The notes below the pieces were generated by a model. The model did no database searches, was not told where the DNA came from, and saw only the letters and a program-made list of their open reading frames with translations. Below, piece after piece: positions 1 to 64,000 of a stretch of DNA of 64,000 nt (its first letter is position 1; every line of letters starts with the position of its first letter). Both the position numbers and the translations under genes were made by a program. This DNA comes from Flagellimonas sp. 389. Lineage in GTDB: Bacteria; Bacteroidota; Bacteroidia; Flavobacteriales; Flavobacteriaceae. Location of the stretch: the NCBI RefSeq assembly GCF_018449435.1, contig NZ_JAHCMU010000015.1:1-64000 (forward strand), read 5' to 3'.

Positions 1-265
1 TGGAATCCTTAAAGGCGACATTGTCCGTTCTTGTGCCTTCCAGCACCATGGTCACATGGCCGTATTTGGCAAGTTCCTCGTAACCGGCGCCATGGGCTCC
101 ATCCTTGCCGTTCTCGCCGTTGGTGCCATTGGTTCCGTTCTGTCCGTTGTCCCCGTCTATACCTTTTTTTCCGTTCGTTCCGTCTGCGCCATCCTCGGGA
201 GCACATGAAACCGTGCACAGCGACAGGGCGCAAAGGGCAATGCCCAACAATTTTAATATTTTCAT
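1..265 (-). CDS. collagen-like lipoprotein, partial (3' end outside window)
   Basis: Reading the minus strand from the ATG at 265 gives an open frame that runs off the window edge, so only about 88 residues are visible. It starts with a lipoprotein signal (lipobox Cys at residue 21, context TVSCAPED), followed by about 12 Gly-X-Y triplets rich in Asp and Asn, then a short segment (YEELAKYGHVTM) matching the same position in the next two genes. It is the third member of a tandem paralogous set and starts 16 bases after the stop of the gene at 282-980, so the two are probably co-transcribed. Outer-membrane or surface anchoring is inferred from the lipobox. The function is unknown. Confidence 0.8.
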   Translation of the reverse strand, partial: MKILKLLGIALCALSLCTVSCAPEDGADGTNGKKGIDGDNGQNGTNGTNGENGKDGAHGAGYEELAKYGHVTMVLEGTRTDNVAFKDS

Positions 266-281
266 GATCTTAGTTTTATGG

Positions 282-980
282 TTATTGTATAAGTTCCAAA
301 AGGGTTACGTCCACTTCTCCCGAAACGGTAAGCTCATTGCCTGAATTGTTGCCCTCATCATCTACGAGGAGCCTGTATGCGAAAGAAAGGTTATTGGTTT
401 CCGGGTCGAAGGCCATATCGGAGAATTCAAACTCGAGAACGACCACATCACCTAGTCCAAAATTGTCATTTATTTGGAAGAATTTACCATCATCACCTAT
501 AATGGTATGGTTTCCTACAGACATATTTGCAGAAAGCAAAAATTCATCATCTTCCCCAAGATTGTTGATCAGGATATAAAAGTCGATGTAGTTATTTTGA
601 TATTCTTCATCGGGATTGGCATAATAGCGCCTAATTTCAAACTCATGGGAGTTTCCAAATGTATTCACACTGTTTGAAGAAGCTATTGCATCGGCCTCCA
701 CGGGCGTAAACTTAAAGGTTCTGGAATCGGAAAACGGTTCATCGTCCGGCCGGTTGCCTACCAACTGTACAGTAATGTCACCGAACTTTGTCAGTTCATC
801 AAAACCGACACCGTCCTGTCCGTTTTGCCCATTAACGCCATTGGTCCCGTTACTGCCGTTGTCCCCATCTTTTCCTTCGATCCCATCAATGCCGTCCGTT
901 CCATCTTCCCCGTCCGAGCAAGAGATCGTGCACAGTGCCAAGGCACATATGGCAATGGTACATAGTCTAAATAATTTCAT
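282..980 (-). CDS. collagen-like repeat lipoprotein
   Basis: A 232-residue predicted lipoprotein. I chose the ATG at 980 over the in-frame start at 1130 because it begins a clean lipoprotein signal (ALALCTISCSDGEDG, lipobox Cys about 20) and has the same start context as both paralogues. Twelve Gly-X-Y triplets with Asp, Asn and Gln at X or Y form a short collagen-like stalk (about residues 23-58). A roughly 170-residue C-terminal domain without Cys follows and looks beta-rich; no family could be named from sequence alone. The protein is closely similar to that of 1201-1902. Collagen-like stalks in bacteria are usually surface-exposed trimers; that role is inferred here. Confidence 0.88.
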   Translation of the reverse strand: MKLFRLCTIAICALALCTISCSDGEDGTDGIDGIEGKDGDNGSNGTNGVNGQNGQDGVGFDELTKFGDITVQLVGNRPDDEPFSDSRTFKFTPVEADAIASSNSVNTFGNSHEFEIRRYYANPDEEYQNNYIDFYILINNLGEDDEFLLSANMSVGNHTIIGDDGKFFQINDNFGLGDVVVLEFEFSDMAFDPETNNLSFAYRLLVDDEGNNSGNELTVSGEVDVTLLELIQ

Positions 981-1010
981 GATTTTAGGTTTTAAACTTA
1001 ATATTGGGCG

Positions 1011-1077
1011 AAAATAGGGCGCTGGCCGATTTATATAGGGTGTGGATTGACGGATGGCCGTTTTGGATTGACGGATG
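1011..1077 (-). promoter_or_regulatory. duplicated upstream region with paired 13-base direct repeats (copy 1)
   Basis: Two identical 13-base direct repeats (plus-strand GGATTGACGGATG) lie at 1044-1056 and 1065-1077, exactly 21 bases apart, about two helical turns. A TATATAAA-like element lies between them and the gene start at 980. The whole 67-base block recurs at 1935-2001 with four mismatches, upstream of the paralogue. Paired direct repeats with a 21-base period just upstream of a promoter resemble the binding layout of LytTR-type activators. The identity of the regulator is inference. Confidence 0.55.
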
Positions 1078-1146
1078 ATGGATTTCCCCAAAAAGAAAAG
1101 AGAATATCTTTTCACGATGTCCTCTGGCATCCTATAACTAAACCAT

Positions 1147-1191
1147 TATGGATTCAAAATCCATAGTTTTAGAAAAGAATGAAATTCTTTT
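1147..1191 (-). terminator. possible hairpin terminator region after the 1201-1902 gene
   Basis: Downstream of the minus-strand gene that stops at 1201 lie two short inverted repeats. AAAAGAAT/ATTCTTTT (about 1173-1191) is adjacent to the stop, and a perfect 8-base inverted repeat TATGGATT/AATCCATA lies at 1147-1165. Both stems are AT-rich and the T tract is short, so this is a weak terminator candidate. Confidence 0.3.
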
Positions 1192-1200
1192 TAGATTTAG

Positions 1201-1902
1201 CTATATAAGTTCCAAAAGGTCTACGTCCACTTTTCCTGAAATGTGCAGGTCATTTCCTGAATCGTTAAACTCTGCGTCCACGCTGAACCGATATCCGAAA
1301 GAAAGGTTATTGGTTTCCGGGTCGAAAGCCATATCGGAGAATTCGAACTCGGGAACGGTTGGTTGACCTAGTCCAAAGACATCATTTATAATGAAGAATT
1401 TACCATCATCACTTATAACGGCATGGTTTACTATACTCATTGTTGCAGAAACCAAAGCTTCATTTTCCTCCCCAACGTTGTCAATTAGGATAACAAAGCG
1501 GATGTAGTTCTGTTGATATGCCTCATCGGGATTGGCATAATAGCGCCTAATTCTAAACTCATAACTGGCACCACCCTCTAGAATTGGAATGATATCAACT
1601 CTATTTGAAGAACCTATTGAGGTGGCCTCCACGGGAGTAAACCTATATGTTCTGGAATCGGAAAAAGAATCACCATCTGGCCGGGTGCCTTCCATATGCA
1701 TAGTGATGTTGCCGTATCTTGTCAGTTCATCAAAACCGACACCATCTTGTCCATCAACACCATTGATTCCATTTTTTCCATCGATACCATTTTTTCCGTC
1801 AATGCCATCAATGCCATCCGTTCCGTCTTCACCATCCGAGCAAGAGATTAAGCACAGCGCTAAGGCAGATATGGCCATGGCACATAGTTTGCATAGTTTC
1901 AT
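1201..1902 (-). CDS. collagen-like repeat lipoprotein
   Basis: A 233-residue paralogue of the preceding gene. It has a lipoprotein signal with lipobox Cys about residue 20 (LCLISCSDGED), 11 Gly-X-Y triplets against 12 in the neighbours, and a C-terminal domain with long stretches in common with 282-980 (for example EFEFSDMAFDPETNNLSF). The ATG at 1902 lies in the same sequence context as in its paralogues. It is transcribed separately, from a copy of the same upstream block. The differing triplet count suggests repeat-number change during duplication. The function is unknown beyond a predicted surface lipoprotein. Confidence 0.88.
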   Translation of the reverse strand: MKLCKLCAMAISALALCLISCSDGEDGTDGIDGIDGKNGIDGKNGINGVDGQDGVGFDELTRYGNITMHMEGTRPDGDSFSDSRTYRFTPVEATSIGSSNRVDIIPILEGGASYEFRIRRYYANPDEAYQQNYIRFVILIDNVGEENEALVSATMSIVNHAVISDDGKFFIINDVFGLGQPTVPEFEFSDMAFDPETNNLSFGYRFSVDAEFNDSGNDLHISGKVDVDLLELI

Positions 1903-1934
1903 GATTTTTTGGTTTTAAACTTAGTTATTAGGTT

Positions 1935-2001
1935 AAAATAGGGCGTTGGCCGACTTATATAGGGTGTGCATTGACGTATGGCCGTTTTGGATTGACGGAT
2001 G
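1935..2001 (-). promoter_or_regulatory. duplicated upstream region with paired direct repeats (copy 2)
   Basis: This is the second copy of the 67-base block found at 1011-1077. The promoter-distal repeat (1989-2001) is perfect. The promoter-proximal one (1968-1980) has two substitutions (GCATTGACGTATG), while the 21-base period is kept. It lies 33-99 bases upstream of the ATG at 1902. It probably drives the third lipoprotein gene; regulation by the same factor is inferred. Confidence 0.5.
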
Positions 2002-2055
2002 CCCGTTGTAAGCTATTCCTGATCAGAACTGCTTAGATTTATAAATCCATAATTT

Positions 2056-2084
2056 CGCTTGTCCGCTTGTCCGCTTGTCCGCTT
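2056..2084. repeat. 8-base tandem repeat, three copies plus a partial
   Basis: The unit CGCTTGTC is repeated three times, followed by CGCTT. It lies in the 369-base gap 1903-2271, which otherwise holds the regulatory block and a REP-like remnant. I see no gene in the gap. Confidence 0.85.
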
Positions 2085-2200
2085 TTCTCTTTTTTCTGAT
2101 TTATGATAATAAATTGGAAACCTCCATTCGGATTAGGGGCAGGTTTTTCAGCGAACTTTAAATTTCTGTTCTTCAAGGAAATCAAAAACTTCAAGAGCCG

Positions 2201-2262
2201 ACCCTGAACATTTCGATAAGCTCAATACATGATTTGTAGAAGGGTAGGCGAGAATTAGCAAC
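2201..2262. repeat. degenerate REP-like element
   Basis: It contains a degenerate form of the motif CTTCGACAAGCTCAG (here ATTTCGATAAGCTCAA) followed by AGGGTAGGCGAGAA. The latter also occurs at 4588-4601 beside a related reverse motif. It is one of several dispersed copies in the intergenic gaps of this window. Confidence 0.45.
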
Positions 2263-2271
2263 TGCTTGAGG

Positions 2272-3132
2272 CTATTGTTGGCTATGTTCTTTATTAAATT
2301 TTAATTCCATTTCTAGCTGATCCAGATAATTTTTAAACCCTTTTGAATCAAAAAAACCGGTAACATTTTCAGCTTTTTTATCCATATTAATAATAGAAAA
2401 GGCATTTCCGTACTTTTTTGCCAATTCAGCTATTAAATTTGAAGCTATTCCTTTTCTTCTAAAATTCTTGTTTACAGCGATTTGTTGTATTCGGTTGTTT
2501 TTTGGATTGTAGATAACATAGCCGACTAACTGGTTTTTTAGGTAAGCTCCAAATGAAATATTGTCTACCTGCAATTTATCCATTACTCTTTTTGAATTTT
2601 GCCACGTAGGATCTATATCCCAAAAAGATTCCATTTGCTTCCATTGATAGTTTTGAAGTTCCTTGACCTCTATTTCTTTGTTGATTTTGGTAGAGGTGAA
2701 ATTTCCTTTATAACAAGCTAACTCCCTTGTAGTTGTAAAACCGGATTTTTCATAAGATTTTATGGCTTGAATATTATTGGATATTACTTCAAGAATGATT
2801 TTATCGATTCCTTTCTTTTCTAAAACTGGTAAATTGTAGCGATACATTTGTTTTGTTAATCCAGAACCTCTTTTTTTTGGAATAACACCTGTTCCCCCGT
2901 TATACACTACTTTTTGTTTGTTAATGGTATCAAGTCCGTGTAGAATAAAAGCAATGAGCTTTTTATTTTCAAATACACCAACGGACAATTCAAGGTTGGT
3001 TTTATCAACAATCATTTTTGATGCCAACTGTTCTTCCGTCAATTTGAAAGGGACAAAATAGTCAGAAAAAGATGTATTGAAAACACTTAAAATTTCTTTG
3101 TTATCTATCCCCTGCAAATTTTTAATTTCCAT
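2272..3132 (-). CDS. double GNAT-type N-acetyltransferase
   Basis: A 286-residue cytoplasmic protein with two GNAT-like halves. The N-terminal half (about 1-140) includes the acetyl-CoA loop-like segment VIPKKRGSGLT and KSYEKSGF. The C-terminal half (about 150-280) includes the clear acetyl-CoA binding motif QQIAVNKNFRRKGIAS followed by FFDSKGF. It should transfer an acetyl group from acetyl-CoA to an amine; the substrate cannot be read from the sequence. I prefer the ATG at 3132 (MEIKNLQG) to the one at 3147, because GNAT proteins usually begin just before the first strand. It stands alone on the minus strand. Confidence 0.85.
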   Translation of the reverse strand: MEIKNLQGIDNKEILSVFNTSFSDYFVPFKLTEEQLASKMIVDKTNLELSVGVFENKKLIAFILHGLDTINKQKVVYNGGTGVIPKKRGSGLTKQMYRYNLPVLEKKGIDKIILEVISNNIQAIKSYEKSGFTTTRELACYKGNFTSTKINKEIEVKELQNYQWKQMESFWDIDPTWQNSKRVMDKLQVDNISFGAYLKNQLVGYVIYNPKNNRIQQIAVNKNFRRKGIASNLIAELAKKYGNAFSIINMDKKAENVTGFFDSKGFKNYLDQLEMELKFNKEHSQQ

Positions 3133-3267
3133 CCGTGCTTCAATCAAATTAGTGCTAACTTTTAATATATGGCGTAGTGGGCATTGCCCGACACGAGTGC
3201 CTATATTTTGTTAACTATTGTTCTAGTTTAGGTCTTTTACAGAATACTTTTATATAAATCTTTACTA

Positions 3268-4410
3268 TTAGTGCTTTGAGTACCCCAATTGCTCAAAGAG
3301 TTCTGGTGATTGCTTCAAATAACGTTCTTTATTGGTTTCTTGGAACCAGGCTTTTGATATTTTTTCATTATTGTAGAGACGTCCATCTCTCCAATGCGAA
3401 ATCCCCTGGATAAACAACCTTTGCCAGTCTTCGTTTATGAAACTAACAGCCTTAATGTTCTTGTTATAGATGAAGGTGAAAAAATTGACAAACCACTGAT
3501 TCCATACCTCAATATTTTCTTTATCAATACCTTTGACCGGGTTCGATTCTGCTATCATTGCGGGTTTCTTGTGCTCTTTGGCAAAATTCAAAACGGTATC
3601 ACAATAAGGACCAAAGTCAGCACCGCCATAAGCATGGCCAAAGACAGAAATACCTATCCAATCCACGTAGTTATCACCGGGATACCATGCGGACAACTTG
3701 TAATCTTTGAACGGTTTGGAAGCGTATGAATGCCAGACAAAGGCAATATTGTTTGCTCCTTTTTTTCGCAACAGATCAACGATACGCCGGTACGCTTTTA
3801 CGTAACTCTCGGGCTCAAGTTCGTTATGTGGGCCGTCAAATTCATAGCCTATCCTCAGATATATAGGTCGGTTCGTAGATTTTGCCCAAGTAGCGTATTT
3901 CTTGATGACCTTATCATAATAACCTTTGCCAGCAAAGTCGGCAATATTCCATTTACCTACCATCCACATAGCACTGTGCACAACGGTATTGGGAAACTTA
4001 TCAATTAACATTTGATGATTTTGTGTGCCGCCAGTATCATTTTTATGGGACTCTGCAATACCTTTAAACTCGGATACTCCCCAATACGCTGACCAGCCAC
4101 CTGGAATCTTTTGATCAGGAAAGTTCTCAAGGTATTCTGAAATGCTTTCAACCGTTTGTCCCATAATGAGCAGGGTTTTTCCATGGGGAGGAACAAATTT
4201 TGTCTGTTCGTAATCGTAAACAAATTCAGGGTCAACTTTTACATTGATTTGCGATACCATTTTTTCAATGGATAGTTCGGTTGATTCCGAATCTTTGATT
4301 GTTTGTTCCTGTGACCAGACGAACGATGACATAAAAAGTAGTGGAACAGCGGTTAAAAAAACAACCTTATATTGAAATTTTGTTTTACAAAGTGTAATGG
4401 TTAAGGTCAT
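3268..4410 (-). CDS. secreted glycoside hydrolase, GH26-like (beta-mannanase-related)
   Basis: A 380-residue exported enzyme with an N-terminal signal segment (about residues 14-34, ending SFVWSQ). The GH26 hallmarks are a candidate acid/base Glu190 in LRIGYEFDGPHN, the WHSYA and AWYPGDNYVDWIG segments typical of the clan A barrel, and a candidate nucleophile Glu288 in MIAESNP. Family members cleave beta-1,4-mannan or related beta-glycans, and some act on beta-1,3-xylan or other polymers, so substrate is unsure. No SusC/D pair or other carbohydrate enzyme lies nearby, so this is an isolated hydrolase rather than part of a polysaccharide utilisation locus. Confidence 0.8.
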   Translation of the reverse strand: MTLTITLCKTKFQYKVVFLTAVPLLFMSSFVWSQEQTIKDSESTELSIEKMVSQINVKVDPEFVYDYEQTKFVPPHGKTLLIMGQTVESISEYLENFPDQKIPGGWSAYWGVSEFKGIAESHKNDTGGTQNHQMLIDKFPNTVVHSAMWMVGKWNIADFAGKGYYDKVIKKYATWAKSTNRPIYLRIGYEFDGPHNELEPESYVKAYRRIVDLLRKKGANNIAFVWHSYASKPFKDYKLSAWYPGDNYVDWIGISVFGHAYGGADFGPYCDTVLNFAKEHKKPAMIAESNPVKGIDKENIEVWNQWFVNFFTFIYNKNIKAVSFINEDWQRLFIQGISHWRDGRLYNNEKISKAWFQETNKERYLKQSPELFEQLGYSKH

Positions 4411-4570
4411 TTCTTTTTTCGTTTCGTTTACTTGTCTTTTAATTTTTCTACAAAGTAACTAGACTATAATATTAAATCTAGCAGCTCTGCCTATGTTTCG
4501 TTGCTTGGTTTTGCACTTAACTTTGCAAGTACATACCAAACTGAAAATTCGCAAGGATTTTTAGAAGCGA

Positions 4571-4608
4571 TGCCCTGAGCGTGTCGTAGGGTAGGCGAGA
4601 ACAGCGTC
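4571..4608. repeat. degenerate REP-like element
   Basis: CCCTGAGCGTGTCGTAGGG followed by GTAGGCGAGAA. This is the reverse form of the dispersed CTTCGACAAGCTCAG motif. It lies between the GH26 gene and the repeat protein at 4610. Confidence 0.45.
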
Positions 4609-4609
4609 A

Positions 4610-5533
4610 TTACTTAAAGCCAATAAGGCACTGGTTATATTTCTTTTCTAATATCTCCATTCTTTTTTGCAGTTCAAGAAGCTTTTCGTTCAATATAACT
4701 AATTGCTCATTTTTTCTTTCAAGTTCCTCTATTTTCTTTTCCTGTTGAATAGTGTAAAGAGTCAATTCTTCAATCTTTAGAAGAAGCTTTGAGTCCATTT
4801 GTCCAAGAAAAATTCCATTTTTTGCGACTTCCTTGGTACTTGGTATGTCTTTGAGATGACCCTTGTCTTTGATATGTTCTTCAACTTCTTTTAGAGTTGG
4901 CAGATAGTAGTCTTTTTCAAAAACGAAGTCTGACCATCCAGTTTCTACTTTTATTTCTTTTGCTCTAATTTTTCCATTTACAGCTAGTTTCCATCCTTTA
5001 GGGTTTGTTGTTCCTATTCCAACATTACCATCGGATAAAATCGTCAAAAGGTCACCATTGAGATTACTGAACTTGAATTGCCCTTCTGAACTATTCTTTT
5101 TGAATTGTATTCCTGCATTATCGTATGTTCCATCCGAATAGTTGATAAATGATGTTGTTCTAAGTTCGGCGTTACCTAATCTCAATAACTCTGTATTTGT
5201 ATTTGTGTTTGATATGTTGATTTTCCCATTGGGCAAAATCGTCAAAAGGTCACCATTGAGATTACTGAACTTGAATTGCCCTTCTGAGCTACTCTTTTTG
5301 AACTGTATTCCTACATTATCATATGTCCCATCTGAATAGTTAGTAAACGATGTTGCTCTAAGTCCAGCGTTATCTAATCTTAAAATTTCAGAATTAGAAT
5401 TAATTACATTTATATGTAATTTGGTTTGAGGAGTTGACTCCCCAATTCCCACTCTATTTCCAGTATCAGTTACTTGAGAAAATGTCATACTTGATAGAAG
5501 TCCAATCATCGCACTTGATAGTATTTTCTTCAT
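4610..5533 (-). CDS. secreted repeat protein with coiled-coil C-terminus (tail-fibre-like)
   Basis: A 307-residue protein with a signal peptide (MKKILSSAMIGLLSSMTFSQ). It carries the VGIGTTNPxxKL-type motif (at about 30 and again about 170) seen in many Bacteroidota surface proteins related to phage tail-fibre or S74-type domains. Two near-identical 67-residue repeats containing the segment GIQFKKxSSEGQFKFSNLNG precede the second motif. The C-terminus has an LPTLKEVEEHIKDKGHLKDIP segment and a coiled coil (about 240-295, IEELTLYTIQQEKKIEEL) but no S74 catalytic domain that I can see. Surface adhesion or cell-wall association is plausible but unproven. Confidence 0.75.
   Translation of the reverse strand: MKKILSSAMIGLLSSMTFSQVTDTGNRVGIGESTPQTKLHINVINSNSEILRLDNAGLRATSFTNYSDGTYDNVGIQFKKSSSEGQFKFSNLNGDLLTILPNGKINISNTNTNTELLRLGNAELRTTSFINYSDGTYDNAGIQFKKNSSEGQFKFSNLNGDLLTILSDGNVGIGTTNPKGWKLAVNGKIRAKEIKVETGWSDFVFEKDYYLPTLKEVEEHIKDKGHLKDIPSTKEVAKNGIFLGQMDSKLLLKIEELTLYTIQQEKKIEELERKNEQLVILNEKLLELQKRMEILEKKYNQCLIGFK
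5040..5392 (-). repeat. 201-base tandem repeat inside a coding region
   Basis: Segments from about 5040 and about 5241 are nearly identical for roughly 150 bases at a spacing of 201 bases (67 codons, frame-preserving). This shows a recent in-frame duplication inside the secreted repeat protein. Confidence 0.85.
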
Positions 5534-5661
5534 TTTAATAGATATTAGGTTATTTTTAGCTTATGAATAACGTTTAGATATATATACTTATAATAAAAAT
5601 AAGCATATCCATAGTAAAATGTAGGTTTTGTAACACCTTTCAGGTTTGGCATTTTAGCTTT

Positions 5662-6213
5662 TTATCCTAAAACAATATGCGAAAAGTAATTCTGTGTATT
5701 TGGTGCCCAATTAAAATACACGGTACCATTTTTAAGCTCCATAGCCTCTTGTTGCTGGGGTGTCAGCAAGAGTCGTTGTTCAAAAATCTTTTTTGGTTTT
5801 TCATCAATCGCTTCGATAAACACTTGAAGTACGTAATCGCCGGACAAAAAAGTGTAATGCGTGCCATCTTTTGGTAACAGAAAGCTATGGTCGCACGAAA
5901 CCCCGGTTTTGTTAACGAACAATCCGCTACCTAGAACAAGGCCGTTATTTTTGTAGGACCATACATTAAAATTTTGAACCGTTTCCCTGCGCTGCAATTG
6001 CACATACATATATTGCACATATTTCCCTTTCTCCGAAGTGCTATAGAGCAGCGTTCGAATCCCTATTTTCTTCTGTCCCTTGCTGTCCACACCAAAATAG
6101 ATCATTGTAGGTCTGGTCATTTTAACTGTTCCTTTTTTAATCCGGCTCAACCAGAACGTCAAACCTGAAATGGTTAAGATGGCCAATGATATACTTAAAC
6201 TGATATAGTCCAT
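5662..6213 (-). CDS. membrane-anchored protein of unknown function
   Basis: A 183-residue protein with one N-terminal hydrophobic segment (residues 3-24, ISLSISLAILTISGLTF) and a soluble remainder of mixed, apparently beta-rich composition. I do not recognise a family. The short basic stretch after the membrane segment (RIKKG) suggests that the N-terminus faces out and the body is in the cytoplasm, though an uncleaved signal anchor with the body outside cannot be excluded. It stands alone, about 130 bases downstream of the 5533 gene start. Confidence 0.65.
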   Translation of the reverse strand: MDYISLSISLAILTISGLTFWLSRIKKGTVKMTRPTMIYFGVDSKGQKKIGIRTLLYSTSEKGKYVQYMYVQLQRRETVQNFNVWSYKNNGLVLGSGLFVNKTGVSCDHSFLLPKDGTHYTFLSGDYVLQVFIEAIDEKPKKIFEQRLLLTPQQQEAMELKNGTVYFNWAPNTQNYFSHIVLG

Positions 6214-6374
6214 GGTAGGGTTAGATTACAAGGGGTATTAAGAGAGGTTGGGGGTTATTCTTTGTTATTACGAATTGCAACGAATTTTCCTTCAAAACTG
6301 GATAAAGGCGTGACTATGCCATTGTAAAGAGCATTATTGGATAGTTATAATTTTAAATAAAGCAACTAAAAAAC

Positions 6375-7157
6375 TTATGCAGTCTCTTTCTTTTCGGACA
6401 GGTACTTCCAATAGCGTTTGGGAACATGCTGCGTATGCAATTTTCTATTGATGCGGGATTTAATGTTGCTACTTTTAAAATAATCGTTCCAAAGTGTTTG
6501 GTAGTCATACTCCTGGTTCAAGAATGCATTGCTCTTATGGATTTTATTAAAGTGGATTTCGTTCAAATTAAGCGATACCATCTCAACATAATCTAGATTG
6601 TAAAAAATACCATACTTGCGTTTCACATCATAGATTAACCATTGCTGGTCTGCATAGCGACTACGAAAGTGCTTGGATATAAGGGGCAACACATCAAAAT
6701 CTGGTTCAATATTTGCAAAGTAGATATTGTCCTTGGTCAACTGAAAACGAACAAATGCTTCCATACGATGTTTTTCACGCCCCACGGAACGTGCAAGTTT
6801 ACTAATGCGAAGTACAGTACCATCGGAATAATCTGTCTGCTTTGCATTACGGGTGGCCATTAACTTTCTAATGTAGGTGTAGAGTGTAAGTTCCACGCCT
6901 TCCTCTTCGCTCAAAAATGCAAAATAAACTTGGGAAATGGCATTGTTGCTTTTGTTACGTATTCCGTTCCATACCCGTTTTGCCTTTTCCACATTGGTGA
7001 AGACGGTTTCCGTTTCTGAAAAAAGTCCACTTTGGCCTTTTGAATTTCGTTGAATATCCACCACATCCAGCTTTTCTTCAAAAGCGACAAAGACTGCGGT
7101 AAGAAAGCCATTAAAGCTTCCATCGTATAGTAAAGTTTTGGAGTTTTGCATAATCAA
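6375..7157 (-). CDS. TIGR03915-family DNA metabolism protein (DUF4130)
   Basis: A 260-residue protein that matches my memory of the family found next to radical SAM protein TIGR03916: N-terminal LLYDGSFNGFLTAVF, central RTxK-like segment around KLARSVGREKHRMEAFVRFQ, and IEPDFDVLPLISKHFRSRYADQQWLIYD. The family is linked to uracil-DNA-glycosylase-like proteins in other genomes, so a role in DNA repair or base processing is likely, but no reaction is established that I know of. It is the last gene of a three-gene unit: radical SAM gene, 57-residue ORF, this gene. The gap before it is 4 bases if the ATG at 7157 is used; the ATG at 7151 (MQNSKT) is an alternative. Confidence 0.85.
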   Translation of the reverse strand: MIMQNSKTLLYDGSFNGFLTAVFVAFEEKLDVVDIQRNSKGQSGLFSETETVFTNVEKAKRVWNGIRNKSNNAISQVYFAFLSEEEGVELTLYTYIRKLMATRNAKQTDYSDGTVLRISKLARSVGREKHRMEAFVRFQLTKDNIYFANIEPDFDVLPLISKHFRSRYADQQWLIYDVKRKYGIFYNLDYVEMVSLNLNEIHFNKIHKSNAFLNQEYDYQTLWNDYFKSSNIKSRINRKLHTQHVPKRYWKYLSEKKETA

Positions 7158-7161
7158 GATA

Positions 7162-7335
7162 TTACAGATGAGCGGTAGTAAACCGTTTTTTTAATCGAGA
7201 GAGCGACTTTCGCGCCTTGCTTTTGAACGCTATAAAATCATAACCAAAGTTTAAAATCACAAAGCGACCACGTTCCATATAGTTGGATTGTTCTTGGGCA
7301 TTCAAATCTTTTGTGGTATGGTTTAAATAGTCCAT
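7162..7335 (-). CDS. small protein (57 aa) between the two repair-cassette genes
   Basis: An ATG at 7335 opens a 57-codon frame (MDYLNHTTKDLNAQEQSN...) ending in TAA at 7162-7164. It begins 17 bases after the radical SAM stop and ends 4 bases before the next start, so it fills the gap in exactly the way an operon gene would. The C-terminal half is strongly basic (KSKARKSLSRLKKRF), compatible with nucleic-acid or partner-protein binding. I do not recognise it. It could also be chance, since an open frame of this length is not rare. Confidence 0.5.
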   Translation of the reverse strand: MDYLNHTTKDLNAQEQSNYMERGRFVILNFGYDFIAFKSKARKSLSRLKKRFTTAHL

Positions 7336-7352
7336 GATTTCCTAAAATAGTG

Positions 7353-8615
7353 TTAGTTAAACAATGATAGTTGCGTGCTATACTGATTCCGAAACTTTCC
7401 TGCCGAATGTTGCAAAATCATTCCTTTTATCTTCTCCGCATCCAAATCCCTGCTTTCCCAATTTCTGGAGTCGCAAATCATAAAATATTTAGCACGGTTA
7501 AGGGCCACTCCTATTTTTTTAAGATGGTCCCAGTTCAATTTTCTAAACTTTCTGGCATTGACAATTTTCTGTACCGACTTTAAACCCAAGCCTGGAATGC
7601 GGGCCAGCATACGTTTGTCCGCTTTGTTCACATCCACGGGAAAATGCTGCATATTACGTAAGGCCCAAGAGAGTTTGGGGTCTACATCAACATCCAGATT
7701 GGGGTGATCGTTATTTAAAATTTCATTTACGGCAAAACCATAAAATCGCAAAAGCCAGTCGGTTTGGTACAATCGGTTTTCCCGTAACATGGGAACCTGC
7801 GATCCAATGGAGGGCAAACGGCTATCATCTGCCACGGGCACATACCCGGAATAATAGACCCGCTTCATATTGAAATTTTTATAGAAGTGGGTAGCGGAAT
7901 ACATAATGTCTTTATCCGTTTCTCCAGTTGCGCCCACGATCATCTGTGTACTTTGTCCAGCAGGAGCATATTTGGGGGTGCTTTTTATAATCTTTCGTTC
8001 GTTTTTAAAACGTATGAGTTCATTTTTAACCTTTAACATGGGCTTGGTAAAGTCTTCATGCTTTTTATCTGGAGCCAACAATTTAAGCCCGGATACTGTA
8101 GGAATTTCTATATTGACAGAAAGTCTATCCGCATATAATCCCGCCTCATACATTAATTCATCACTGGCGCCAGGTATGGATTTTAAATGAATATATCCAT
8201 TAAAATTTTCCTCTTGTCGTAGTTTTTTTGCCACAGCAATTAGCCTTTCCATAGTGTAGTCGGCGTTTTTGAAGATTCCGGAACTCAGGAACAATCCTTC
8301 AATATAATTTCTTCGGTAAAAATTAATGGTGAGGTCGACGACCTCCTGAATTTTAAAAGCTGCTCTTTTAATATCGTTGCTCCTTCTGGTAACACAATAG
8401 GCACAATCAAAAATGCAATGATTCGTCAGTAGAATTTTTAAAAGTGAAACACAACGTCCGTCTTCCGTGTAACTATGGCAAATGCCCATTCCAGAACTAT
8501 CCCCCAAACCTTTATTGGTATTTGTACGCTTACTGCCACTACTGGAACAGGATACATCGTATTTAGCTGCATCTGCCAGTATGTTTAACTTTTCCCGTAT
8601 TCTTTCAAAATTCAT
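7353..8615 (-). CDS. putative DNA modification/repair radical SAM protein (TIGR03916 type)
   Basis: A 420-residue radical SAM enzyme. The CxxxCxxC cluster motif is Cys67-Cys71-Cys74 (NHCIFDCAYC). Downstream sequence fits a TIM barrel (LSSGIFKNADYTMERL, IHLKSIPGASDELM). The C-terminus has a helix-hairpin-helix DNA-binding motif (about 325-380, ARIPGLGLKSVQKIV). Radical SAM plus HhH together with a TIGR03915 neighbour is the conserved pair named for a presumed DNA repair or modification role; the chemistry is unknown to me. It is first in its operon and divergent from an XRE/S24 repressor gene, with three repressor-like sites in the shared gap. Confidence 0.9.
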   Translation of the reverse strand: MNFERIREKLNILADAAKYDVSCSSSGSKRTNTNKGLGDSSGMGICHSYTEDGRCVSLLKILLTNHCIFDCAYCVTRRSNDIKRAAFKIQEVVDLTINFYRRNYIEGLFLSSGIFKNADYTMERLIAVAKKLRQEENFNGYIHLKSIPGASDELMYEAGLYADRLSVNIEIPTVSGLKLLAPDKKHEDFTKPMLKVKNELIRFKNERKIIKSTPKYAPAGQSTQMIVGATGETDKDIMYSATHFYKNFNMKRVYYSGYVPVADDSRLPSIGSQVPMLRENRLYQTDWLLRFYGFAVNEILNNDHPNLDVDVDPKLSWALRNMQHFPVDVNKADKRMLARIPGLGLKSVQKIVNARKFRKLNWDHLKKIGVALNRAKYFMICDSRNWESRDLDAEKIKGMILQHSAGKFRNQYSTQLSLFN

Positions 8616-8644
8616 AGCGTGAATTGTAATTACTCCAAAATTAT

Positions 8645-8696
8645 GGAAATATTCCTAAAAATGGAAATATTCCAAATTAATTTTTGGAAATATTCC
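8645..8696. promoter_or_regulatory. three operator-like sites GGAAATATTCC
   Basis: The 11-base sequence GGAAATATTCC (inverted repeat GGAA-N3-TTCC) occurs three times, identically, at 8645-8655, 8663-8673 and 8686-8696. The third copy overlaps the -33 element and spacer of the repressor gene's promoter. The first lies 30 bases from the start of the radical SAM gene. These are good candidates for binding sites of the adjacent XRE/S24 protein, controlling both itself and the repair cassette. Confidence 0.75.
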
Positions 8697-8712
8697 AAAA
8701 TCAGTATATTTG
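8683..8712 (+). promoter_or_regulatory. Bacteroidota-type promoter of the XRE/S24 gene
   Basis: TTTG at 8683-8686, an 18-base spacer, then TATATTTG at 8705-8712, matching the Bacteroidota consensus TTTG-N17-19-TAnnTTTG. It is overlapped by the third GGAAATATTCC site. Confidence 0.65.
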
Positions 8713-8773
8713 AACATGTAATAGAGTTTTTTGTGTATACTATCAAGGTCACTTATTGAGACTGGTAAAAAAA

Positions 8774-8818
8774 GGTCTCGAGTTTAGTTTATCTTGAGCG
8801 AAGCCGAAAGACTCGACC
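8774..8818. repeat. inverted repeat, possible REP-like hairpin in the leader of the XRE/S24 gene
   Basis: GGTCTCGAGT at 8774-8783 pairs with ACTCGACC at 8811-8818 (one bulge), enclosing CTTGAGCGAAGCCGAAAG. It lies in the predicted 5' leader, just before the ATG at 8836. Confidence 0.4.
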
Positions 8819-8835
8819 TGACAAGCTTAGCAATT

Positions 8836-9597
8836 ATGGAGAATGAAACAACCTTAAAACGATTTATAGAAGTACGCAGGGAGCTTGGACACACGCAAGC
8901 CGAATTTGCCAAACTTTTAGGCATCTCAAGCACTACTGCGGATATTGAACGAGGACGGACCAAGCTTTCCGGTAGGGTAGTGGTAGAGCTTTTAAGACAT
9001 TTTAATATCAACCCGCTTTGGCTTTTTGGGGAAAGTGAAGAGAAACACTTGGAAACTTCCCGTACCAGCGTAATTCCAAAAGTAGTAACAGTAGACAGTT
9101 CCGATAACGATAATATGGTTTTGGTCAATGCAAAAGCAGCAGCAGGATATCCACAGAATATTGCGGACACAAGCTGGTACCATCAATTGCCCGCCTTTGA
9201 TTTGCCCATTCCCGAATTTAGAAATGCTACCTACCGGGGATTTCAGGTGGAAGGGGATAGTATGTTGCCAAATTTGAAGCCTAATGATTGGGTCTTGGCC
9301 AAGGCAGTAGAGCATATCGATTACGTAAATGCCAATAAAATGTATGTAATCGTGCTGCAAGATGCCGTTTTGGTCAAAAAAATTGAAAAAAGACCGAATT
9401 CCAATAACGTTACGTTGGTCTCTTTGAACGAAACGTACCCTCCTTACGATATTAAACCCTTCCAAATACAGGAAATATGGGAGGTCAGCAGCAAATTGAC
9501 CTTTAACGTCGATGCAACTACCGAAACTGGATTGCTAAGACAATTGCACCAATCGATGGAGGAATTAAAGCAACAGATGGGAAATGTGAAGAATTAG
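8836..9597 (+). CDS. XRE-family repressor with LexA/CI-type S24 domain
   Basis: A 253-residue regulator. The N-terminal helix-turn-helix spans about residues 7-60 (RELGHTQAEFAKLLGI). The C-terminal S24 domain keeps an Ala-Gly autocleavage pair (A103-G104, in AKAAAGYP), nucleophile Ser142 (VEGDSMLPN) and a candidate general-base Lys at 181/182 (AVLVKKIEKR). Such proteins cleave themselves when RecA filaments form, so DNA-damage induction is expected. I chose the ATG at 8836 over an in-frame TTG at 8794, whose extra 14 residues (MSEAERLDLTSLAI) derive from the REP-like hairpin. Divergent from the radical SAM repair cassette, it is the obvious candidate to bind the three shared operator-like sites. 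Confidence 0.88.
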   Translation: MENETTLKRFIEVRRELGHTQAEFAKLLGISSTTADIERGRTKLSGRVVVELLRHFNINPLWLFGESEEKHLETSRTSVIPKVVTVDSSDNDNMVLVNAKAAAGYPQNIADTSWYHQLPAFDLPIPEFRNATYRGFQVEGDSMLPNLKPNDWVLAKAVEHIDYVNANKMYVIVLQDAVLVKKIEKRPNSNNVTLVSLNETYPPYDIKPFQIQEIWEVSSKLTFNVDATTETGLLRQLHQSMEELKQQMGNVKN

Positions 9598-9632
9598 ATA
9601 TCCGTTTTCATTGTAAAAAAGAGCTTTTTAAA

Positions 9633-10245
9633 TCAAGAAACGATAAGAAAGAAATCCTTGAGCCCACTTATGATGCTTTGAACTGCGTACGCGGCCAGAA
9701 TCAATCCCATGATTTTACTGATTACGGTAATTCCATATTCACCTATCTTTTTTTGAACAAAATTGGCGGCTAACAGTAGTAGAGCGGTCAAAACAACAAC
9801 AATAAAAACCAACAACGTGGTCAGTGCCTGCTGTTGAATGGTGAAAATGTGGTTGTCTGTCATTAAAACTACGGCCATTATAGCTTCCGGCGAAGCAATT
9901 GAAGGTATCGCCACAGGAAATATGGTCATATGTTTGTAGTCGGTTTACGGTGCTTCTCGTCCTCCGGTTTTCCTTCGCCAAAAATCATGCTAAGCGCAAA
10001 TTAAAACAGGATAACTCCGCCCGCAATCTGAAAAGCATCCAACGAAACCTACATTCCTTCAAGTATAAGCTGTCCGATAACAATAAAAAACAATAGTACC
10101 AAAAATGCGACTCCGGCCGCTCTGATAGCGATAATTCTCTTGTGTTTTAAATCAAAATGTTTCGTTGCTTCTAAATAAACGGGTACCGTACCTAAAGGGT
10201 CAATGACGGCAATCAAGAACAATATGGTCGCAAAATCTCTTTCAT
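9633..10245 (-). pseudogene. decayed MarC-family membrane protein gene
   Basis: The minus strand encodes a MarC-like multi-pass protein broken in several places. An ATG at 10245 follows directly on the stop of the DUF3124 gene. MarC-like sequence (ILFLIAVIDPLGTVPVY) then continues in another frame, consistent with a two-base GA duplication after the start. That frame meets TAG at about codon 60 and TAA about 15 codons later (GGVILF-stop-FALSMIFGEG), and a second frame change near 9940 leads into the intact last third (MTIFPVAIPSIASPEAIM to the stop at 9633). The total length fits a normal gene of about 204 codons. Poor sequence quality could mimic part of this, but four separate lesions argue for real decay. 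Confidence 0.82.
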
Positions 10246-10246
10246 A

Positions 10247-10762
10247 TTAAAAGATTTTTTTACCCGTAGTCGTAAACGAAAGTCCTTGTGAGCCCGAAGT
10301 GGAAATCATAATCGCTTCAAAAAGGGGTATGGATTTCTCTTCATTCGTTGCCCATTTGAAGAGAAAGTTTGCACCCGAGCCCCCATCTTTGTTGTCTTCA
10401 TCGATAACGATGTGAAGGGTTTCCATAGGAGCGATGAAAATTGGTTTCGAGACATAGTTCTTCACGGTTTTACCGTGGGTATCATAATATTCGGCTTCAA
10501 GAATATAAAGGCTATCCGTAGTGCTTGTATTTCTCATACTTACGGTAGCCGTTAAATTATGGGTTATATCCTGGGAGTAGCTATATATTTCAGAGTAAAC
10601 GGATAAATACGTACCATTAACGGGCAAAGAGTCAAACTTGGAAAGGAGTACGGTCCTATTGTCGAAGTTAACTTCATTGGAAATAGGGCTTTTCTTGTGT
10701 TTGGAACATGCAATAAGCACAAAAACAAGGGTTATGCAGTATGTGGCTGACTTATAGGACAT
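10247..10762 (-). CDS. DUF3124 lipoprotein
   Basis: A 171-residue predicted lipoprotein. The ATG at 10762 gives a clean signal with lipobox Cys19 (VLIACSK); the in-frame start at 10789 would add nine residues. DUF3124 features I recognise are the TYLSVYSEIY segment, HNLTATVSMRNTS, a middle section on modified phosphate-like turns, and the conserved DNKDGGSGANFLFKW and GSQGLSFTTTGK near the end. The family's function is not known to me. It is the fifth gene of the acpH-ggt operon and its stop adjoins the start of the marC pseudogene. Confidence 0.82.
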   Translation of the reverse strand: MSYKSATYCITLVFVLIACSKHKKSPISNEVNFDNRTVLLSKFDSLPVNGTYLSVYSEIYSYSQDITHNLTATVSMRNTSTTDSLYILEAEYYDTHGKTVKNYVSKPIFIAPMETLHIVIDEDNKDGGSGANFLFKWATNEEKSIPLFEAIMISTSGSQGLSFTTTGKKIF

Positions 10763-10821
10763 TGTATTATGAAAGAATATGATACCCATTATTACTTCTA
10801 AGTTAAACTAATTTACTCGGT

Positions 10822-11508
10822 TCAATACCCTTTCGTATCTCCTAAATCCAAAACGAAAGGCCCGAGTTTATGCGATTTCGGTAAAAAAGCGCCGCTTTCC
10901 ATTACCTGCCAGTCGTCCCAAGTGGCTTCGAGACCTCCGAGAGGGATAATTTTTACCCACATTTTAAAACTAACAGGAAATCCATCGTTATTCAATGTCC
11001 ACACATAACTATCACCGGGAGTTGTACCCCCCTTTGAATAGGTGACCATCAAGCCTTTGTTGCCATCTTCTAGGGTTACGATACTTCTTGTGGTACCCTT
11101 ATCAAATACTTTGTAAGGCGCTACAAGCCAAAAAGAGTCATTGTTGAACAGTTTTAAAGCTTTGGATGTAATTTTATCGTTTTCTTTGTGGGATAATCTG
11201 GTTCCTGATTTTTCCGCTGTGCTGCTTGCATGGTTCACCAAATCCAGTTTTACGTTGTAGTCATCCCAGTTGACTTCAACAGTTCCATTTTCTTTGTCCC
11301 ATTTATAACGGTTTGCACCGTTTTGAAAAGACCATTCCAAGAAACGGGTGTCCTTGTATTTTTCGTAGTTGAGGGCGTTCAGCATTTTAGTGGCAAGTTT
11401 ATCCGCTTGTTGGGGTTCACTTCCCTCAGGTAAAGGCTCGTGTTTGATCCAAAGGAAAATGACCAACCCCAAAATCAAGATTACCACTATTTTTAAAACC
11501 CTTTTCAT
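10822..11508 (-). CDS. membrane-anchored protein of unknown function
   Basis: A 228-residue protein with one N-terminal hydrophobic segment (residues 6-20, IVVILILGLVIFLWI) and an exported domain with many Trp residues (RFLEWSFQNGANRYKWD, WDDWQVM). The ATG at 11508 overlaps the stop of the upstream ATP-grasp gene as ATGA, which decides the start against an upstream GTG and shows translational coupling. I recognise no family. Its tight coupling to the ATP-grasp gene suggests that the two act in the same process. Confidence 0.75.
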   Translation of the reverse strand: MKRVLKIVVILILGLVIFLWIKHEPLPEGSEPQQADKLATKMLNALNYEKYKDTRFLEWSFQNGANRYKWDKENGTVEVNWDDYNVKLDLVNHASSTAEKSGTRLSHKENDKITSKALKLFNNDSFWLVAPYKVFDKGTTRSIVTLEDGNKGLMVTYSKGGTTPGDSYVWTLNNDGFPVSFKMWVKIIPLGGLEATWDDWQVMESGAFLPKSHKLGPFVLDLGDTKGY

Positions 11509-12419
11509 GAAAAGCACCTTTCTTTAATGGTTTGTGCCAAAACAACTGCTGCTTGTGGGTTACGTCTAAACCAAAGTTCAGGTTCAAAAATCTCCAACTC
11601 CGCCAAGGCCCAATCGCCATTATTATCTTTAAAGATATCAACTCTGGCATAGATGGGAAGTTCAGGAACGGCATTCACTACTTTTTCTGAAAATTCAATT
11701 TCTGTTTTGGAAGGTTTGTAATCGTGAACACTTCCACCAAAATCATCTTGTACCCTAAAGTCTCCTTGCTTAGCAATTTTCAATACGGCATGGGTAAATT
11801 TGCCATTAAAGACCATCATGGATATTTCTCCCTGTTCAACAATATTATGCTGAAACTCTTGGAGCATCATAGCCTCGGTGGCAATGAGTTCTTTAAAGAT
11901 GGTTTCATGCTGGGTGATTTCAGAAAAATCGAACTTATACGTATGCCGTGCAGCACCGGAAACACAGGGTTTTAAAACAAATGAATCTGACTTGAAATGA
12001 TACTTTTTTTTGACCTCGTTACACGTTCTTGCTAAGGAGGTTTCGGTGCTCTTTTCTACAAAGAAAGTTTTGGGAATATTGATGCCAGCCTTGGCTAAAT
12101 CTTGAAGGTAATGCTTGTCGATATTCCAATCGATAAGCTTTTTGGAATTGATCAATCGTGTTTGAGTTGAAACTGTATCTAACCATTTGGAAAACGCTTC
12201 AAAACGGTTAAAATAATCCCAAGTTGTTCTAAAAAGTGCATACTTCGTACTTGTCCAATCAAATTTCGGATCATCCCAAGATTTTCGGATGACCTTCAGT
12301 CCAATATTTTCAAGGGCTTCTGCCACCAACCTGTCCTCCAGTAAAACGTTGTCGGTATATTCGTTTTTCTCTTTTGGGTCGATATACCTTCGGTCGGTAA
12401 GAATTACAATGTCGTACAT
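11505..12419 (-). CDS. ATP-grasp ligase (RimK/DcsG-like)
   Basis: A 304-residue cytoplasmic protein with ATP-grasp features: the central SFVLKPCVSGAARHT nucleotide-binding strand and loop, LQEFQHNIVEQGEISMMVFNGKF in the grasp domain, and the metal-binding end ARVDIFKDNNGDWALAELEIFEPELWF. Relatives include ligases that join an amino acid or carboxylate to an amine using ATP, among them the cycloserine-pathway DcsG group. The substrate is not readable. It sits 12 bases after the gamma-glutamyltransferase gene and overlaps the downstream membrane protein by 4 bases (ATGA), so it is part of the acpH-ggt operon. Confidence 0.82.
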   Translation of the reverse strand: MYDIVILTDRRYIDPKEKNEYTDNVLLEDRLVAEALENIGLKVIRKSWDDPKFDWTSTKYALFRTTWDYFNRFEAFSKWLDTVSTQTRLINSKKLIDWNIDKHYLQDLAKAGINIPKTFFVEKSTETSLARTCNEVKKKYHFKSDSFVLKPCVSGAARHTYKFDFSEITQHETIFKELIATEAMMLQEFQHNIVEQGEISMMVFNGKFTHAVLKIAKQGDFRVQDDFGGSVHDYKPSKTEIEFSEKVVNAVPELPIYARVDIFKDNNGDWALAELEIFEPELWFRRNPQAAVVLAQTIKERCFS

Positions 12420-12431
12420 AGTAGAGGATAT

Positions 12432-14114
12432 TTAAAAGCCAATTGCGGTATCGTCACCTCTTTTATCCGCACCACCTTCCAATTTTCCGTTGGGCAATAC
12501 ACGTATGGCATCGACTTTACCAATAATAGGGGTTCGTTCCTCATTGATGATATATCCTTTGGATTTCAGTTCGGTCTTTAATTCTGGGGAAAAGCCTTCC
12601 GGTTCAAAAATAACGACATCGGGCAGCCACTGATGGTGAAAACGGGGTGCATTGACGGCATCTTGCATACTAAGGTCAAACTCATACACATTAAGAATGG
12701 TCTGAACTACAGCGGTAATAATCGTAGAACCGCCCGGCGTACCAACGACCATGTAAAGCTTTCCATCTTTTTCTACTATGGTGGGTGTCATACTGCTTAA
12801 CATTCTTTTTTCCGCAGCTATACTATTTGCTTCTGCACCTATTAGTCCAAACATATTTGGAACTCCGGGTTTGGAACTAAAATCATCCATTTCGTTGTTC
12901 ATGAAAAAACCGAGTTCTTTCACATACAGTTTTGAACCATAGCCCCCGTTTAAAGTTGTGGTGGCAGATATCGCATTTCCTTCACTATCCACGATAGAGT
13001 AGTGGGTGGTTTCCATACTTTCTGCAATTTCTACTTTACCATGTTCTACTTCCGAGGACAAGGTGGCTTTTTCAAATGAAAAGTTCTGCATTCTTTTTTG
13101 CAAATAGTTATCGCTTAAGATTACGTCCAAAGGAATATCCACAAAGTCGGGGTCTCCCAAAAAATAATTTCTATCCGCATAAGCCCTACGTGACGCTTCT
13201 GTAAATAATTGAATGGTTTTGGTAGAATTATGCCCAAAATCAGCGATTTGATAAGGTTCCATCATTTTAAAAATCTGATTGATGGTCACTCCTCCGCTAC
13301 TGGGAGGGCTCATGGATATGATATGAAGGTCCTTATAGTCAAAAATAATAGGTTCTCGCCATTTGGCTTCATATTTTTCTAAATCCTCCTCAGTGATGAA
13401 TCCTCCTTTTTCCTGAATGAAAGTGGCCAGTTTTTGTGCAACCTCGCCTTTATAGAATCCATCCCTGCCTTTTTCAAGGATTTTTTCCATGGTTTTTGCC
13501 AGTGCAGGATATTTTATGGTGTCTCCAGCTTTGAAATTAATAGCAAATTTGGTGCTGTCTCCATTGGCTTCGATAAAACGTTCACGATAGCTTTCCAGTC
13601 GCTTTTCTTGTTTCTCGGTAACCACAACACCTCTTTTAGCTAGGTTGATTACAGGAGTCAAGATGTCCGAAAGTGGCAGGGAGCCAAACTTTTTATGCAC
13701 TGCCATAACCCCTGCTACCGTACCTGGGACCCCAGAAGCTGTAGCGCCTTTTGTACTTAGGTTTGGGGCTACATTGCCCAAAGAATCCAAATACATATCC
13801 TTGTGGGCTGACAATGGAGCTTTTTCCCTATAATCCAATCCACCTACTTCACCATTATTCTTTCTATATACCATAAATCCGCCACCACCAAGATTTCCCG
13901 CAAAGGGGTAGGCGACTGCCAGTGCCATTTCCGTAGCGACCATAGCATCAAAAACATTACCGCCTTTTTCCATGATTTCAGTACCAATTCTTGAGGCTTC
14001 TTCCCGTGCAGAGACCACCATTGCCTTTTCAGCTACGGTTCCCGTTGGGATAGCAGGTTGCTGTTTACAGTTTAAGAAAAAGAGAAAAGGGACAAGCAGT
14101 ATTAATCTTCGCAT
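12432..14114 (-). CDS. ggt: gamma-glutamyltransferase
   Basis: A 560-residue exported proenzyme. It has an N-terminal hydrophobic signal with possible lipobox Cys16 (FFLNCKQQ). The large-subunit region includes NLGGGGFMVYR and DYREKAP. The autocleavage site precedes Thr369 in ETTHYSIVD, which becomes the nucleophile of the small subunit. Conserved small-subunit motifs NEMDDFSSKPG, MLSSMTPTIV and GTPGGSTIITAV follow. It hydrolyses or transfers gamma-glutamyl groups, for example from glutathione, in the periplasm. It overlaps the upstream acpH-like gene by 13 bases and is followed closely by an ATP-grasp ligase. Confidence 0.95.
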   Translation of the reverse strand: MRRLILLVPFLFFLNCKQQPAIPTGTVAEKAMVVSAREEASRIGTEIMEKGGNVFDAMVATEMALAVAYPFAGNLGGGGFMVYRKNNGEVGGLDYREKAPLSAHKDMYLDSLGNVAPNLSTKGATASGVPGTVAGVMAVHKKFGSLPLSDILTPVINLAKRGVVVTEKQEKRLESYRERFIEANGDSTKFAINFKAGDTIKYPALAKTMEKILEKGRDGFYKGEVAQKLATFIQEKGGFITEEDLEKYEAKWREPIIFDYKDLHIISMSPPSSGGVTINQIFKMMEPYQIADFGHNSTKTIQLFTEASRRAYADRNYFLGDPDFVDIPLDVILSDNYLQKRMQNFSFEKATLSSEVEHGKVEIAESMETTHYSIVDSEGNAISATTTLNGGYGSKLYVKELGFFMNNEMDDFSSKPGVPNMFGLIGAEANSIAAEKRMLSSMTPTIVEKDGKLYMVVGTPGGSTIITAVVQTILNVYEFDLSMQDAVNAPRFHHQWLPDVVIFEPEGFSPELKTELKSKGYIINEERTPIIGKVDAIRVLPNGKLEGGADKRGDDTAIGF

Positions 14115-14695
14115 AGGGAATCAAATTTTTGTTGGGAAAAGGTAATCAATTCTTTAAAAAAGAGGGTGAATTCATTTTCAAAGGCTTCATAGTGCTCTTC
14201 TAGGTCTATGATGGCATAATTCATTTTGGATTTGTTTTTTGTTCTTCGGTTCATACCTTCCAAAACTTTGGAAATACCTTGTAAATCGCCATAGCTCAAC
14301 AACCAATTTCCAGAAATCATATAGGGCATCATACGTTGGGTTGCAAGTGGCAGTATATCAAAGTTGTCTTCCAATAAATCATAAAAGCGTTCTACAAATA
14401 CTCCTAGGGAAATTTTAGAATAAGACGACCAATTCTTTGCCAGAAAATGATCATAGTAGATATCTACGATTACCCTACTATAATGGCTATAATTTTGGTG
14501 TAGACGTTTGCTACTTAGTTTTGGAATAGGGTGGGAGTCGGTGTATGTATCTATCGCTCGATGCAACAAAATCCCTTTTTGAACCCTTTCGGAAAAGTGT
14601 TTGAATTTGTTTCCTTTGATATGATCTGCAAAGAAATTGCCCAAAGTAATTTCATCGTCGCCAAAAGAAAGGTAAATGTGTGCTAGAAAATTCAT
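14102..14695 (-). CDS. acpH: acyl carrier protein phosphodiesterase
   Basis: A 197-residue protein of the AcpH family (DUF479), with the characteristic start MNFLAHIYLSFGDDEITLGNF, the segments GILLHRAIDTYTDSHP and VIVDIYYDHFLAKNW, and metal-binding His and Asp residues. The family removes the 4'-phosphopantetheine arm from acyl carrier protein, turning holo-ACP back into apo-ACP. It is the first gene of the minus-strand operon that includes ggt, and its 3' end overlaps ggt by 13 bases. It is divergent from glmM. Confidence 0.9.
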   Translation of the reverse strand: MNFLAHIYLSFGDDEITLGNFFADHIKGNKFKHFSERVQKGILLHRAIDTYTDSHPIPKLSSKRLHQNYSHYSRVIVDIYYDHFLAKNWSSYSKISLGVFVERFYDLLEDNFDILPLATQRMMPYMISGNWLLSYGDLQGISKVLEGMNRRTKNKSKMNYAIIDLEEHYEAFENEFTLFFKELITFSQQKFDSLCED

Positions 14696-14757
14696 TGTAT
14701 AATTTTCTTTTCTGTCGAAATTTACAAATTCGAAACACGGAATAGCAACCAGCCAAT

Positions 14758-14765
14758 TATATTTG
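14758..14765 (+). promoter_or_regulatory. -7 element of the glmM promoter
   Basis: TATATTTG matches TAnnTTTG, 20 bases before the glmM ATG. I see no clear TTTG at the expected upstream distance, so only the -7 element is supported. Confidence 0.45.
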
Positions 14766-14785
14766 CAAAAACTTTTTTAACAATT

Positions 14786-16177
14786 ATGACCCTTATTAAA
14801 TCGATTTCTGGAATACGCGGTACCATAGGCGGTGCAACAAATGATAATCTTACGCCAATTGACACGGTAAAATTTGCTGCGGCTTATGGAACATGGTTAA
14901 AGGATTATGCCGGGAAAGAAAAACTAACGGTCGTAATTGGTCGAGATGCACGACTGTCTGGCGAAATGATTCAAAATTTAGTGGTTTCCACATTGGTTGG
15001 ACTTGGTATTGATGTTGTTGATTTAGGATTGTCCACAACACCAACTGTTGAAATTGCAGTTCCTTTGGAAAAAGCGGATGGCGGAATTATCTTGACGGCC
15101 AGCCACAACCCAAAGCAGTGGAACGCGTTAAAATTATTGAACGAAAAAGGAGAGTTTTTAGATGCAAAACAAGGAGCTATCATTTTAGCACTAGCAGAAA
15201 AAGAAGATTTTGACTTTGCCGAAGTGGATGACCTAGGAGAGATTATCAAGAACGATTCGTATATCGACATTCATATTGATGAAGTTCTGGACCTACCTCT
15301 TGTGGATAAAGAAGTTATAAAAAAGGCCGGTTTTAAGGTCGTTGTTGATGGTGTTAATTCTACTGGAGGAATTGCCATTCCAAAGCTTTTGGAAGAGTTG
15401 GGCGTGGAAGTCGTTAAATTGTACTGTGATCCTACGGGGCATTTTCCACATAATCCAGAGCCTTTAAAAGAGCATTTAGGAGATATCTGCAAATTGGTTG
15501 TTGAGGAAAAGGCCGATTTTGGCATTGTTGTAGACCCAGATGTTGACCGATTGGCGTTTATAAGTAATGATGGTGAAATGTTTGGAGAGGAATATACGCT
15601 AGTTGCATGTGCAGACTATGTATTGGGCAAAACCAAAGGTAACACCGTTTCCAATCTATCCTCGTCCAGAGCATTACGGGATATTACCCAAAAACATGGC
15701 GGAATGTATGAGGCAGCAGCAGTTGGTGAAGTGAACGTTGTCACCAAGATGAAGGCCAACAATGCGATAATAGGCGGTGAAGGCAATGGCGGAATTATTT
15801 ACCCTGAAAGTCATTATGGACGTGATTCATTGGTGGGTACTGCGTTGTTCTTAATGCTTATGGCAGAAAAGGGAGGTACAGTTGCCGAACTAAGGGCAAG
15901 TTACCCCAGCTATTTTATGAGTAAAAAGAAGATACAATTAACTCCAGAGTTGGATGTAGATGCTTTGCTGGAAGCCATGCACGAAAAGTATAAAGGCGAA
16001 GAAGTATCTATAATTGATGGTGTTAAGATTGATTTTCCAGAAAATTGGGTACATCTGCGTAAGTCGAACACGGAACCTATCATCAGAATTTATACGGAAG
16101 CGAAGTCCCAGGAAGCTGCAGATGCCTTAGCAGATAGAATAATCGAAGAAATTAAAGAAGTAGCTAGGCTTGATTAA
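14786..16177 (+). CDS. glmM: phosphoglucosamine mutase / phosphohexomutase
   Basis: A 463-residue alpha-D-phosphohexomutase. It has the phospho-Ser loop with Ser106 (TASHNPKQWNA), metal-binding DPDVDRLAF, the sugar-binding GGEGNGGIIYPE and the phosphate-binding RKSNTEPIIRIY near the end. It interconverts glucosamine-6-phosphate and glucosamine-1-phosphate, the step before UDP-GlcNAc. A phosphomannomutase/phosphoglucomutase role is possible, since flavobacterial members are often bifunctional or misnamed. It is monocistronic and faces the gene at 16186. Confidence 0.9.
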   Translation: MTLIKSISGIRGTIGGATNDNLTPIDTVKFAAAYGTWLKDYAGKEKLTVVIGRDARLSGEMIQNLVVSTLVGLGIDVVDLGLSTTPTVEIAVPLEKADGGIILTASHNPKQWNALKLLNEKGEFLDAKQGAIILALAEKEDFDFAEVDDLGEIIKNDSYIDIHIDEVLDLPLVDKEVIKKAGFKVVVDGVNSTGGIAIPKLLEELGVEVVKLYCDPTGHFPHNPEPLKEHLGDICKLVVEEKADFGIVVDPDVDRLAFISNDGEMFGEEYTLVACADYVLGKTKGNTVSNLSSSRALRDITQKHGGMYEAAAVGEVNVVTKMKANNAIIGGEGNGGIIYPESHYGRDSLVGTALFLMLMAEKGGTVAELRASYPSYFMSKKKIQLTPELDVDALLEAMHEKYKGEEVSIIDGVKIDFPENWVHLRKSNTEPIIRIYTEAKSQEAADALADRIIEEIKEVARLD

Positions 16178-16185
16178 GCTTTGGC

Positions 16186-16722
16186 CTATTGCTCTAGTTT
16201 ATAGATTGTTTTTTGACCATTAAATTCATTGTGGGAAAGTTGTATTCTTTTGTCAGAATCCAATACCAATTTCCATAAACCTTCTTCTTTTTTAAGGGTC
16301 ACATGAAATTTTCCGTATCCTCTTATGCTCAAATCCTTTTCACCTTTTTGTTTTGAACTGAAACGATAATACCCTGTTTGATAAGCAATGTCTTGCGTTT
16401 CATTGACTGCTGTGGATAAAATGACGAATGCAATACCCAAACCACCACCTTGCTGTTTCATATCGTCGATATATCCGCTAAAATTCTCTAAATAATCTTG
16501 ACCTGTTTGAATGTTGTTCTGGTCCAATGTTATTCTCACAATTTCATCGGAATGAATGGACTTCAATTTATCTGAATCTAAATAAGCATAGGACTCCATA
16601 AAAGGAATCCATATCTCTGTTTTTATCGACTCAAGTAATTCCTTTGAGATTGTACGGGGACCGTTTTGTCCATTTATAAGACCTGTGATAAGAAAAAAAA
16701 CAAACAGAACTGAGTACTTCAT
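16186..16722 (-). CDS. secreted protein, SnoaL/DUF4440-like fold suspected
   Basis: A 178-residue protein with a signal peptide (SVLFVFFLITGLINGQ). The mature part looks like a short NTF2/SnoaL-type domain: an N-terminal helix (PFMESYAYLDSDKLKSIHSDEI), central strands, then YGKFHVTLKKEEGLWKLVLDSD, which resembles the end of DUF4440 domains. No catalytic residue can be named. It converges on glmM with an 8-base gap. Confidence 0.7.
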   Translation of the reverse strand: MKYSVLFVFFLITGLINGQNGPRTISKELLESIKTEIWIPFMESYAYLDSDKLKSIHSDEIVRITLDQNNIQTGQDYLENFSGYIDDMKQQGGGLGIAFVILSTAVNETQDIAYQTGYYRFSSKQKGEKDLSIRGYGKFHVTLKKEEGLWKLVLDSDKRIQLSHNEFNGQKTIYKLEQ

Positions 16723-16942
16723 TTTTTTAATTTTTGAATGATTTACTACAATGTAAGGAATCTTTGATTTTTAGAAGCTTAACGTTTAGTGAAAATAGTA
16801 TCTATCCATTGGTTTTTAGGACATGAGTTGGAAGATTTTAAGGAAGAACAAGTTCATATTAGCAAACCGGCCCCAATCGTTATTGACCTAACAATAAGTC
16901 ATTGGAATCATAAAAGTCTTACTATTATAGCTAAAAATAAAA

Positions 16943-17860
16943 CTACTCCGTAACCTTAGATGTTACATTCGGTTGAAATTCTTTTGGAGCTTTACCTCGA
17001 TGTTTCCATCGTTTGTGCGTCCAAAAATAATATTCTGGAGCTTCGTATATCGACTTTTCGGTCTCTCTAATAAAGGCTTCGGAAATATCGTAATCCTTCA
17101 CTTCTTTAGGTCGTTCGGTCAAGACTTTAAATGTTGCTTCATAATGACCACGTTTCACTTTCTTGACTTTAAGATAGACAGGTACAATGTCATGGGCTTT
17201 GCAAAGTTCTTCACCACCAACATGAATGGGTACCAGTATATTCATGAAATTTGCCCAATGCCTTGCCCTTATGACCATAGGAGATTGGTCACTAATGATA
17301 CCAACCGTTATTAAATCTGCTTTTTCTTTTGCATCTTTTATGATTTTCCGGCTTTCGTGAGTCCTTATGAGCGTAGTACCATATTTACTTCTGATATCGC
17401 GCACCAACTTATCAAAATACTTGTTCTGAATTGTTTGGTAAATGGCATATGCTTCGGATTCTACATAGGAATTTAGGGAAAACACCCATTCCCAACTTGC
17501 GTAGTGGGGCATCATGATCATGGTGTTCTTTCCATTTCGCTCTAATTCCTTAAACACTTTAACATTGGAGAAAACATATCGTTTCTGCATTTGTTCGTTG
17601 CTAATGCCCAACGTTTTGATCATCTCTAAAAAAATATCGCAAAGATGTTTATAGAATTTCTTTTCTATCAGTAAACGCTCCGCTTCAGGTTTTTCTGGAA
17701 AAACCAATGCTAAATTACTGCTTACTACTTTTTTACGGTACCCAAAAACATGATACAGTAATTGATAAACAATATCCGAAATAAAATAAAGCACCCTAAA
17801 AGGGAGTCTCGAAATCAACCAGAGAAGCGGATAAACAAGGATAAAAACAACTAATTGCAT
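16943..17860 (-). CDS. lysophospholipid/Kdo2-lipid IVA acyltransferase (LpxL/HtrB family)
   Basis: A 305-residue membrane-associated acyltransferase with an N-terminal hydrophobic anchor (QLVVFILVYPLLWLISRLPF). The family's HxxxxE/D catalytic motif is HYASWEW (about residue 118). Other LpxL-type segments are IGIISDQSPM and EYYFWTHKRWKHR near the C-terminus. It should add a secondary acyl chain to lipid A, or act on the flavobacterial lipids handled by this family. I use the ATG at 17860: the longer frame from 17938 would overlap the divergent rhomboid gene and its promoter. Confidence 0.88.
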   Translation of the reverse strand: MQLVVFILVYPLLWLISRLPFRVLYFISDIVYQLLYHVFGYRKKVVSSNLALVFPEKPEAERLLIEKKFYKHLCDIFLEMIKTLGISNEQMQKRYVFSNVKVFKELERNGKNTMIMMPHYASWEWVFSLNSYVESEAYAIYQTIQNKYFDKLVRDIRSKYGTTLIRTHESRKIIKDAKEKADLITVGIISDQSPMVIRARHWANFMNILVPIHVGGEELCKAHDIVPVYLKVKKVKRGHYEATFKVLTERPKEVKDYDISEAFIRETEKSIYEAPEYYFWTHKRWKHRGKAPKEFQPNVTSKVTE

Positions 17861-17886
17861 ACGTAATTCTTGTGCGCAAATATAGC

Positions 17887-17894
17887 TATATTTG
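17887..17894 (+). promoter_or_regulatory. -7 element of the rhomboid gene promoter
   Basis: TATATTTG, a perfect TAnnTTTG match 20 bases before the ATG, at the same distance as for glmM. A TTG at 17870 is the nearest upstream element, with a shorter spacing than usual. Confidence 0.45.
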
Positions 17895-17913
17895 AACCCA
17901 AACTTGAAAGTGT

Positions 17914-18564
17914 ATGTACAATTTACATGCTGCCACAATAGCCATTATTGCGGCAAATATTCTTGTTTCCCTAAGGGGATTCAGTGATTCTGTTTTTTTT
18001 GACAGATATAAGTTCAGTATAGGCGGAATAAAGGCTGGACAAAAGGAAAGGACCGTAACTTCTGGGTTTTTGCATGTTGATATCTCCCATCTCTTTTTTA
18101 ACATGTTCACGCTTTATTTCTTTGCAAATGTGGTCATTGGTTGGTTTGGTGCTACCAAGTTTTTGATTATTTATTTTATAAGCCTGGTGGGAGGAAGCCT
18201 TTTAGCACTCTTTTTCCATAAAGATGAGCCTTTTTACAGTGCAGTTGGTGCCAGTGGTGCGGTAACAGGAATTTTATACGCAGCTATTTTATTGAATCCT
18301 GATATGCAACTGGGAATCATGTTTATTCCAATTCCATTACCGGCATATGTATTGGGAATAGCTTACCTATTATATTCCATTTATGGTATGAAAAGCAGGT
18401 TGGGAAATATTGGGCACACAGCCCATTTTGGTGGGGCAATCGGAGGTTATGCAGTTACGCTCCTTTTAAAACCAGAGCTATTTGTGACGGATACTTTGAT
18501 TGTGGTACTCTTGGCAATCCCAATATTGATTCTTTTTGTACTGGAAAAGTTGGGAAAAATCTAG
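17914..18564 (+). CDS. rhomboid-family intramembrane serine protease
   Basis: A 216-residue protein with about six membrane segments. The catalytic serine is Ser114 in the GxSG motif AVGASGAVTG. The partner His is His171 in HTAHFGGAIGG. The first loop has the HVDISHLFFNMFTLYFF segment typical of the family. It cleaves transmembrane substrates within or near the bilayer; substrates are unknown. Its stop shares the palindrome CTAG with the stop of the convergent TlpA-like gene. Confidence 0.92.
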   Translation: MYNLHAATIAIIAANILVSLRGFSDSVFFDRYKFSIGGIKAGQKERTVTSGFLHVDISHLFFNMFTLYFFANVVIGWFGATKFLIIYFISLVGGSLLALFFHKDEPFYSAVGASGAVTGILYAAILLNPDMQLGIMFIPIPLPAYVLGIAYLLYSIYGMKSRLGNIGHTAHFGGAIGGYAVTLLLKPELFVTDTLIVVLLAIPILILFVLEKLGKI

Positions 18565-19670
18565 TTAAGCAGTTCAGCCACTTTCTGTTCCAATGCTGGG
18601 CCTCTCAGGTCTTTGGCCACAATTACACCATTTTCATCAATTAAAAAAGCTGCAGGAATCGCATTGATATTGTACAATTGGGCTACTGGGTCCTGAAACC
18701 TTTTTAAATTGGAGATGTGGTTCCATGCCAATCCATCGTTCTCGATGGCTTTTGTCCAGTCTTCTGCGCGGGCATCCAAAGAAACACCAATTACATTTAG
18801 GCCTTTCTCATGATATTTGTTATAGACGGAAACAATATTTGGATTTTCGGCTCGACACGGGCGGCACCAAGCTGCCCAAAAATCTATGAGTGTCAGCTTA
18901 CCTTTAACATCGCTTAGTGCCAGTAGCTCTCCATTTGGTGTTGGAGCTGAAAATTCAGGAGCTATACCTCCTATATCAGTAGCTTTTTGCTTTTCCAATT
19001 GCTCTTTTAATTGCTCGCCGGGCTCCGATTGCTTCATCTCTGGCGTAAGCGCTTCGTACATACCTTTGATTTCATCGTTTGGTACGCTTTTGTTCATCAT
19101 AAGATTCCCTATAATCAATACAGATATCAAGGCATTCGGATTTTCCTTGGCGAAGTCAACATTAAAGGTTTTTACCTCATCTTGAAATTCTATGTATTCT
19201 TCTCTTAATGAAGTTACGGTTGCCGAGTCCTGCTTTTGGGCTGCAGTACGCATATCGTTCTGCATAGACCTTGCTCTTTCTGAAAGTTTTCTCGATTCGG
19301 TCAAAAAGTTCATAAAGAGCTCATTCTGTTGTGTACCCTTAAGTTTTGCATAATTCATACTATCCTTCTGAAACTTTAACTCAATAGCACCATTCTCCAG
19401 TACAAATGGAATATTGCCCCTGTTTTCTTCAACAAAAACATAATAGAGCATAGGTTTTTCTTGTGAACCTGTAAAAGTGAAAGCTCCATTCTCTACCGTA
19501 GTAGTATCTATATCGACCAATTGGTTAAGGGAATCCGTGGTTTTTAGGTACACTTGGGTGCCATTTTCCAATTCTCCTGTAACAGTAGCTTTTAAGGTAT
19601 ATCCTTCCGGTTTTGAATTACATGATGCCAAGACGATGATTACTGTGGCAATAGCAAGTATTCTTCTCAT
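18561..19670 (-). CDS. TlpA-like thiol-disulfide oxidoreductase lipoprotein (DUF4369 N-terminus)
   Basis: A 369-residue lipoprotein (lipobox Cys17, VLASCNSKPEG). The N-terminal domain (about 25-130, YTLKATVTGELENGTQVYL) fits DUF4369, a helical linker follows, and the C-terminal thioredoxin-fold domain (about 230-369) has the active site WAAWCRPCRAENP and cis-Pro segment INAIPAAFLID. Such periplasmic proteins reduce disulfides, for example in cytochrome maturation or redox stress. It is convergent with the rhomboid gene, and the two stop codons overlap. Confidence 0.92.
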   Translation of the reverse strand: MRRILAIATVIIVLASCNSKPEGYTLKATVTGELENGTQVYLKTTDSLNQLVDIDTTTVENGAFTFTGSQEKPMLYYVFVEENRGNIPFVLENGAIELKFQKDSMNYAKLKGTQQNELFMNFLTESRKLSERARSMQNDMRTAAQKQDSATVTSLREEYIEFQDEVKTFNVDFAKENPNALISVLIIGNLMMNKSVPNDEIKGMYEALTPEMKQSEPGEQLKEQLEKQKATDIGGIAPEFSAPTPNGELLALSDVKGKLTLIDFWAAWCRPCRAENPNIVSVYNKYHEKGLNVIGVSLDARAEDWTKAIENDGLAWNHISNLKRFQDPVAQLYNINAIPAAFLIDENGVIVAKDLRGPALEQKVAELLN

Positions 19671-19810
19671 TTTTTTGATTTTAAGTTGCGAAGGTATTCA
19701 TTCCTTATCGTATATAAAAACCTTCTTTTTTAATGATTGTAGCTAACCATGGCTCCATTTTAGGATATTCAATAAAAAAACAAAGATTCCTGACTAATTG
19801 GAATATTTAA

Positions 19811-19845
19811 GACCCAAGACCCAAGACCAAACACCAAAGACCCAA
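19811..19845. repeat. 7-base tandem repeat, five units
   Basis: Units GACCCAA, GACCCAA, GACCAAA, CACCAAA and GACCCAA in a row, in the gap between the TlpA-like gene and the barrel-protein gene. Confidence 0.8.
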
Positions 19846-19904
19846 GAGAATCTGATTTCTAGGTTCTTTCAGCGAAGCGGTCTTGGCTCTTCTATCTTGT
19901 AAGT

Positions 19905-20399
19905 CTAAAACTGATATCGTATGCCAAGTGCAATATCAAAATCAAAATTATCATTAAAACCATCGTAACCTAAAATCCCAATTTCTGGTCTAAAATCCAA
20001 TGAAAGAAGCAGTGGAATGTCAAAGTCGTACTCTACACCAAGAACCCCGGCCGCAAATACAAAAAGGCCATCATTGTCTTCACCATCTGGTTCAGGTTCA
20101 AATTCAACACTTCCCAATCCACCACCAAAACCGTAGTACCAATTAAAATTTCCCTCAATTTGATGCACCCATTGGTAAGTCCCAGAGAGTTTAAATGCAT
20201 CAAATCGTCTACTATCTCGCCAGCCTAAATTGAATTCGGCACGGTTGTAACGACCAATTGATTTTTGATAGGAAATTTCTGCGCCAAACCCATCGCTATC
20301 GCCTAAACGCAACCCTACGGTATGGTCAGAAATGTCCTGCGCACTGACAATAAATGTCCCAAATACGAAAAGACAGGTAAATAATGCGGTAATCTTCAT
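19905..20399 (-). CDS. small outer-membrane beta-barrel protein
   Basis: A 164-residue protein with a signal peptide (LFVFGTFIVSAQ) and alternating aromatic/hydrophobic strands (YQWVHQIEGNFNWYYGFGGG, IALGIRYQF). It ends in a C-terminal Phe, which is typical of barrel insertion signals. It is most likely an eight-stranded porin-like or structural protein. No ligand can be inferred. Confidence 0.75.
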   Translation of the reverse strand: MKITALFTCLFVFGTFIVSAQDISDHTVGLRLGDSDGFGAEISYQKSIGRYNRAEFNLGWRDSRRFDAFKLSGTYQWVHQIEGNFNWYYGFGGGLGSVEFEPEPDGEDNDGLFVFAAGVLGVEYDFDIPLLLSLDFRPEIGILGYDGFNDNFDFDIALGIRYQF

Positions 20400-20490
20400 A
20401 AGTTTCTCTTTTAGTTAAAAAATTTAAAGATAGCTTTGTAAAGCTTTCTGACCAATACAACTGAATTAGGTAACAAAAAATTGTTCCAGA

Positions 20491-23403
20491 TTGGATAAAT
20501 TATCTTTAACCCAACTATCTAAAAAGCTCCAAGGAGAATTATTCAGCGATGACCTAAGTAGGGCATTGTACGCTACTGATGCCTCTGTATATCGAAAAAA
20601 ACCATTGGCGGTTGCATACCCCAAGAACATAGAAGATATAAAAACACTTATAACTTTTGCCGGTAATCATACTATTGGATTGATTCCTAGGACTGCGGGC
20701 ACATCTCTTGCGGGCCAATGTGTGGGCGATGGTATTATAGTGGATGTTTCAAAACATTTTACGGATATCTTGCATTTAGATGAAGAAAAGAAACAAGTCT
20801 GCGTGCAACCAGGGGTGGTGCGTGACGAACTCAATCAATATTTAAAACCTTACGGTCTTTTTTTTGGACCAAACACGTCAACCTCTAATAGGTGTATGAT
20901 AGGAGGGATGGTCGGTAACAATTCTTCTGGAACTACATCTATTCAATATGGCGTAACTAGAGATAAGGTCGTAGCCATGAACTGTGTATTATCCGATGGA
21001 AGTGAAGCTTTTTTTTCGGATGTGGCTAAGAACGAATACGAGAACAAGAAAAAAGAGGATTCTCTTGAAGGTAAGTTATACGCATTTATTGAAACGGAAC
21101 TTTCCAATAAGAAAATACAAGAAAACATAGCAACAGAATTTCCTAAACCAAGTATTCATCGTAGAAATACCGGCTATGCCATAGATGAGCTCTTAAAAAA
21201 TCGTGTTTTTGGAAATACTGGGGAAGATTTCAATCTATGCAAGTTGCTTTCAGGAAGCGAAGGTACTTTAGCGTTTACGACAGAAATCACCTTGCAATTG
21301 GATGAACTTCCCCCTTCGTTGTCTGCTATGGTCGCAACTCATTACCATACTCTTGAAGATTGTTTGAGCGATGTTGCCCCAGTAATGCAGCATAATTTGC
21401 ATACCTGTGAAATGATGGACAGGGTAATTTTGGACTGTACCAAGAATAACCGTTCCCAATTGGCAAATCGTTTTTTTGTGAGTGGCGATCCAGCTGCAAT
21501 ATTGATGTTAGAAGTAAAGGCCGATACAGAAGATAAACTAAAAGCCCAACTTGAAGATTTGCTGAGAACTATAGAAAGTTCTGGGCTGAGTTATGCGAGC
21601 CCTGTTTTGATCGGAGACGAAATCAACAAGGCCATAGAACTCCGCAAGGCAGGTTTGGGGTTGTTGGGGAATATGGTAGGCGATAGGAAAGCGGTTGCCT
21701 GTATTGAGGATACTGCGGTTGCCTTGGAAGATTTAAAAAACTTTATTGGTGACTTTACGCAAATCATGAAGGATTATGGCCAAGATGCTGTGTATTATGC
21801 TCATGCCGGCGCTGGGGAACTGCATTTGCGCCCCATCCTTAATCTAAAAAAGTCCGAAGATGTAGTACTTTTTCGTTCAATTACTACAGATGTGGCAAAG
21901 CTGACCAAAAAATATAAAGGTAGTTTTAGCGGTGAGCATGGCGACGGAATTGTAAGAGCAGAATTTATACCGTTGATGATAGGAGCGGCCAATTACGAAC
22001 TGCTAAAGCGTATAAAATCTGCTTTTGACCCACTGAACATTTTCAATCCCGGTAAAATTGTGGATGCTTTCCCAATGGATGAATCCTTGCGTTATGACAT
22101 TGACAGAAAAGAGCCTGTCATTAAAACGTTGATGAATTTTTCAGATAATGAAGGGATTTTAAAAGCAGCGGAAAAATGCAATGGTAGTGGAGATTGTCGT
22201 AAAAGCCACGATATGTCCGGGGCTATGTGTCCTAGCTATCATGCGACCAAAAATGAAAAGGATACCACAAGGGGAAGGGCAAACGCATTACGTGAATTTT
22301 TGACCAACTCCGAAAAGCCAAACCGGTTTGACCAAAAAGAGTTAAAGGAAGTTTTTGATCTCTGCCTTAGCTGCAAGGCCTGTTCAAGTGAGTGCCCCAG
22401 CAATGTGGATGTAGCAACGTTAAAGGCCGAATTTTTGTACCAATATCAAGAATCCAATGGCTATCCTTTGCGAAGCAAGCTTTTTGCCTACAATACCAAA
22501 TTCAATGCGATGGGGAGTAAATTTCCGGCGTTGACCAATGCAGTTTATAAATCCAGTATTCTGGGAGGGTTGCTGAAAAAAACTTCAGGAGTGGCCAGTG
22601 AACGTAGCTTTCCAAAGGTTCATCAGTTCAATTTTGAAAGGTATTTGAAGAAGCAGAAAAAAGCGAACACGCAGACCTTAAAGAAAGTAGTGCTGTATAT
22701 TGATGAATTTACAAAATACTTGGATGTTCAAGTAGGTAAAGATGCCATTGAGCTACTTTGCAAGCTAGGCTATGATGTACAGTTATTTTATGTGGAAAGT
22801 GGACGCACGTACCTATCAAAAGGATTCTTAAAGCAAGCGAAGTCCTTGGTGAAAAACAATATGGTCAAACTTAAAGAAATTGTTCAGCAAGATATACCGA
22901 TCGTTGGCCTGGAACCTTCCGCTATTTTATCCTTTAGGGATGAATACAAAAGACTGCATAACGACACGGAACTAGTAAATAAGTTGGCTTCTAAATCCTT
23001 TCTTATTGAAGAATTTCTTGCTAAAGAGATTAAAAAAAGAGTTTTTGGTCCCAACAGATTTACTGAAGAAGAAAGAGTGGTGAAAATCCATAATCACTGT
23101 CATCAAAAAGCTTTATCCGACCAAAAAGTGACTTTTGATGTGCTTAATCTTCCCAAAAATTATAAAGTTTCCATTATTCCTTCCGGCTGTTGCGGTATGG
23201 CCGGTTCTTTTGGGTATGAAAAGGAACACTATGAAGTAAGTATGCAGGTTGGTGAGCTCAAGTTGTTCCCATCGGTAAGGAAGAGTCCTGCGGAGACTAT
23301 AATAGCGGCCAATGGCACAAGCTGTAGGCATCAAATAAAAGATGGGACGAAAAGGGTAGCACAGCATCCAGTATCAATCTTGCGTCAAGCCTTGATTGTC
23401 TAG
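20491..23403 (+). CDS. FAD-linked oxidase / Fe-S dehydrogenase fusion (D-lactate or D-2-hydroxyacid type)
   Basis: A 970-residue flavin enzyme. The FAD_binding_4 domain (about 30-180) includes PRTAGTSLAGQCVG and MVGNNSSGTTS. A C-terminal flavin-oxidase cap ends at FSGEHGDGIVRAEF and FNPGKIVDAFP. The 4Fe-4S region has Cys pairs CNGSGDCRKS and CLSCKACSSECPSN. A CCG-domain region has HNHCHQKAL and PSGCCGMAGSFGYE. Fusions of this type oxidise D-lactate, D-2-hydroxyglutarate or glycolate and pass electrons to quinone. No ATG lies near the start: TTG at 20491 is the first usable codon after an in-frame stop and agrees with the family N-terminus. Its last 30 bases overlap the convergent phosphoesterase gene. 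Confidence 0.92.
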   Translation: MDKLSLTQLSKKLQGELFSDDLSRALYATDASVYRKKPLAVAYPKNIEDIKTLITFAGNHTIGLIPRTAGTSLAGQCVGDGIIVDVSKHFTDILHLDEEKKQVCVQPGVVRDELNQYLKPYGLFFGPNTSTSNRCMIGGMVGNNSSGTTSIQYGVTRDKVVAMNCVLSDGSEAFFSDVAKNEYENKKKEDSLEGKLYAFIETELSNKKIQENIATEFPKPSIHRRNTGYAIDELLKNRVFGNTGEDFNLCKLLSGSEGTLAFTTEITLQLDELPPSLSAMVATHYHTLEDCLSDVAPVMQHNLHTCEMMDRVILDCTKNNRSQLANRFFVSGDPAAILMLEVKADTEDKLKAQLEDLLRTIESSGLSYASPVLIGDEINKAIELRKAGLGLLGNMVGDRKAVACIEDTAVALEDLKNFIGDFTQIMKDYGQDAVYYAHAGAGELHLRPILNLKKSEDVVLFRSITTDVAKLTKKYKGSFSGEHGDGIVRAEFIPLMIGAANYELLKRIKSAFDPLNIFNPGKIVDAFPMDESLRYDIDRKEPVIKTLMNFSDNEGILKAAEKCNGSGDCRKSHDMSGAMCPSYHATKNEKDTTRGRANALREFLTNSEKPNRFDQKELKEVFDLCLSCKACSSECPSNVDVATLKAEFLYQYQESNGYPLRSKLFAYNTKFNAMGSKFPALTNAVYKSSILGGLLKKTSGVASERSFPKVHQFNFERYLKKQKKANTQTLKKVVLYIDEFTKYLDVQVGKDAIELLCKLGYDVQLFYVESGRTYLSKGFLKQAKSLVKNNMVKLKEIVQQDIPIVGLEPSAILSFRDEYKRLHNDTELVNKLASKSFLIEEFLAKEIKKRVFGPNRFTEEERVVKIHNHCHQKALSDQKVTFDVLNLPKNYKVSIIPSGCCGMAGSFGYEKEHYEVSMQVGELKLFPSVRKSPAETIIAANGTSCRHQIKDGTKRVAQHPVSILRQALIV

Positions 23404-24402
23404 AGGTTTGGTGTCTTGCTCTCCAAGGTCTATAGTTTCATTATTATCAGACGCTATCGTTTCTATAATATCTTTTCCAATATGTTCTATAATATCGTTG
23501 GGTTCTATTTCTTTTGAAACCACCTCCTTGTCCGTAATGGAAGCGATCAATTCGTTCATGTCCATTTCTTTAAGATCTTCATCAACAAAAAATGGTGATA
23601 GTTTGTCATGGTTGTAATAGTATATCCTCCAACGTTTGAACGAGTATTCCAGTGCTGTAAGGTTTTCTACCCAATCCCCTGAATTTAAGTAGGTACAACT
23701 ACCATATTTGTTCTCGTACCGTTCTTTTTTTGGCTGATGTATGTGTCCGCAAATAACATAATCATAATCATTTTCAATAGCGAGGTCGGCTGCGGTAGTT
23801 TCAAAGTTATTGATATACTTGATAGCTCCCTTTACGCTATTTTTAATACGCTTGGACAGTGAGTACCGTTCGCGTCCCATTTTTGCCAAACACCAGTTGA
23901 TGAAGCTATTGATAAGAATAAGCAAGTCATAACCATACCCACCCAATTTGGCCAACCATTTGGCATTCTGGATAGATACATCGAAGACATCGCCATGAAA
24001 AATCCACGCTTTTTTACCATCTAAATTGAGCACAAGTTTATTGGAAATTTTAAAATTGCCCATTGAAGTATCACTAAACTTACGGAGCATTTCATCATGA
24101 TTGCCAGTGATATAGTAAACTTCTGTACCCTTAGAAGCCATTCCAATAATCTTTTTGAGCACCTTTAAATGCGAAGCTGGAAAGTATCGTTTGCTAAACT
24201 GCCAAATATCTATGATATCACCATTTAAAATAAGCCTCTTTGGCTGGATACTGTTTAAATATGCAATGAGTTCGTCGGCATGGCAACCGTACGTACCTAA
24301 ATGAACATCCGAAATTACGGCTACTTCAATCTTTCTTTTTTTCAACAGTTTCGGTTTGTATGCAAAATAAAGGTGTAGGAATAAACTTAAAATCAAATTC
24401 AA
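23374..24402 (-). CDS. metallophosphoesterase, UDP-2,3-diacylglucosamine diphosphatase-like
   Basis: A 342-residue calcineurin-like phosphoesterase. Metal motifs appear in order: VISDVHLG, LNGDIIDIW, ITGNHDEM and VICGHIHQPK. A hydrophobic or basic N-terminus (about 1-20) suggests membrane association. Relatives include LpxH-like enzymes that cut UDP-2,3-diacylglucosamine in lipid A synthesis; flavobacterial members of this length are usually annotated that way, but other phosphoesterase roles are possible. The acidic C-terminal tail (about 285-342) is extra relative to LpxH. Confidence 0.85.
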   Translation of the reverse strand: MNLILSLFLHLYFAYKPKLLKKRKIEVAVISDVHLGTYGCHADELIAYLNSIQPKRLILNGDIIDIWQFSKRYFPASHLKVLKKIIGMASKGTEVYYITGNHDEMLRKFSDTSMGNFKISNKLVLNLDGKKAWIFHGDVFDVSIQNAKWLAKLGGYGYDLLILINSFINWCLAKMGRERYSLSKRIKNSVKGAIKYINNFETTAADLAIENDYDYVICGHIHQPKKERYENKYGSCTYLNSGDWVENLTALEYSFKRWRIYYYNHDKLSPFFVDEDLKEMDMNELIASITDKEVVSKEIEPNDIIEHIGKDIIETIASDNNETIDLGEQDTKPLDNQGLTQD

Positions 24403-24485
24403 ATCAATAATTTATCAGTATATCGTTAAAAAAACATCAACAACGCTATCAAGATGTTACATAAACATTAACTGGCAAGCTAGTT

Positions 24486-24515
24486 TTTGAAAATGAGTTA
24501 GAACATCTACCTTTG
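24486..24515 (+). promoter_or_regulatory. promoter of aroC
   Basis: TTTG at 24486-24489, an 18-base spacer, then TACCTTTG at 24508-24515, a full match to the Bacteroidota consensus. The aroC ATG follows 23 bases later. Confidence 0.65.
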
Positions 24516-24538
24516 AGGCTTACCCAATTTATAAGTAC

Positions 24539-25603
24539 ATGGCGGGAAATACTTTTGGACAACTTTTTAAGCTCACTTCTTTTGGAGAGTCGCATGGAAG
24601 GGCAATAGGTGGGGTGATAGATGGTTGCCCTGCGGGAATAGTTTTGGATTTGGAAAAAATTCAGCTTGAACTCAACAGACGTAAACCTGGACAATCTGCA
24701 ATAGTGACCCAGCGAAAAGAACCGGATACCGTAGAGATCTATTCGGGTCTGTTTGAAGGGAAGACGACCGGTACGCCCATAGGGTTTGCTATCCATAATA
24801 CCAATCAGAAGTCAAAAGATTATTCCCATATCAAGGATTCCTATCGGCCATCCCATGCAGATTATGTTTACGACCAAAAATATGGTTTTAGGGATTACCG
24901 TGGAGGTGGTAGAAGTTCGGCAAGGGAAACTGCAAGTAGGGTAGTGGCAGGAGCTATCGCAAAACAGTTTCTTGAAAACATAAAAATCAATGCTTTCGTA
25001 TCCCAAGTAGGTGAAATAAAGCTGCAAAAAGAATACCAACAGCTCGATTTCTCAAAAATCGAATCAAATGCCGTACGCTGTCCGGATTTGGAAATGGCTG
25101 AAAAGATGGAAGAATACATCAAATCCATTAAAAAGCAAGGCGATACCATTGGTGGGGTTATTACCTGTGTCATTCAAAATGTACCGATTGGTCTTGGAGA
25201 ACCTGTCTTTGATAAACTGCATGCAGAACTGGGCAAGGCCATGCTGTCCATAAACGCCGTTAAGGGTTTTGAATATGGTAGTGGTTTTGAAGGTGTGCTC
25301 ATGAAAGGCAGCGAGCACAATGATCAATTTAATGAAGACGGAACCACGTCGACAAACCGAAGCGGAGGTGTTCAAGGCGGTATAAGCAACGGTATGGATA
25401 TCTATTTTAATATAGCATTCAAACCAGTGGCCACAGTGCTTCAATCTTACGAAACCATCAACAAAGAGGGTGAAAAAGTTATGACCCAAGGCAAGGGAAG
25501 GCATGACCCATGTGTTGTTCCAAGGGCCGTGCCAATAGTCGAAGCTATGGCAGCAATGGTATTGGCAGATTATACACTTTTGGCACGCACTAATAAAATA
25601 TAA
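24539..25603 (+). CDS. aroC: chorismate synthase
   Basis: A 354-residue enzyme with all family signatures: [18 protein letters not shown] near the start, the FMN-contacting RPSHADY and [15 protein letters not shown] region, and [18 protein letters not shown] near the C-terminus. It converts 5-enolpyruvylshikimate-3-phosphate to chorismate, the last common step of aromatic amino-acid synthesis, and needs reduced FMN. It has its own promoter and is followed 51 bases later by a symporter gene. Confidence 0.97.
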
Positions 25604-25654
25604 TGGTCAGGTAAGGGTTTTTCCAATCAAAATAGTATCTTACTTTCCTAAAAT

Positions 25655-26995
25655 TTGTATATGCGTAAACTAGAACTGCATTGGCAGATTCTCATCGGAA
25701 TGCTTTTAGGGATAGTATTTGGGTTTGTAATGACCCAAGTGGATTGGGGAAAAGGTTTTGTCTCCGATTGGATTCAGCCCTTAGGAACCATCTTCGTAAC
25801 ATTATTAAAACTGATTGCTATTCCTTTGATCATAGCCTCTCTGGTCAAAGGAATTTCTGATTTAAAGGATATCTCAAAGTTCAGAAATATTGGTTTGCGT
25901 ACGATTATGATATATGTTGCAACCACCGTAGTTGCAATAACCATAGGTCTTGTTTTGGTAAACATAGCACAACCGGGAGAAGGTATATCCGAAGAGACAA
26001 TTGTTAAATTGACAGAGGCTTATGCCAATGATAAAGGCGTAACCGATAAGCTAGAAGAAGCCTCGAAACAAAAGAATAGCGGTCCGCTACAGTTTTTGGT
26101 GGACATGGTTCCAGAAAATGCGCTTGCGGCACTCAGTAATAATACGTTAATGCTCCAAGTTATTTTCTTTACCATTTTCTTAGGAATTTCCATGTTGCTC
26201 ATTGGGGAGGAAAAAGCTAAACCTTTAAAGGATTTTTTTGATGCGCTAAATGATGTGGTGCTCAAGATGGTCGATTTAATTATGCTTACCGCTCCCTATG
26301 CTGTTTTTGCACTGTTGGCAGGGGTAGTAGTGTCTTCTAGCGACCCAGACCTTTTATTAGCTTTGTTGAAGTATGCAGGTGTAGTCGTATTGGGACTTTT
26401 CTTGATGATTATATTTTATACTATCGTGGTGGGGGTTTTCACCAAAAAAAATCCTTTCTGGTTTTTGAAAGAAATAAGTCCTGCGCAATTATTGGCATTC
26501 TCAACAAGCTCCAGTGCGGCCACGTTACCGGTTACTATGGAAAGAGTAGAAGAACATATTGGTGTGGACAAAGAAGTTTCCAGTTTTGTGCTACCAGTTG
26601 GCGCCACTATTAACATGGATGGAACAAGTTTATATCAAGGTGTTGCAGCGGTCTTTATTTCTCAAGCCTTGGGTTTTGATCTTACGTTTGGTGACCAATT
26701 GACTATAGTCCTGACCGCTTTGTTAGCTTCCATAGGTTCTGCTGCCGTTCCAGGAGCGGGTATGGTAATGCTTGTGATAGTTTTAGAATCTATCGGTTTT
26801 CCTGCAGATAAGCTAGCGATTGGTTTAGCCTTGATTTTTGCCGTGGACAGGCCTTTAGATATGTGTAGAACCGTAATAAATGTGACAGGAGATGCCACGG
26901 TTTCCATGGTAGTGGCAAAATCTGTTGGCAAGTTGGGAGAACCCAACATTAAGGAATGGGATGACCACTTAGATGAAATTCAACCTAAAAAATAA
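25655..26995 (+). CDS. dicarboxylate/amino acid:cation symporter (DAACS family)
   Basis: A 446-residue inner-membrane transporter with about eight membrane segments plus two re-entrant loops. Signature segments are SSSAATLPVTMERVEE (first hairpin), ATINMDGTSLYQGVAAVF, and PGAGMVMLVIVLESIGFP with DRPLDMCRTVINVTGD in the substrate site. It imports glutamate, aspartate or C4-dicarboxylates with sodium or protons. It ends 9 bases before the ATP-grasp gene and probably forms one transcript with the following three genes, which makes an amino-acid or dicarboxylate substrate for that system plausible. Confidence 0.92.
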   Translation: MYMRKLELHWQILIGMLLGIVFGFVMTQVDWGKGFVSDWIQPLGTIFVTLLKLIAIPLIIASLVKGISDLKDISKFRNIGLRTIMIYVATTVVAITIGLVLVNIAQPGEGISEETIVKLTEAYANDKGVTDKLEEASKQKNSGPLQFLVDMVPENALAALSNNTLMLQVIFFTIFLGISMLLIGEEKAKPLKDFFDALNDVVLKMVDLIMLTAPYAVFALLAGVVVSSSDPDLLLALLKYAGVVVLGLFLMIIFYTIVVGVFTKKNPFWFLKEISPAQLLAFSTSSSAATLPVTMERVEEHIGVDKEVSSFVLPVGATINMDGTSLYQGVAAVFISQALGFDLTFGDQLTIVLTALLASIGSAAVPGAGMVMLVIVLESIGFPADKLAIGLALIFAVDRPLDMCRTVINVTGDATVSMVVAKSVGKLGEPNIKEWDDHLDEIQPKK

Positions 26996-27004
26996 TAGAT
27001 AATC

Positions 27005-28036
27005 ATGAATATCTGCTTTTTAATGTACCCGTGGGAGGAAATTCAACCAGAAAACGATACAAGCCTTGCGCTTATTCATGAGTGTGTAAAACGTAAACAC
27101 GGGGTGGCCATTTGTACCCCGGCAAACCTCACCATCAGAAACAGTGTGACCAGTGCTTTTTGTACGGTTATCAATAAAATGGAAAAGATCTCCAGCAGTC
27201 AAAAAACATTTTATAAGCAAGCATCACTGCGTGAAGAAATGCTTCCATTAGCAGGTTTTGATGTGATTTTTATGCGGGCCAATCCACCTTTAGATCCATT
27301 GATGCTCAACTTTTTGGATTCGGTAAAAGATGATGTTTTTATCGTGAATTCGATACAGGGTCTAAGGGAGGCCAACAACAAACTATACACTGCGGCTTTT
27401 GGCGACAGTCATAGTAATATTATTCCGGTGACTCACGTATCAAAGAACAAGAACTATTTGGTGCGGCAGATCAACGAATCCAGTGCAGAGAAAATGATTT
27501 TAAAGCCCTTGAACGGCTTTGGCGGTTCTGGCGTTATTCTCATAGAGAAATCAGCGATGAGCAATATTAAATCGTTGTTGGATTTCTACGTCACCAACTC
27601 AGACGGTACTTCCAATTATGTCATACTCCAAGAATATATAGAGGGTGCGGACCAAGGCGATGTTAGGGTGCTTCTACTGAATGGTGAACCTATTGGCGCC
27701 ATGCGCAGAATTCCTGGGTCAGATGACCATCGTTCCAATGTAAGTGCTGGGGGCTCGGTTTCCAAACATTCGTTGACCAAGCAAGAAAAAGCGTTGTGCA
27801 AACAAATTGGCCCAAAGTTGGTAAATGACGGCCTCTATTTCGTGGGCATTGATGTGATTGGTGGTAAGTTGGTCGAGGTAAACGTTATGTCACCGGGAGG
27901 AATCACGTACATGAACAAGGTCTATAAAACAAAGATTCAATGCAAGGTCATCGATTTTGTTGAGAGCAAGGTACTCGATAAATTGAAGGCATTTGATAGA
28001 AGATCAAGATTGCGTAGCGAAGTGGAAAATGCGTAA
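27005..28036 (+). CDS. glutathione synthetase-like ATP-grasp ligase
   Basis: A 343-residue ATP-grasp enzyme. The N-terminus MNICFLMYPWEEIQPENDT resembles prokaryotic glutathione synthetase (GshB). The nucleotide-binding loop is MILKPLNGFGGSGVILIEK, the grasp segment is LQEYIEGADQGDVRVLLLNGE, and the metal site ends in VGIDVIGGKLVEVNVMSPGG, all canonical. No gshA-type partner lies here, and the two downstream genes are an amidohydrolase-like and a peptidase-like protein, so the product may be a different peptide or a protein modification. Its end overlaps the next start by 8 bases. Confidence 0.88.
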   Translation: MNICFLMYPWEEIQPENDTSLALIHECVKRKHGVAICTPANLTIRNSVTSAFCTVINKMEKISSSQKTFYKQASLREEMLPLAGFDVIFMRANPPLDPLMLNFLDSVKDDVFIVNSIQGLREANNKLYTAAFGDSHSNIIPVTHVSKNKNYLVRQINESSAEKMILKPLNGFGGSGVILIEKSAMSNIKSLLDFYVTNSDGTSNYVILQEYIEGADQGDVRVLLLNGEPIGAMRRIPGSDDHRSNVSAGGSVSKHSLTKQEKALCKQIGPKLVNDGLYFVGIDVIGGKLVEVNVMSPGGITYMNKVYKTKIQCKVIDFVESKVLDKLKAFDRRSRLRSEVENA

Positions 28037-28856
28037 ACTTTCCGTTGAAGATATCATTATTTCCATAGAGGAACGAAAATGCTTCGAAGCGGTCGCAGAT
28101 GATTACTCCTTCACCATAAAAATTGAAAGTTACGCGCCTTTTGTATGTGGTGCGGTACATGATGGACATCAATTTAGAAAATCGCTTTGGGAAAATTGCC
28201 TGCATACCGAATATGAACGATGGTATGAGGAAGATCCATGCACCAAGCAAATGGTAAATAGCTTTCCCATTGTAATTGCCGGTTGCGATAGTCGCTTTGA
28301 ATACGATTTGAACAGGGAGCCCGAACATGCGATTTATGAAGATGCCTGGGGCAAGCGTTTATGGAAAAAAAACCTTTCAAAGGAAGAAAAGAAAGCCAGT
28401 TTACAAAAACACACTAATTTTTATAGGGTCGTCCACGAACTCATTTCCAAATTGGAGACCGATTTTAAAAAAGTAATCGTTTTTGATATGCACAGCTATA
28501 ATTGGAAACGTTGGGATAGGGAAGTACCCGTATGGAATTTGGGAACTGCAAATATCGACACAGTACGTTATGGGAGCCTAGTTGAAAAATGGCGTATAAA
28601 GTTGGGTAGTATGCAATTGCCCAATGGTATTAAGTCAACCTCTAAAGTCAATGATACTTTTCAAGGAAACGGGTATTTTCTAAAGTATATCACCCAAAAC
28701 TTTAAAGATACTCTGGTTTTGGCCACAGAAATATCAAAAATTTATTGCGATGAACTTACTGGAGTCATTTATCCTGAAGTAGTGCAATCGGTAGAAGAAC
28801 ATTTAAAAGAATTGATACCGGATATGGTACAGGAATTTGAAGAAGCTGGATTATGA
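28029..28856 (+). CDS. N-formylglutamate amidohydrolase-like protein
   Basis: A 275-residue protein of the N-formylglutamate amidohydrolase superfamily. Supporting segments are ICGAVHDGH-like VCGAVHDGHQF (about 38), IVIAGCDSRFEYDLNRE, KVIVFDMHSYNWKRW with a probable metal His, and NDTFQGNGYFLKYITQNF. I chose ATG 28029 (MRKLSVED), which overlaps the ATP-grasp stop; a longer frame from 27993 is unlikely. The classic enzyme releases glutamate and formate in histidine breakdown, but no hut gene is nearby. Here it more likely hydrolyses or edits the ATP-grasp product. Overlaps the next gene as ATGA. Confidence 0.82.
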   Translation: MRKLSVEDIIISIEERKCFEAVADDYSFTIKIESYAPFVCGAVHDGHQFRKSLWENCLHTEYERWYEEDPCTKQMVNSFPIVIAGCDSRFEYDLNREPEHAIYEDAWGKRLWKKNLSKEEKKASLQKHTNFYRVVHELISKLETDFKKVIVFDMHSYNWKRWDREVPVWNLGTANIDTVRYGSLVEKWRIKLGSMQLPNGIKSTSKVNDTFQGNGYFLKYITQNFKDTLVLATEISKIYCDELTGVIYPEVVQSVEEHLKELIPDMVQEFEEAGL

Positions 28857-30025
28857 TACGTGAACATGAAGTTGGAAATTTGGAAAAGGAATACGACCAT
28901 CTCTTCGAAATTGATGCTAATCTTGACCGTTTGGTTCGTCGTATCGAGCTTCTCAACTACATCAACCCTCTAAATATTGAAAAGGAAAAACAACGATTTT
29001 TTGCTTCAAAATTTACTGCGGAACCTAATTTTAAATACCCCAAGCTTAAGTTCAATCCCTATAAGTTGCATCGACTGTTCTTTTCGCAACGTTTAGAGCG
29101 CATAGCAGATGATAGATTGCGACAGTTGTATCAAGATGTCATCTATCACTACGCCAATATGATTCAGTGTATCGAGACTATTGGAAAGGGCAAAAACTTC
29201 TATTACAATTCGCTACGGGTTTATGGTACACCACGAGAGCGCGATGTTCAAAATGCAAGGTTCATTCTTCATTTTGCCGATGAACCTGTTTCTTCGGATA
29301 TGGAAAAAGTTTTCTCCCCAAATGAAGCCAAAGCTTATTTTTTAGACTTCAGCAAGCAATATGATTTCCCCCTTCAGGTTCGCTTTTCTACGCACATTGC
29401 AGCAGATGCCATGGTGAGCAATAGTTCCCAGACCTTAGTCATAAAAAAGAATGCCAAGTTCAGTAAGAACCAACTATTGACTTTGGCCAATCATGAAATT
29501 GGTGTGCATTTGGTAACCACGTACAATGGATTGCTGCAACCTTTAAAAATATTCTCGAACGGATTGGCCAAAAATGTGGAGACTCAAGAAGGTTTGGCCG
29601 TATTTAGCGAATATATGGGCGGAGCACTTACATTAAAACGATTAAAGGAATTGGCATATCGCGTACTGGCCGCTGACAGTCTTATCAAGGGGTATTCGTT
29701 TGCTGATACATTTGATTTAATTCACGGACAGTACAAACTGAACAGGCACGAAGCTTTTGCGATAACATTACGCGCTCACAGAGGGGGAGGGTTCACTAAA
29801 GACCGATTGTATTTGAGCGGCCTTAGTAAAATTTACAGGAAATATCAGAAAGAGGAAAGTTTGGATGTTTTGTTCACGGGTAAAGTAGCGTTGGAGAACG
29901 AAGATGTAATTCGCTACCTAAAGAATCTGGGACTTGCACAACCAATTACATACAAGAGCCATTCTTTTGCCCAAAAACTGAACACCAATACCACTTTGGA
30001 TTTTATTTTGAACAATTTAAAGTAA
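28853..30025 (+). CDS. DUF1704 metallopeptidase-like protein (QEGLA motif)
   Basis: A 390-residue protein of the family annotated as flavohemoglobin-expression-modulating QEGLA protein (TIGR02421, DUF1704). The zincin motif H214-E215-IGV-H219 (ANHEIGVHLVTT) is followed about 25 residues later by QEGLA (245-249), whose Glu is a candidate third ligand. From memory, eukaryotic relatives (the MATCAP/TMCP group) are tubulin tyrosine carboxypeptidases, so carboxypeptidase activity is plausible. Start overlaps the amidohydrolase stop (ATGA), so it is translationally coupled and last in the four-gene unit. Confidence 0.88.
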   Translation: MIREHEVGNLEKEYDHLFEIDANLDRLVRRIELLNYINPLNIEKEKQRFFASKFTAEPNFKYPKLKFNPYKLHRLFFSQRLERIADDRLRQLYQDVIYHYANMIQCIETIGKGKNFYYNSLRVYGTPRERDVQNARFILHFADEPVSSDMEKVFSPNEAKAYFLDFSKQYDFPLQVRFSTHIAADAMVSNSSQTLVIKKNAKFSKNQLLTLANHEIGVHLVTTYNGLLQPLKIFSNGLAKNVETQEGLAVFSEYMGGALTLKRLKELAYRVLAADSLIKGYSFADTFDLIHGQYKLNRHEAFAITLRAHRGGGFTKDRLYLSGLSKIYRKYQKEESLDVLFTGKVALENEDVIRYLKNLGLAQPITYKSHSFAQKLNTNTTLDFILNNLK

Positions 30026-30342
30026 AAACCAGCTTCATTGCTCATTTTCGAATTGCTTGTAGTTTGTTGTTTTTATGTCATCCTAAGCCCGTCGAAGGAT
30101 AATTGGTGCAAAAAGCACTTCGACAAGATCAGTGTGACAATAGGGTTTGAATGAAATGAAGGGATTGCGTTTAATGTGCAGCGCAGAAAAAGAACAGTAG
30201 CTTTCTAAAAAGTAAACTGAAATATCAAATTGAGCCCATCGATTTTTTTGATTATTGCTAACCCTTAATCGGTTTCGAAGGGCTCAACTTGACAACCCTA
30301 ACAAATTATACTTTCTAGATAAGCTGTTATTCTATAATAAAG
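30026..30342. repeat. 317-base gap with an inverted REP-like pair (30076-30139)
   Basis: The gap holds two facing copies of the dispersed motif: TGTCATCCTAAGCCCGTCGA at 30076 onward, and CACTTCGACAAGATCAGTGT with GACA up to 30139. Together they can form a hairpin downstream of the DUF1704 gene. I see no gene in this gap. Confidence 0.55.
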
Positions 30343-31212
30343 TTACAGACTACCAGAAGTCAATACTTGGTCCAAGATATATTGCATGGCAGTTTTCCAT
30401 CCTTCTTGGTTGCCGGTAACTGAACTTTTTTTGGACGTGCGTTCATCAGAAAATTTTATTGCATATTTCTCGCTCGCCATTCCACCGTAAACAATGAGTT
30501 CAATATCATATTTTACCGTGGATTCCGTATCGACCACAGCATCTTGGCTATCAAAGAAACCAGGACTCTTTGCTGTTTTGGGTTTATCCGTAATCTCGTT
30601 TACTTCTATCATGACCAAGTATTCGGACCTAAGTACACTTTGTAGTTTATCCACGGTCGTTTCGCTTAACTGTTGGAATCCTACACCACCATCCACCAAC
30701 ATTTTTATGGTGGTTGACATATCTTGTACGTTTATGGGCGATGATTGATTCTTACGGGTAAGATAGTCGGTGACAAACTTGGTAATTTTGCTCGATGTTT
30801 CTTTGTTGTAAGTTTCGTTTTTATAATAGCTTAGGGGAATCACGGACAACTTATTGTCCTCGTAATTTGGCCCAAGGTAGATTTCTTCTTTTGGTAGCGT
30901 TCTCACGTTTTCAACTTGGTTTGGGGCATTTTCTGGAACTGTTGCAGCCGTTGAAGCGGCATTGGCGGCACCGTTGCCAAAGTTTTGCGTTCTTCCACTC
31001 GAAAACACAATCTTTTGAAGTTGGTCGGCACTGATTTCATTTACAAGCGATTCTCCGGGATAACTAAAACTAATGCTGGAAGCGGTAACCTTGGTTACCT
31101 TACCTTGTATAATTTCACCTGACTTGGTGAATAAAATATCGTTTACACCACCTTGTTGTGCAAATGCCACAAGGGAAATTGATAAGAAAAATAGTAATAC
31201 TAACTTTTTCAT
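30343..31212 (-). CDS. secreted protein of unknown function
   Basis: A 289-residue protein with a signal peptide (VLLFFLSISLVAFAQQ). An N-terminal strand-rich module (TKSGEIIQGKVTKVTASSISF) resembles the short domain seen in other secreted flavobacterial proteins that handle a 'reads as SGEIIQGKV' turn. A low-complexity Ala/Asn linker (about 78-100) follows, then a C-terminal domain with YLVMIEVNEITDKPK and VKYDIELIVYGG. The latter resembles lipoprotein-assembly-type domains but I cannot assign it. It is single on the minus strand. Confidence 0.7.
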   Translation of the reverse strand: MKKLVLLFFLSISLVAFAQQGGVNDILFTKSGEIIQGKVTKVTASSISFSYPGESLVNEISADQLQKIVFSSGRTQNFGNGAANAASTAATVPENAPNQVENVRTLPKEEIYLGPNYEDNKLSVIPLSYYKNETYNKETSSKITKFVTDYLTRKNQSSPINVQDMSTTIKMLVDGGVGFQQLSETTVDKLQSVLRSEYLVMIEVNEITDKPKTAKSPGFFDSQDAVVDTESTVKYDIELIVYGGMASEKYAIKFSDERTSKKSSVTGNQEGWKTAMQYILDQVLTSGSL

Positions 31213-31436
31213 TTTTTATTTTTTTGTTAGAGGTAAAGGTCTGTAGACTCATCTATCTTCAATGAAAAAAGTGGTTTTCATCTTCTATGGATTCCTTATA
31301 GTTACCCGAAGATTTAGAAGCGTTAGAAAATCACATTATATCAACGAAATGCTCATCAATACCTCCACAAAATCAGTGCCAGTGCTGATTGTACAATAGT
31401 TAAAAAGCGAAAATTTGGTTATTTCTTCATTTTTTT

Positions 31437-31481
31437 AAGAAAAAATTTGCTAGGAAGGCAGAATATCTCCTTCCAAGCAAA
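31437..31481 (-). terminator. rho-independent terminator of the MuiA-like gene
   Basis: On the minus strand, TTTGCTTGGAAGG pairs with CCTTCCTAGCAAA (one mismatch, 10-base loop), followed by a run of T. It lies 18 bases after the stop codon at 31499. Confidence 0.75.
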
Positions 31482-31498
31482 TTCCTTTACGGGTTTTG

Positions 31499-33523
31499 CT
31501 AAAGGGAGATATACTTCCCTTTAGGATATTTTACTTGAAAGGAGAAGCTTTCCTTTTTGCTCTCTTTGCTATCCAGTTCCAGGTTCCATGTTAATAGACC
31601 TGTTTTCTTGTTATGGGTCGCTGCCTGAGGGTCTATATCGTCTATCTTGATTTCTTTGTTTTGGGATATTGGAATCCTATCCATCAATTTTAGGTTGATG
31701 GCCAAGTTTTTATTATTCTTTACTTCTAGATCATAGGCACGATTCAAGATACGGTTGCTTCCGGTGAACGATTTGCTCTTAAAGTCTCGTTGCTGATTTC
31801 TGGTTACTGTAATATTGGGATCAATTCCCATGGAAAGTATCATCTCTTTCTTTACTGTGTACGTGTCAATATTTGTTTTGCCCGCATATCCACCTTCAAA
31901 ATAAACATTCGCTTCTCCTGGTAACAATTGGTGCTTTTCCCAATCCTTTAATTTAGCGGTTAGAAAAATATTCTCATTGATTAAGGGTGCTGCAAAATAT
32001 TCATACTCCGCAGGTAATTGAAATGCACTTATCTCAATTGCGGTAATATCTCCATCAGAAGCTATGGAATAGGCTTTTTTGATCACAAACTTGGTGTTTG
32101 TAAGGTCATCTTGTATGGAACTTTTTTTGGTGGTTATAACAACTATACCGTCAGTTCCCCTACTTCCGTAAAGTGCTACAGCTTCAGTTCCTTTTAGTAC
32201 TTCCATACTTTGGATTTCGTTTTCATCCAAATCACCTTCGATAAAGCCAGCCTGTGGAACACCATCTACAACATAGAGGGGAGATTTAGGTTCTGCTGCA
32301 CTGGTATTTCCTCTAACTCTAATGCTTGAATCACTAACAGCAGCACTCCCATATCCTCCTGTTACCACAACTTCCTCTAAAGCAGCAAAATCTTCCTCCA
32401 TCTGTACATTGATAACCGAAGAATAGATAGGCAATTCTTGAGCAATAAAACCAATATAAGAAATCTGTAGTTCCCTGCCAGAGGCAACATCCAACGAAAA
32501 ATTACCGTCAAAATCTGTCTGCGTGCCCTTATTGGATCCTTTGACCATGATATTGGCTCCTGGCAACGGATTGCCTGCTTGGTCAACAATAGTTCCCGCC
32601 ACTTCACGAACGGTTGGGTTATATATATACCCTTTCCTCTTAACTTTTTGTCGATTTAGTTTGGCATATCTATTTACAAAGTTGAGGTATTTAGTTCCTA
32701 GATGTGGTTTGCTCACATTAACATTGGGGTTACCAGTGGATAGCGTGATGTTCACATTATCCCAGTCTTTCCCAGTTTTCTGGTATACATGCGCCTTGTA
32801 TGTAAAATCTAAGGGAGCGTTCAATTTTTTGGATTTGATGTCATAATTGGGAATCCAACCGGCATCATTGACCAAATATGAAATGGACAAATCTAAGCTG
32901 GTGGCTATGGGCGCATCGAATTTGATGGTCAATTCTCCCTGTTCTTGTTGTGGAGCATTATTGACCTCGGCCAGCTGCATACGCAATTTGCTTACGTCTA
33001 AATTGAGTCCATTGATTTTAAGATTGGTCTCGAAGATTTCATTTTTGATGGAAGTAATACGTTCACGATAATAGACACTAATTTCCTTTACTTTTTCCAA
33101 ATCCAGCGTTTGGTTATTTGCACTTATCATTCTATTGGAAGTAATTACTTTTTCTTCTTCTTCCAACCCAAGAATCAAATTCTTTAGTAGGGTAATTTTA
33201 TGCTGAATCTGTAGTATCTCATCTTCCCATTTGGTTACTTGCGGATTACTTTCGGTCTTTTCCAAATAGTTTAAGTCGTACGACATGGATAGGATGGAAA
33301 CCGCTTGCAGCCCGGATATTTGGATACTACTTTCCTGAATTTTTGAAGATAGACCAGTAAATACGATTTCATTGGTGCCCTCATGCAATTTGCACTCAGC
33401 TTTACGATAGACCTGCGCTCCACTGAGGTACACAGTTACTTTCTTAATTTCTGAAGGGACTTTTAGGTCATTGCCCACTGCTATTAGTGGGATAAACAAA
33501 ACAAGAAGGATAAGCTTTTTCAT
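31499..33523 (-). CDS. MuiA/DUF4139 protein with inserted carboxypeptidase-like and TonB-plug domains
   Basis: A 674-residue exported protein. Signal peptide, residues 1-17. DUF4140-type N-terminal region (about 25-125, KVTVYLSGAQVYRKAECKL) and coiled coil (about 100-190). DUF4139 begins at about 205 (ISYLVNDAGWIPNYDI). It is interrupted by an insertion, about 303-468: a carboxypeptidase-D-regulatory-like beta-sandwich (VAGTIVDQAGNPLPGANIMV) and a TonB plug-like stretch (SPLYVVDGVPQ, LKGTEAVALYGSRGTDGIVV). DUF4139 then resumes to the end (LTWNLELDSKESKKESFSFQ). The insert is what SusC-type receptors carry before the barrel, yet no barrel is present. Function unknown; protein-protein contact through the plug is inferred. 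Confidence 0.9.
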   Translation of the reverse strand: MKKLILLVLFIPLIAVGNDLKVPSEIKKVTVYLSGAQVYRKAECKLHEGTNEIVFTGLSSKIQESSIQISGLQAVSILSMSYDLNYLEKTESNPQVTKWEDEILQIQHKITLLKNLILGLEEEEKVITSNRMISANNQTLDLEKVKEISVYYRERITSIKNEIFETNLKINGLNLDVSKLRMQLAEVNNAPQQEQGELTIKFDAPIATSLDLSISYLVNDAGWIPNYDIKSKKLNAPLDFTYKAHVYQKTGKDWDNVNITLSTGNPNVNVSKPHLGTKYLNFVNRYAKLNRQKVKRKGYIYNPTVREVAGTIVDQAGNPLPGANIMVKGSNKGTQTDFDGNFSLDVASGRELQISYIGFIAQELPIYSSVINVQMEEDFAALEEVVVTGGYGSAAVSDSSIRVRGNTSAAEPKSPLYVVDGVPQAGFIEGDLDENEIQSMEVLKGTEAVALYGSRGTDGIVVITTKKSSIQDDLTNTKFVIKKAYSIASDGDITAIEISAFQLPAEYEYFAAPLINENIFLTAKLKDWEKHQLLPGEANVYFEGGYAGKTNIDTYTVKKEMILSMGIDPNITVTRNQQRDFKSKSFTGSNRILNRAYDLEVKNNKNLAINLKLMDRIPISQNKEIKIDDIDPQAATHNKKTGLLTWNLELDSKESKKESFSFQVKYPKGKYISL

Positions 33524-33653
33524 GATTGTTGGGTTTAAAGTTGGGGTAAACCTAGATACAATCAGTCTTTTTTAAAATCTGGTTTTAGTGAAGCAGCTTT
33601 TTAGTAGTGTAAAAACTACTTTTGAATTAGTGTAAGAAAAATGTAGCGATAAT

Positions 33654-34076
33654 CTATCCCAAAAACTTAGCTTGCAATTCTGGGGTGGGAATCATACAAG
33701 CATCTTTACGGCCAAACCACCTGTAGCGGTTTCTGGCTATAAAGTCATAGACAACATTTCTAAAGGATGTAGGAATCCAAGTGAAAATGGCTAAAACCTT
33801 CCATAAACCTCCAAAGTCCTGCCCAATACGCAGTGCTGCATCGGATTTTGTGAAGTAGGCGACGCCCGGTTCAATAAGAATAAAGGAATCTATTTTTGAG
33901 GTATCGATGCCCCGTTCTTGGGTCAAACGTATGCCCGTTTCGCTCTGTAGGGCGGCGTATCTAAATAGGTCCTTTTTGTCCCGCTTAATGATGAATTGAA
34001 TTACGCCATTGCAGAGATTGCAGACGCCATCGAACAGGATGATTTTTTTTTCTTTTTCCACATTGCAAAGATACAA
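33654..34076 (-). CDS. DCC-family thiol-disulfide oxidoreductase (DUF393)
   Basis: A 140-residue protein with the family's DxxCxxC motif at the start (LFDGVCNLCNGVIQFI), then RYAALQSETG and a C-terminal RNRYRWFGRKD segment. The family has a thioredoxin-like fold and is assumed to do thiol-disulfide exchange, with unknown partners. The start is not certain: the ATG at 34076 adds 11 residues before the usual start of the family. Confidence 0.88.
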   Translation of the reverse strand: MYLCNVEKEKKIILFDGVCNLCNGVIQFIIKRDKKDLFRYAALQSETGIRLTQERGIDTSKIDSFILIEPGVAYFTKSDAALRIGQDFGGLWKVLAIFTWIPTSFRNVVYDFIARNRYRWFGRKDACMIPTPELQAKFLG

Positions 34077-34183
34077 AGCTTGGGAATGAAAGCCTAGTAG
34101 GGTAAGAAAGGCTTATGAAATAGGCGGCCCTAATTTTAGGCCTAGAATTTCCTGGGTTGTCTTATGTACAATAAATGGACTCG

Positions 34184-35260
34184 TTATTTTTTATGCGTTT
34201 CTATCTCATGTAACCAATTTTTTATGGTGTTGAGAAAACCATTGCATCTTTCCCGGGGTAAGCCAGTATCCTGAAATTCATAGAATCCCCCCGTTTTGCA
34301 TTGGAATAAATTATGGTTACAATCTGGAAATGATTTGATGGTCAAATCTATATTCTTGCCTAGTGTATTTTTATATAGGGTCTTGGTTTTTCTCCAATCT
34401 ACATTCTTGTCCTTTTCACCAAACAAAGCCAGTACTGGACAATCTATCGTAGATAAAACCGATTCAAAATCTTCAATATACACTTGCAGTCCTGTTTCCT
34501 CATCAAACCCCGCTTTCATGAAGGTTTTTTGGTATTCATAATATCCCTCTTCTGTGACTTTCCTTCCATTATTGAATCGACTTAGAAAGGAATTCTTCCG
34601 AAGGTTTTTTGTGGCGGTCATATACGTTTCAAAGTCTGCTCCCGAGTGGGTGAGACGATAGTTATTTATGAGTTCATCGCTCAAGATTTGAATCGAATCC
34701 TTTGGAACCCCATTAATTTTTAGGTTTTCTTCGAACAAATAGCTAAAGTTTTCTTTATCATCCACACCGCTAACGGAAATCCAAAATTTGATATCCTTAG
34801 ATTTATTTATGACCAAGGGATTTATCCATCCGGCCCTGCTAATCCCCCATAATCCTATGTGTTCCGAGCCTGGTATTTTTTTTTGTTGGAGCTGCGTAAT
34901 CGCGGCTATAACTTCCAAAACACTGTTTTGAACGGGTTGGTTATAATTAAAGGTGCCGCCACTTTTACCGCACCCCATTTTGTCCCACATATACGTTCCG
35001 TAGCCTGCTTCTAGTATGGTACCTCTTACATCTGCATACCAGTTCTTCTCAACGGCATTGGTTCGTCCAGAACCATGAACAATAAGTACAATACCTTTGG
35101 GATTTACATCTTCAGGAATGTTCAGAATACCATTGAGTTGAATTCCTTCAAATTCAAAATCAAATGATTGTTTATCCGTTTGGGCTTTAGCATTAATTCC
35201 AACTAGCAGTAAGAATAGGGTCAGTATCGTATTTTTCTTTGAAATTTCTAGAATTCTCAT
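34184..35260 (-). CDS. secreted alpha/beta hydrolase
   Basis: A 358-residue protein with a hydrophobic N-terminal segment (NTILTLFLLLVGINAKAQ). Alpha/beta hydrolase features: oxyanion region LIVHGSGRTN, nucleophile elbow GLWGISRAGW with Ser as the likely nucleophile, acid in LFGEKDKNVDW, and His in FPDCNHNLFQ. The cap between about 190 and 270 is helical. It resembles dienelactone-hydrolase or acyl-peptide hydrolase-like esterases in flavobacteria. No substrate can be stated. Confidence 0.85.
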   Translation of the reverse strand: MRILEISKKNTILTLFLLLVGINAKAQTDKQSFDFEFEGIQLNGILNIPEDVNPKGIVLIVHGSGRTNAVEKNWYADVRGTILEAGYGTYMWDKMGCGKSGGTFNYNQPVQNSVLEVIAAITQLQQKKIPGSEHIGLWGISRAGWINPLVINKSKDIKFWISVSGVDDKENFSYLFEENLKINGVPKDSIQILSDELINNYRLTHSGADFETYMTATKNLRKNSFLSRFNNGRKVTEEGYYEYQKTFMKAGFDEETGLQVYIEDFESVLSTIDCPVLALFGEKDKNVDWRKTKTLYKNTLGKNIDLTIKSFPDCNHNLFQCKTGGFYEFQDTGLPRERCNGFLNTIKNWLHEIETHKK

Positions 35261-35329
35261 TAACGGTATTGCATACGGTTATTTTGTCGTTAAGTACCCG
35301 AATATATATAATTAATTGGTATCAGTTTT

Positions 35330-35536
35330 TTAATTTTGAATGATTCGTTTATAGATTATTTCTTCATTTCTATTTACTATTAGGAGTACATCGGTTTTTT
35401 CACTGGTATAAAATTCAGGAGTACTGTTAGTTTTCCATTCGTTTTTTCTTTTTTCAATGGTTGCTGTAGTCCATTTGATTTCGTTCTTAAGGAATTCAAC
35501 CTGTTCCGCCATGGTTTTTAATTCGTCGCTGTCCAA
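35330..35536 (-). CDS. small hypothetical protein (68 aa)
   Basis: A 68-residue frame with a predicted N-terminal helix or coiled coil (LKTMAEQVEFLKNEIKW) and a strand-rich end (TDVLLIVNRNEEIIYKRI). The amphipathic composition suggests a real gene, but nothing in the surroundings supports it beyond its place on the same strand as its neighbours. No family recognised. Confidence 0.4.
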   Translation of the reverse strand: MDSDELKTMAEQVEFLKNEIKWTTATIEKRKNEWKTNSTPEFYTSEKTDVLLIVNRNEEIIYKRIIQN

Positions 35537-35637
35537 TTGGTTCGGTTTATACGGGTGGGAACAAACAATTGCCTAGGACCATTTTGTGGCATCGATTTCA
35601 ATTTTTCTACAGTGGGGTTTAACCGTATCCATACCAA

Positions 35638-35997
35638 TTAGAATGGGGCGTTCTCATTTATCTTTGAAAATAACCATTTGATATCGTCTTCTCTAATTTC
35701 TTCAATGGTATTAAACTTGATACGTTTAGCGTGTTTGCCTTTACCGCTGAATTTCAATCTTTCGTGGTTTATTTCGTCAATATGGTGTACATAGAGCATA
35801 CACGAATCGTTGTTGCCCTCTTGAATTCCACAGAGCACGTTGTTCTTTCCATTACGTGAATAGAGTACCAGTTTTACTTTTGCACCGCCAACTATGTTTT
35901 CCTCAATGGCATCAAAACTGGATTCAATAAGGCCCTTTATTTTGATACCCATCTTTTTGGCATTTGAGCTTTTAAAAATTTGATTGAAGTTGTCCAT
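35638..35997 (-). CDS. hypothetical cytoplasmic protein (119 aa)
   Basis: A 119-residue soluble protein without signal or membrane segment. It begins MDNFNQIFKSSNAKKMGIKI and contains CGIQEGNNDSCMLYVHHIDEI. The pattern of an N-terminal helix, a strand with VKLVLYSRNG and charged C-terminal helices resembles small DUF1801-like proteins, which I mention only as a guess. Confidence 0.6.
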   Translation of the reverse strand: MDNFNQIFKSSNAKKMGIKIKGLIESSFDAIEENIVGGAKVKLVLYSRNGKNNVLCGIQEGNNDSCMLYVHHIDEINHERLKFSGKGKHAKRIKFNTIEEIREDDIKWLFSKINENAPF

Positions 35998-36087
35998 ATC
36001 AGAAAAAAATTATTGGTTCATCCGCTGTTACGGTCAGCTATATAAACCTATCCAAAAAAAGGGTGATATCCAAAGTAAAAAGACAGG

Positions 36088-36618
36088 TTATACTTTATAA
36101 ACTTTGCTGGGAAGGTTTTTCAATAGTTTGGCCTTATCGGTTTTGGTTGCTTTTGACATTTGAAGAATAAACAGCGTCAGTTTAATATCATTTATTTTTT
36201 GAACCTGACCTAAATTAATGTTCAGTTCTTGCGCGCCTATGGCTTCATTTAGTTTTGCCACACCTTTATAAAACCGGCCTTTCTTTTTTGAGGGCTTAAA
36301 TTGTTCATCGACCACCAAACATATAAACCGCTCTCTACCTACGGCAAATGGATAGGCATTTCGTATCAACTCCCAATTGATGAAATCTTGACTGATGCTA
36401 CGGTCAAATATGCCGATTTCATTTAGGATAATCTGTGGTCTTTTGTCGAACAGATTGAAAATACCAACGGGATAGGCGAGTCCAAAGAATGCGATAAGCG
36501 CCCATCCGAACAGGTTGCCGTCCACGAGCATCCAAATGCCCATCGCCACAAAGGGCGTGCATAACAGTAGCAAGCGAACCGCTTTTCGTTTGGATTTATA
36601 GAATTTAATTTCCGTCAT
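36088..36618 (-). CDS. STM3941-like membrane protein
   Basis: A 176-residue protein using ATG 36618 (MTEIKFYKSKRKAVRLL). Two membrane segments near the N-terminus (about 13-60, LLLLCTPFVAMGIWMLVDGN and ALIAFFGLAYPVGIF) are followed by a cytoplasmic domain with LNEIGIFDRSISQDFINWELI. The layout (two helices, then a PH-like domain starting 'I.l...gi.d') fits the family called STM3941. Function unknown. The longer frame to 36675 lacks support. Confidence 0.65.
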   Translation of the reverse strand: MTEIKFYKSKRKAVRLLLLCTPFVAMGIWMLVDGNLFGWALIAFFGLAYPVGIFNLFDKRPQIILNEIGIFDRSISQDFINWELIRNAYPFAVGRERFICLVVDEQFKPSKKKGRFYKGVAKLNEAIGAQELNINLGQVQKINDIKLTLFILQMSKATKTDKAKLLKNLPSKVYKV

Positions 36619-36852
36619 AAAAATGGTTGGAAACGGTTTAGCGTATGTTTTACACAAATTCCACGAAATTGGCACAAATTTTTGGAAAACCGTTTTTTTG
36701 GAATTCGGTTTTATAAATTTTAATGTCTAAAGGGCTTAACTGCGCTTTTCGTTACGACGGGGTTGGACACGAATAACTCGAATTGGCACAAATTTCCTTA
36801 GGAGCCATCTTTAAAACTTAGAACTTAAAACTTAAAACCATTAAGGTTACCC

Positions 36853-37476
36853 TCACTCAACACAATTGCCATTATAAAACGCAACGACCTCACTCACTTT
36901 TCTGAATTCTTTTTGTTCCAATTTTTCTTGGAGTTCTGGGCAGTCGGTAAAGTACTTGTGGAGCACTTTTCGTTTTAGCCCCAGCAATCCTAGGTCTGCC
37001 CGTATAAGAAACTGGTCTTTCTTTTTTTTGAGCAAGGCCTTGGACCATAGGGTGCTGTTTCCTTGATTGAACCATTCCAGTTCGTAGTGGCTTACATTCC
37101 CTTTGCTAATGACCTTTAAAAAAAATTGTGTGCCGTCACTGTAATCTATGTCGTGCCTTGGTTCTGTTAACGTTAGTCCCGATGGTGATTTTTTGCTCAA
37201 CCAAAAACTTTCATAATCAAAACCGTTCCACCTAAAGCCCGAAACCTGTTTCCAGTTGTATTTTTTTGTTTTTCCCTGGGCATCCGTGAGCCGTATCTTT
37301 TTATGGAAACCTCTGTTAACTGCCTTTTCATTAATATAGCCCACTTTACCGTAGAGGGTGTCACCAGTTTGTAGCACCAGATAGTCGTTTTGTTGACCAT
37401 TTTGGGCACTTACGAAGGTATTGGCTGAGAGCAACACCAACATAACGGAGAAAAATAAGGTTTTGGTTTTGCTCAT
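36853..37476 (-). CDS. secreted protein of unknown function
   Basis: A 207-residue protein with a signal peptide (FFSVMLVLLSANTFVSAQ) and a strand-rich N-terminal module (LVLQTGDTLYGKVGYINEK) like that seen in the gene at 30343. Trp- and Tyr-rich middle, a Lys-rich segment (LLKKKKDQFL) and a C-terminal helical tail with two Cys. I know no name for it. It is single on the minus strand. Confidence 0.65.
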   Translation of the reverse strand: MSKTKTLFFSVMLVLLSANTFVSAQNGQQNDYLVLQTGDTLYGKVGYINEKAVNRGFHKKIRLTDAQGKTKKYNWKQVSGFRWNGFDYESFWLSKKSPSGLTLTEPRHDIDYSDGTQFFLKVISKGNVSHYELEWFNQGNSTLWSKALLKKKKDQFLIRADLGLLGLKRKVLHKYFTDCPELQEKLEQKEFRKVSEVVAFYNGNCVE

Positions 37477-37593
37477 ACTTAATTAGAGTGGCTTTAAGAT
37501 TAAATGTCTTAGTTCATGAGAATATTTTTTAGAACCAAAAGTGAGGTGTCATTATCTGTCTTGACTATAGCTATTGCTTATAACAGTTGTTGT

Positions 37594-39177
37594 TTACTCG
37601 TTACTTAATTTCTTTATTTTTTTAAATACAACTTTCGCGCGTTCAGTATAAAACTTATCATAATCATTATTTTCATAAATGTCTTTGTCATTTGGCAATA
37701 AATTGGATTCTAAAATAGTATCAAGATTCGCTTGTGGAATTATATTCTCAAAATAGTCTGAAGGGTCTTTATCGCTAATTAACCTATTCGATGTAGCAGG
37801 TAAAATACAAAAATTTACAGCTTTATTAATTTGGTCATTTGTCAATCTTTTGTTTTTTAAAAAAGCTCGTGGAAATATGTGATGGTATTGTTTTCTGTTA
37901 TATTGGGATAATGCATTACCAACATCTACAATGTCTCCGTTTGCTAAATCTAGAGGTTTTTGTTGGGCTAACAATAATAAAAATGCACGCACAAATGAAT
38001 TAGATTTAGAGAATTTTAAATTTTCTAATTGGGTCAAATTTAAATTCGTTTGGTATTTGTCCAAACCTGAAAAGTTATTCGAAAGTACCAAATCAATAAA
38101 CTCTACATCATCATCCATTTTTTGGTCTGTCGATGCTGAATATCTCGTAGAAAAAGAAGTTCTCCAAAACCATGTTTTCAGACACTCACTTTGGTCAATT
38201 GTAACAGAGTTTGTTCTAGAAAACAGATATGTTAATGGCACGATTTGTTGTACTCTAGGTAGAAAATCATATGATGCGCAATTAAATTGTGTACTTAAAA
38301 AGTCTATAGCCTTTTCAAGGCTTGCCTTAAGCAAATCTATGTTATCTCTTACATCTTGAGGGTTTAATTCTAAAATACTCTTTGTTTTCGTTGTTTGGTT
38401 TATAATTGCACTTATGCATTGAAGCACAACCTTGTTTTTCACGTTACCAAAATTTTTGTCCTCTAAAGTTTCAAAAATATCTTCAAACTTTGCCTTTAGG
38501 TGAAAATCTTCAATCCATGTCCAAGCAATCATTAAATCGAGTGTGGATAGTGGTGTACCAGTGTTATTAACTCTTTCAAAAATAATACCCACTTCCGTTT
38601 TGTCTCGTTTTTTAATAGTTACTAACGGTAACTCATAGTTTTGAAAAAGAGATTGGACTTCAACAACTTTATTTGTTTGTTCCTCACTTAAGTTCTTTTC
38701 TTGAATAAATTTGTTGAAGTTGAAATTATCGAAAATGAGCCTTAATGGTAAATTTATATGTGTATCATTAATATCTGAAGAACTTATAAAAGTGTCTTCA
38801 TTTATGTCATACAATATTTCAAAAATGGAAGGGTCATATTCTTCGTTTTCGACAGTATTTAAATCATAGCAGAATACTCCAAAGATTGAAGTTACGCGTT
38901 GTTGCCCATCCAAAACATAATTTATCGGATAGTCTTCCGTAGGACTTGGTAAGTCGAAACCACCTATGTTTCTTTTAGATGGTAAATCATCCTTTGTTTC
39001 CCACAATAAAATACTGCCGATTGGATAATCTTTTATTATACTATCCAATAGTTCAATAACTTGTTCTTGCTTCCAGACAAATTCTCTTTGAAATGGTGGG
39101 ATTTTGATGTTGCCCTCAATTATTTTGCTTCTTAAGCGGTCGATTTTTATTGAACCTGTAGTAATTTCTCCTTTCAT
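37594..39177 (-). CDS. DUF262/HNH protein, GmrSD-like
   Basis: A 527-residue protein. The N-terminal DUF262 (ParB/Srx-like) domain has IPPFQREFVWKQEQVIELLD (about 22-42) and the nucleotide-binding-type YVLDGQQRVTSIFGV (about 87-100). The C-terminal HNH/DUF1524-type segment is YHHIFPRAFLKNK followed by ILPATSNRLISDKDPSDYF. Proteins with both parts resemble GmrSD, a type IV restriction enzyme that cuts modified phage DNA and uses NTP. No methyltransferase or other defence gene is next to it. The bases in this gene are clearly more AT-rich than its neighbours, suggesting horizontal acquisition. Confidence 0.85.
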   Translation of the reverse strand: MKGEITTGSIKIDRLRSKIIEGNIKIPPFQREFVWKQEQVIELLDSIIKDYPIGSILLWETKDDLPSKRNIGGFDLPSPTEDYPINYVLDGQQRVTSIFGVFCYDLNTVENEEYDPSIFEILYDINEDTFISSSDINDTHINLPLRLIFDNFNFNKFIQEKNLSEEQTNKVVEVQSLFQNYELPLVTIKKRDKTEVGIIFERVNNTGTPLSTLDLMIAWTWIEDFHLKAKFEDIFETLEDKNFGNVKNKVVLQCISAIINQTTKTKSILELNPQDVRDNIDLLKASLEKAIDFLSTQFNCASYDFLPRVQQIVPLTYLFSRTNSVTIDQSECLKTWFWRTSFSTRYSASTDQKMDDDVEFIDLVLSNNFSGLDKYQTNLNLTQLENLKFSKSNSFVRAFLLLLAQQKPLDLANGDIVDVGNALSQYNRKQYHHIFPRAFLKNKRLTNDQINKAVNFCILPATSNRLISDKDPSDYFENIIPQANLDTILESNLLPNDKDIYENNDYDKFYTERAKVVFKKIKKLSNE

Positions 39178-39359
39178 TATTCCTTTTTGTTTTAATTGTG
39201 CCTAGCTAAAAGAGATATGAATTCGTTTATGGGATTTTTATCCAGCGATAACGAAGTTCACGGAATTTTCCTTCAAAAAAAATGAAATTTTATATGAATT
39301 CGTAAGAAGTTGTTAACAAAATCAATTTTCATCTTTCGCAACATATTTTTAAGAAAGCC

Positions 39360-39367
39360 TATATTTG
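39360..39367 (+). promoter_or_regulatory. -7 element upstream of structured RNA candidate
   Basis: TATATTTG (TAnnTTTG). Transcription would start near 39374, just inside the 5' strand of the long stem. The -33 element is not clear (TTTCG at 39334 is farther than usual). Confidence 0.45.
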
Positions 39368-39370
39368 CCT

Positions 39371-39505
39371 TGCTACACTTATCGTATTTATGATGCCTTT
39401 CCAACCTCCTTTGGACTAAAAGTTATGGACAGGCAAAAGGGTGCAAGTCCCTTGACCTTCGAGGCATCGCTTTGATGAGTGTAGCAGTGACCTGTCCTTT
39501 TTTTA
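39371..39505 (+). ncRNA. structured RNA candidate (leader or small RNA), class unknown
   Basis: The segment between the DUF262 and CPxC-protein genes has dense pairing. TGCTACACTTATC (39371) pairs with GATGAGTGTAGCA (39474). GATGCCT (39392) pairs with AGGCATC (39462). AAGGG/CCCTT (39437-39453) closes a 7-base T-loop-like loop TGCAAGT. GGACAGG (39427) pairs with CCTGTCC (39491), which is followed by eight T. The last pairing crosses the first two, so it forms a pseudoknot or an alternative fold, as in a switch between aptamer and terminator. The segment GGCAAAAGGGTGCAAGTCC resembles part of the cobalamin-riboswitch core, but the rest of that motif is missing. Confidence 0.5.
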
Positions 39506-39523
39506 ATTATTTAATCCTTTTTT

Positions 39524-39811
39524 ATGCTACACTCAAAAGGTCAAAAACAATGTCCACACTGTAAAGCGGTCGTGGTGCACAAAGATGCCCAAACCCCCAA
39601 AATTCCCAAACTGCTTACCCCCGCACAGTTACAACTACTAGAATTTACCGATCAGCTCAACGCCCCCGTTTTGGTAAACGCCTTGCAACTGCTGCACGAT
39701 ATGGCGCTGTACCAATCGGACCACGTTATCGATGAGGACGAAAAGAATGCGCTCTTTAGTGCCAAACAGCTTTGGGAACATATTGCGGCCCTTTTAGAGG
39801 TACGAAGTTAG
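39524..39811 (+). CDS. small protein with N-terminal CPxC motif
   Basis: A 95-residue protein starting MLHSKGQKQCPHCKAVVVHKD. CPHC is half of a zinc ribbon; no second Cys pair follows. The remainder is helical (LTPAQLQLLEFTDQL, LQLLHDMALYQSDHVIDEDEK). No family recognised. The gene begins 18 bases after the T-run of the RNA candidate, so it may be under its control. Its GC is higher than that of the DUF262 gene. Confidence 0.65.
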   Translation: MLHSKGQKQCPHCKAVVVHKDAQTPKIPKLLTPAQLQLLEFTDQLNAPVLVNALQLLHDMALYQSDHVIDEDEKNALFSAKQLWEHIAALLEVRS

Positions 39812-39840
39812 AAGTACGGAGTTAGAGGTACGATATTAAG

Positions 39841-39882
39841 AATCAGGAATCAGGAATCAGGAATCAGGAATCAGGAATCAGG
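39841..39882. repeat. 7-base tandem repeat (AATCAGG) x 6
   Basis: Six perfect tandem copies of AATCAGG, directly after a degenerate stretch of related GAAGTTAG/GGAGTTAG-like units from 39812. It lies in the gap after the CPxC gene. Confidence 0.95.
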
Positions 39883-39913
39883 AAACTGGTAACTGAAAAC
39901 TGACAACTGGAAA

Positions 39914-39940
39914 AACACTTCGACAGTCTCAGTGTGACAA
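39914..39940. repeat. REP-like element
   Basis: CACTTCGACAGTCTCAGTGT followed by GACAA. A close copy lies at 40534-40560 and related forms at 30076-30139, 4571 and 2201. Confidence 0.6.
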
Positions 39941-39963
39941 GTTTGGACGTAGGGGTTAGGGCC

Positions 39964-40374
39964 TTACTCCATAACCTCACTAATCTGAACTATAGGTTGA
40001 ATATTGGTGTAGTTTGGAACGTCGCCAACAATTTTTTTCGCGTTTGGAGGAAAAGCGTTTCTATAGTCGGAAAGTTTGTTAAAATATAAATACCCAATGG
40101 CCAAATAGGGAATAGGGTCATCGGCCGTCCTGCCCGATATCCCTTTGTCAATCGTATAGCATTGTAAGGCATCTCCCATTACATGGGCTATCATGGGCAT
40201 GTGCTTGTTGGCGTAATAATCCATATTAAATGTTTTTCCCTCACTGTTAGGATATAGGATGATTACTTTGACCATACCTTTTTTAGCTATAATCGCAGCT
40301 TTTGATGGCGCTTGTTCACAGCTCGACAAAAGCACAATAAGACCAAGGGTCAAAAGTATAATTTTGGTTTTCAT
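39964..40374 (-). CDS. EthD-family lipoprotein
   Basis: A 136-residue lipoprotein (lipobox Cys19, VLLSSCEQAPS). The mature domain is an EthD-like ferredoxin fold (VKVIILYPNSEGKTFNMDYY, ANKHMPMIAHVMGDALQCY). EthD proteins take part in ether degradation or small-molecule binding, and many are dimers. A lipoprotein form is less common. Its upstream (5') region is the gap at 40375-40686. Confidence 0.8.
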   Translation of the reverse strand: MKTKIILLTLGLIVLLSSCEQAPSKAAIIAKKGMVKVIILYPNSEGKTFNMDYYANKHMPMIAHVMGDALQCYTIDKGISGRTADDPIPYLAIGYLYFNKLSDYRNAFPPNAKKIVGDVPNYTNIQPIVQISEVME

Positions 40375-40686
40375 GTTATTGGTTTTAAGAGATTTGAAGA
40401 AAGTTACAACTTTTATGGTGTACTATATGGATGTTGTTATTGGCGGTATGAAATATTATAGGTCAGAGATTAGAGGTTAGAGATCGGAAGTCGGAGGTCA
40501 GAAATCAGGAAACTGACAACTTAGAATTAAAAAAACACTCCGACAGGCTCAGTATGACAGTCATCAAAAATTGATACTTTTAACTATCCAACTATCCAAC
40601 TATCCAACTATCCAACTATCCAACTATCCAACTATCCAACTATCCAACTATCCAACTATCCAAAAATCGAACCATCGAAAAGAAAG
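40375..40686. repeat. 312-base gap with 8-base VNTR (AACTATCC x 10) and REP-like copy
   Basis: The gap contains degenerate AGAGATTAGAGG-like units (about 40464-40500), a REP-like copy (40534-40560), and a perfect array of ten AACTATCC units at 40582-40661 followed by two decayed units. It ends 25 bases from the mutS2 stop. I see no gene in it. Confidence 0.9.
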
Positions 40687-42861
40687 TTATTTTTTCGCCG
40701 CTTCCACCAGTTCCAGCTGAGCTACGCTTACGTTGGTGGTAAAGATACCGTAGTTGACAATGGCCTTGTTCTTTTCCAGGGCGTCGATACTGCCTACGGC
40801 CTTTCCATCGAACATACGAACGCGGTCACCAATTTTAAAGACAGGTCTGGGTTTGTTCTTTTCTTTTTGAATGGCTTTTTTCTGCTCTATTTTCTTCTCT
40901 TCCCGCACCTTCACTATCTTTTTCTCCAATTCTTGCGCCACTTGCCGTTTCTGGTTTTGTTTGGCCTTGGCCTGTTTGGCAGAAGTTTTTTTGCGCTTGC
41001 TGTTCTCGGTTTCCACAATCCGTAATAGCTCAGAAATCAAAGGGCGCTTTTTGTTGTCCACAAAATATTTTTCGGCCACTGTGTTTACCTTGTCGCCCAG
41101 CTGGATCATACGCTGGTTGTGGTCGTACAGTTCTTGGTAGTTTTCCAGCTTGGCCTTTATTTTGGTGTTGAGCTGTTCCAATCGTGCTGCTTCGTCCCGT
41201 GCCTTGGCCTCCTCATCTTGGAGCCGTGAACCCGTCTGGGCCATTTTGGAGCGTTCTTTTTGTAGTTTGGCAATGGTGGCATCAAAACGGACCTTGCCCC
41301 GCTCAATCTTTTTCTTGGCCTTATTGACGAGCGAGTAGGGGATGCCGTTTTTCTGGGCGACTTCGAACGTAAAGGAACTTCCCGCTTCCCCCAGGATCAA
41401 TTGAAATGTAGGTTCCAGGGTTTTGGAATTGAAGAGCATATTCGCATTGGTGGCATGTGGCAATTCATTGGCCAGTGCTTTTAGGTTGGCGTAGTGCGTA
41501 GTGATTACGCCATAGGCTTCACGCTCGTAGAAAACCTCCAGAAAAGCTTCCGCCAACGCGCCCCCAAGTTCTGGGTCACTTCCCGTACCAAACTCATCGA
41601 TTAAGAACAGGGTTTTATCGTTGCACCTTTTTAAAAAGGCGTTCATGTTCTTTAAACGGTAACTATAGGTGCTTAAATGGTTTTCTATGGATTGATTGTC
41701 ACCAATATCGGTCAGGATTTTTTCAAACAAACAGACAGAACTTATTTCATGAACGGGAATTAGAAGCCCAGATTGAAGCATTACTTGAAGTAATCCGATC
41801 GTCTTTAAGGTGATACTCTTTCCACCTGCATTGGGTCCCGAAATAACGATAATCCTGTTTTCAGGATGCAACTGAATGGTCTGCGGCCATGTTTTTTCTT
41901 TTTTCAGTTTATTGCTCAGAAAAAGTAGGGGATGGAGCGCATCTCTTAGAAATAATGTTTTCTCATCGTTGATTTCTGGCAAAATGGCGTTCATGTCCAG
42001 AGCATACTTTGCCTTGGCAGCAGTTATATCGATATGGATTAAATACTCCTGATAATTTTTTAAAACGTAATCAAAAGGTCTAATAGAGTCTGTCAATTGA
42101 TTAAGGATTCGCTGGACTTCTTCCTTTTCTTCAAACTCGAGATTGCTGAGTTCCCTGGTATACGTAAGTGTGGTTTCGGGCACGATATAAACGATACTGC
42201 CCGTTTTGGAAGTGCCCATAACCGTTCCCTTGACCTTACGCCTATACATTGCCTTCACTGCCAGTACACGTCTATTTTCCACAACCGATTCCCGAATCTC
42301 ATCCAAAAATTCTGAAGATTGATACCGGGTGAGAGCGGCACCAAAGCTTTGGTTGATCTTTCCCCGTACTTCATTGGTGCGCATACGAATATGTCGCAAC
42401 TCCACCGATGCAGAATCCTTGATCTCCCCAAATTTGTCTATGATTTCATCAATGGCATCAGAAATTCCCGTGTTGGCCTCCAATGCTTCGGACTTTTTAA
42501 AAAGCAAAGGGTAGTATTCCTTGAATTTCTTAAAAAACTTTTGGTGGAGTACGGTAATCTTACAAATAGTACCTATTCGGCGAAAACCGGAAATCTCCAA
42601 TGTGGTATTCTCAATTTTTAATAATCGAAGTTCCCCGTTGATGCTATCAAAACCATGATTGGGAATCCGATTGTCATTGGAAAACGAGGCCAGATACTCA
42701 GAGGTTTGCCCTAAAACTTCCAAAAGGAGCTCCTTATCGTTAATGGGATTTATCTCAAGAGCCTGTTCTTTCCCCAATTCTGTATTACACCGTGCGGACA
42801 GTTGTTCCAATACAGTTGGAAATTCTAAATCTTGTAGTGTTTTTGGATGGATTTTCTGCAT
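40687..42861 (-). CDS. mutS2: MutS2-type ATPase lacking the Smr domain
   Basis: A 724-residue ABC-type ATPase. Walker A is IVISGPNAGGKSITLKTIG, the signature region includes DNQSIENHLSTYSYRL, Walker B is FLIDEFGTGSDPELGG, and the H-loop is THYANLKALA. The N-terminal DNA-binding core/clamp region matches MutS2, and a long coiled coil (about 505-650) is followed by a KOW-like domain (FKIGDRVRMFDGKAVGSID). In other MutS2 proteins an Smr nuclease domain follows; here the protein ends at about this point, as in many Bacteroidota relatives. It probably acts in recombination control or ribosome rescue, not mismatch repair. Confidence 0.93.
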   Translation of the reverse strand: MQKIHPKTLQDLEFPTVLEQLSARCNTELGKEQALEINPINDKELLLEVLGQTSEYLASFSNDNRIPNHGFDSINGELRLLKIENTTLEISGFRRIGTICKITVLHQKFFKKFKEYYPLLFKKSEALEANTGISDAIDEIIDKFGEIKDSASVELRHIRMRTNEVRGKINQSFGAALTRYQSSEFLDEIRESVVENRRVLAVKAMYRRKVKGTVMGTSKTGSIVYIVPETTLTYTRELSNLEFEEKEEVQRILNQLTDSIRPFDYVLKNYQEYLIHIDITAAKAKYALDMNAILPEINDEKTLFLRDALHPLLFLSNKLKKEKTWPQTIQLHPENRIIVISGPNAGGKSITLKTIGLLQVMLQSGLLIPVHEISSVCLFEKILTDIGDNQSIENHLSTYSYRLKNMNAFLKRCNDKTLFLIDEFGTGSDPELGGALAEAFLEVFYEREAYGVITTHYANLKALANELPHATNANMLFNSKTLEPTFQLILGEAGSSFTFEVAQKNGIPYSLVNKAKKKIERGKVRFDATIAKLQKERSKMAQTGSRLQDEEAKARDEAARLEQLNTKIKAKLENYQELYDHNQRMIQLGDKVNTVAEKYFVDNKKRPLISELLRIVETENSKRKKTSAKQAKAKQNQKRQVAQELEKKIVKVREEKKIEQKKAIQKEKNKPRPVFKIGDRVRMFDGKAVGSIDALEKNKAIVNYGIFTTNVSVAQLELVEAAKK

Positions 42862-42914
42862 TTTCCTATTCTAGCAGGGCAAAGATAATGGAATGGGGTT
42901 TTTACGGCATCAAA

Positions 42915-43517
42915 TTATTGGTAAACCCGTATAATTTCTCCATTTCTTTGTCCCATCACGCTTCTCACATACGCATTGACCGCTTTTTCCATAGAAATTG
43001 GATTGTGCCCTAGAAAATAGTCTTTGTATTTTTCATAAGCATCTATGACCAATTCCAACGAAACCACGTTCAGTTTATGTCCTTGTTCCAGTTCCAGTGC
43101 TGCTGCTTGTGCAAAGCTGTGTATTCCACCGTTAACCATTGCGGCACTCGCCGTTTTTAATACGGGGTCGTCCGCAAGAACACCAGTAGATAGGGTTATG
43201 GAGCCATTCGGGTTTAAGAACTTTTGCCCTATACGTACCAGATTTACTTGGCCCATAAGTTTACTTTTTATGCCGATGTAATAATCGTCTTCGGTCAAAT
43301 CGTTAAAGGATGCCCATTTGGCTTCGCCCGCAATACAAATTATGGCATCCACCATACCTATGCCATCGAACATTTTTTTAATAGAATTTGCATCGGCAAT
43401 ATCTACAGTTACCTCTCCAGATGTTCTGCCAGCTACCAATACTTCATTGTTTTTGGAAAAGTGATCGGTCACTTTGTTTCCAATGGTTCCTTTCCCCCCT
43501 ATAATTACGATTTTCAT
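42915..43517 (-). CDS. short-chain dehydrogenase/reductase-like protein
   Basis: A 200-residue Rossmann protein. I chose ATG 43517 (MKIVIIGGKGTIGNKVTDHF); the longer frame to 43559 adds 14 residues that overlap the leader of ung. The glycine motif GGKGTIG is clear. The SDR Tyr-x-x-x-Lys motif is missing: the equivalent segment is MVNGGIHSFAQAAALELEQ, so catalysis is doubtful or atypical. Relatives are annotated as short-chain dehydrogenases; substrate unknown. Confidence 0.82.
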   Translation of the reverse strand: MKIVIIGGKGTIGNKVTDHFSKNNEVLVAGRTSGEVTVDIADANSIKKMFDGIGMVDAIICIAGEAKWASFNDLTEDDYYIGIKSKLMGQVNLVRIGQKFLNPNGSITLSTGVLADDPVLKTASAAMVNGGIHSFAQAAALELEQGHKLNVVSLELVIDAYEKYKDYFLGHNPISMEKAVNAYVRSVMGQRNGEIIRVYQ

Positions 43518-43578
43518 TGCTACGGCTTTTAAAGTATTTTCGTAGAAGAAAGATACCATTTTAGTCCAGATATAAATA

Positions 43579-44244
43579 ATGAATGTTGCAATCGACCCAA
43601 GTTGGAAAGCTCACTTACAACCAGAATTTGAGAAGCTTTATTTTCAGCAGTTAACGAATTTTGTGAAGCAAGAATACCAACAGTACACCTGTTATCCAAA
43701 AGGAAAGGACATCTTTGCTGCATTTGATCATTGTCCTTTTCAAGAGGTGAAGGTTGTGATTATTGGACAAGACCCCTATCATGGTCCCAATCAGGCTAAC
43801 GGATTGTGCTTTTCAGTAAAGGATGGTATTCCACATCCACCATCGTTGGTGAACATTTTTAAAGAAATCAAGGTCGATGTGGAAAAGCCCTATCCTAAAA
43901 GCGGTAATTTGGAACGGTGGGCATCGCAAGGGGTATTGCTTCTAAATGCGACGTTAACAGTGAGAGCGCATCAGGCTGGGAGCCATCAAAATAAGGGGTG
44001 GGAGCAGTTTACGGATTCGGTCATCCATACCATATCCAACAAACTTGAAGGTGTGGTTTTCTTGTTATGGGGCGGATTTGCCAAAAAGAAGGCTTCACTC
44101 ATTGATAAAACAAAGCATCATATCTTAACATCTGGACATCCATCACCTTTGAGTGCTAATCGTGGACTTTGGTTCGGCAACCAACATTTCAGCAAGACAA
44201 ATGCAATTTTATCGCAAAAAGGGAGACAGTTAATAAGTTGGTAA
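43579..44244 (+). CDS. ung: uracil-DNA glycosylase
   Basis: A 221-residue family-1 UDG. The water-activating motif is VIIGQDPYHGPNQANGLCFS, and the DNA-intercalating loop is GHPSPLSANRGLWFGNQHF with the catalytic His. It removes uracil from DNA in base excision repair. It is divergent from the dehydrogenase gene. Confidence 0.97.
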   Translation: MNVAIDPSWKAHLQPEFEKLYFQQLTNFVKQEYQQYTCYPKGKDIFAAFDHCPFQEVKVVIIGQDPYHGPNQANGLCFSVKDGIPHPPSLVNIFKEIKVDVEKPYPKSGNLERWASQGVLLLNATLTVRAHQAGSHQNKGWEQFTDSVIHTISNKLEGVVFLLWGGFAKKKASLIDKTKHHILTSGHPSPLSANRGLWFGNQHFSKTNAILSQKGRQLISW

Positions 44245-44328
44245 AATATTTTTTGGAAGGATTTTCCTAAAATTTAAGATTATTTCGTACGTTTAGTAAA
44301 ACTAATCATTAAGAAAATTCTGAATAAA

Positions 44329-44733
44329 TTGCGAAAACTGAAATCGATCTTACTTGTAGACGATGATGAAACCACTAATTTTTTAAATAAGTTTTTTATA
44401 AGGCAACTTGATAACGACTTGACTGTCAATACAGTTACAAATGGCGAAGAGGCCATTGAGTTTCTAGAAGCTGTTCCATATAAGAAACACATGCCATGTC
44501 TACTTATACTTGACACGAATATGCCCATCATGAACGGTTGGGAGTTTTTAGACGTATATGAAAAGAAATTTGATAAAGATTTTAAGAAAAATGTGATCAT
44601 AGTCATGCTTACTGCCCTGGATACCGAAGCGGTAACAGCCATGGCCATGTCCAACCCAAACGTAACGGATACCGCTCAAAAACCTCTTTCGGATCTAAAA
44701 TTTAGAGTGCTCATCAATAAATATTTTTCGTAG
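44329..44733 (+). CDS. single-domain response regulator
   Basis: A 134-residue receiver domain: acidic pocket DDD (residues 11-13), phosphorylation site Asp62 (LLILDTNMPIMNGWEF), Thr95 and Lys118 (TAQKPLS). There is no output domain, so it probably acts through protein contact, or as a phosphate-transfer partner for a kinase encoded elsewhere. The start is TTG at 44329: no ATG occurs upstream in frame and the domain begins right after it. It converges on the 44714 gene, overlapping by 20 bases. Confidence 0.92.
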   Translation: MRKLKSILLVDDDETTNFLNKFFIRQLDNDLTVNTVTNGEEAIEFLEAVPYKKHMPCLLILDTNMPIMNGWEFLDVYEKKFDKDFKKNVIIVMLTALDTEAVTAMAMSNPNVTDTAQKPLSDLKFRVLINKYFS

Positions 44734-45583
44734 GATATGCGTAGAGAAATACTTTAGGGTCCTCGATTTTTTCTATTAGCTTTAGGCTAAGCAACCTATT
44801 TTGAACTTCGTTCAAAGTTGCGGTCGTAAGTTGAGACTGTCCCCAAGAAGTTTTGGACAACCAATCTTGAATATCCTCCAATTTCTGTTCATATCTATTG
44901 GCCAAAGTCCTATCGATGCTCGGTATTTTTTTGAATTCCAATGTGTAGGTATTTATGACCTCTAGTATATGGTCGAGCAGATTTGATTTTGTTTCCAAAA
45001 AAGTATCGGTAGCGGCGATTACAAAACAGGGCCATGGTGTGGGACAATCACCCAAGCGTTTAAAAACCCCTAAATCTACCAACGGCTTGGTCGTAAAATG
45101 CTCCCACATAAAATAAGCGTTGGAACCACCAGTGAGATTTTTAATGGCACCATCCAAATTGTCAGTGATTTCAAATTGAAGCATATTCGTATCCCATCCC
45201 TGATTCTGCGCATGGACATAGGCCATTAGATGACTTCCACTTCCCATACGGCTTATCGCTACCTTGTCATCCTTTAATTCAGATATAGATTCGCGAGTAC
45301 TGTCTGCACTAACATGAATACCCCAAAGTAGGGGAGAAGAGATATATTCCTGCACTATTTTTGAAGGATTACCTTGGGCGATACTCTTTACCAAACCTTC
45401 TGTTAGTATGATTGCCAAATCGGTTTCACCTTCGGCTAAAAGTTGGCACATTCTACCGGTACCTTCTGGAATATCCGTCCATTCCAATTGAATTCCCCTG
45501 GATTCAAAGGCACCGTCCGCAATGGCCAGATGCCAAGGAAGATTAAAATGTTCTGGTACGCCAATTATCTTAACCGTTTTCAT
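44714..45583 (-). CDS. substrate-binding-like protein (NMT1/Thi5-type), no signal peptide
   Basis: A 289-residue protein with a type II periplasmic binding fold: start VKIIGVPEHFNLPWHLAIADGAFESRG, LLAEGETDLAIILTEGL, KVAISRMGSGSHLMAYVHA and AYFMWEHFTTKPLVD. These proteins usually bind sulfonates, taurine or thiamin precursors for ABC importers, but no signal peptide is visible and no transporter gene is adjacent, so the protein is probably cytoplasmic. It overlaps the downstream end of the ppk1 gene by 14 bases (ppk1 is upstream on the same strand). Confidence 0.85.
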   Translation of the reverse strand: MKTVKIIGVPEHFNLPWHLAIADGAFESRGIQLEWTDIPEGTGRMCQLLAEGETDLAIILTEGLVKSIAQGNPSKIVQEYISSPLLWGIHVSADSTRESISELKDDKVAISRMGSGSHLMAYVHAQNQGWDTNMLQFEITDNLDGAIKNLTGGSNAYFMWEHFTTKPLVDLGVFKRLGDCPTPWPCFVIAATDTFLETKSNLLDHILEVINTYTLEFKKIPSIDRTLANRYEQKLEDIQDWLSKTSWGQSQLTTATLNEVQNRLLSLKLIEKIEDPKVFLYAYPTKNIY

Positions 45584-47612
45584 CTAGTTTTTCCTTTAAA
45601 TATTCATAAATGGCATATTGTGAACGTATTTTGGGCACTCCGTTTTCTTGCAGCACACGCTGATTGGTATCATCTTTATCCAAAATACGGGCCTTTACAT
45701 TATCCCTAAGCTGAATTTGCAGGACATCCTTCAACTCATTAAAGATATCCTCATCTAAAATAGGAACCAAAACCTCAACACGTTTATCTAAATTTCTGGT
45801 CATCCAATCCGCGGAGCCCATATACATTTTCTCATCTCCACCATTTTCAAAAAGATAGATACGCCCGTGTTCCAAATAACGGTCTACGATACTGGTGATC
45901 TTAATCGGTTTTTCATTGGCTGTCAAATCTTCTGGAGCTTTGGGAACAAGACAGCAAAACCCTCTTACCAATAACCGTATTTCCACACCTGCTTCACTAG
46001 CTCTATACAATTCCAAAATCATCCGGGTATCTTCCAAGCTGTTCATTTTAAGTGTTATTTTGGCTTTTTTTCCTGCTTGTGCGTTCGCTATTTCCTTGGC
46101 AATCAAATCCAAAAATGTACTACGTGTTGTAAACGGGGAAACTAGCAGATGCTTTAATTTTGGAATGATGAGTTTTCTTTCCAAGACCATAAACACTTGA
46201 GCCAGGTCGGCAGTAATTTTTTTGTGCGCTGTAAACAATCCGTGGTCACAATATATTTTCGATGTTTTTGCATTAAAATTGCCTGTTCCAATGTAGGCAT
46301 AGCGTTTTAGTCCTTCAGGTTCGTTACGCTCTACCATAGCTATTTTGGAATGCACCTTTATATTGGGAACGCTAAAAAAGACCTTAGCTCCCTTTTCCTC
46401 AAAAATACGACCCCAGTTAATGTTGTTTTCTTCATCAAAACGGGCTTGTGCCTCTATAAACAGTATTACTTCCTTACCATTATCCAGTGCTTTGAGGAGC
46501 GCATCCGTAAGGGTTGAAGTCCTTGCAATACGATACAGGGACATTTTTATGCACGTTACATGCTCATCAAGGGCTGAGGTTTTAATAAAGTTTTCTACCA
46601 CATCAAATTGTTGATACGGAAAATGAACCAATTGGTCTTTTTCTGCGATGCTTTGAAAGATATCTTTGGAAAAGGAAAGGCTAGGATGCTCAAGTGGCGG
46701 TTTTGATCGGTATGAAGCTCTATTGTCTTCAAATGGGTTAGGAAAACCGAAGAAGTCTGATAGGTTGTGGTATTCGCCTCCCAAAACCATATCCAAATCG
46801 CCTAAATCCAGTTGTTCTTTTATTGAAGCAATCAATGACTCTGGCATATTCATATCATATAAAAGCCGTGTAGGTTGCCCTGATTTTCGTTTTCCCAGAG
46901 ATTCGTAAATGATTTCTACCAATTCCATGTTTTCGTAATCATCCTCCAAATAGAGTTCGGCATCTCTAGACATTTTTATGGCATAACTGCCTTGTATTTC
47001 TTTATTGGGAAAGAGGTGCTCCAAATTCATTTTAATGACATCGTCCAAATACAAGTATTGGTGGCCTTCACCTGGTATTTTGATGAAGCGGTCGTGTTTG
47101 TCCGAAGGTATTTTAACGATATCAAAGGTAGATTCCGAAAATTGTACGATAAGGTAGAGTCCTCCATCCTTTAAGTTTTCTGGTGATTTGTCCTTTAGAA
47201 CTGTACAATCTTCTAAAAACGATTCCCTGAATAAATCTTTCAAATAGGCAGCTTGGTCAGAGCTGATTTCATTTCGCTTTTTAAGATATATATGATGTTC
47301 CTTGAGTGCTTCAAAGGTGTTCTGAATAATACTTCCAAATTGCTGCTGCTGTTTTGCAACGGTCTTTAATATGAACTTTAATTTTTTGTTAGGTTTAAGG
47401 ATAAGTTTCTTGCGTAAACTTTTGTCCACGCTTTTAAGCTGTCTCAATTGTGAAATACGAACTTTAAAGTACTCATCAAGGTTTGAAGAGAATATGGCCA
47501 AAAATTTTAAGCGTTCTAGTAGGGGAGTTTCTGGGTCCGAAGCTTCCAATAAAACCCTCTCATTAAAATAAAGCCAATTGACATCCCTATTTTTTAAGGG
47601 CTTATCTTCCAT
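45570..47612 (-). CDS. ppk1: polyphosphate kinase 1
   Basis: A 680-residue enzyme with PPK1 features: N-terminal YFNERVLLEASDPETPLLERLKFL, the LIASIKEQLD linker region, and the two phospholipase-D-like halves: VHSKIAMVERNE with the autophosphorylated His, then YIGTGNFNAKTSKIYCDHGLFT. It makes polyphosphate from ATP reversibly. Probably co-transcribed with the downstream binding-protein-like gene. Confidence 0.97.
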   Translation of the reverse strand: MEDKPLKNRDVNWLYFNERVLLEASDPETPLLERLKFLAIFSSNLDEYFKVRISQLRQLKSVDKSLRKKLILKPNKKLKFILKTVAKQQQQFGSIIQNTFEALKEHHIYLKKRNEISSDQAAYLKDLFRESFLEDCTVLKDKSPENLKDGGLYLIVQFSESTFDIVKIPSDKHDRFIKIPGEGHQYLYLDDVIKMNLEHLFPNKEIQGSYAIKMSRDAELYLEDDYENMELVEIIYESLGKRKSGQPTRLLYDMNMPESLIASIKEQLDLGDLDMVLGGEYHNLSDFFGFPNPFEDNRASYRSKPPLEHPSLSFSKDIFQSIAEKDQLVHFPYQQFDVVENFIKTSALDEHVTCIKMSLYRIARTSTLTDALLKALDNGKEVILFIEAQARFDEENNINWGRIFEEKGAKVFFSVPNIKVHSKIAMVERNEPEGLKRYAYIGTGNFNAKTSKIYCDHGLFTAHKKITADLAQVFMVLERKLIIPKLKHLLVSPFTTRSTFLDLIAKEIANAQAGKKAKITLKMNSLEDTRMILELYRASEAGVEIRLLVRGFCCLVPKAPEDLTANEKPIKITSIVDRYLEHGRIYLFENGGDEKMYMGSADWMTRNLDKRVEVLVPILDEDIFNELKDVLQIQLRDNVKARILDKDDTNQRVLQENGVPKIRSQYAIYEYLKEKLDENG

Positions 47613-47680
47613 AATCTATATTTTGCCTAAAAATAGGTAAAGCGACCCTTTCAAATATAAAGGTAATGTTAAGCCCTAAC

Positions 47681-48550
47681 TTATTGCGTAAGTTTCTCTA
47701 GGGCGTACCGAATTAGACTATCAATGGTTTTATCGGGATTTTTGGAAAATTCACCGGTTGCTCTATTAGCTAAAATGACGTTTAAAGAAATTGCTCGGTG
47801 CCCTAGTAGCTTGGATAATCCATAAATACCGGCAGTTTCCATTTCTAGATTGGTAATTTTTTGATTTTCAAAGGTAAATGCTGCTAGTTTATTGTTAAAG
47901 TCAGGAATCTGTGGCATCAACCGCAATCTTCTGCCTTGTGGCCCATAAAATCCTGAATTAGTAACTGTTATGCCTAATCGTATACGATTTGAAAGAAACT
48001 TTTCTCGTAAAGATTTGTTTGATGATATGGCATATGCGGTAATGTTATGGCTTTTCCAACCAAGATATTCATTCAACTGCGTTTCCAGTATTTTTTCAGT
48101 GACTTCATTAGTTCTGTAAAAGTGTAACAACCCTTCAAAACCTACGGCAACCTTACTCAATAAGAACGTGTCAACACCTATGTCCGCTTGTATAGCACCA
48201 GATGTACCAATCCGTATAAAATCGAGTCGGGTCTTGTTAGATTTTATTTGTCTCGTGGTAAAATCTATGTTTACGAGGGCATCCAGTTCATTAAAAACGA
48301 TATCAATATTATCTGTTCCAATACCCGTAGAGACCACACTTATTGGTTTTCCCTTATAGCTGCCGGTGTGTGTAAGGAATTCCCGTTTTCCTTTTTCGAC
48401 TTCGATGGTATCAAAATAAGCACTGACGCAACGCACACGGTCGGGGTCACCAACAGTTATGATTGTTGGTGCGATGTCTTGCGGTAAAAGATTAAGATGG
48501 TAAATACTCCCATCAGGATTCAGAATTAACTCTGAGTGGCCTAATGTCAT
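47681..48550 (-). CDS. nucleoside phosphorylase (uridine phosphorylase-like)
   Basis: A 289-residue NP-I family enzyme: VGDPDRVRCVSAYFDTIE phosphate-binding loop, VVSTGIGTDNIDIV, IRIGTSGAIQADIGVD, and NLEMETAGIYGLSKLLGHRA with the substrate-binding Glu. It splits a nucleoside with phosphate into base and ribose-1-phosphate. The closest remembered relatives are uridine phosphorylases, but other NP-I substrates are possible. One base separates it from the upstream DUF1835 gene. Confidence 0.9.
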   Translation of the reverse strand: MTLGHSELILNPDGSIYHLNLLPQDIAPTIITVGDPDRVRCVSAYFDTIEVEKGKREFLTHTGSYKGKPISVVSTGIGTDNIDIVFNELDALVNIDFTTRQIKSNKTRLDFIRIGTSGAIQADIGVDTFLLSKVAVGFEGLLHFYRTNEVTEKILETQLNEYLGWKSHNITAYAISSNKSLREKFLSNRIRLGITVTNSGFYGPQGRRLRLMPQIPDFNNKLAAFTFENQKITNLEMETAGIYGLSKLLGHRAISLNVILANRATGEFSKNPDKTIDSLIRYALEKLTQ

Positions 48551-48551
48551 T

Positions 48552-49484
48552 TTAGAGTTTTAAAATACGATCAGCAGTAGAATTATATAGGAAGTTATAC
48601 TTTAAAGAACCTCCCAAATATAATTGATTATCACGTATTTGTGAGTAATAATTGGTTTGATTATTTAGAACTTCCCTCCCTTTTTTTGTTAGTTTTACGG
48701 GATTAAAGGAGTTGAACAACGGCTTCAAAGAACTGATGATACGCTCGTACTGCGTATCCCCAAAACCATAATATCCTTGATCGGTCATCAATTGGCCCAA
48801 TAATGCCTTTTTTGATTCTGGTTTTTGCTCTGCGGAGAGAGTTAATATTCTATTCTCCAATTCATTGAGTCCATTTTTAATGGTTGGAAAACGTTTAAGA
48901 TGAGTTTTAAGTGCACTTGATAAGTACTCAAACTGAAAATTGTTGTGCGCAACAAGGTTTTCCAATCGGATTGGGTTATCGCTACAATAGAGTTGCCAAA
49001 CGTAATCGGCAAACTCGATATCATCCTGAGATAAAATCGTTCTATTTTCGTAGAGCTGTAGTAGTTTTTCGTCGCTTAATTCATTTAATCCGTATAGTTT
49101 GCCACTTTCATCTTCTTTTCCACTGCAAACCAAGGATATTTCTGCATGCCTTCTGTGTGTTTTTAACCAACTTAAGACAGCTAACATGTTTATTTGACAA
49201 AAAAGGTCGTATTCAAACCATAGTACAATCTGGTCCTGTTGCTTATGATTGCAGAGGGACCTATATTCCTTTAGGGTTTTTTCAACAAACCAAGATTTAG
49301 AAACCTTATAGTTTTTGTTTAAAAACTCGAAACGCGTTTTCCAAAAGGATTCACTGCCAACACTACAAAGAGTTTTGCCTTCGCAAAGCATTTCTCTCCA
49401 TGTTATGATATCCCCCTTAAGTTTTAACGTTTGTAGTCTTAACGTGAAATTGTCCCCGTTGGTAATATGCAACAGTGATTTCAT
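48552..49484 (-). CDS. DUF1835-domain protein
   Basis: A 310-residue protein with the DUF1835 start LLHITNGDNFTLRLQTLKLKG, IITWREMLCEGKTL and VLWFEYDLFCQINMLAVLSW, plus a C-terminal helical part (LTKKGREVLNNQTNYY). The family is of unknown role in bacteria and often lies in single-gene contexts. It probably forms an operon with the nucleoside phosphorylase (one-base spacing). Confidence 0.85.
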   Translation of the reverse strand: MKSLLHITNGDNFTLRLQTLKLKGDIITWREMLCEGKTLCSVGSESFWKTRFEFLNKNYKVSKSWFVEKTLKEYRSLCNHKQQDQIVLWFEYDLFCQINMLAVLSWLKTHRRHAEISLVCSGKEDESGKLYGLNELSDEKLLQLYENRTILSQDDIEFADYVWQLYCSDNPIRLENLVAHNNFQFEYLSSALKTHLKRFPTIKNGLNELENRILTLSAEQKPESKKALLGQLMTDQGYYGFGDTQYERIISSLKPLFNSFNPVKLTKKGREVLNNQTNYYSQIRDNQLYLGGSLKYNFLYNSTADRILKL

Positions 49485-49629
49485 TTTCAGTTTAGTTTTT
49501 CGTCAGTTAGAGTGATTAAAAGTAAGATTTAAACCAAGAACACAAAAATTTTTTCGTAAAACATTGGTTGTCAAACCAAGATTTTAACAAGGTTCTAAAA
49601 AACTAAGGGGTTTATCGTTAAAGAAAGGA

Positions 49630-49959
49630 TTATCCCCCCACTCTTTTTACTGAAAATCCATTGTCCTTTAAAAAGCCCATAATTTTATCACGGTAATCCC
49701 CTTGGATTAGAATGATGTCATTTTTATAACTTCCTCCTACACTTAGGTAAGACTTCAAGTCCCTTGTCAATTTTTTAAAATCCGCCTCGGCACCTGTATA
49801 GCCTTCTAGAAGAGTAACTGGCTTCCCTTTTCGCTTCTCATATTTGCAAAGTATGGGCGTATCTTGCAGCCAGTACTTTGATGATTCAGCTTTTGGAGCT
49901 TCGTTCTCTTCGGGAACGTGGTCCGGGAATAAATTTTTAAGTTGATCCTGTAAATCCAC
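49630..49959 (-). CDS. yciH: SUI1-family translation initiation factor homologue
   Basis: A 109-residue protein with the SUI1/eIF1-like fold: KRKGKPVTLLEGYTGAEADF, then LTRDLKSYLSVGGSYKNDII and IQGDYRDKIMGFLKDNGFSV. It is thought to monitor initiation fidelity. Translation of this gene may be coupled to that of the 2OG oxygenase upstream (3-base gap). Confidence 0.92.
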   Translation of the reverse strand: MDLQDQLKNLFPDHVPEENEAPKAESSKYWLQDTPILCKYEKRKGKPVTLLEGYTGAEADFKKLTRDLKSYLSVGGSYKNDIILIQGDYRDKIMGFLKDNGFSVKRVGG

Positions 49960-49962
49960 AAG

Positions 49963-50922
49963 CTATTTTTTTACCAGGCCAAGTTCTATAAGGCGTTCAT
50001 GCAGGTATTCACCAGCCGTGATGTCCTCAAAACCTTTTGGGTTATCTGCAGTTATGCAATTTTCTAGGCAATTTAAAGGCATTTCGCTCACTGGATGCAT
50101 AAAGAAAGGAATAGAGTACCTAGAAGTTCCCCAAAGTTCCTTTGGTGGATTTACAACTTGGTGTATCGTAGATTTTAATCTATTGTTCGTCAAGCGTGAA
50201 AGCATATCCCCAACATTGATCATAAGCTGATCTGGCTTTGCAATGGCATCTACCCATTCGCCTTCATGGTTCTTTACCTGTAACCCCTTTCCATGGGCAC
50301 CCATAAGAAGCGTAATAAGATTGATGTCCCCGTGTGCTGCGGCTCTTACCGCATTTTTTGGTTCCGCCATAATGGGTGGATAATGTATGGGTCTTAAAAT
50401 GGAGTTTCCGTTTTTTATCCACTCATCAAAATACAGCTCATCGAGCCCCAAGTGAAGTGCCAATGCCCTAAGTACATATTGCGCTGTTTTTTCCAACATT
50501 TGAAAGGTTTCCTTCCCAACTTTGTTGAACTCGGGTAGCTCATCGACCATTACATTCTTTGGATATTCGGCTTCAAGTGCTGGATTGTCTTCAACATATT
50601 GTCCAAAATGCCAAAACTCTTTCAGGTCGCCTTCCTTTTTCCCTTTGGCGTGTTCTTTTCCGAAGGAAGTATATCCCCTTTGGCCTCCTATACCTTCAAT
50701 CTCATATGTATCTTTTGATTCTTGCGGGAGATGAAAAAACTGTTTGATTTCTTTATAGAGCTGCTCTACCAAATCATCGGAAAGAAAGTGACCGCTCAAG
50801 GCCACAAAACCGATATCCTCGAAAGCTGCTCCTATTTCTTGGATGAACTTTTCTTTTCTAGATGCATCACCAGACACAAAATCTTTAAGATTTACACTTG
50901 GAATAGCACTCATACGATTCAT
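49963..50922 (-). CDS. isopenicillin N synthase-family Fe(II)/2-oxoglutarate-dependent oxygenase
   Basis: A 319-residue enzyme. N-terminal DIOX_N domain (SVNLKDFVSGDASRKEKF). The iron triad is HGD (AAHGDINLITLLMG) plus His in STIHQVVNPP, and RYSIPFF supplies the co-substrate Arg. Members hydroxylate or cyclise small molecules, using 2-oxoglutarate or ascorbate. No pathway neighbours indicate its substrate. It is followed within 3 bases by the SUI1 gene and is divergent from the E1 gene. Confidence 0.93.
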   Translation of the reverse strand: MNRMSAIPSVNLKDFVSGDASRKEKFIQEIGAAFEDIGFVALSGHFLSDDLVEQLYKEIKQFFHLPQESKDTYEIEGIGGQRGYTSFGKEHAKGKKEGDLKEFWHFGQYVEDNPALEAEYPKNVMVDELPEFNKVGKETFQMLEKTAQYVLRALALHLGLDELYFDEWIKNGNSILRPIHYPPIMAEPKNAVRAAAHGDINLITLLMGAHGKGLQVKNHEGEWVDAIAKPDQLMINVGDMLSRLTNNRLKSTIHQVVNPPKELWGTSRYSIPFFMHPVSEMPLNCLENCITADNPKGFEDITAGEYLHERLIELGLVKK

Positions 50923-51025
50923 TTTAGTTTAGTTTCAAAAGTAATGAATTAAGCGAAACGTTTTAAGGATTTGCATAGTCCATAGGATGCTTTTTACTAT
51001 TTTTACCCTTACTGAATTTACGTGA

Positions 51026-53002
51026 ATGAGATACCATATTGGCGATTTAGACCAACAGAAATTACTGGATTTATACGCAGCTATGCTGAAGCCCAGAATG
51101 ATAGAGGAGAAAATGCTCATTTTATTGCGACAGGGAAAAATTTCCAAATGGTTTAGTGGGATAGGGCAGGAGGCTATTTCAGTTGGTGTAACACATGCTT
51201 TAAAGTCAGAAGAGTATGTATTGCCAATGCACCGAAATCTAGGTGTTTTTACTTCTAGGGGAATTCCGTTAAATCGACTTTTTAGTCAGTGGCAGGGCAA
51301 ACAAAATGGATTCACACAGGGTAGGGACCGTAGTTTTCACTTTGGCACCCAGGAATATAAGATTGTGGGCATGATATCTCACTTAGGCCCACAATTAGGT
51401 GTGGCCGATGGTATTGCTTTGGCAGACATGCTAAGGAGAAAAAAACGGGTTACAGCTGTTTTTACTGGCGAAGGCGCCACCAGTGAAGGCGACTTTCATG
51501 AAGCTTTAAATGTTGCTTCGGTATGGAACCTGCCCGTACTTTTTTGCATTGAGAACAACGGTTACGGACTTTCGACACCGACCAAGGAACAATACAATTG
51601 TGAGAACCTAGCGGATAGGGCCAAAGGATATGGTATGGAATCCAGGATTATTGACGGAAACAATATCCTGGAGGTGTATTCTAAAATTGATGAACTCTGT
51701 AAGGCCATAAGGAAAAGACCAAGACCCGTACTTGTGGAGTTTCAAACATTTAGAATGCGCGGACATGAGGAGGCGAGCGGTACAAAGTACGTCCCAGATA
51801 AGTTGATGAAGAAATGGGCAAAAAAAGACCCAATTTCCAATTATGAAGCTTTTTTGCTGGAAGAGGCGTTAATTTCTACTGCGGAAATAGAAGTGCTTAA
51901 GTCCAAAATCACCGAAGAGATCAATTCGAATCTTCAGCTTGCGTTTGACGAGCCTCCAGTAGAGTGTATTCAAACTAAAGAATTAAAAGAAGTATATAAA
52001 TATTTTGAATATCAACATGTTGATTCCAATTCAGAAGTAAAAAATATTCGACTTGTGGATGCAATTTCGCAAGGTCTGGAGCAATCCATGGAAAAATACA
52101 ACGAGCTGATTATTCTTGGGCAAGACATTGCGGATTACGGAGGTGTTTTTAAGATAACCGAAGGATTCACCAAAAAATTTGGAAAGAGTAGGGTAAGGAA
52201 TACCCCTATTTGTGAATCTGCAATCGTATCTGCTGCTATGGGGCTATCTATAAATGGGATGAAAGCAGTAATGGAAATGCAATTTGCCGATTTTGTTAGC
52301 TCCGGATTCAATCCTATTGTCAACTATTTGGCCAAAGTGCACTACAGATGGGGAGAGAAAGCCGATGTGGTTATACGCATGCCTTGTGGTGGTGGAGTAG
52401 GTGCAGGACCGTTCCATTCTCAGACCAATGAAGCTTGGTTTACCAAAACACCGGGGCTAAAGGTGGTTTATCCTTCTTCTCCATATGATGCAAAAGGCCT
52501 TTTGGCAACAGCCATTAATGACCCAAACCCTGTTTTGTTCTTCGAGCACAAAGGATTGTACAGAAGTGTCTATGGGGATGTGCCTACAGATTACTACACT
52601 TTGCCATTTGGAAAGGCCAATTTGCTGAGCGAAGGAGACATGCTATCCATAGTGACCTACGGTGCGGCTGTTAAATGGGTCACAGATTTTTTGGATAAAA
52701 GCAAAGAAATAAACGCAGATGTCATAGATTTGCGAACATTACAACCTCTAGACATTGAAGCTGTTTACACTTCGGTGAAGAAAACAGGAAAACTATTGAT
52801 ACTGCAAGAAGATACCTTATTTGGAGGTATTGCGAGCGATATTTCGGCAATGGTCATTGAAAACTGTTTTGAGTATTTAGATGCTCCGATTAAGCGAGTT
52901 GGGAGCTTGGAAACACCAATTCCTTTTGCAAAAGGATTAGAGGAAAATTACTTGCCCCAAAAAAGGTTTGAGAAAGCGTTGAAAGAGATTTTAGACTATT
53001 AA
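51026..53002 (+). CDS. 2-oxoacid dehydrogenase E1, alpha and beta fused (branched-chain type)
   Basis: A 658-residue thiamin diphosphate enzyme. The N-terminal half (about 1-320) is E1-alpha-like (GKISKWFSGIGQEAISVGVT, FTGEGATSEGDFHEALN with the ThDP motif, FRMRGHEEASG). The C-terminal half (about 340-658) is E1-beta-like (LGQDIADYGGVFKITEG, MPCGGGVGAGPFHSQTNEAW, LILQEDTLFGGIASDIS). Bacteroidota commonly fuse these. It decarboxylates a 2-oxoacid, most likely a branched-chain one, for transfer to a lipoyl E2 encoded elsewhere. The product acyl-CoA could supply branched fatty-acid primers. Confidence 0.93.
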   Translation: MRYHIGDLDQQKLLDLYAAMLKPRMIEEKMLILLRQGKISKWFSGIGQEAISVGVTHALKSEEYVLPMHRNLGVFTSRGIPLNRLFSQWQGKQNGFTQGRDRSFHFGTQEYKIVGMISHLGPQLGVADGIALADMLRRKKRVTAVFTGEGATSEGDFHEALNVASVWNLPVLFCIENNGYGLSTPTKEQYNCENLADRAKGYGMESRIIDGNNILEVYSKIDELCKAIRKRPRPVLVEFQTFRMRGHEEASGTKYVPDKLMKKWAKKDPISNYEAFLLEEALISTAEIEVLKSKITEEINSNLQLAFDEPPVECIQTKELKEVYKYFEYQHVDSNSEVKNIRLVDAISQGLEQSMEKYNELIILGQDIADYGGVFKITEGFTKKFGKSRVRNTPICESAIVSAAMGLSINGMKAVMEMQFADFVSSGFNPIVNYLAKVHYRWGEKADVVIRMPCGGGVGAGPFHSQTNEAWFTKTPGLKVVYPSSPYDAKGLLATAINDPNPVLFFEHKGLYRSVYGDVPTDYYTLPFGKANLLSEGDMLSIVTYGAAVKWVTDFLDKSKEINADVIDLRTLQPLDIEAVYTSVKKTGKLLILQEDTLFGGIASDISAMVIENCFEYLDAPIKRVGSLETPIPFAKGLEENYLPQKRFEKALKEILDY

Positions 53003-53101
53003 TTTTTACCTTTTTAACTAACTTTTAACAAGACAAATAGATTATTACACTGTTACGACCGTATATATAACTTAAATCCAATATAAAAACTCCAATTTCT
53101 T

Positions 53102-53587
53102 ATGGTAAAACAAACATTTTTATTTCTGGCATTAGCAACTTTTTTGCTAACGTCCTGTTCGGTTTCAAAAAATGCGAGGACACAACGAAATCTTTTTAGC
53201 GGTACTTGGACATTGAACAATGTATCTTACGAAAACAATACAGGTAATTTTAAATCCGTCATTTTCAATGATGCCGAAGATATCTGCTTTGAAGGCAGCG
53301 ATTGGTTCTTTAGGGACAATAATAGTACGGGTAGGTACACGATTTCATCCAGCACGTTGTGTCAAGGAGGTGATCGTTTCTTTAGATGGTCTGTTGTCGA
53401 ACCTTCTCAAAACTACAGTAGTCAATTACAATTTAAGTTTATTGACGAAAAACGCAAAGACATTTCTGGCGGGTTTGGGTACCGCCTTAACATTGCCAAT
53501 ATCAATGAGCAATCTATGACACTTAAGTCAAATGTATCCGTAGACGGACAACCAGTAACCATAGTATATGAATTCACAAAAAAATAA
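53102..53587 (+). CDS. lipocalin-like lipoprotein
   Basis: A 161-residue lipoprotein (lipobox Cys19, FLLTSCSVSKN). The beta-rich body with SGTWTLNNVSYENNTG and CFEGSDWFFRDNNSTGRYTI looks like a lipocalin-like barrel. It overlaps the downstream OmpA-type gene's longest frame but ends 4 bases before the preferred start. Function unknown; its neighbour suggests a cell-envelope role. Confidence 0.8.
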   Translation: MVKQTFLFLALATFLLTSCSVSKNARTQRNLFSGTWTLNNVSYENNTGNFKSVIFNDAEDICFEGSDWFFRDNNSTGRYTISSSTLCQGGDRFFRWSVVEPSQNYSSQLQFKFIDEKRKDISGGFGYRLNIANINEQSMTLKSNVSVDGQPVTIVYEFTKK

Positions 53588-53591
53588 ACAG

Positions 53592-54287
53592 ATGAAAAAA
53601 ATATTCTTTAGAAGCACAACTTTTGTTTTAACGCTAAGTTTGATGTTAAGCTGTAATGCTGTAAAAAATGCCAATAATACTCAAAAAGGAGCTGGAATTG
53701 GGGCAGCAGGAGGTGCCGTAGTCGGTGGTATAATCGGAAACAATGTTGGAAAAGGAGGTAATACCGCTTTAGGAGCGATTATTGGCGCTGTAGTTGGCGG
53801 AGCTGCTGGTGGATATATCGGTAATCGAATGGATAGACAGGCGGAACGTATTGAAGAAGAGATTCCAGGTGCAGAAGTAAACAGGGTAGGTGAGGGAATC
53901 AACGTAACCTTTAATGAGGAGGCTGGTGTTTATTTTGATACCAGCAGGTCTGACGTTAAAGGGACTTCAGCAACTACTTTAGATAAATTGGCTGGAATTT
54001 TTAAAGAGTACCCAAATTCCAATGTTTTGGTTGAGGGTCACACAGATAGTGCTGGCAGTGAAGAGTACAACTGGAAGTTATCACAACAGCGAGCCGAATC
54101 CGTTACAGCATATTTGGTTTCCAAAGGAATTTCCAGAGGAAGATTTACCACGAAGTGGTACGGAGAGACCCAGCCTCGAGAAAGTAATGAGACTTCTGCT
54201 GGTAAAGCAAAAAACCGTCGTGTGGAATTGGCCATTGTTGCTAGTGAAGAACTGAAACAAGAAGCTTATCAAAATACGAACAGGTAA
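53592..54287 (+). CDS. OmpA-family lipoprotein with glycine zipper
   Basis: A 231-residue protein from ATG 53592 (MKKIFFRSTTFVLTLSLMLSC), lipobox Cys21. A glycine-zipper region follows (about 35-85, GAGIGAAGGAVVGGIIGNNV), then an OmpA-like peptidoglycan-binding domain with VLVEGHTDSAGSEEYNWKLS and RGRFTTKWYGETQPRESN. It links the outer membrane to peptidoglycan. I rejected the start at 53568, eight residues upstream, because it lies inside the lipocalin gene and breaks the signal peptide. A terminator follows. Confidence 0.92.
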   Translation: MKKIFFRSTTFVLTLSLMLSCNAVKNANNTQKGAGIGAAGGAVVGGIIGNNVGKGGNTALGAIIGAVVGGAAGGYIGNRMDRQAERIEEEIPGAEVNRVGEGINVTFNEEAGVYFDTSRSDVKGTSATTLDKLAGIFKEYPNSNVLVEGHTDSAGSEEYNWKLSQQRAESVTAYLVSKGISRGRFTTKWYGETQPRESNETSAGKAKNRRVELAIVASEELKQEAYQNTNR

Positions 54288-54313
54288 ATAACCCATCTGG
54301 TATTTATTTTTAG

Positions 54314-54345
54314 AATCCCCGATCTGAACAGGTCGGGATTTTTGC
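54314..54345 (+). terminator. rho-independent terminator of the OmpA-type gene
   Basis: AATCCCCGATCT pairs with AGGTCGGGATT (a bulged C and a G-U pair, loop of about six), followed by TTTTT. It lies 26 bases after the stop and directly before the polyketide cluster. Confidence 0.75.
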
Positions 54346-54368
54346 TTTTAAAGCGTTATCTTCATGAG

Positions 54369-55496
54369 GTGAATGATCACGAAGTACTTATCGTAGGTGG
54401 AGGGTTGGCAGGATTAACAGCTGCATTGGATTTGGCGCAGCGAGGGAAACAGGTTTTGGTTATTGAAAAGAACACCTATCCAAATCATAAAGTGTGTGGA
54501 GAGTATGTTTCTAATGAGGTCAAACCCTATTTAGAACATTTGGGATTCTCTTTATCGGATTTTAGCCTACCAGAAATCAATACATTTCAAATAAGCACTC
54601 AAAAAGGTCGGGTCATTCAAATAGATTTACCGTTGGGGGGCTTTGGAATAAGCAGATATGCTCTAGATTACCATCTTTATATGCTGGCCAAGAAAAAGGG
54701 GGTTGTTTTTCAATTTGATACTGTTACCAATATTCAGTTTATGAATGATAGGTTTTTGGTTACCCTTTCAACTGATAAGGAAATCTTGGCCAAGGTAGTT
54801 TTAGGGGCTTTTGGGAAACGTTCTAACTTAGACGTTAAGCTCGATCGTGGATTCATAAAACGGAAGTCCCAGTGGCTAGGTATAAAATGTCATTATGAGT
54901 ATAGCGGTCATCCTTCCAATTTGGTTGGGTTGCATAATTTTCCTGGCGGATATGGAGGCTTATCGGAAATTGAAGATGGGAGCTTGAATTTCTGTAGTTT
55001 GGTCAATTATGAAAGCTTTAAAAAGGAAAAGAATATCACTGCTTTTAATAAGAATGTGGTGTCGCAAAATCCGTTGTTAAGGGAGTTTTTATCCAATGCT
55101 TCTCCAAAATTCGAAAAATCGATAAGTATCGCCCAGATTTCATTTGAAAAGAAAAAAGCAGTTGAGAATCATATATTGATGTGCGGAGATACGGCAGGAT
55201 TAATACATCCACTTTGTGGCAACGGAATGGCTATGGCGATTCATAGCGCAAAACTTTCAGTGGAAAGTGTAATGAACTTTTTGGAAAAACCTACTTTTTT
55301 GAGAGCGGACATGGAAAATGGGTATCAACAAGAATGGGAAAAGAATTTTAAGAATAGATTATGGATGGGGAGGCAATTACAGACGCTAATGATGCATACC
55401 AATTGGTTTAATTTTGGAATGAATACAGTCGCAAATTCAAGAACAGTATTAAGGAGCTTAATTCGCAGTACCCATGGAAACCCAATCACGATTTAA
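54369..55496 (+). CDS. FAD-dependent oxidoreductase (geranylgeranyl reductase-like), polyketide cluster
   Basis: About 375 residues. Dinucleotide motif VLIVGGGLAGLTAALDLA, then KVCGEYVSNEVKPYLE, and the FAD-binding GDTAGLIHPLCGNGMAMAIHS near residue 270. This family contains geranylgeranyl reductases and aromatic ring hydroxylases or tailoring oxidases. The reported frame starts with TTG 54342 inside the terminator T-run; the GTG at 54369 just before the Rossmann motif is more likely. It is the first gene of a tight eight-gene unit that encodes a type III PKS, so a tailoring role (hydroxylation or oxidation of the ring) is inferred. Confidence 0.85.
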   Translation: MNDHEVLIVGGGLAGLTAALDLAQRGKQVLVIEKNTYPNHKVCGEYVSNEVKPYLEHLGFSLSDFSLPEINTFQISTQKGRVIQIDLPLGGFGISRYALDYHLYMLAKKKGVVFQFDTVTNIQFMNDRFLVTLSTDKEILAKVVLGAFGKRSNLDVKLDRGFIKRKSQWLGIKCHYEYSGHPSNLVGLHNFPGGYGGLSEIEDGSLNFCSLVNYESFKKEKNITAFNKNVVSQNPLLREFLSNASPKFEKSISIAQISFEKKKAVENHILMCGDTAGLIHPLCGNGMAMAIHSAKLSVESVMNFLEKPTFLRADMENGYQQEWEKNFKNRLWMGRQLQTLMMHTNWFNFGMNTVANSRTVLRSLIRSTHGNPITI

Positions 55497-56209
55497 TGGA
55501 TTTTTCAGTAAGAAGCAAGGAGCCGGAGCTCATGGATGATTCAAATATGAAGTTTGATACATTAAGTGAAGCCTATGCGGATATTAATAGATGTAACAGT
55601 TTGTTGGGTGGAGATGGGATAACACTAAATGCTGTGTGGGATTTAGTTAAAATGGATGTCAAAAAATCGTATACGATTTTAGATATGGGCTGTGGGGATG
55701 GTACTATGCTTAGGAAGCTTTCCGATTTTCTAAGTAAAAGGGAAGTTTCGCATAGTATGATCGGCATAGATTTAAGAGATGATGTACTTCGTATTGCCAA
55801 GGAAAAATCAATAGATTTCCCTAATCTTACGTTTAAGAAAGTAGATATTTTAAAAGCAGATTCAGAACTCACTTGTGACATTCTGATCAACACGTTGACT
55901 ATGCATCACTTTGATGAAGACCGGATAGATGCATTTTTGAAACAATTTGTGCATCTTGCCAAAATTGGCGTAGTTATCAACGATTTACAACGCAGTAGAA
56001 TGGCCTATGTGCTTTTCCATGTTTTTGGTTTGTTTTTCATAAGAACCAAAGTGGCAAAATATGATGGTCTTGTTTCCATTAGTAAAGGTTTTAGAAAAGA
56101 GGAACTTATTGCATTGTCAAAAAATATACCAAATGTTATCCATAAAATTCAATGGAAATGGGCTTTTAGATATGTTTGGATAATGAACTTTAAACGACAG
56201 TATAGTTAA
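55496..56209 (+). CDS. class I SAM-dependent methyltransferase
   Basis: A 237-residue protein. SAM motif I is ILDMGCGDGTMLRKL (about residue 62), IGIDLRDDVLRIAKE is motif II-like, and NTLTMHHFDEDRI follows. The start ATG overlaps the preceding stop (TAATG) and its stop overlaps the type III PKS start, so translation is coupled. The C-terminal part (KWAFRYVWIMNF) is not a recognised extra domain. In the cluster it probably O- or C-methylates the polyketide product, as SrsB-like enzymes do. Confidence 0.88.
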   Translation: MDFSVRSKEPELMDDSNMKFDTLSEAYADINRCNSLLGGDGITLNAVWDLVKMDVKKSYTILDMGCGDGTMLRKLSDFLSKREVSHSMIGIDLRDDVLRIAKEKSIDFPNLTFKKVDILKADSELTCDILINTLTMHHFDEDRIDAFLKQFVHLAKIGVVINDLQRSRMAYVLFHVFGLFFIRTKVAKYDGLVSISKGFRKEELIALSKNIPNVIHKIQWKWAFRYVWIMNFKRQYS

Positions 56210-57264
56210 TGAATTCAGTTCGTGTTGTGCAGGTATCTAAGCAAGTCCCCATTTATAGTAGAGATACATCGGATATCATTCCTTTTATAAATACATGGCT
56301 TTCGGGACGGGATGAACGCTTCCGTAGAAAGGTGGTCAAGATATTTGAGGGTGCAGGTGTTGATCGTCGCTTTGGCATCATGGATATTGAAGAAGTCTTT
56401 ATGGCCACTTCTTTTGAAGAAAAAAATGCTATCTATGCTAGAGAAGCAAAAATATTGGGGAAGAAAGCTTTGGTCAAAGCATTGGCAAAAGCCAACTGGC
56501 AAAGCGAATCGTTGGATTTCATAATTGCGGTAAGTTGTACCGGCATTATGATTCCTTCGTTGGATGCATATTTGGTCGATACAGTAGGGTTGAAACAAAA
56601 TATTGTTAGGCTTCCTGTTACCGAAATGGGTTGCGCCGCAGGCGTGTCCGGTCTCATATATGCTGCTAATTTTCTAAGGGCAAATCCTGGAAAACGTGCC
56701 GCCGTAGTGGCGGTTGAAAGCCCTACGGCCACTTTTCAATTAAATGATTTTTCCATGGCCAATATGGTCAGTGCCGCAATATTTGGTGATGGTGCTGCAT
56801 GTGTTTTACTGTCTTCGGAATCTGACTCCCAGGGGCCGAAAGTGATCGGAGAAGAAATGTATCATTTTAAAGATGCTACTCATCTAATGGGCTTTGACCT
56901 AACCAATACTGGATTGAAAATGATTTTAGACCCAGCAGTTCCTCAAGTAATAGCAGAACATTTTCCAAAAATTGTCCATCCATTTTTGCAAAAATTTGAT
57001 TCAAATATTGAGAAAGTGAATCATTTGATTTTTCATCCAGGAGGAAGGAAGATTGTACAGACGGTTGAAGAATTGTTTGGTAAATTAGGGAAGAATATTG
57101 ATGATACGCGGGAAGTGTTAAGGGCATATGGTAATATGAGTAGCGTTACCGTGCTCTATGTCTTGGAGCGATTTTTAGAGAAGGACATTGAACCTGGAGA
57201 ACAGGGAATGGTGTTAAGTTTTGGCCCAGGGTTTTCTGCACAGCGTGTTTTATTGGAATGGTAA
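56209..57264 (+). CDS. type III polyketide synthase (chalcone synthase family)
   Basis: A 351-residue homodimeric-type ketosynthase. The catalytic Cys142 lies in TEMGCAAGVSGL, His276 in LIFHPGGRKIV and Asn309 in AYGNMSSVTVLY, so the Cys-His-Asn triad is intact. The family extends an acyl-CoA or acyl-ACP starter with malonyl-CoA and cyclises to pyrones, resorcinols, phloroglucinols or chromones. Gatekeeper residues cannot be compared here. Surrounding FabF, FabZ, enoyl reductase and ACP genes suggest a fatty-acyl starter. Its ATG overlaps the methyltransferase stop. Confidence 0.93.
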   Translation: MNSVRVVQVSKQVPIYSRDTSDIIPFINTWLSGRDERFRRKVVKIFEGAGVDRRFGIMDIEEVFMATSFEEKNAIYAREAKILGKKALVKALAKANWQSESLDFIIAVSCTGIMIPSLDAYLVDTVGLKQNIVRLPVTEMGCAAGVSGLIYAANFLRANPGKRAAVVAVESPTATFQLNDFSMANMVSAAIFGDGAACVLLSSESDSQGPKVIGEEMYHFKDATHLMGFDLTNTGLKMILDPAVPQVIAEHFPKIVHPFLQKFDSNIEKVNHLIFHPGGRKIVQTVEELFGKLGKNIDDTREVLRAYGNMSSVTVLYVLERFLEKDIEPGEQGMVLSFGPGFSAQRVLLEW

Positions 57265-57279
57265 TTTGATTGGATAACA

Positions 57280-58062
57280 ATGAGTGATACAAAGAAATGG
57301 GCATTGATATTGGGTGGTAGTAGCGGACTTGGTTTGGCGACTGTAAAAAAACTTGCTGAAAAACAATTTAATGTAATAGTTATTCATAGGGATAGAAAAT
57401 CTGATTTAGAGGAAATTAATGATGTTTTTCGAGAAATTACTTTAAGTAGAAAAATATTGCATAGTTTTAATATCGATGCTATAAACCCTGAAAAGCGGGA
57501 AAGGCTGATACAAGAAATTACAAAACTGGTCAGGACAGAAAAGATACACGTGCTAGTCCATAGTATTGCAAAAGGTAACTTAAAGTCAATGTTGGATGAA
57601 GAAGGGAATGTGCTGAGTAACCAGGATTTTCATTTGACTATTGATGCGATGGCAATAAGTCTTTATGACTGGGTGAAAACATTGGATAGGAAGAAGCTCT
57701 TTGCAAAGGACACCCGTATAGTCGCTTATACCAGTGAAGGTAGCTCCAAAGCTTGGCGAAGTTATGCAGCGGTATCCGCTGCAAAAGCTGTCTTGGAATC
57801 AATTGTCCGAAATATAGCGTTGGAATTTGCACCGAAAGGCATCAAGGCGAACTGTATTCAAGCTGGTGTTACCGACACGAAATCCCTTCAAATGATTCCG
57901 AATAGTGATTTGCTTATACAGGAGTCATTACGAAGAAATCCGAATAATCGTTTAACGACTCCAGAAGACATAGCGAATGCAACATACCTTCTAACATTGG
58001 AAGAGGCCAAATGGATAACCGGAACTGTTTTAAAAGTAGATGGTGGGGAAAGTTTGCAATAA
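57280..58062 (+). CDS. FabL-like enoyl-ACP reductase (SDR)
   Basis: A 260-residue SDR with glycine motif LGGSSGLGLAT. The catalytic Tyr-Lys are spaced as in enoyl-ACP reductases: Tyr162 and Lys169 (SYAAVSAAKAVLE), Y-x6-K rather than Y-x3-K. The following IALEFAPKGIKANCIQAG and SLQMIPNSD resemble FabL from Bacillus more than FabI. It should reduce the enoyl bond of an acyl-ACP with NAD(P)H. It starts 15 bases after the PKS gene. The name 'FabL-like' is inference. Confidence 0.82.
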   Translation: MSDTKKWALILGGSSGLGLATVKKLAEKQFNVIVIHRDRKSDLEEINDVFREITLSRKILHSFNIDAINPEKRERLIQEITKLVRTEKIHVLVHSIAKGNLKSMLDEEGNVLSNQDFHLTIDAMAISLYDWVKTLDRKKLFAKDTRIVAYTSEGSSKAWRSYAAVSAAKAVLESIVRNIALEFAPKGIKANCIQAGVTDTKSLQMIPNSDLLIQESLRRNPNNRLTTPEDIANATYLLTLEEAKWITGTVLKVDGGESLQ

Positions 58063-58065
58063 AGT

Positions 58066-58524
58066 ATGATGATAAAAAAAATAATAGCATTATTGCCATA
58101 TAAGGCTCCTTTCCTGTTTGTGGATGAAATCAATGCCATTAATGAAAATGGGGTCGAGGGGACCTTCGTGTTTAAAAAAACTTCTTCTTTTTATAAAGGC
58201 CATTTTAAAAACTTTCCCGTCACACCAGGTGTAATTCTAACAGAGTGCTGTGCCCAAATTGGTGTAGTATGCCTTGGTATATATCTTCTTAAAGATGAAA
58301 TTGAGGAAGATACCGAAAAAAACCTGCAAATAGCCTTAAGTAGTTCAGAAATGGAATTTTATCTACCCGTATTCCCAGATGAAATGGTAAGGGTTGTTTC
58401 GGAAAAGGTGTATTTCCGGTTTAATAAACTAAAATGTAAAGTGAAACTTTTTAATTCAGAAGACAAGCTAGTATGCAAAGGTATTTTGGCAGGGATGTTT
58501 AAACAAGAAGGGAATGGGAAATAG
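58066..58524 (+). CDS. FabZ-like 3-hydroxyacyl-ACP dehydratase
   Basis: A 152-residue hot-dog protein. The catalytic His46 and Glu60 lie in the motif FYKGHFKNFPVTPGVILTE, as in FabZ. The family dehydrates beta-hydroxyacyl-ACP. The gene begins 3 bases after the reductase gene and its end overlaps the ketosynthase start by 11 bases. The second in-frame ATG at 58069 could be the actual start. Confidence 0.88.
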   Translation: MMIKKIIALLPYKAPFLFVDEINAINENGVEGTFVFKKTSSFYKGHFKNFPVTPGVILTECCAQIGVVCLGIYLLKDEIEEDTEKNLQIALSSSEMEFYLPVFPDEMVRVVSEKVYFRFNKLKCKVKLFNSEDKLVCKGILAGMFKQEGNGK

Positions 58525-59788
58525 AGTTGTTGTAACGGGTATGGGGGTCTGTGCACCTAATGGGATAGGCCTTCCTGAATTCACAAAAGCGTTAAAAAAT
58601 GGAACTAGCGGTATACGCTTTCATAAAGAATTGGAACAATTAAAATTTGGATGTCAAATTGCTGGTAAACCGATTATTGAAAATATTAATTTAAATAATT
58701 ACTTTACTAATCTGCAATTACGTGGGCTTAACGCAAGCGGAGTGCTTTATGGTGTTATTGCGGGTAAGGATGCTTGGCAAGATGCGGGCCTGCCCATATT
58801 TTCCGAAGAACATCCCGATTGGGATAGTGGGGTTGTATTCGGAACGGGAATTCTGGGTGTAGATAAGTTTCGGGAAGCAATTTATCAAGTGGATGAAGGT
58901 AATGTGCGACGATTGGGGAGTACCTCGGTAATCCAGACCATGGCTAGTGGAATCAGCGCTTATTTGGGAGGCATGTTAGGATGTGGAAATCAGGTTACGA
59001 CAAACTCTTCTGCTTGTACCACAGGTACCGAAGCTATTTTAATGGGGTATGAACGTATAAAATCCAAAAAAGCCGTTCGTGTATTGGTCGGCAGTTGTAG
59101 CGATAGCGGGCCTTATGTTTGGGGCGGATTTGATGCTATGCGTATACTTCCCAGAGGTTTTAATGCTAATCCCGATAAAGCTAGCAGGCCAATGAGTGCT
59201 TCTGCTTCCGGATTTATTCCAGGTAGCGGGGCCGGAGCCCTCGTTTTAGAATCTTTGAAGAGTGCCCTACAACGCAATGCGATTATTTATGCGGAGATTT
59301 TAGGAGGAAACATAAATAGTGGTGGCCAACGCGGAGGCGGCACTATGACAGCCCCAAATAATGAGGCAGTCGTTCGCTGTATCAAATCAGCCGTTAATGA
59401 TTCGGGTATTACTTCTAAAGAAATAGATGCCATTAATGGTCATTTGACCGCTACAACAAAGGATACGGTCGAAATACAAAATTGGAGCAATGCCTTAGGA
59501 CTTTCAAACATGGACTTTCCATACATCAATTCGTTTAAAAGTATGTTTGGACATTGTTTAGCGGCAGCGGGTAGCATTGAGTGTGTTGCCACGTTATTGC
59601 AATTTCGAGAAAAACAGTTATTCGGGACCATAAACTGCGAAGACGTACATCCAGAAATAAGCAAAGTAGTGGACAATTCAAAAATTCCACAAAATACAAT
59701 CGATTTTGAGCCTAAAATCATAGCGAAAGCAAGTTTTGGTTTTGGTGATGTAAATGCCTGTATTATTTTTAGCGCATATAATCAGTGA
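58514..59788 (+). CDS. FabF-like beta-ketoacyl-ACP synthase
   Basis: A 424-residue KAS II-type enzyme. Catalytic Cys168 (TNSSACTTGTEA), His310 (INGHLTATTKDTVE, where the usual HGTxT is HLTAT) and Lys342/His347 (FKSMFGHCLAAAG) are all present. It condenses malonyl-ACP with an acyl primer or chain. It overlaps the dehydratase gene and is followed by the ACP gene. Its specific role, probably chain elongation for the starter, is inferred from the cluster. Confidence 0.92.
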   Translation: MGNRVVVTGMGVCAPNGIGLPEFTKALKNGTSGIRFHKELEQLKFGCQIAGKPIIENINLNNYFTNLQLRGLNASGVLYGVIAGKDAWQDAGLPIFSEEHPDWDSGVVFGTGILGVDKFREAIYQVDEGNVRRLGSTSVIQTMASGISAYLGGMLGCGNQVTTNSSACTTGTEAILMGYERIKSKKAVRVLVGSCSDSGPYVWGGFDAMRILPRGFNANPDKASRPMSASASGFIPGSGAGALVLESLKSALQRNAIIYAEILGGNINSGGQRGGGTMTAPNNEAVVRCIKSAVNDSGITSKEIDAINGHLTATTKDTVEIQNWSNALGLSNMDFPYINSFKSMFGHCLAAAGSIECVATLLQFREKQLFGTINCEDVHPEISKVVDNSKIPQNTIDFEPKIIAKASFGFGDVNACIIFSAYNQ

Positions 59789-59806
59789 TAAACCTAAATA
59801 TTGAAG

Positions 59807-60061
59807 ATGCAAGAACAACAACGATATCAGAAGTTAAAAGAAATCATACAAACCTATTTACCAGACGATGTTTCTGTAAACGACATAACACCGGAAAGTA
59901 ATTTTACGCAGGAACTGAATATCAATTCCGCTAATTTGGTGGACATTGTATTGGATGTAGAGGATGCTTTTGACATTATGCTAGAGAATGAGGATATGGA
60001 TGGTATGCAAACCGTTAAGGATGCATTATTGATTATCGATACCAAACTTGCTGAAAAATGA
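59807..60061 (+). CDS. acyl carrier protein
   Basis: An 84-residue ACP. Ser41 in LNINSANLVDIVLD replaces the usual DSL context with NSA, but the Ser for phosphopantetheine remains, and four-helix features (TPESNFTQELNIN; VEDAFDIMLENEDMDGM) fit. The reported frame from TTG 59801 adds two residues; I chose the ATG at 59807. Its stop overlaps the next start (ATGA). It probably serves the KS, DH and ER of this cluster rather than general fatty-acid synthesis. Confidence 0.88.
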   Translation: MQEQQRYQKLKEIIQTYLPDDVSVNDITPESNFTQELNINSANLVDIVLDVEDAFDIMLENEDMDGMQTVKDALLIIDTKLAEK

Positions 60062-60483
60062 AAGATTTTCTAAACTATGCAACCAGTAAGCTCAGGGTAG
60101 ATAAACGATTGGTGTTTTTATACTGTTTGGTATATTTTACGTGGGGTATGGGCATGAACTGGTTTGGTGCTCAAATGGAAATAGCAAAGTTTACATTTTG
60201 GTGGCAGGTAATCACATGTTATATTCTTTATATGGTACCAATTTCCTTGCTCTTGAAAGGGTTGCCCTTTCACGCACAATATGCCTACGGACTTATAGCA
60301 ATGGGGCTTTTAGAGCTTAGCGGATATGCCTTGCAGACATCCTACGCGTATCCGAACAATATTTTAGATCAGTTCCTTAACATCCGTAATTTCAGCTTGG
60401 GGATGGCCCTCTTTTTTGCATTGTATTTTCCTCTGGGCAACTGGGGTGTTTCCAAAATTTACAATGCTTTGTTTGGGCGATAA
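60058..60483 (+). CDS. small multi-pass membrane protein of the polyketide cluster
   Basis: A 141-residue protein with about four membrane segments (for example LVFLYCLVYFTWGMGMNWF, LGMALFFALYFPLGNW). I recognise no family. It is translationally coupled to the ACP gene and is the last gene of the unit. It could anchor the enzymes, move the lipid product across the membrane, or give resistance; these are guesses. Confidence 0.78.
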   Translation: MKDFLNYATSKLRVDKRLVFLYCLVYFTWGMGMNWFGAQMEIAKFTFWWQVITCYILYMVPISLLLKGLPFHAQYAYGLIAMGLLELSGYALQTSYAYPNNILDQFLNIRNFSLGMALFFALYFPLGNWGVSKIYNALFGR

Positions 60484-60494
60484 GTCGATATGCT

Positions 60495-61007
60495 TTACTC
60501 GATATCAAAAACCATTTTGACCTTAACAAGATTATCAGCTCTGTTTTTCTTGATTTTAATACCGTAGTCAATAGAATAAAGACTTGCGACACCAATAAGT
60601 TGGTTTCCATCTTGGTTAAAAGTGATGGTTATCGACTTGGTAATATCCTTAATTGTTAGATTGCCGATGACAGTTAGCTTTTCACCTTCAGATTTTACTT
60701 GCTTGCTTTCAAATCGTATTCTTGGATAATCATCTGTGTCAAAATACTTTCCACTTTTTAGGGACCAATTCCTAAGACCATTGTTGGTATCCAAAGTTTC
60801 CGAAGCAACGGAACCTGTAAGGATGGAGTTTTCAGGGTTTTCAAAGTCTATAACCGATTCGGACTCAAAGCCAGAAATAGTTCCTTTGGTTTCCTTGGAA
60901 ACAAATTCAAAAGAAATTTTGGCATTGGTTATCTGTTTGGTTTGACCTTTTAAGGTGTGGATAGATAACCCTAGCACCAAAAAAACAACAATCTCAATAT
61001 TTCTCAT
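60495..61007 (-). CDS. YceI-family protein
   Basis: A 170-residue protein with a signal peptide (VVFLVLGLSIHTLKG) and the YceI lipocalin-like barrel: NAKISFEFVSKETKGTISGFE, SLKSGKYFDTDDYPRIRFES and GNLTIKDITKSITI. These proteins bind polyisoprenoids or other lipids in the periplasm. It converges on the polyketide cluster and could be related, but it is on the other strand. Confidence 0.88.
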   Translation of the reverse strand: MRNIEIVVFLVLGLSIHTLKGQTKQITNAKISFEFVSKETKGTISGFESESVIDFENPENSILTGSVASETLDTNNGLRNWSLKSGKYFDTDDYPRIRFESKQVKSEGEKLTVIGNLTIKDITKSITITFNQDGNQLIGVASLYSIDYGIKIKKNRADNLVKVKMVFDIE

Positions 61008-61326
61008 AGCCTATTTTGTTACAAAATAACAGATTTGACTTTAAAGAAACAATTACGAAATTATTTGAGGAGAAAACTGAATTTTGTTTAACTTCCATAG
61101 CATCAGGACTAGAAAATTCCTACATGGCCATTATCAAGATTCAAGAAATTAGTGCCTATTGTAATCAATAATTCACAAATATTTGTATATCAGTTTTTTA
61201 TAATCATTATTTATACGTAACTTAATTGTTAAATATCTAAAATGACGTTAAATTTTCTACAGCAGTGTAGGATAATTAGTAAATTGAATAAAAGTTTAGG
61301 GATAATGAAAGTATAAACAAAGTGCC
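61008..61326. other. 319-base AT-rich gap, nothing recognised
   Basis: Between the YceI start and the coiled-coil gene. No ORF of note, no clear promoter with both elements, no repeat. It must hold both divergent promoters. Confidence 0.6.
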
Positions 61327-61656
61327 ATGAATGATATTAACGAAAACAAGACGGTCCAAATTCAAGAGTTGCTCATTAAAATAGAGCGTAACAACAATAT
61401 CATTCAAAGACTTTCGAAAAAATTAAACTCGTATACCTGTGAACCCCATAATTCTTCTTGTTTTGAAAAAATGTACGACTTAAAGCATAATTTTAAGGTT
61501 TTCTCCGGGCAACAAAATCAAATCATGCGGTTATTAAATCAGAAAAAGGGAATGGCAGAAAATATGAACAAAGAATTACAGTTGCATTTAGAGCGCTTTA
61601 AACAATTGGAAAGTGATGTGGCTGCTTATCTCTTAGACATGAACCAATATTCCTAA
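61327..61656 (+). CDS. hypothetical helical protein (109 aa)
   Basis: A 109-residue soluble protein, predicted mainly helical with coiled-coil character (IQELLIKIERNNNIIQRLSK, NKELQLHLERFKQLESDV). Two Cys (CEPHNSSC) lie in the middle. No family recognised. It follows a long gap and precedes the EamA transporter by 106 bases. Confidence 0.65.
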   Translation: MNDINENKTVQIQELLIKIERNNNIIQRLSKKLNSYTCEPHNSSCFEKMYDLKHNFKVFSGQQNQIMRLLNQKKGMAENMNKELQLHLERFKQLESDVAAYLLDMNQYS

Positions 61657-61762
61657 ACCTTTTAAAGGGCTTTCATAATTAGATATGAATGCTCTTCCGC
61701 TAAGTTTTTTACGCTACGAAACATTCGTATTATTGTAATCAACTAATCAACATTACTTTTTA

Positions 61763-62680
61763 ATGGGCAGGTCTTCGAATGGAGCATTGGTCATCTTGGC
61801 TTTTTTTGCTATTTACGTTATTTGGGGCTCTACATATTTACTGAATAAGATTGCAGTATTAGAGCTACCTCCGTTTATGTTGGCTTCCTTTAGATTTACT
61901 ACTGCAGGTCTTTTAATTTTTATTTTGGCCAAAATTTTGGGCATTAAAATCACCATTACCAAAAAACAGTTGTTGAATACCATTATTGCAGGTTTTTTGT
62001 TTCTAAGCTTTGGTAATGGAGTGGTAGTATGGGCATTACGATATGTTGATACCGGCTTTGCAGCATTGGAAATATCGGCACAACCGCTTATTATTTTATT
62101 ATTGATGCGTATTCTTCAAGGTAAAAAAATACAACCCATGTCCGTGGTAGGAGTAGTTTTTGGAGTTATTGGTATCTATCTACTGGTGAGTCAAAAACAG
62201 ATAATTAACAAAGAAGATTCTATTTTGGGAATGGTAATGATATTTTTCTGCATGCTAAGTTGGGCATATGGCAGCCTCTTCGTGTCCAAAGCAGATTTAC
62301 CTGCCAATTATTTTGTAAATACGGGATATCAAATGTTTACGGGAGGAATTATTCTGGCATTGATGAGCTTGGGTTTTGGTGAAAACTGGACATCACCATT
62401 GGTTTGGAGCGTCAAAGTGCAGGGCGTAATGCTTTTATTGGTTGTCTTTGGAAGTATTTTGGCTTTTACCTCGTTCAATTATCTGTTAAAATCGGTTTCT
62501 CCTGAGAAAGTGGCTACTTCTACCTATGTAAATCCTATCGTTGCTTTAATTCTAGGACGGTACTTTTTGAATGAACAAATTACTGTACAATCTATTGTTG
62601 CAGCAATTGTCTTACTCACAGGAGTCTATTTTATCAATACAAAAAAAACCTTGGCTATTTTTGAGCGTTTTAAGCGATAG
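61763..62680 (+). CDS. EamA/DMT-family transporter
   Basis: A 305-residue protein with ten membrane segments in two EamA repeats: first ALVILAFFAIYVIWGSTYL, second about 150 onwards with ILGMVMIFFCMLSWAYGSLF, and the family's ending TYVNPIVALILGRYFLNEQIT. It probably exports amino acids, nucleosides or other metabolites; the substrate cannot be assigned. Confidence 0.92.
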   Translation: MGRSSNGALVILAFFAIYVIWGSTYLLNKIAVLELPPFMLASFRFTTAGLLIFILAKILGIKITITKKQLLNTIIAGFLFLSFGNGVVVWALRYVDTGFAALEISAQPLIILLLMRILQGKKIQPMSVVGVVFGVIGIYLLVSQKQIINKEDSILGMVMIFFCMLSWAYGSLFVSKADLPANYFVNTGYQMFTGGIILALMSLGFGENWTSPLVWSVKVQGVMLLLVVFGSILAFTSFNYLLKSVSPEKVATSTYVNPIVALILGRYFLNEQITVQSIVAAIVLLTGVYFINTKKTLAIFERFKR

Positions 62681-62890
62681 TGTTTGTGATAATGTTGTAT
62701 CGCAATATTTTTAGGTTTCGGTTTAAACCTTAGTACCTGAAAAATTATAGAAAAATGTTAATAATGAACGTTCAAGGGCATTTTATTGCATGAATATTCT
62801 GAAAAACAAATATTTCGACCCAACCATTTGCTATCTTTAGACTCTTATTAACATATACTAACTTTAAAATTATAATTACGAGTAAAATTT

Positions 62891-63349
62891 ATGGCTAAAT
62901 CACAACAGACTTATAACAAATCAGAAAGAGAAAAAAAGCGTTTAAAGAAAAGAGAAGAGAAGCAAAAAAAGAAGAATGCCAGAAAGGCAGAAGCCAAGGA
63001 AAGTGGTAAATCCGGAATTCAATTTGCTTATGTGGACCACAACGGAAATTTAACGGATACACCGCCGGATCCTACACAAAAAGTTGCTGTAGAGGCAGAG
63101 AACATAACTCTTGGTATTCCCAAAAAAGAGGATATTGAGGAAGAAGAGTTTGATCCAATACGAAATGGTAAAGTTTCCTTTTATGACAATTCAAAAGGAT
63201 TTGGCTTTATAATTGATTCTGAAACACAGGAAAAATATTTTTGTCATGTCAGTGGATTGATTGACGAAATTGCAGAGAACGATAAAGTATCTTTTGAACT
63301 CGAAAAAGGGATGAAGGGCATGAATGCGGTTCGGGTAAAGAAGATTTAA
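62891..63349 (+). CDS. cold-shock-domain protein with basic N-terminal extension
   Basis: A 152-residue protein. The N-terminus (1-40) is very rich in Lys, Arg and Glu (REKKRLKKREEKQKKK). The C-terminal cold-shock domain (about 90-150) has NGKVSFYDNSKGFGFIIDSE and FCHVSGLIDEIAENDKVSF, with RNP1-like KGFGFI. The basic extension likely adds nucleic-acid affinity. It is monocistronic with a long AT-rich leader. Confidence 0.92.
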   Translation: MAKSQQTYNKSEREKKRLKKREEKQKKKNARKAEAKESGKSGIQFAYVDHNGNLTDTPPDPTQKVAVEAENITLGIPKKEDIEEEEFDPIRNGKVSFYDNSKGFGFIIDSETQEKYFCHVSGLIDEIAENDKVSFELEKGMKGMNAVRVKKI

Positions 63350-63419
63350 TTTTAGGGACTAAGAAACCGTTACTTTCGTTACCAATGGTTTTTGAAGTAT
63401 CATTTTATTTTTATTGATT

Positions 63420-63977
63420 ATGGACTTTTTTTTTAAATACCGGTTTGTTTTATTGTTGTTCATATTCGTTGGATGTGCTTCCCAACAAAAAAATACTGCT
63501 ACTACTGAAGAAATTGAGAAGCTGGATAAGCTAATTGCCGAAATGGCATTTGAAATTAAAGCTCGATGGGCCAGACCACTTGTAAGCAACAGTCTTAATA
63601 GTATTGCAAACGCAGGTTTACTTCCCTTAGGAAGCACTGCGAATCAAATTGATTTAATAGGCACTTCTAGCCATTTTAGGATCATAGGCGATAGTGTTAC
63701 AGCTAACTTACCTTATTTTGGTGAAAGACAAATGGGAGCAGCTTATAACAGTGCTAATGGTGGTATTCAGTTCAGTGGAATGCCCAGGAATTTAAAAATA
63801 GTCAAGCAAGAGAACGGTAAAGGATATAAACTTGACTTTCAAATCAATAATAACACAGAAACGTATGATGTCAACGTAAACATACATCCTAATCTTCAAA
63901 GTCGCATCAATATAAATAGCTCTCACAGGAATGTGATATCGTATAGTGGTCGGGTTTATACTTACTTTACTAAATAA
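63420..63977 (+). CDS. DUF4251 lipoprotein
   Basis: A 185-residue protein starting at ATG 63420 (MDFFFKYRFVLLLFIFVGC), lipobox Cys19; the TTG at 63414 is less likely. The DUF4251 domain (about 60-180) contains GSTANQIDLIGTSSHFRIIG, LPYFGERQMGAAYNSANGGI and VNIHPNLQSRININSSHRN. Family function unknown; found in flavobacterial envelopes. Confidence 0.88.
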   Translation: MDFFFKYRFVLLLFIFVGCASQQKNTATTEEIEKLDKLIAEMAFEIKARWARPLVSNSLNSIANAGLLPLGSTANQIDLIGTSSHFRIIGDSVTANLPYFGERQMGAAYNSANGGIQFSGMPRNLKIVKQENGKGYKLDFQINNNTETYDVNVNIHPNLQSRININSSHRNVISYSGRVYTYFTK

Positions 63978-64000
63978 GTGTGTGGTCCTAAAGGCGGAGA

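Follow-up and report, generated by a model that had tools for sequence, protein, structure and literature searches.

A cluster of eight genes at 54369–60483 of the 64,000-nucleotide window of Flagellimonas sp. 389 is a conserved unit of the Flavobacteriaceae, and about one in three of the family genomes sampled carries it. We put the odds somewhat above even (about 0.55) that it is a dedicated operon in which a FAS-II-like enzyme set delivers an acyl- or β-ketoacyl-ACP starter to a type III polyketide synthase (PKS), whose product would then be methylated and oxidised.

All eight genes lie on the plus strand, and all seven junctions overlap or are at most 20 bases apart; the ORF list and the Pfam and NCBIfam matches confirm the tight packing and the gene families given in the first-pass annotation. 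The first gene (54369–55496, GTG start, with a further possible start at TTG 54342) encodes an FAD-dependent oxidoreductase/monooxygenase of the geranylgeranyl-reductase superfamily with a KVCGE motif, whose AF2 model (pLDDT 89.2) is nearest in fold to flavin halogenases and monooxygenases. It is followed by a class I SAM-dependent methyltransferase (MT; PRK06202-like, 55496–56209), in which D63, G65 and G69 are invariant across 193 aligned rows, and by the type III PKS (56209–57264), which scores over the cut-off for Pfam PF00195 and PF02797. Then come a FabL-type enoyl-ACP reductase of the SDR type (ER, 57280–58062), a FabZ-like hotdog dehydratase (DH, 58066–58524), a FabF-like ketosynthase (KS, 58514–59788), an acyl carrier protein (ACP, starting at TTG 59801 or ATG 59807 and ending at 60061) and a small protein (60058–60483) with no Pfam match that we judged by eye to be a membrane protein. 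As first annotated, 54369–60483 holds no ketoreductase gene. A terminator-like hairpin (54318–54337, plus strand) lies between an OmpA gene and the cluster, although such sites are no more frequent in the region than chance predicts (five found, 6.1 expected). Further upstream is a BCKDH-like E1 gene (51026–53002), which is linked to the cluster by synteny only and lies outside the assigned pathway.

The residues on which the FAS-II-like enzymes would depend are conserved among their relatives: H46 and E60 of the dehydratase each in 186 of 186 aligned rows, C168 of the ketosynthase in 183 of 183 and its H310 and H347 in 181 of 183, and Ser43 of the ACP, in the motif INSANLVD, in all 181. The identity of the SDR as an enoyl reductase rather than a ketoreductase, proposed at first pass, holds because its best NCBIfam model (147 bits, cut-off 328) and best solved-structure match (3oic) are both FabL and because the pair Y162-x6-K169 is conserved in 168 of 168 rows. 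The whole genome encodes three KSs, two FabA/Z-type proteins, 21 SDRs and two ACPs, along with a single type III PKS. Outside the cluster the genome encodes a FabF-like KS next to a second ACP, a further FabA/Z-type domain and an SDR with a FabI-like motif, which we take to be the housekeeping FAS-II genes; the cluster KS shares 32% identity with one of the genome's other FabF-like KSs. The cluster KS, DH, ER and ACP are thus not the sole genomic copies, and these additional copies of each lead us to reject reading the set as the housekeeping FAS.

The layout recurs across the family. The FAD-MT-PKS-DH-KS-ACP core was found in 95 of the 99 census loci with enough flank, and the FAD enzyme and MT in all 99. 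Among the best 80 of at least 581 matching loci, which we named individually, all 73 with enough flank carry these six genes, an association far beyond chance. The ER is less constant, found in 91 and absent from 8 of the 99 census loci and absent from 9 of those 73 named loci (in locus L216 it is a 35-bit fragment), while a PPTase gene follows the ACP in 30 of 99 census loci and the small membrane protein occurs in 26 of 99 census and 39 of the 73 named loci. Of 299 family genomes, 101 carry both the cluster KS and the PKS, two the PKS only, none the KS only and 196 neither; the Fisher p-value overstates this co-occurrence because the genomes are not phylogenetically independent. Together with the extra FAS copies, the co-occurrence bears out the earlier claim of a dedicated set tied to the PKS. 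One of the two PKS-only genomes (G293) has a KS fragment at a contig end. Three of the 99 census loci have only FAD-MT-PKS-SDR at the PKS locus: in G190 (a single contig) and G144 the DH-KS-ACP half is retained apart from the PKS half, and in G138 (130 contigs) the cluster KS was not found. Locus L244 has no DH, and genes are split into two frames in L240 (FAD and PKS) and L244 (FAD).

In the family sample, 102 of 111 type III PKS loci are of this cluster type. An antiSMASH survey of 2,680 Flavobacteriaceae genomes gives T3PKS regions as 10.74% of BGCs (PMC10734526), and three other papers either find nothing that matches a known compound or describe the polyketides as probably new (PMC9859067, PMC9860996, PMC9323603). 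The T3PKS regions of these surveys are probably for the most part the same loci as ours, and the survey passages name neither a product nor an internal logic for them. In keeping with the first reading, no product for this cluster was named in the literature searched, most subscription papers being outside its coverage.

The catalytic triad C142/H276/N309 of the PKS, noted as complete at first pass, is invariant in 193 of 193 aligned cluster PKSs, and the AF2 model (pLDDT 85.8) is nearest to CylI and Pks11. At the position of ArsB residue 281 and Pks11 Trp230, mapped by alignment to Pks11 and from a passage of PMC5916927, the cluster enzymes have phenylalanine (Phe229; 28 of 28 cluster rows and 193 of 193 cluster PKSs), whereas tryptophan occupies it in 37 of 37 rows from PKS-MT-FAD trios and 14 of 14 rows of the sister group; resorcinol-forming PKSs also have tryptophan there. 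Four further residues, E139, P172, M217 and H219, occur in every one of the 28 cluster rows and in none of the 76 other PKS rows, a comparison that left out the distant rows L248, L249 and L250. Finally, a single clade of cluster PKSs and Bacteroidia trio PKSs was rejected in a careful tree of 44 rows (AU p 0.0006), for a grouping that was chosen after an earlier PKS tree had been viewed and at a spot where treekit gave a long-branch warning; the trio PKSs in this tree are those of Bacteroidia, and the Srs, Pkq and Hid sequences themselves lie outside it. In a quick tree the cluster PKS falls beside PKSs paired with an ICMT methyltransferase (support 86, branch not starred). An ICMT-family gene adjoins the PKS in 10 of 10 neighbours examined by Pfam from this sister group of 14 rows; in the neighbour listing, which covers the remaining rows other than L270, none was evident by eye at L303, L305 and L320. 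This change in the active site suggests that the known alkylresorcinols may be a poor guide to the product.

The MT and FAD enzyme are related to those of PKS-MT-FAD trios elsewhere in the Bacteroidota. With three rows of FAD matches below 40 bits dropped, the FAD tree joins the cluster to the Bacteroidia trio (90/97, branch not starred), a grouping recovered in 0% of bootstraps when those barely similar rows are included. In the MT tree the cluster is not with the Bacteroidia trio and lies nearer other trios.

The srs, pkq and hid operons of Streptomyces, mycobacteria, cyanobacteria and planctomycetes likewise place a type III PKS next to an MT and an FAD oxidoreductase, and passages of PMC10896814 and PMC9927152 describe such trios in other phyla as making alkylresorcinols or quinones. 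The likeness was drawn through the Bacteroidia trios, to whose FAD enzyme that of the cluster is near, the sequences of the named operons being outside the comparison; in contrast to those operons, the cluster adds an ACP, KS, DH, ER and in part a PPTase, and its PKS, with Phe for the conserved Trp, lies outside the Bacteroidota trio clade. A dedicated FAS tied to a type III PKS has a parallel in the Azotobacter ars operon, for which acyl-ACP hand-off has been shown (PMC6274091), but there the type I FAS ArsA goes with the PKSs ArsB/ArsC, whereas here single-domain, type II-like KS, DH, ER and ACP are joined by an MT and an FAD enzyme. The resemblance to ars and srs loci suggested at first pass therefore stands for the related MT and FAD enzyme and fails for the type I FAS, the PKS clade and the tryptophan. 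PMC6274091 also describes direct use of acyl-ACP by ArsB/ArsC, GCS and SCO7671, and the chain handed to CylI is one started on a free ACP (PMC8086630). In the cylindrocyclophane cluster, unlike here, type I PKS modules precede CylI. Germicidin synthase (GCS) is not known to have a dedicated FAS set. The B. subtilis bps genes are a PKS-ICMT pair with long-chain starters; the Flagellimonas cluster has no ICMT gene and carries a class I MT, an FAD enzyme and the FAS-II-like set instead.

In the pathway we propose, the ACP, KS, DH and ER would build a special acyl chain, borrowing ketoreductase and malonyl-ACP from the housekeeping FAS; it counts against this pathway that no ketoreductase is present and that 8–12% of clusters lack the ER, so that some of the enzymes must be supplied from elsewhere. 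The PKS would accept the ACP-bound chain, either as acyl-ACP or still unreduced as the β-ketoacyl-ACP left by the KS, extend it with malonyl-CoA and cyclise it, giving a lipid of the resorcinol or pyrone type, which the MT and FAD enzyme would methylate and hydroxylate or oxidise, as in srs/pkq/hid operons. The direct hand-off, step order, ring type and product are inferred. The product is probably a modified phenolic, pyrone or quinone lipid, and the methylated, oxidised phenolic or pyrone lipid foreseen at first pass is a reasonable expectation.

Similar couplings occur in other lineages. Novosphingobium pLA3 and Caballeronia pSBC2-3 each encode a type III PKS with an ACP, KS, MT and FAD enzyme in a run that lacks both DH and ER. 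A type III PKS with an ACP and KS also occurs in two genomes of phylum family f18. These outside KSs score 78, 141, 144 and 147 bits against the cluster KS model, below the 225 bits of the Flagellimonas genome's other FabF, and their PKSs fall elsewhere in the quick tree; the Caballeronia PKS shares the Phe of the cluster, its long branch making its place unsure. The scores and placements suggest that such couplings were recruited separately and disfavour one ancestral PKS-ACP-KS cluster across phyla. A bolder variant of the proposed pathway, possible though unlikely, would have the KS pass an unreduced β-ketoacyl-ACP straight to the PKS, which would explain why the ketoreductase is missing and why the Novosphingobium and Caballeronia runs have an ACP and KS but neither DH nor ER; the product would be a membrane lipid, methylated and quinone-like, that might carry electrons alongside menaquinone.

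The order of the two halves could also be reversed, a DpgA/THNS-like PKS first converting malonyl-CoA to a thioester, aromatic or pyrone, that the KS, DH, ER and ACP would lengthen to an aryl fatty acid before methylation and hydroxylation. We think this improbable. It draws on DpgA as the best NCBIfam model for the PKS (173 bits, under the cut-off of 425), on the separation from Bacteroidia trio PKSs and on the four residues peculiar to the cluster; the DpgA match says little, however, because it was the only type III PKS model returned, and the PKS leans to the ICMT-paired group (10 of 10 tested), like the long-chain-starter bps pair, while the Pfam search found no CoA ligase or loading enzyme among the cluster genes. 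Still less probable is a plain srs/pkq-type alkylquinone operon whose FAS-like genes merely raise the common acyl-ACP/CoA supply: the related MT and FAD enzyme and the products of trios in other phyla fit it, but the simple srs-type reading fails both the clade test and the Trp test, and 29 of 59 non-family loci, hand-picked from phylum matches and not random, have PKS, MT and FAD without KS or ACP (8 of the 29 with an FAD match below 40 bits).

Lowest among these in our estimation is that the PKS works on the ordinary acyl-CoA pool while the FAS-II-like enzymes build a different acyl group, which is attached to the phenolic product. The two halves need not form one assembly line, since they lie apart in G190 and G144; against this, Pfam detected no acyltransferase family among the cluster genes of the window, and the Novosphingobium and Caballeronia runs place KS and ACP beside the PKS without DH or ER. 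That the PKS lacks activity, or that the FAS-like genes serve the general synthesis of lipids, the two outcomes that the first-pass annotation had named as fatal to its reading, is highly improbable: this analysis found no support for either, the genome has other KS, ACP, FabA/Z-type and SDR copies, including an ER candidate, the catalytic residues are invariant or nearly so (the PKS triad in 193 of 193 sequences) and the KS co-occurs with the PKS.

The dedicated operon that we favour adds to the first reading a family-wide layout, a PPTase in about 30% of clusters and similar couplings elsewhere, and makes sense of the inner workings of a gene cluster type that, though uncharacterised, is probably among the most frequent in the Flavobacteriaceae. 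It also predicts clearly how a type III PKS is supplied by enzymes of fatty-acid synthesis. That comparable couplings occur in other lineages suggests that the solution is a general one. If the product is a redox lipid, the cluster would matter for how an abundant group of marine bacteria respires, and if the quinone-like reading is true, such a lipid would be present in about one third of the Flavobacteriaceae.

Eight genes read in one direction occupy positions 54369-60483, with junctions that either overlap, by 1, 1, 11 and 4 bases, or leave 3 to 18 bases between neighbours. ORF junctions and Pfam/NCBIfam matches bear out the operon described in the first-pass annotation, which encodes, in order, an FAD enzyme of the GG-reductase superfamily, a class I methyltransferase (MT), a type III PKS, an SDR of the FabL enoyl reductase (ER) type, a FabZ-like dehydratase (DH), a FabF-like ketosynthase (KS), an ACP and a small membrane protein that has no Pfam match. 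The SDR had been called an enoyl reductase, and this assignment, as opposed to a ketoreductase, holds because it carries the YX6K pair and matches FabL (NCBIfam, FabL alignment). A terminator-like hairpin lies between the upstream OmpA gene and the cluster, such hairpins being no more frequent than chance in this region, and the downstream YceI gene is oriented towards the cluster. Further upstream, at 51026-53002, is a BCKDH-like fused E1 alpha/beta dehydrogenase gene; one sequence group supplies the gene at this position in 72 of 80 named loci (the best 80 of at least 581 relatives), which could reflect either branched-starter supply or mere synteny.

The six closest named relatives of the PKS among the matches listed are all from Flagellimonas or Allomuricauda (81-83% identity), and the window is probably from a flavobacterium of that type. 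The cluster recurs in roughly one in three of the Flavobacteriaceae genomes sampled. A type III PKS scoring over the Pfam cut-off occurs in 110 of 299 family genomes; when all 111 such places, the window's own left out, were fetched, 102 were of the cluster type and nine were distant PKSs. Among the 99 of these 102 loci with at least 4 kb of downstream flank, the six-gene core (FAD, MT, PKS, DH, KS, ACP) is found in 95, the ER in 91 (one, L216, a fragment only), a PPTase in 30 and the small membrane protein in 26. For the PPTase, a Pfam match to one member (L073) gave the family, which was then followed with a profile of 14 sequences; the PPTase occurs together with the membrane protein, downstream of the ACP, in just two of the 102 loci (L174, L244). 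Of the best 80 named loci (of at least 581), 73 have enough flank; none of these lacks any of the six core genes, and the ER is present in 64 and the membrane protein in 39. Alignments of 168-193 sequences per protein show little or no variation at the catalytic residues.

A profile search with the cluster KS (E at most 1e-110) over the same 299 genomes found it in 101, all 101 of which also have the cluster PKS; 196 genomes have neither gene and two have the PKS only, namely G293, a 76% complete genome where a KS fragment sits at a contig end, and G138, an assembly of 130 contigs. Because the genomes are related, these counts are not independent and a co-occurrence p value has no meaning as a probability. 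More telling as a sign of functional coupling is that both halves are kept where they have come apart: in the single-contig genome G190 the DH-KS-ACP half and the PKS half are ~355 kb apart, and in G144 they occupy different contigs. In G276 and G066 the halves again sit on separate contigs, but there the contig with the PKS stops close to the cluster, so real separation is not readable from the assembly.

The source genome (46 contigs, 99.99% complete) was searched for extra copies. It has one type III PKS, three KS-family proteins (one adjoining another ACP), two FabA/Z-type domains, two ACPs and 21 SDRs. The non-cluster FabA/Z-type domain lies within a 472-residue frame that is probably an LpxC-FabZ fusion, and a FabI-like YX6K motif is present in one SDR outside the cluster (at 94644 of contig C4). 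Identity is 32% between the cluster KS and the genome's other FabF, and 30%, over 54 residues, between the cluster ACP and the other ACP. As far as the genome shows, the FAS-II-like genes of the cluster are thus a dedicated set, as had been proposed, with a further KS, FabA/Z-type domain, ACP and FabI-like SDR elsewhere; position and family suggest that those other copies are the housekeeping genes.

Most likely, the FAS-II-like set would prepare a chain on its own ACP, which the PKS would then take over, much as ArsB/ArsC and germicidin synthase are described as accepting acyl-ACP (PMC6274091). The cluster has no ketoreductase, so either FabG would be borrowed or an unreduced beta-ketoacyl-ACP would be handed to the PKS; CylI, among the nearest folds to the cluster PKS, has a solved structure that by its title contains a beta-ketoacyl substrate. 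The MT and FAD enzyme may afterwards methylate and oxidise the PKS product, by analogy with PKS-MT-FAD three-gene operons, which are described as making methylated alkylresorcinols, hierridins or respiratory polyketide quinones (PMC10896814, PMC8086630, PMC9927152). We infer the whole of this chemistry. ArsB Trp281 has been discussed as decisive for resorcinol formation (PMC5916927, PMC6274091), and the equivalent position, Trp230 of Pks11, aligns with Phe229 of the cluster PKS. In a comparison of 28 cluster rows with 76 others, Phe is found here in all cluster PKSs aligned, with Trp instead in 37/37 rows from three-gene operons, 14/14 rows of the sister group (PKSs mostly paired with an ICMT-family methyltransferase) and 18/22 other lone rows; Phe also occurs in the Caballeronia PKS, one of three proteobacterial rows with ACP and KS, two of which are identical. 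E139, P172, M217 and H219 are fixed in 28/28 cluster rows and 0/76 others, and T138 and F220, likewise constant in the cluster rows, also turn up in a few others. Aldol closure is possible since an aromatic residue is retained, though sequence does not reveal the product.

Of 59 hand-picked Bacteroidota loci with a type III PKS, all from outside Flavobacteriaceae, 29 have PKS, MT and FAD without KS or ACP (eight with an FAD match below 40 bits), five have MT or FAD but not both, in 22 none of these genes accompanies the PKS, and two have another arrangement. The full cluster with PPTase occurs once, in L271, from another family of the same class; its PKS is nested among those of Flavobacteriaceae, and horizontal transfer is probable. 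The cluster FAD enzyme groups with that of the Bacteroidia three-gene operons (90/97, branch not starred), a grouping lost when three barely similar rows are included, and the MT tree gives no clear placement. A single clade of cluster and Bacteroidia three-gene-operon PKSs is rejected (AU p 0.0006, in a test framed after the tree was seen and where long branches meet); a quick tree places the cluster PKS beside the sister group (support 86, unstarred), in which an ICMT-family methyltransferase gene follows the PKS in 10/10 neighbours tested. With the FAD enzyme near the three-gene operons, the PKS not following it and the FAS-II module extra, the cluster therefore looks like a mosaic of tailoring enzymes of three-gene-operon kind, a PKS of another lineage and an added FAS-II module.

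Similar couplings occur in other lineages, with KS and ACP as the part common to all. Novosphingobium plasmid pLA3 (L329:8067-13050) has ACP, KS, type III PKS and an FAD monooxygenase in a single run and a methyltransferase close by on the opposite strand, and Caballeronia plasmid pSBC2-3 (L334:4133-8840) has the order PKS, MT, FAD, ACP, KS. Two genomes of another Bacteroidota family (L301:6600-12574, L302:552-6696) have an AcpS-like frame, DH, a 96-98-residue ACP-like frame, KS and two SDRs followed by a distant type III PKS, the AcpS-like and ACP-like frames being identified by eye from sequence starts; this is apparently an independent FAS-II/type III PKS cluster. Because, against the cluster KS model, the outside KSs reach only 78 to 147 bits, versus 225 for the source genome's other FabF, and the outside PKSs fall in other regions of the tree (Caballeronia on a long branch, its place unsure), the comparison suggests that this coupling was assembled repeatedly. 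A Hymenobacter plasmid (L332:2054-7068) carries genes for an isonitrile synthase and a TauD-like dioxygenase, after which comes a relative of the cluster FAD enzyme; no PKS is annotated within 6 kb on either side.

The literature searched names no product for this layout, in line with the first-pass annotation, and papers on Leeuwenhoekiella and Aquimarina report no matching known compound (PMC9859067, PMC9860996). A survey of 2,680 Flavobacteriaceae genomes assigns 10.74% of its clusters to T3PKS (PMC10734526), and in another set the share is 9% (PMC7440613). Since 102 of the 111 places in our census are of the cluster type, we infer that these survey loci mostly represent the present cluster; loci of this kind have already been counted as T3PKS.
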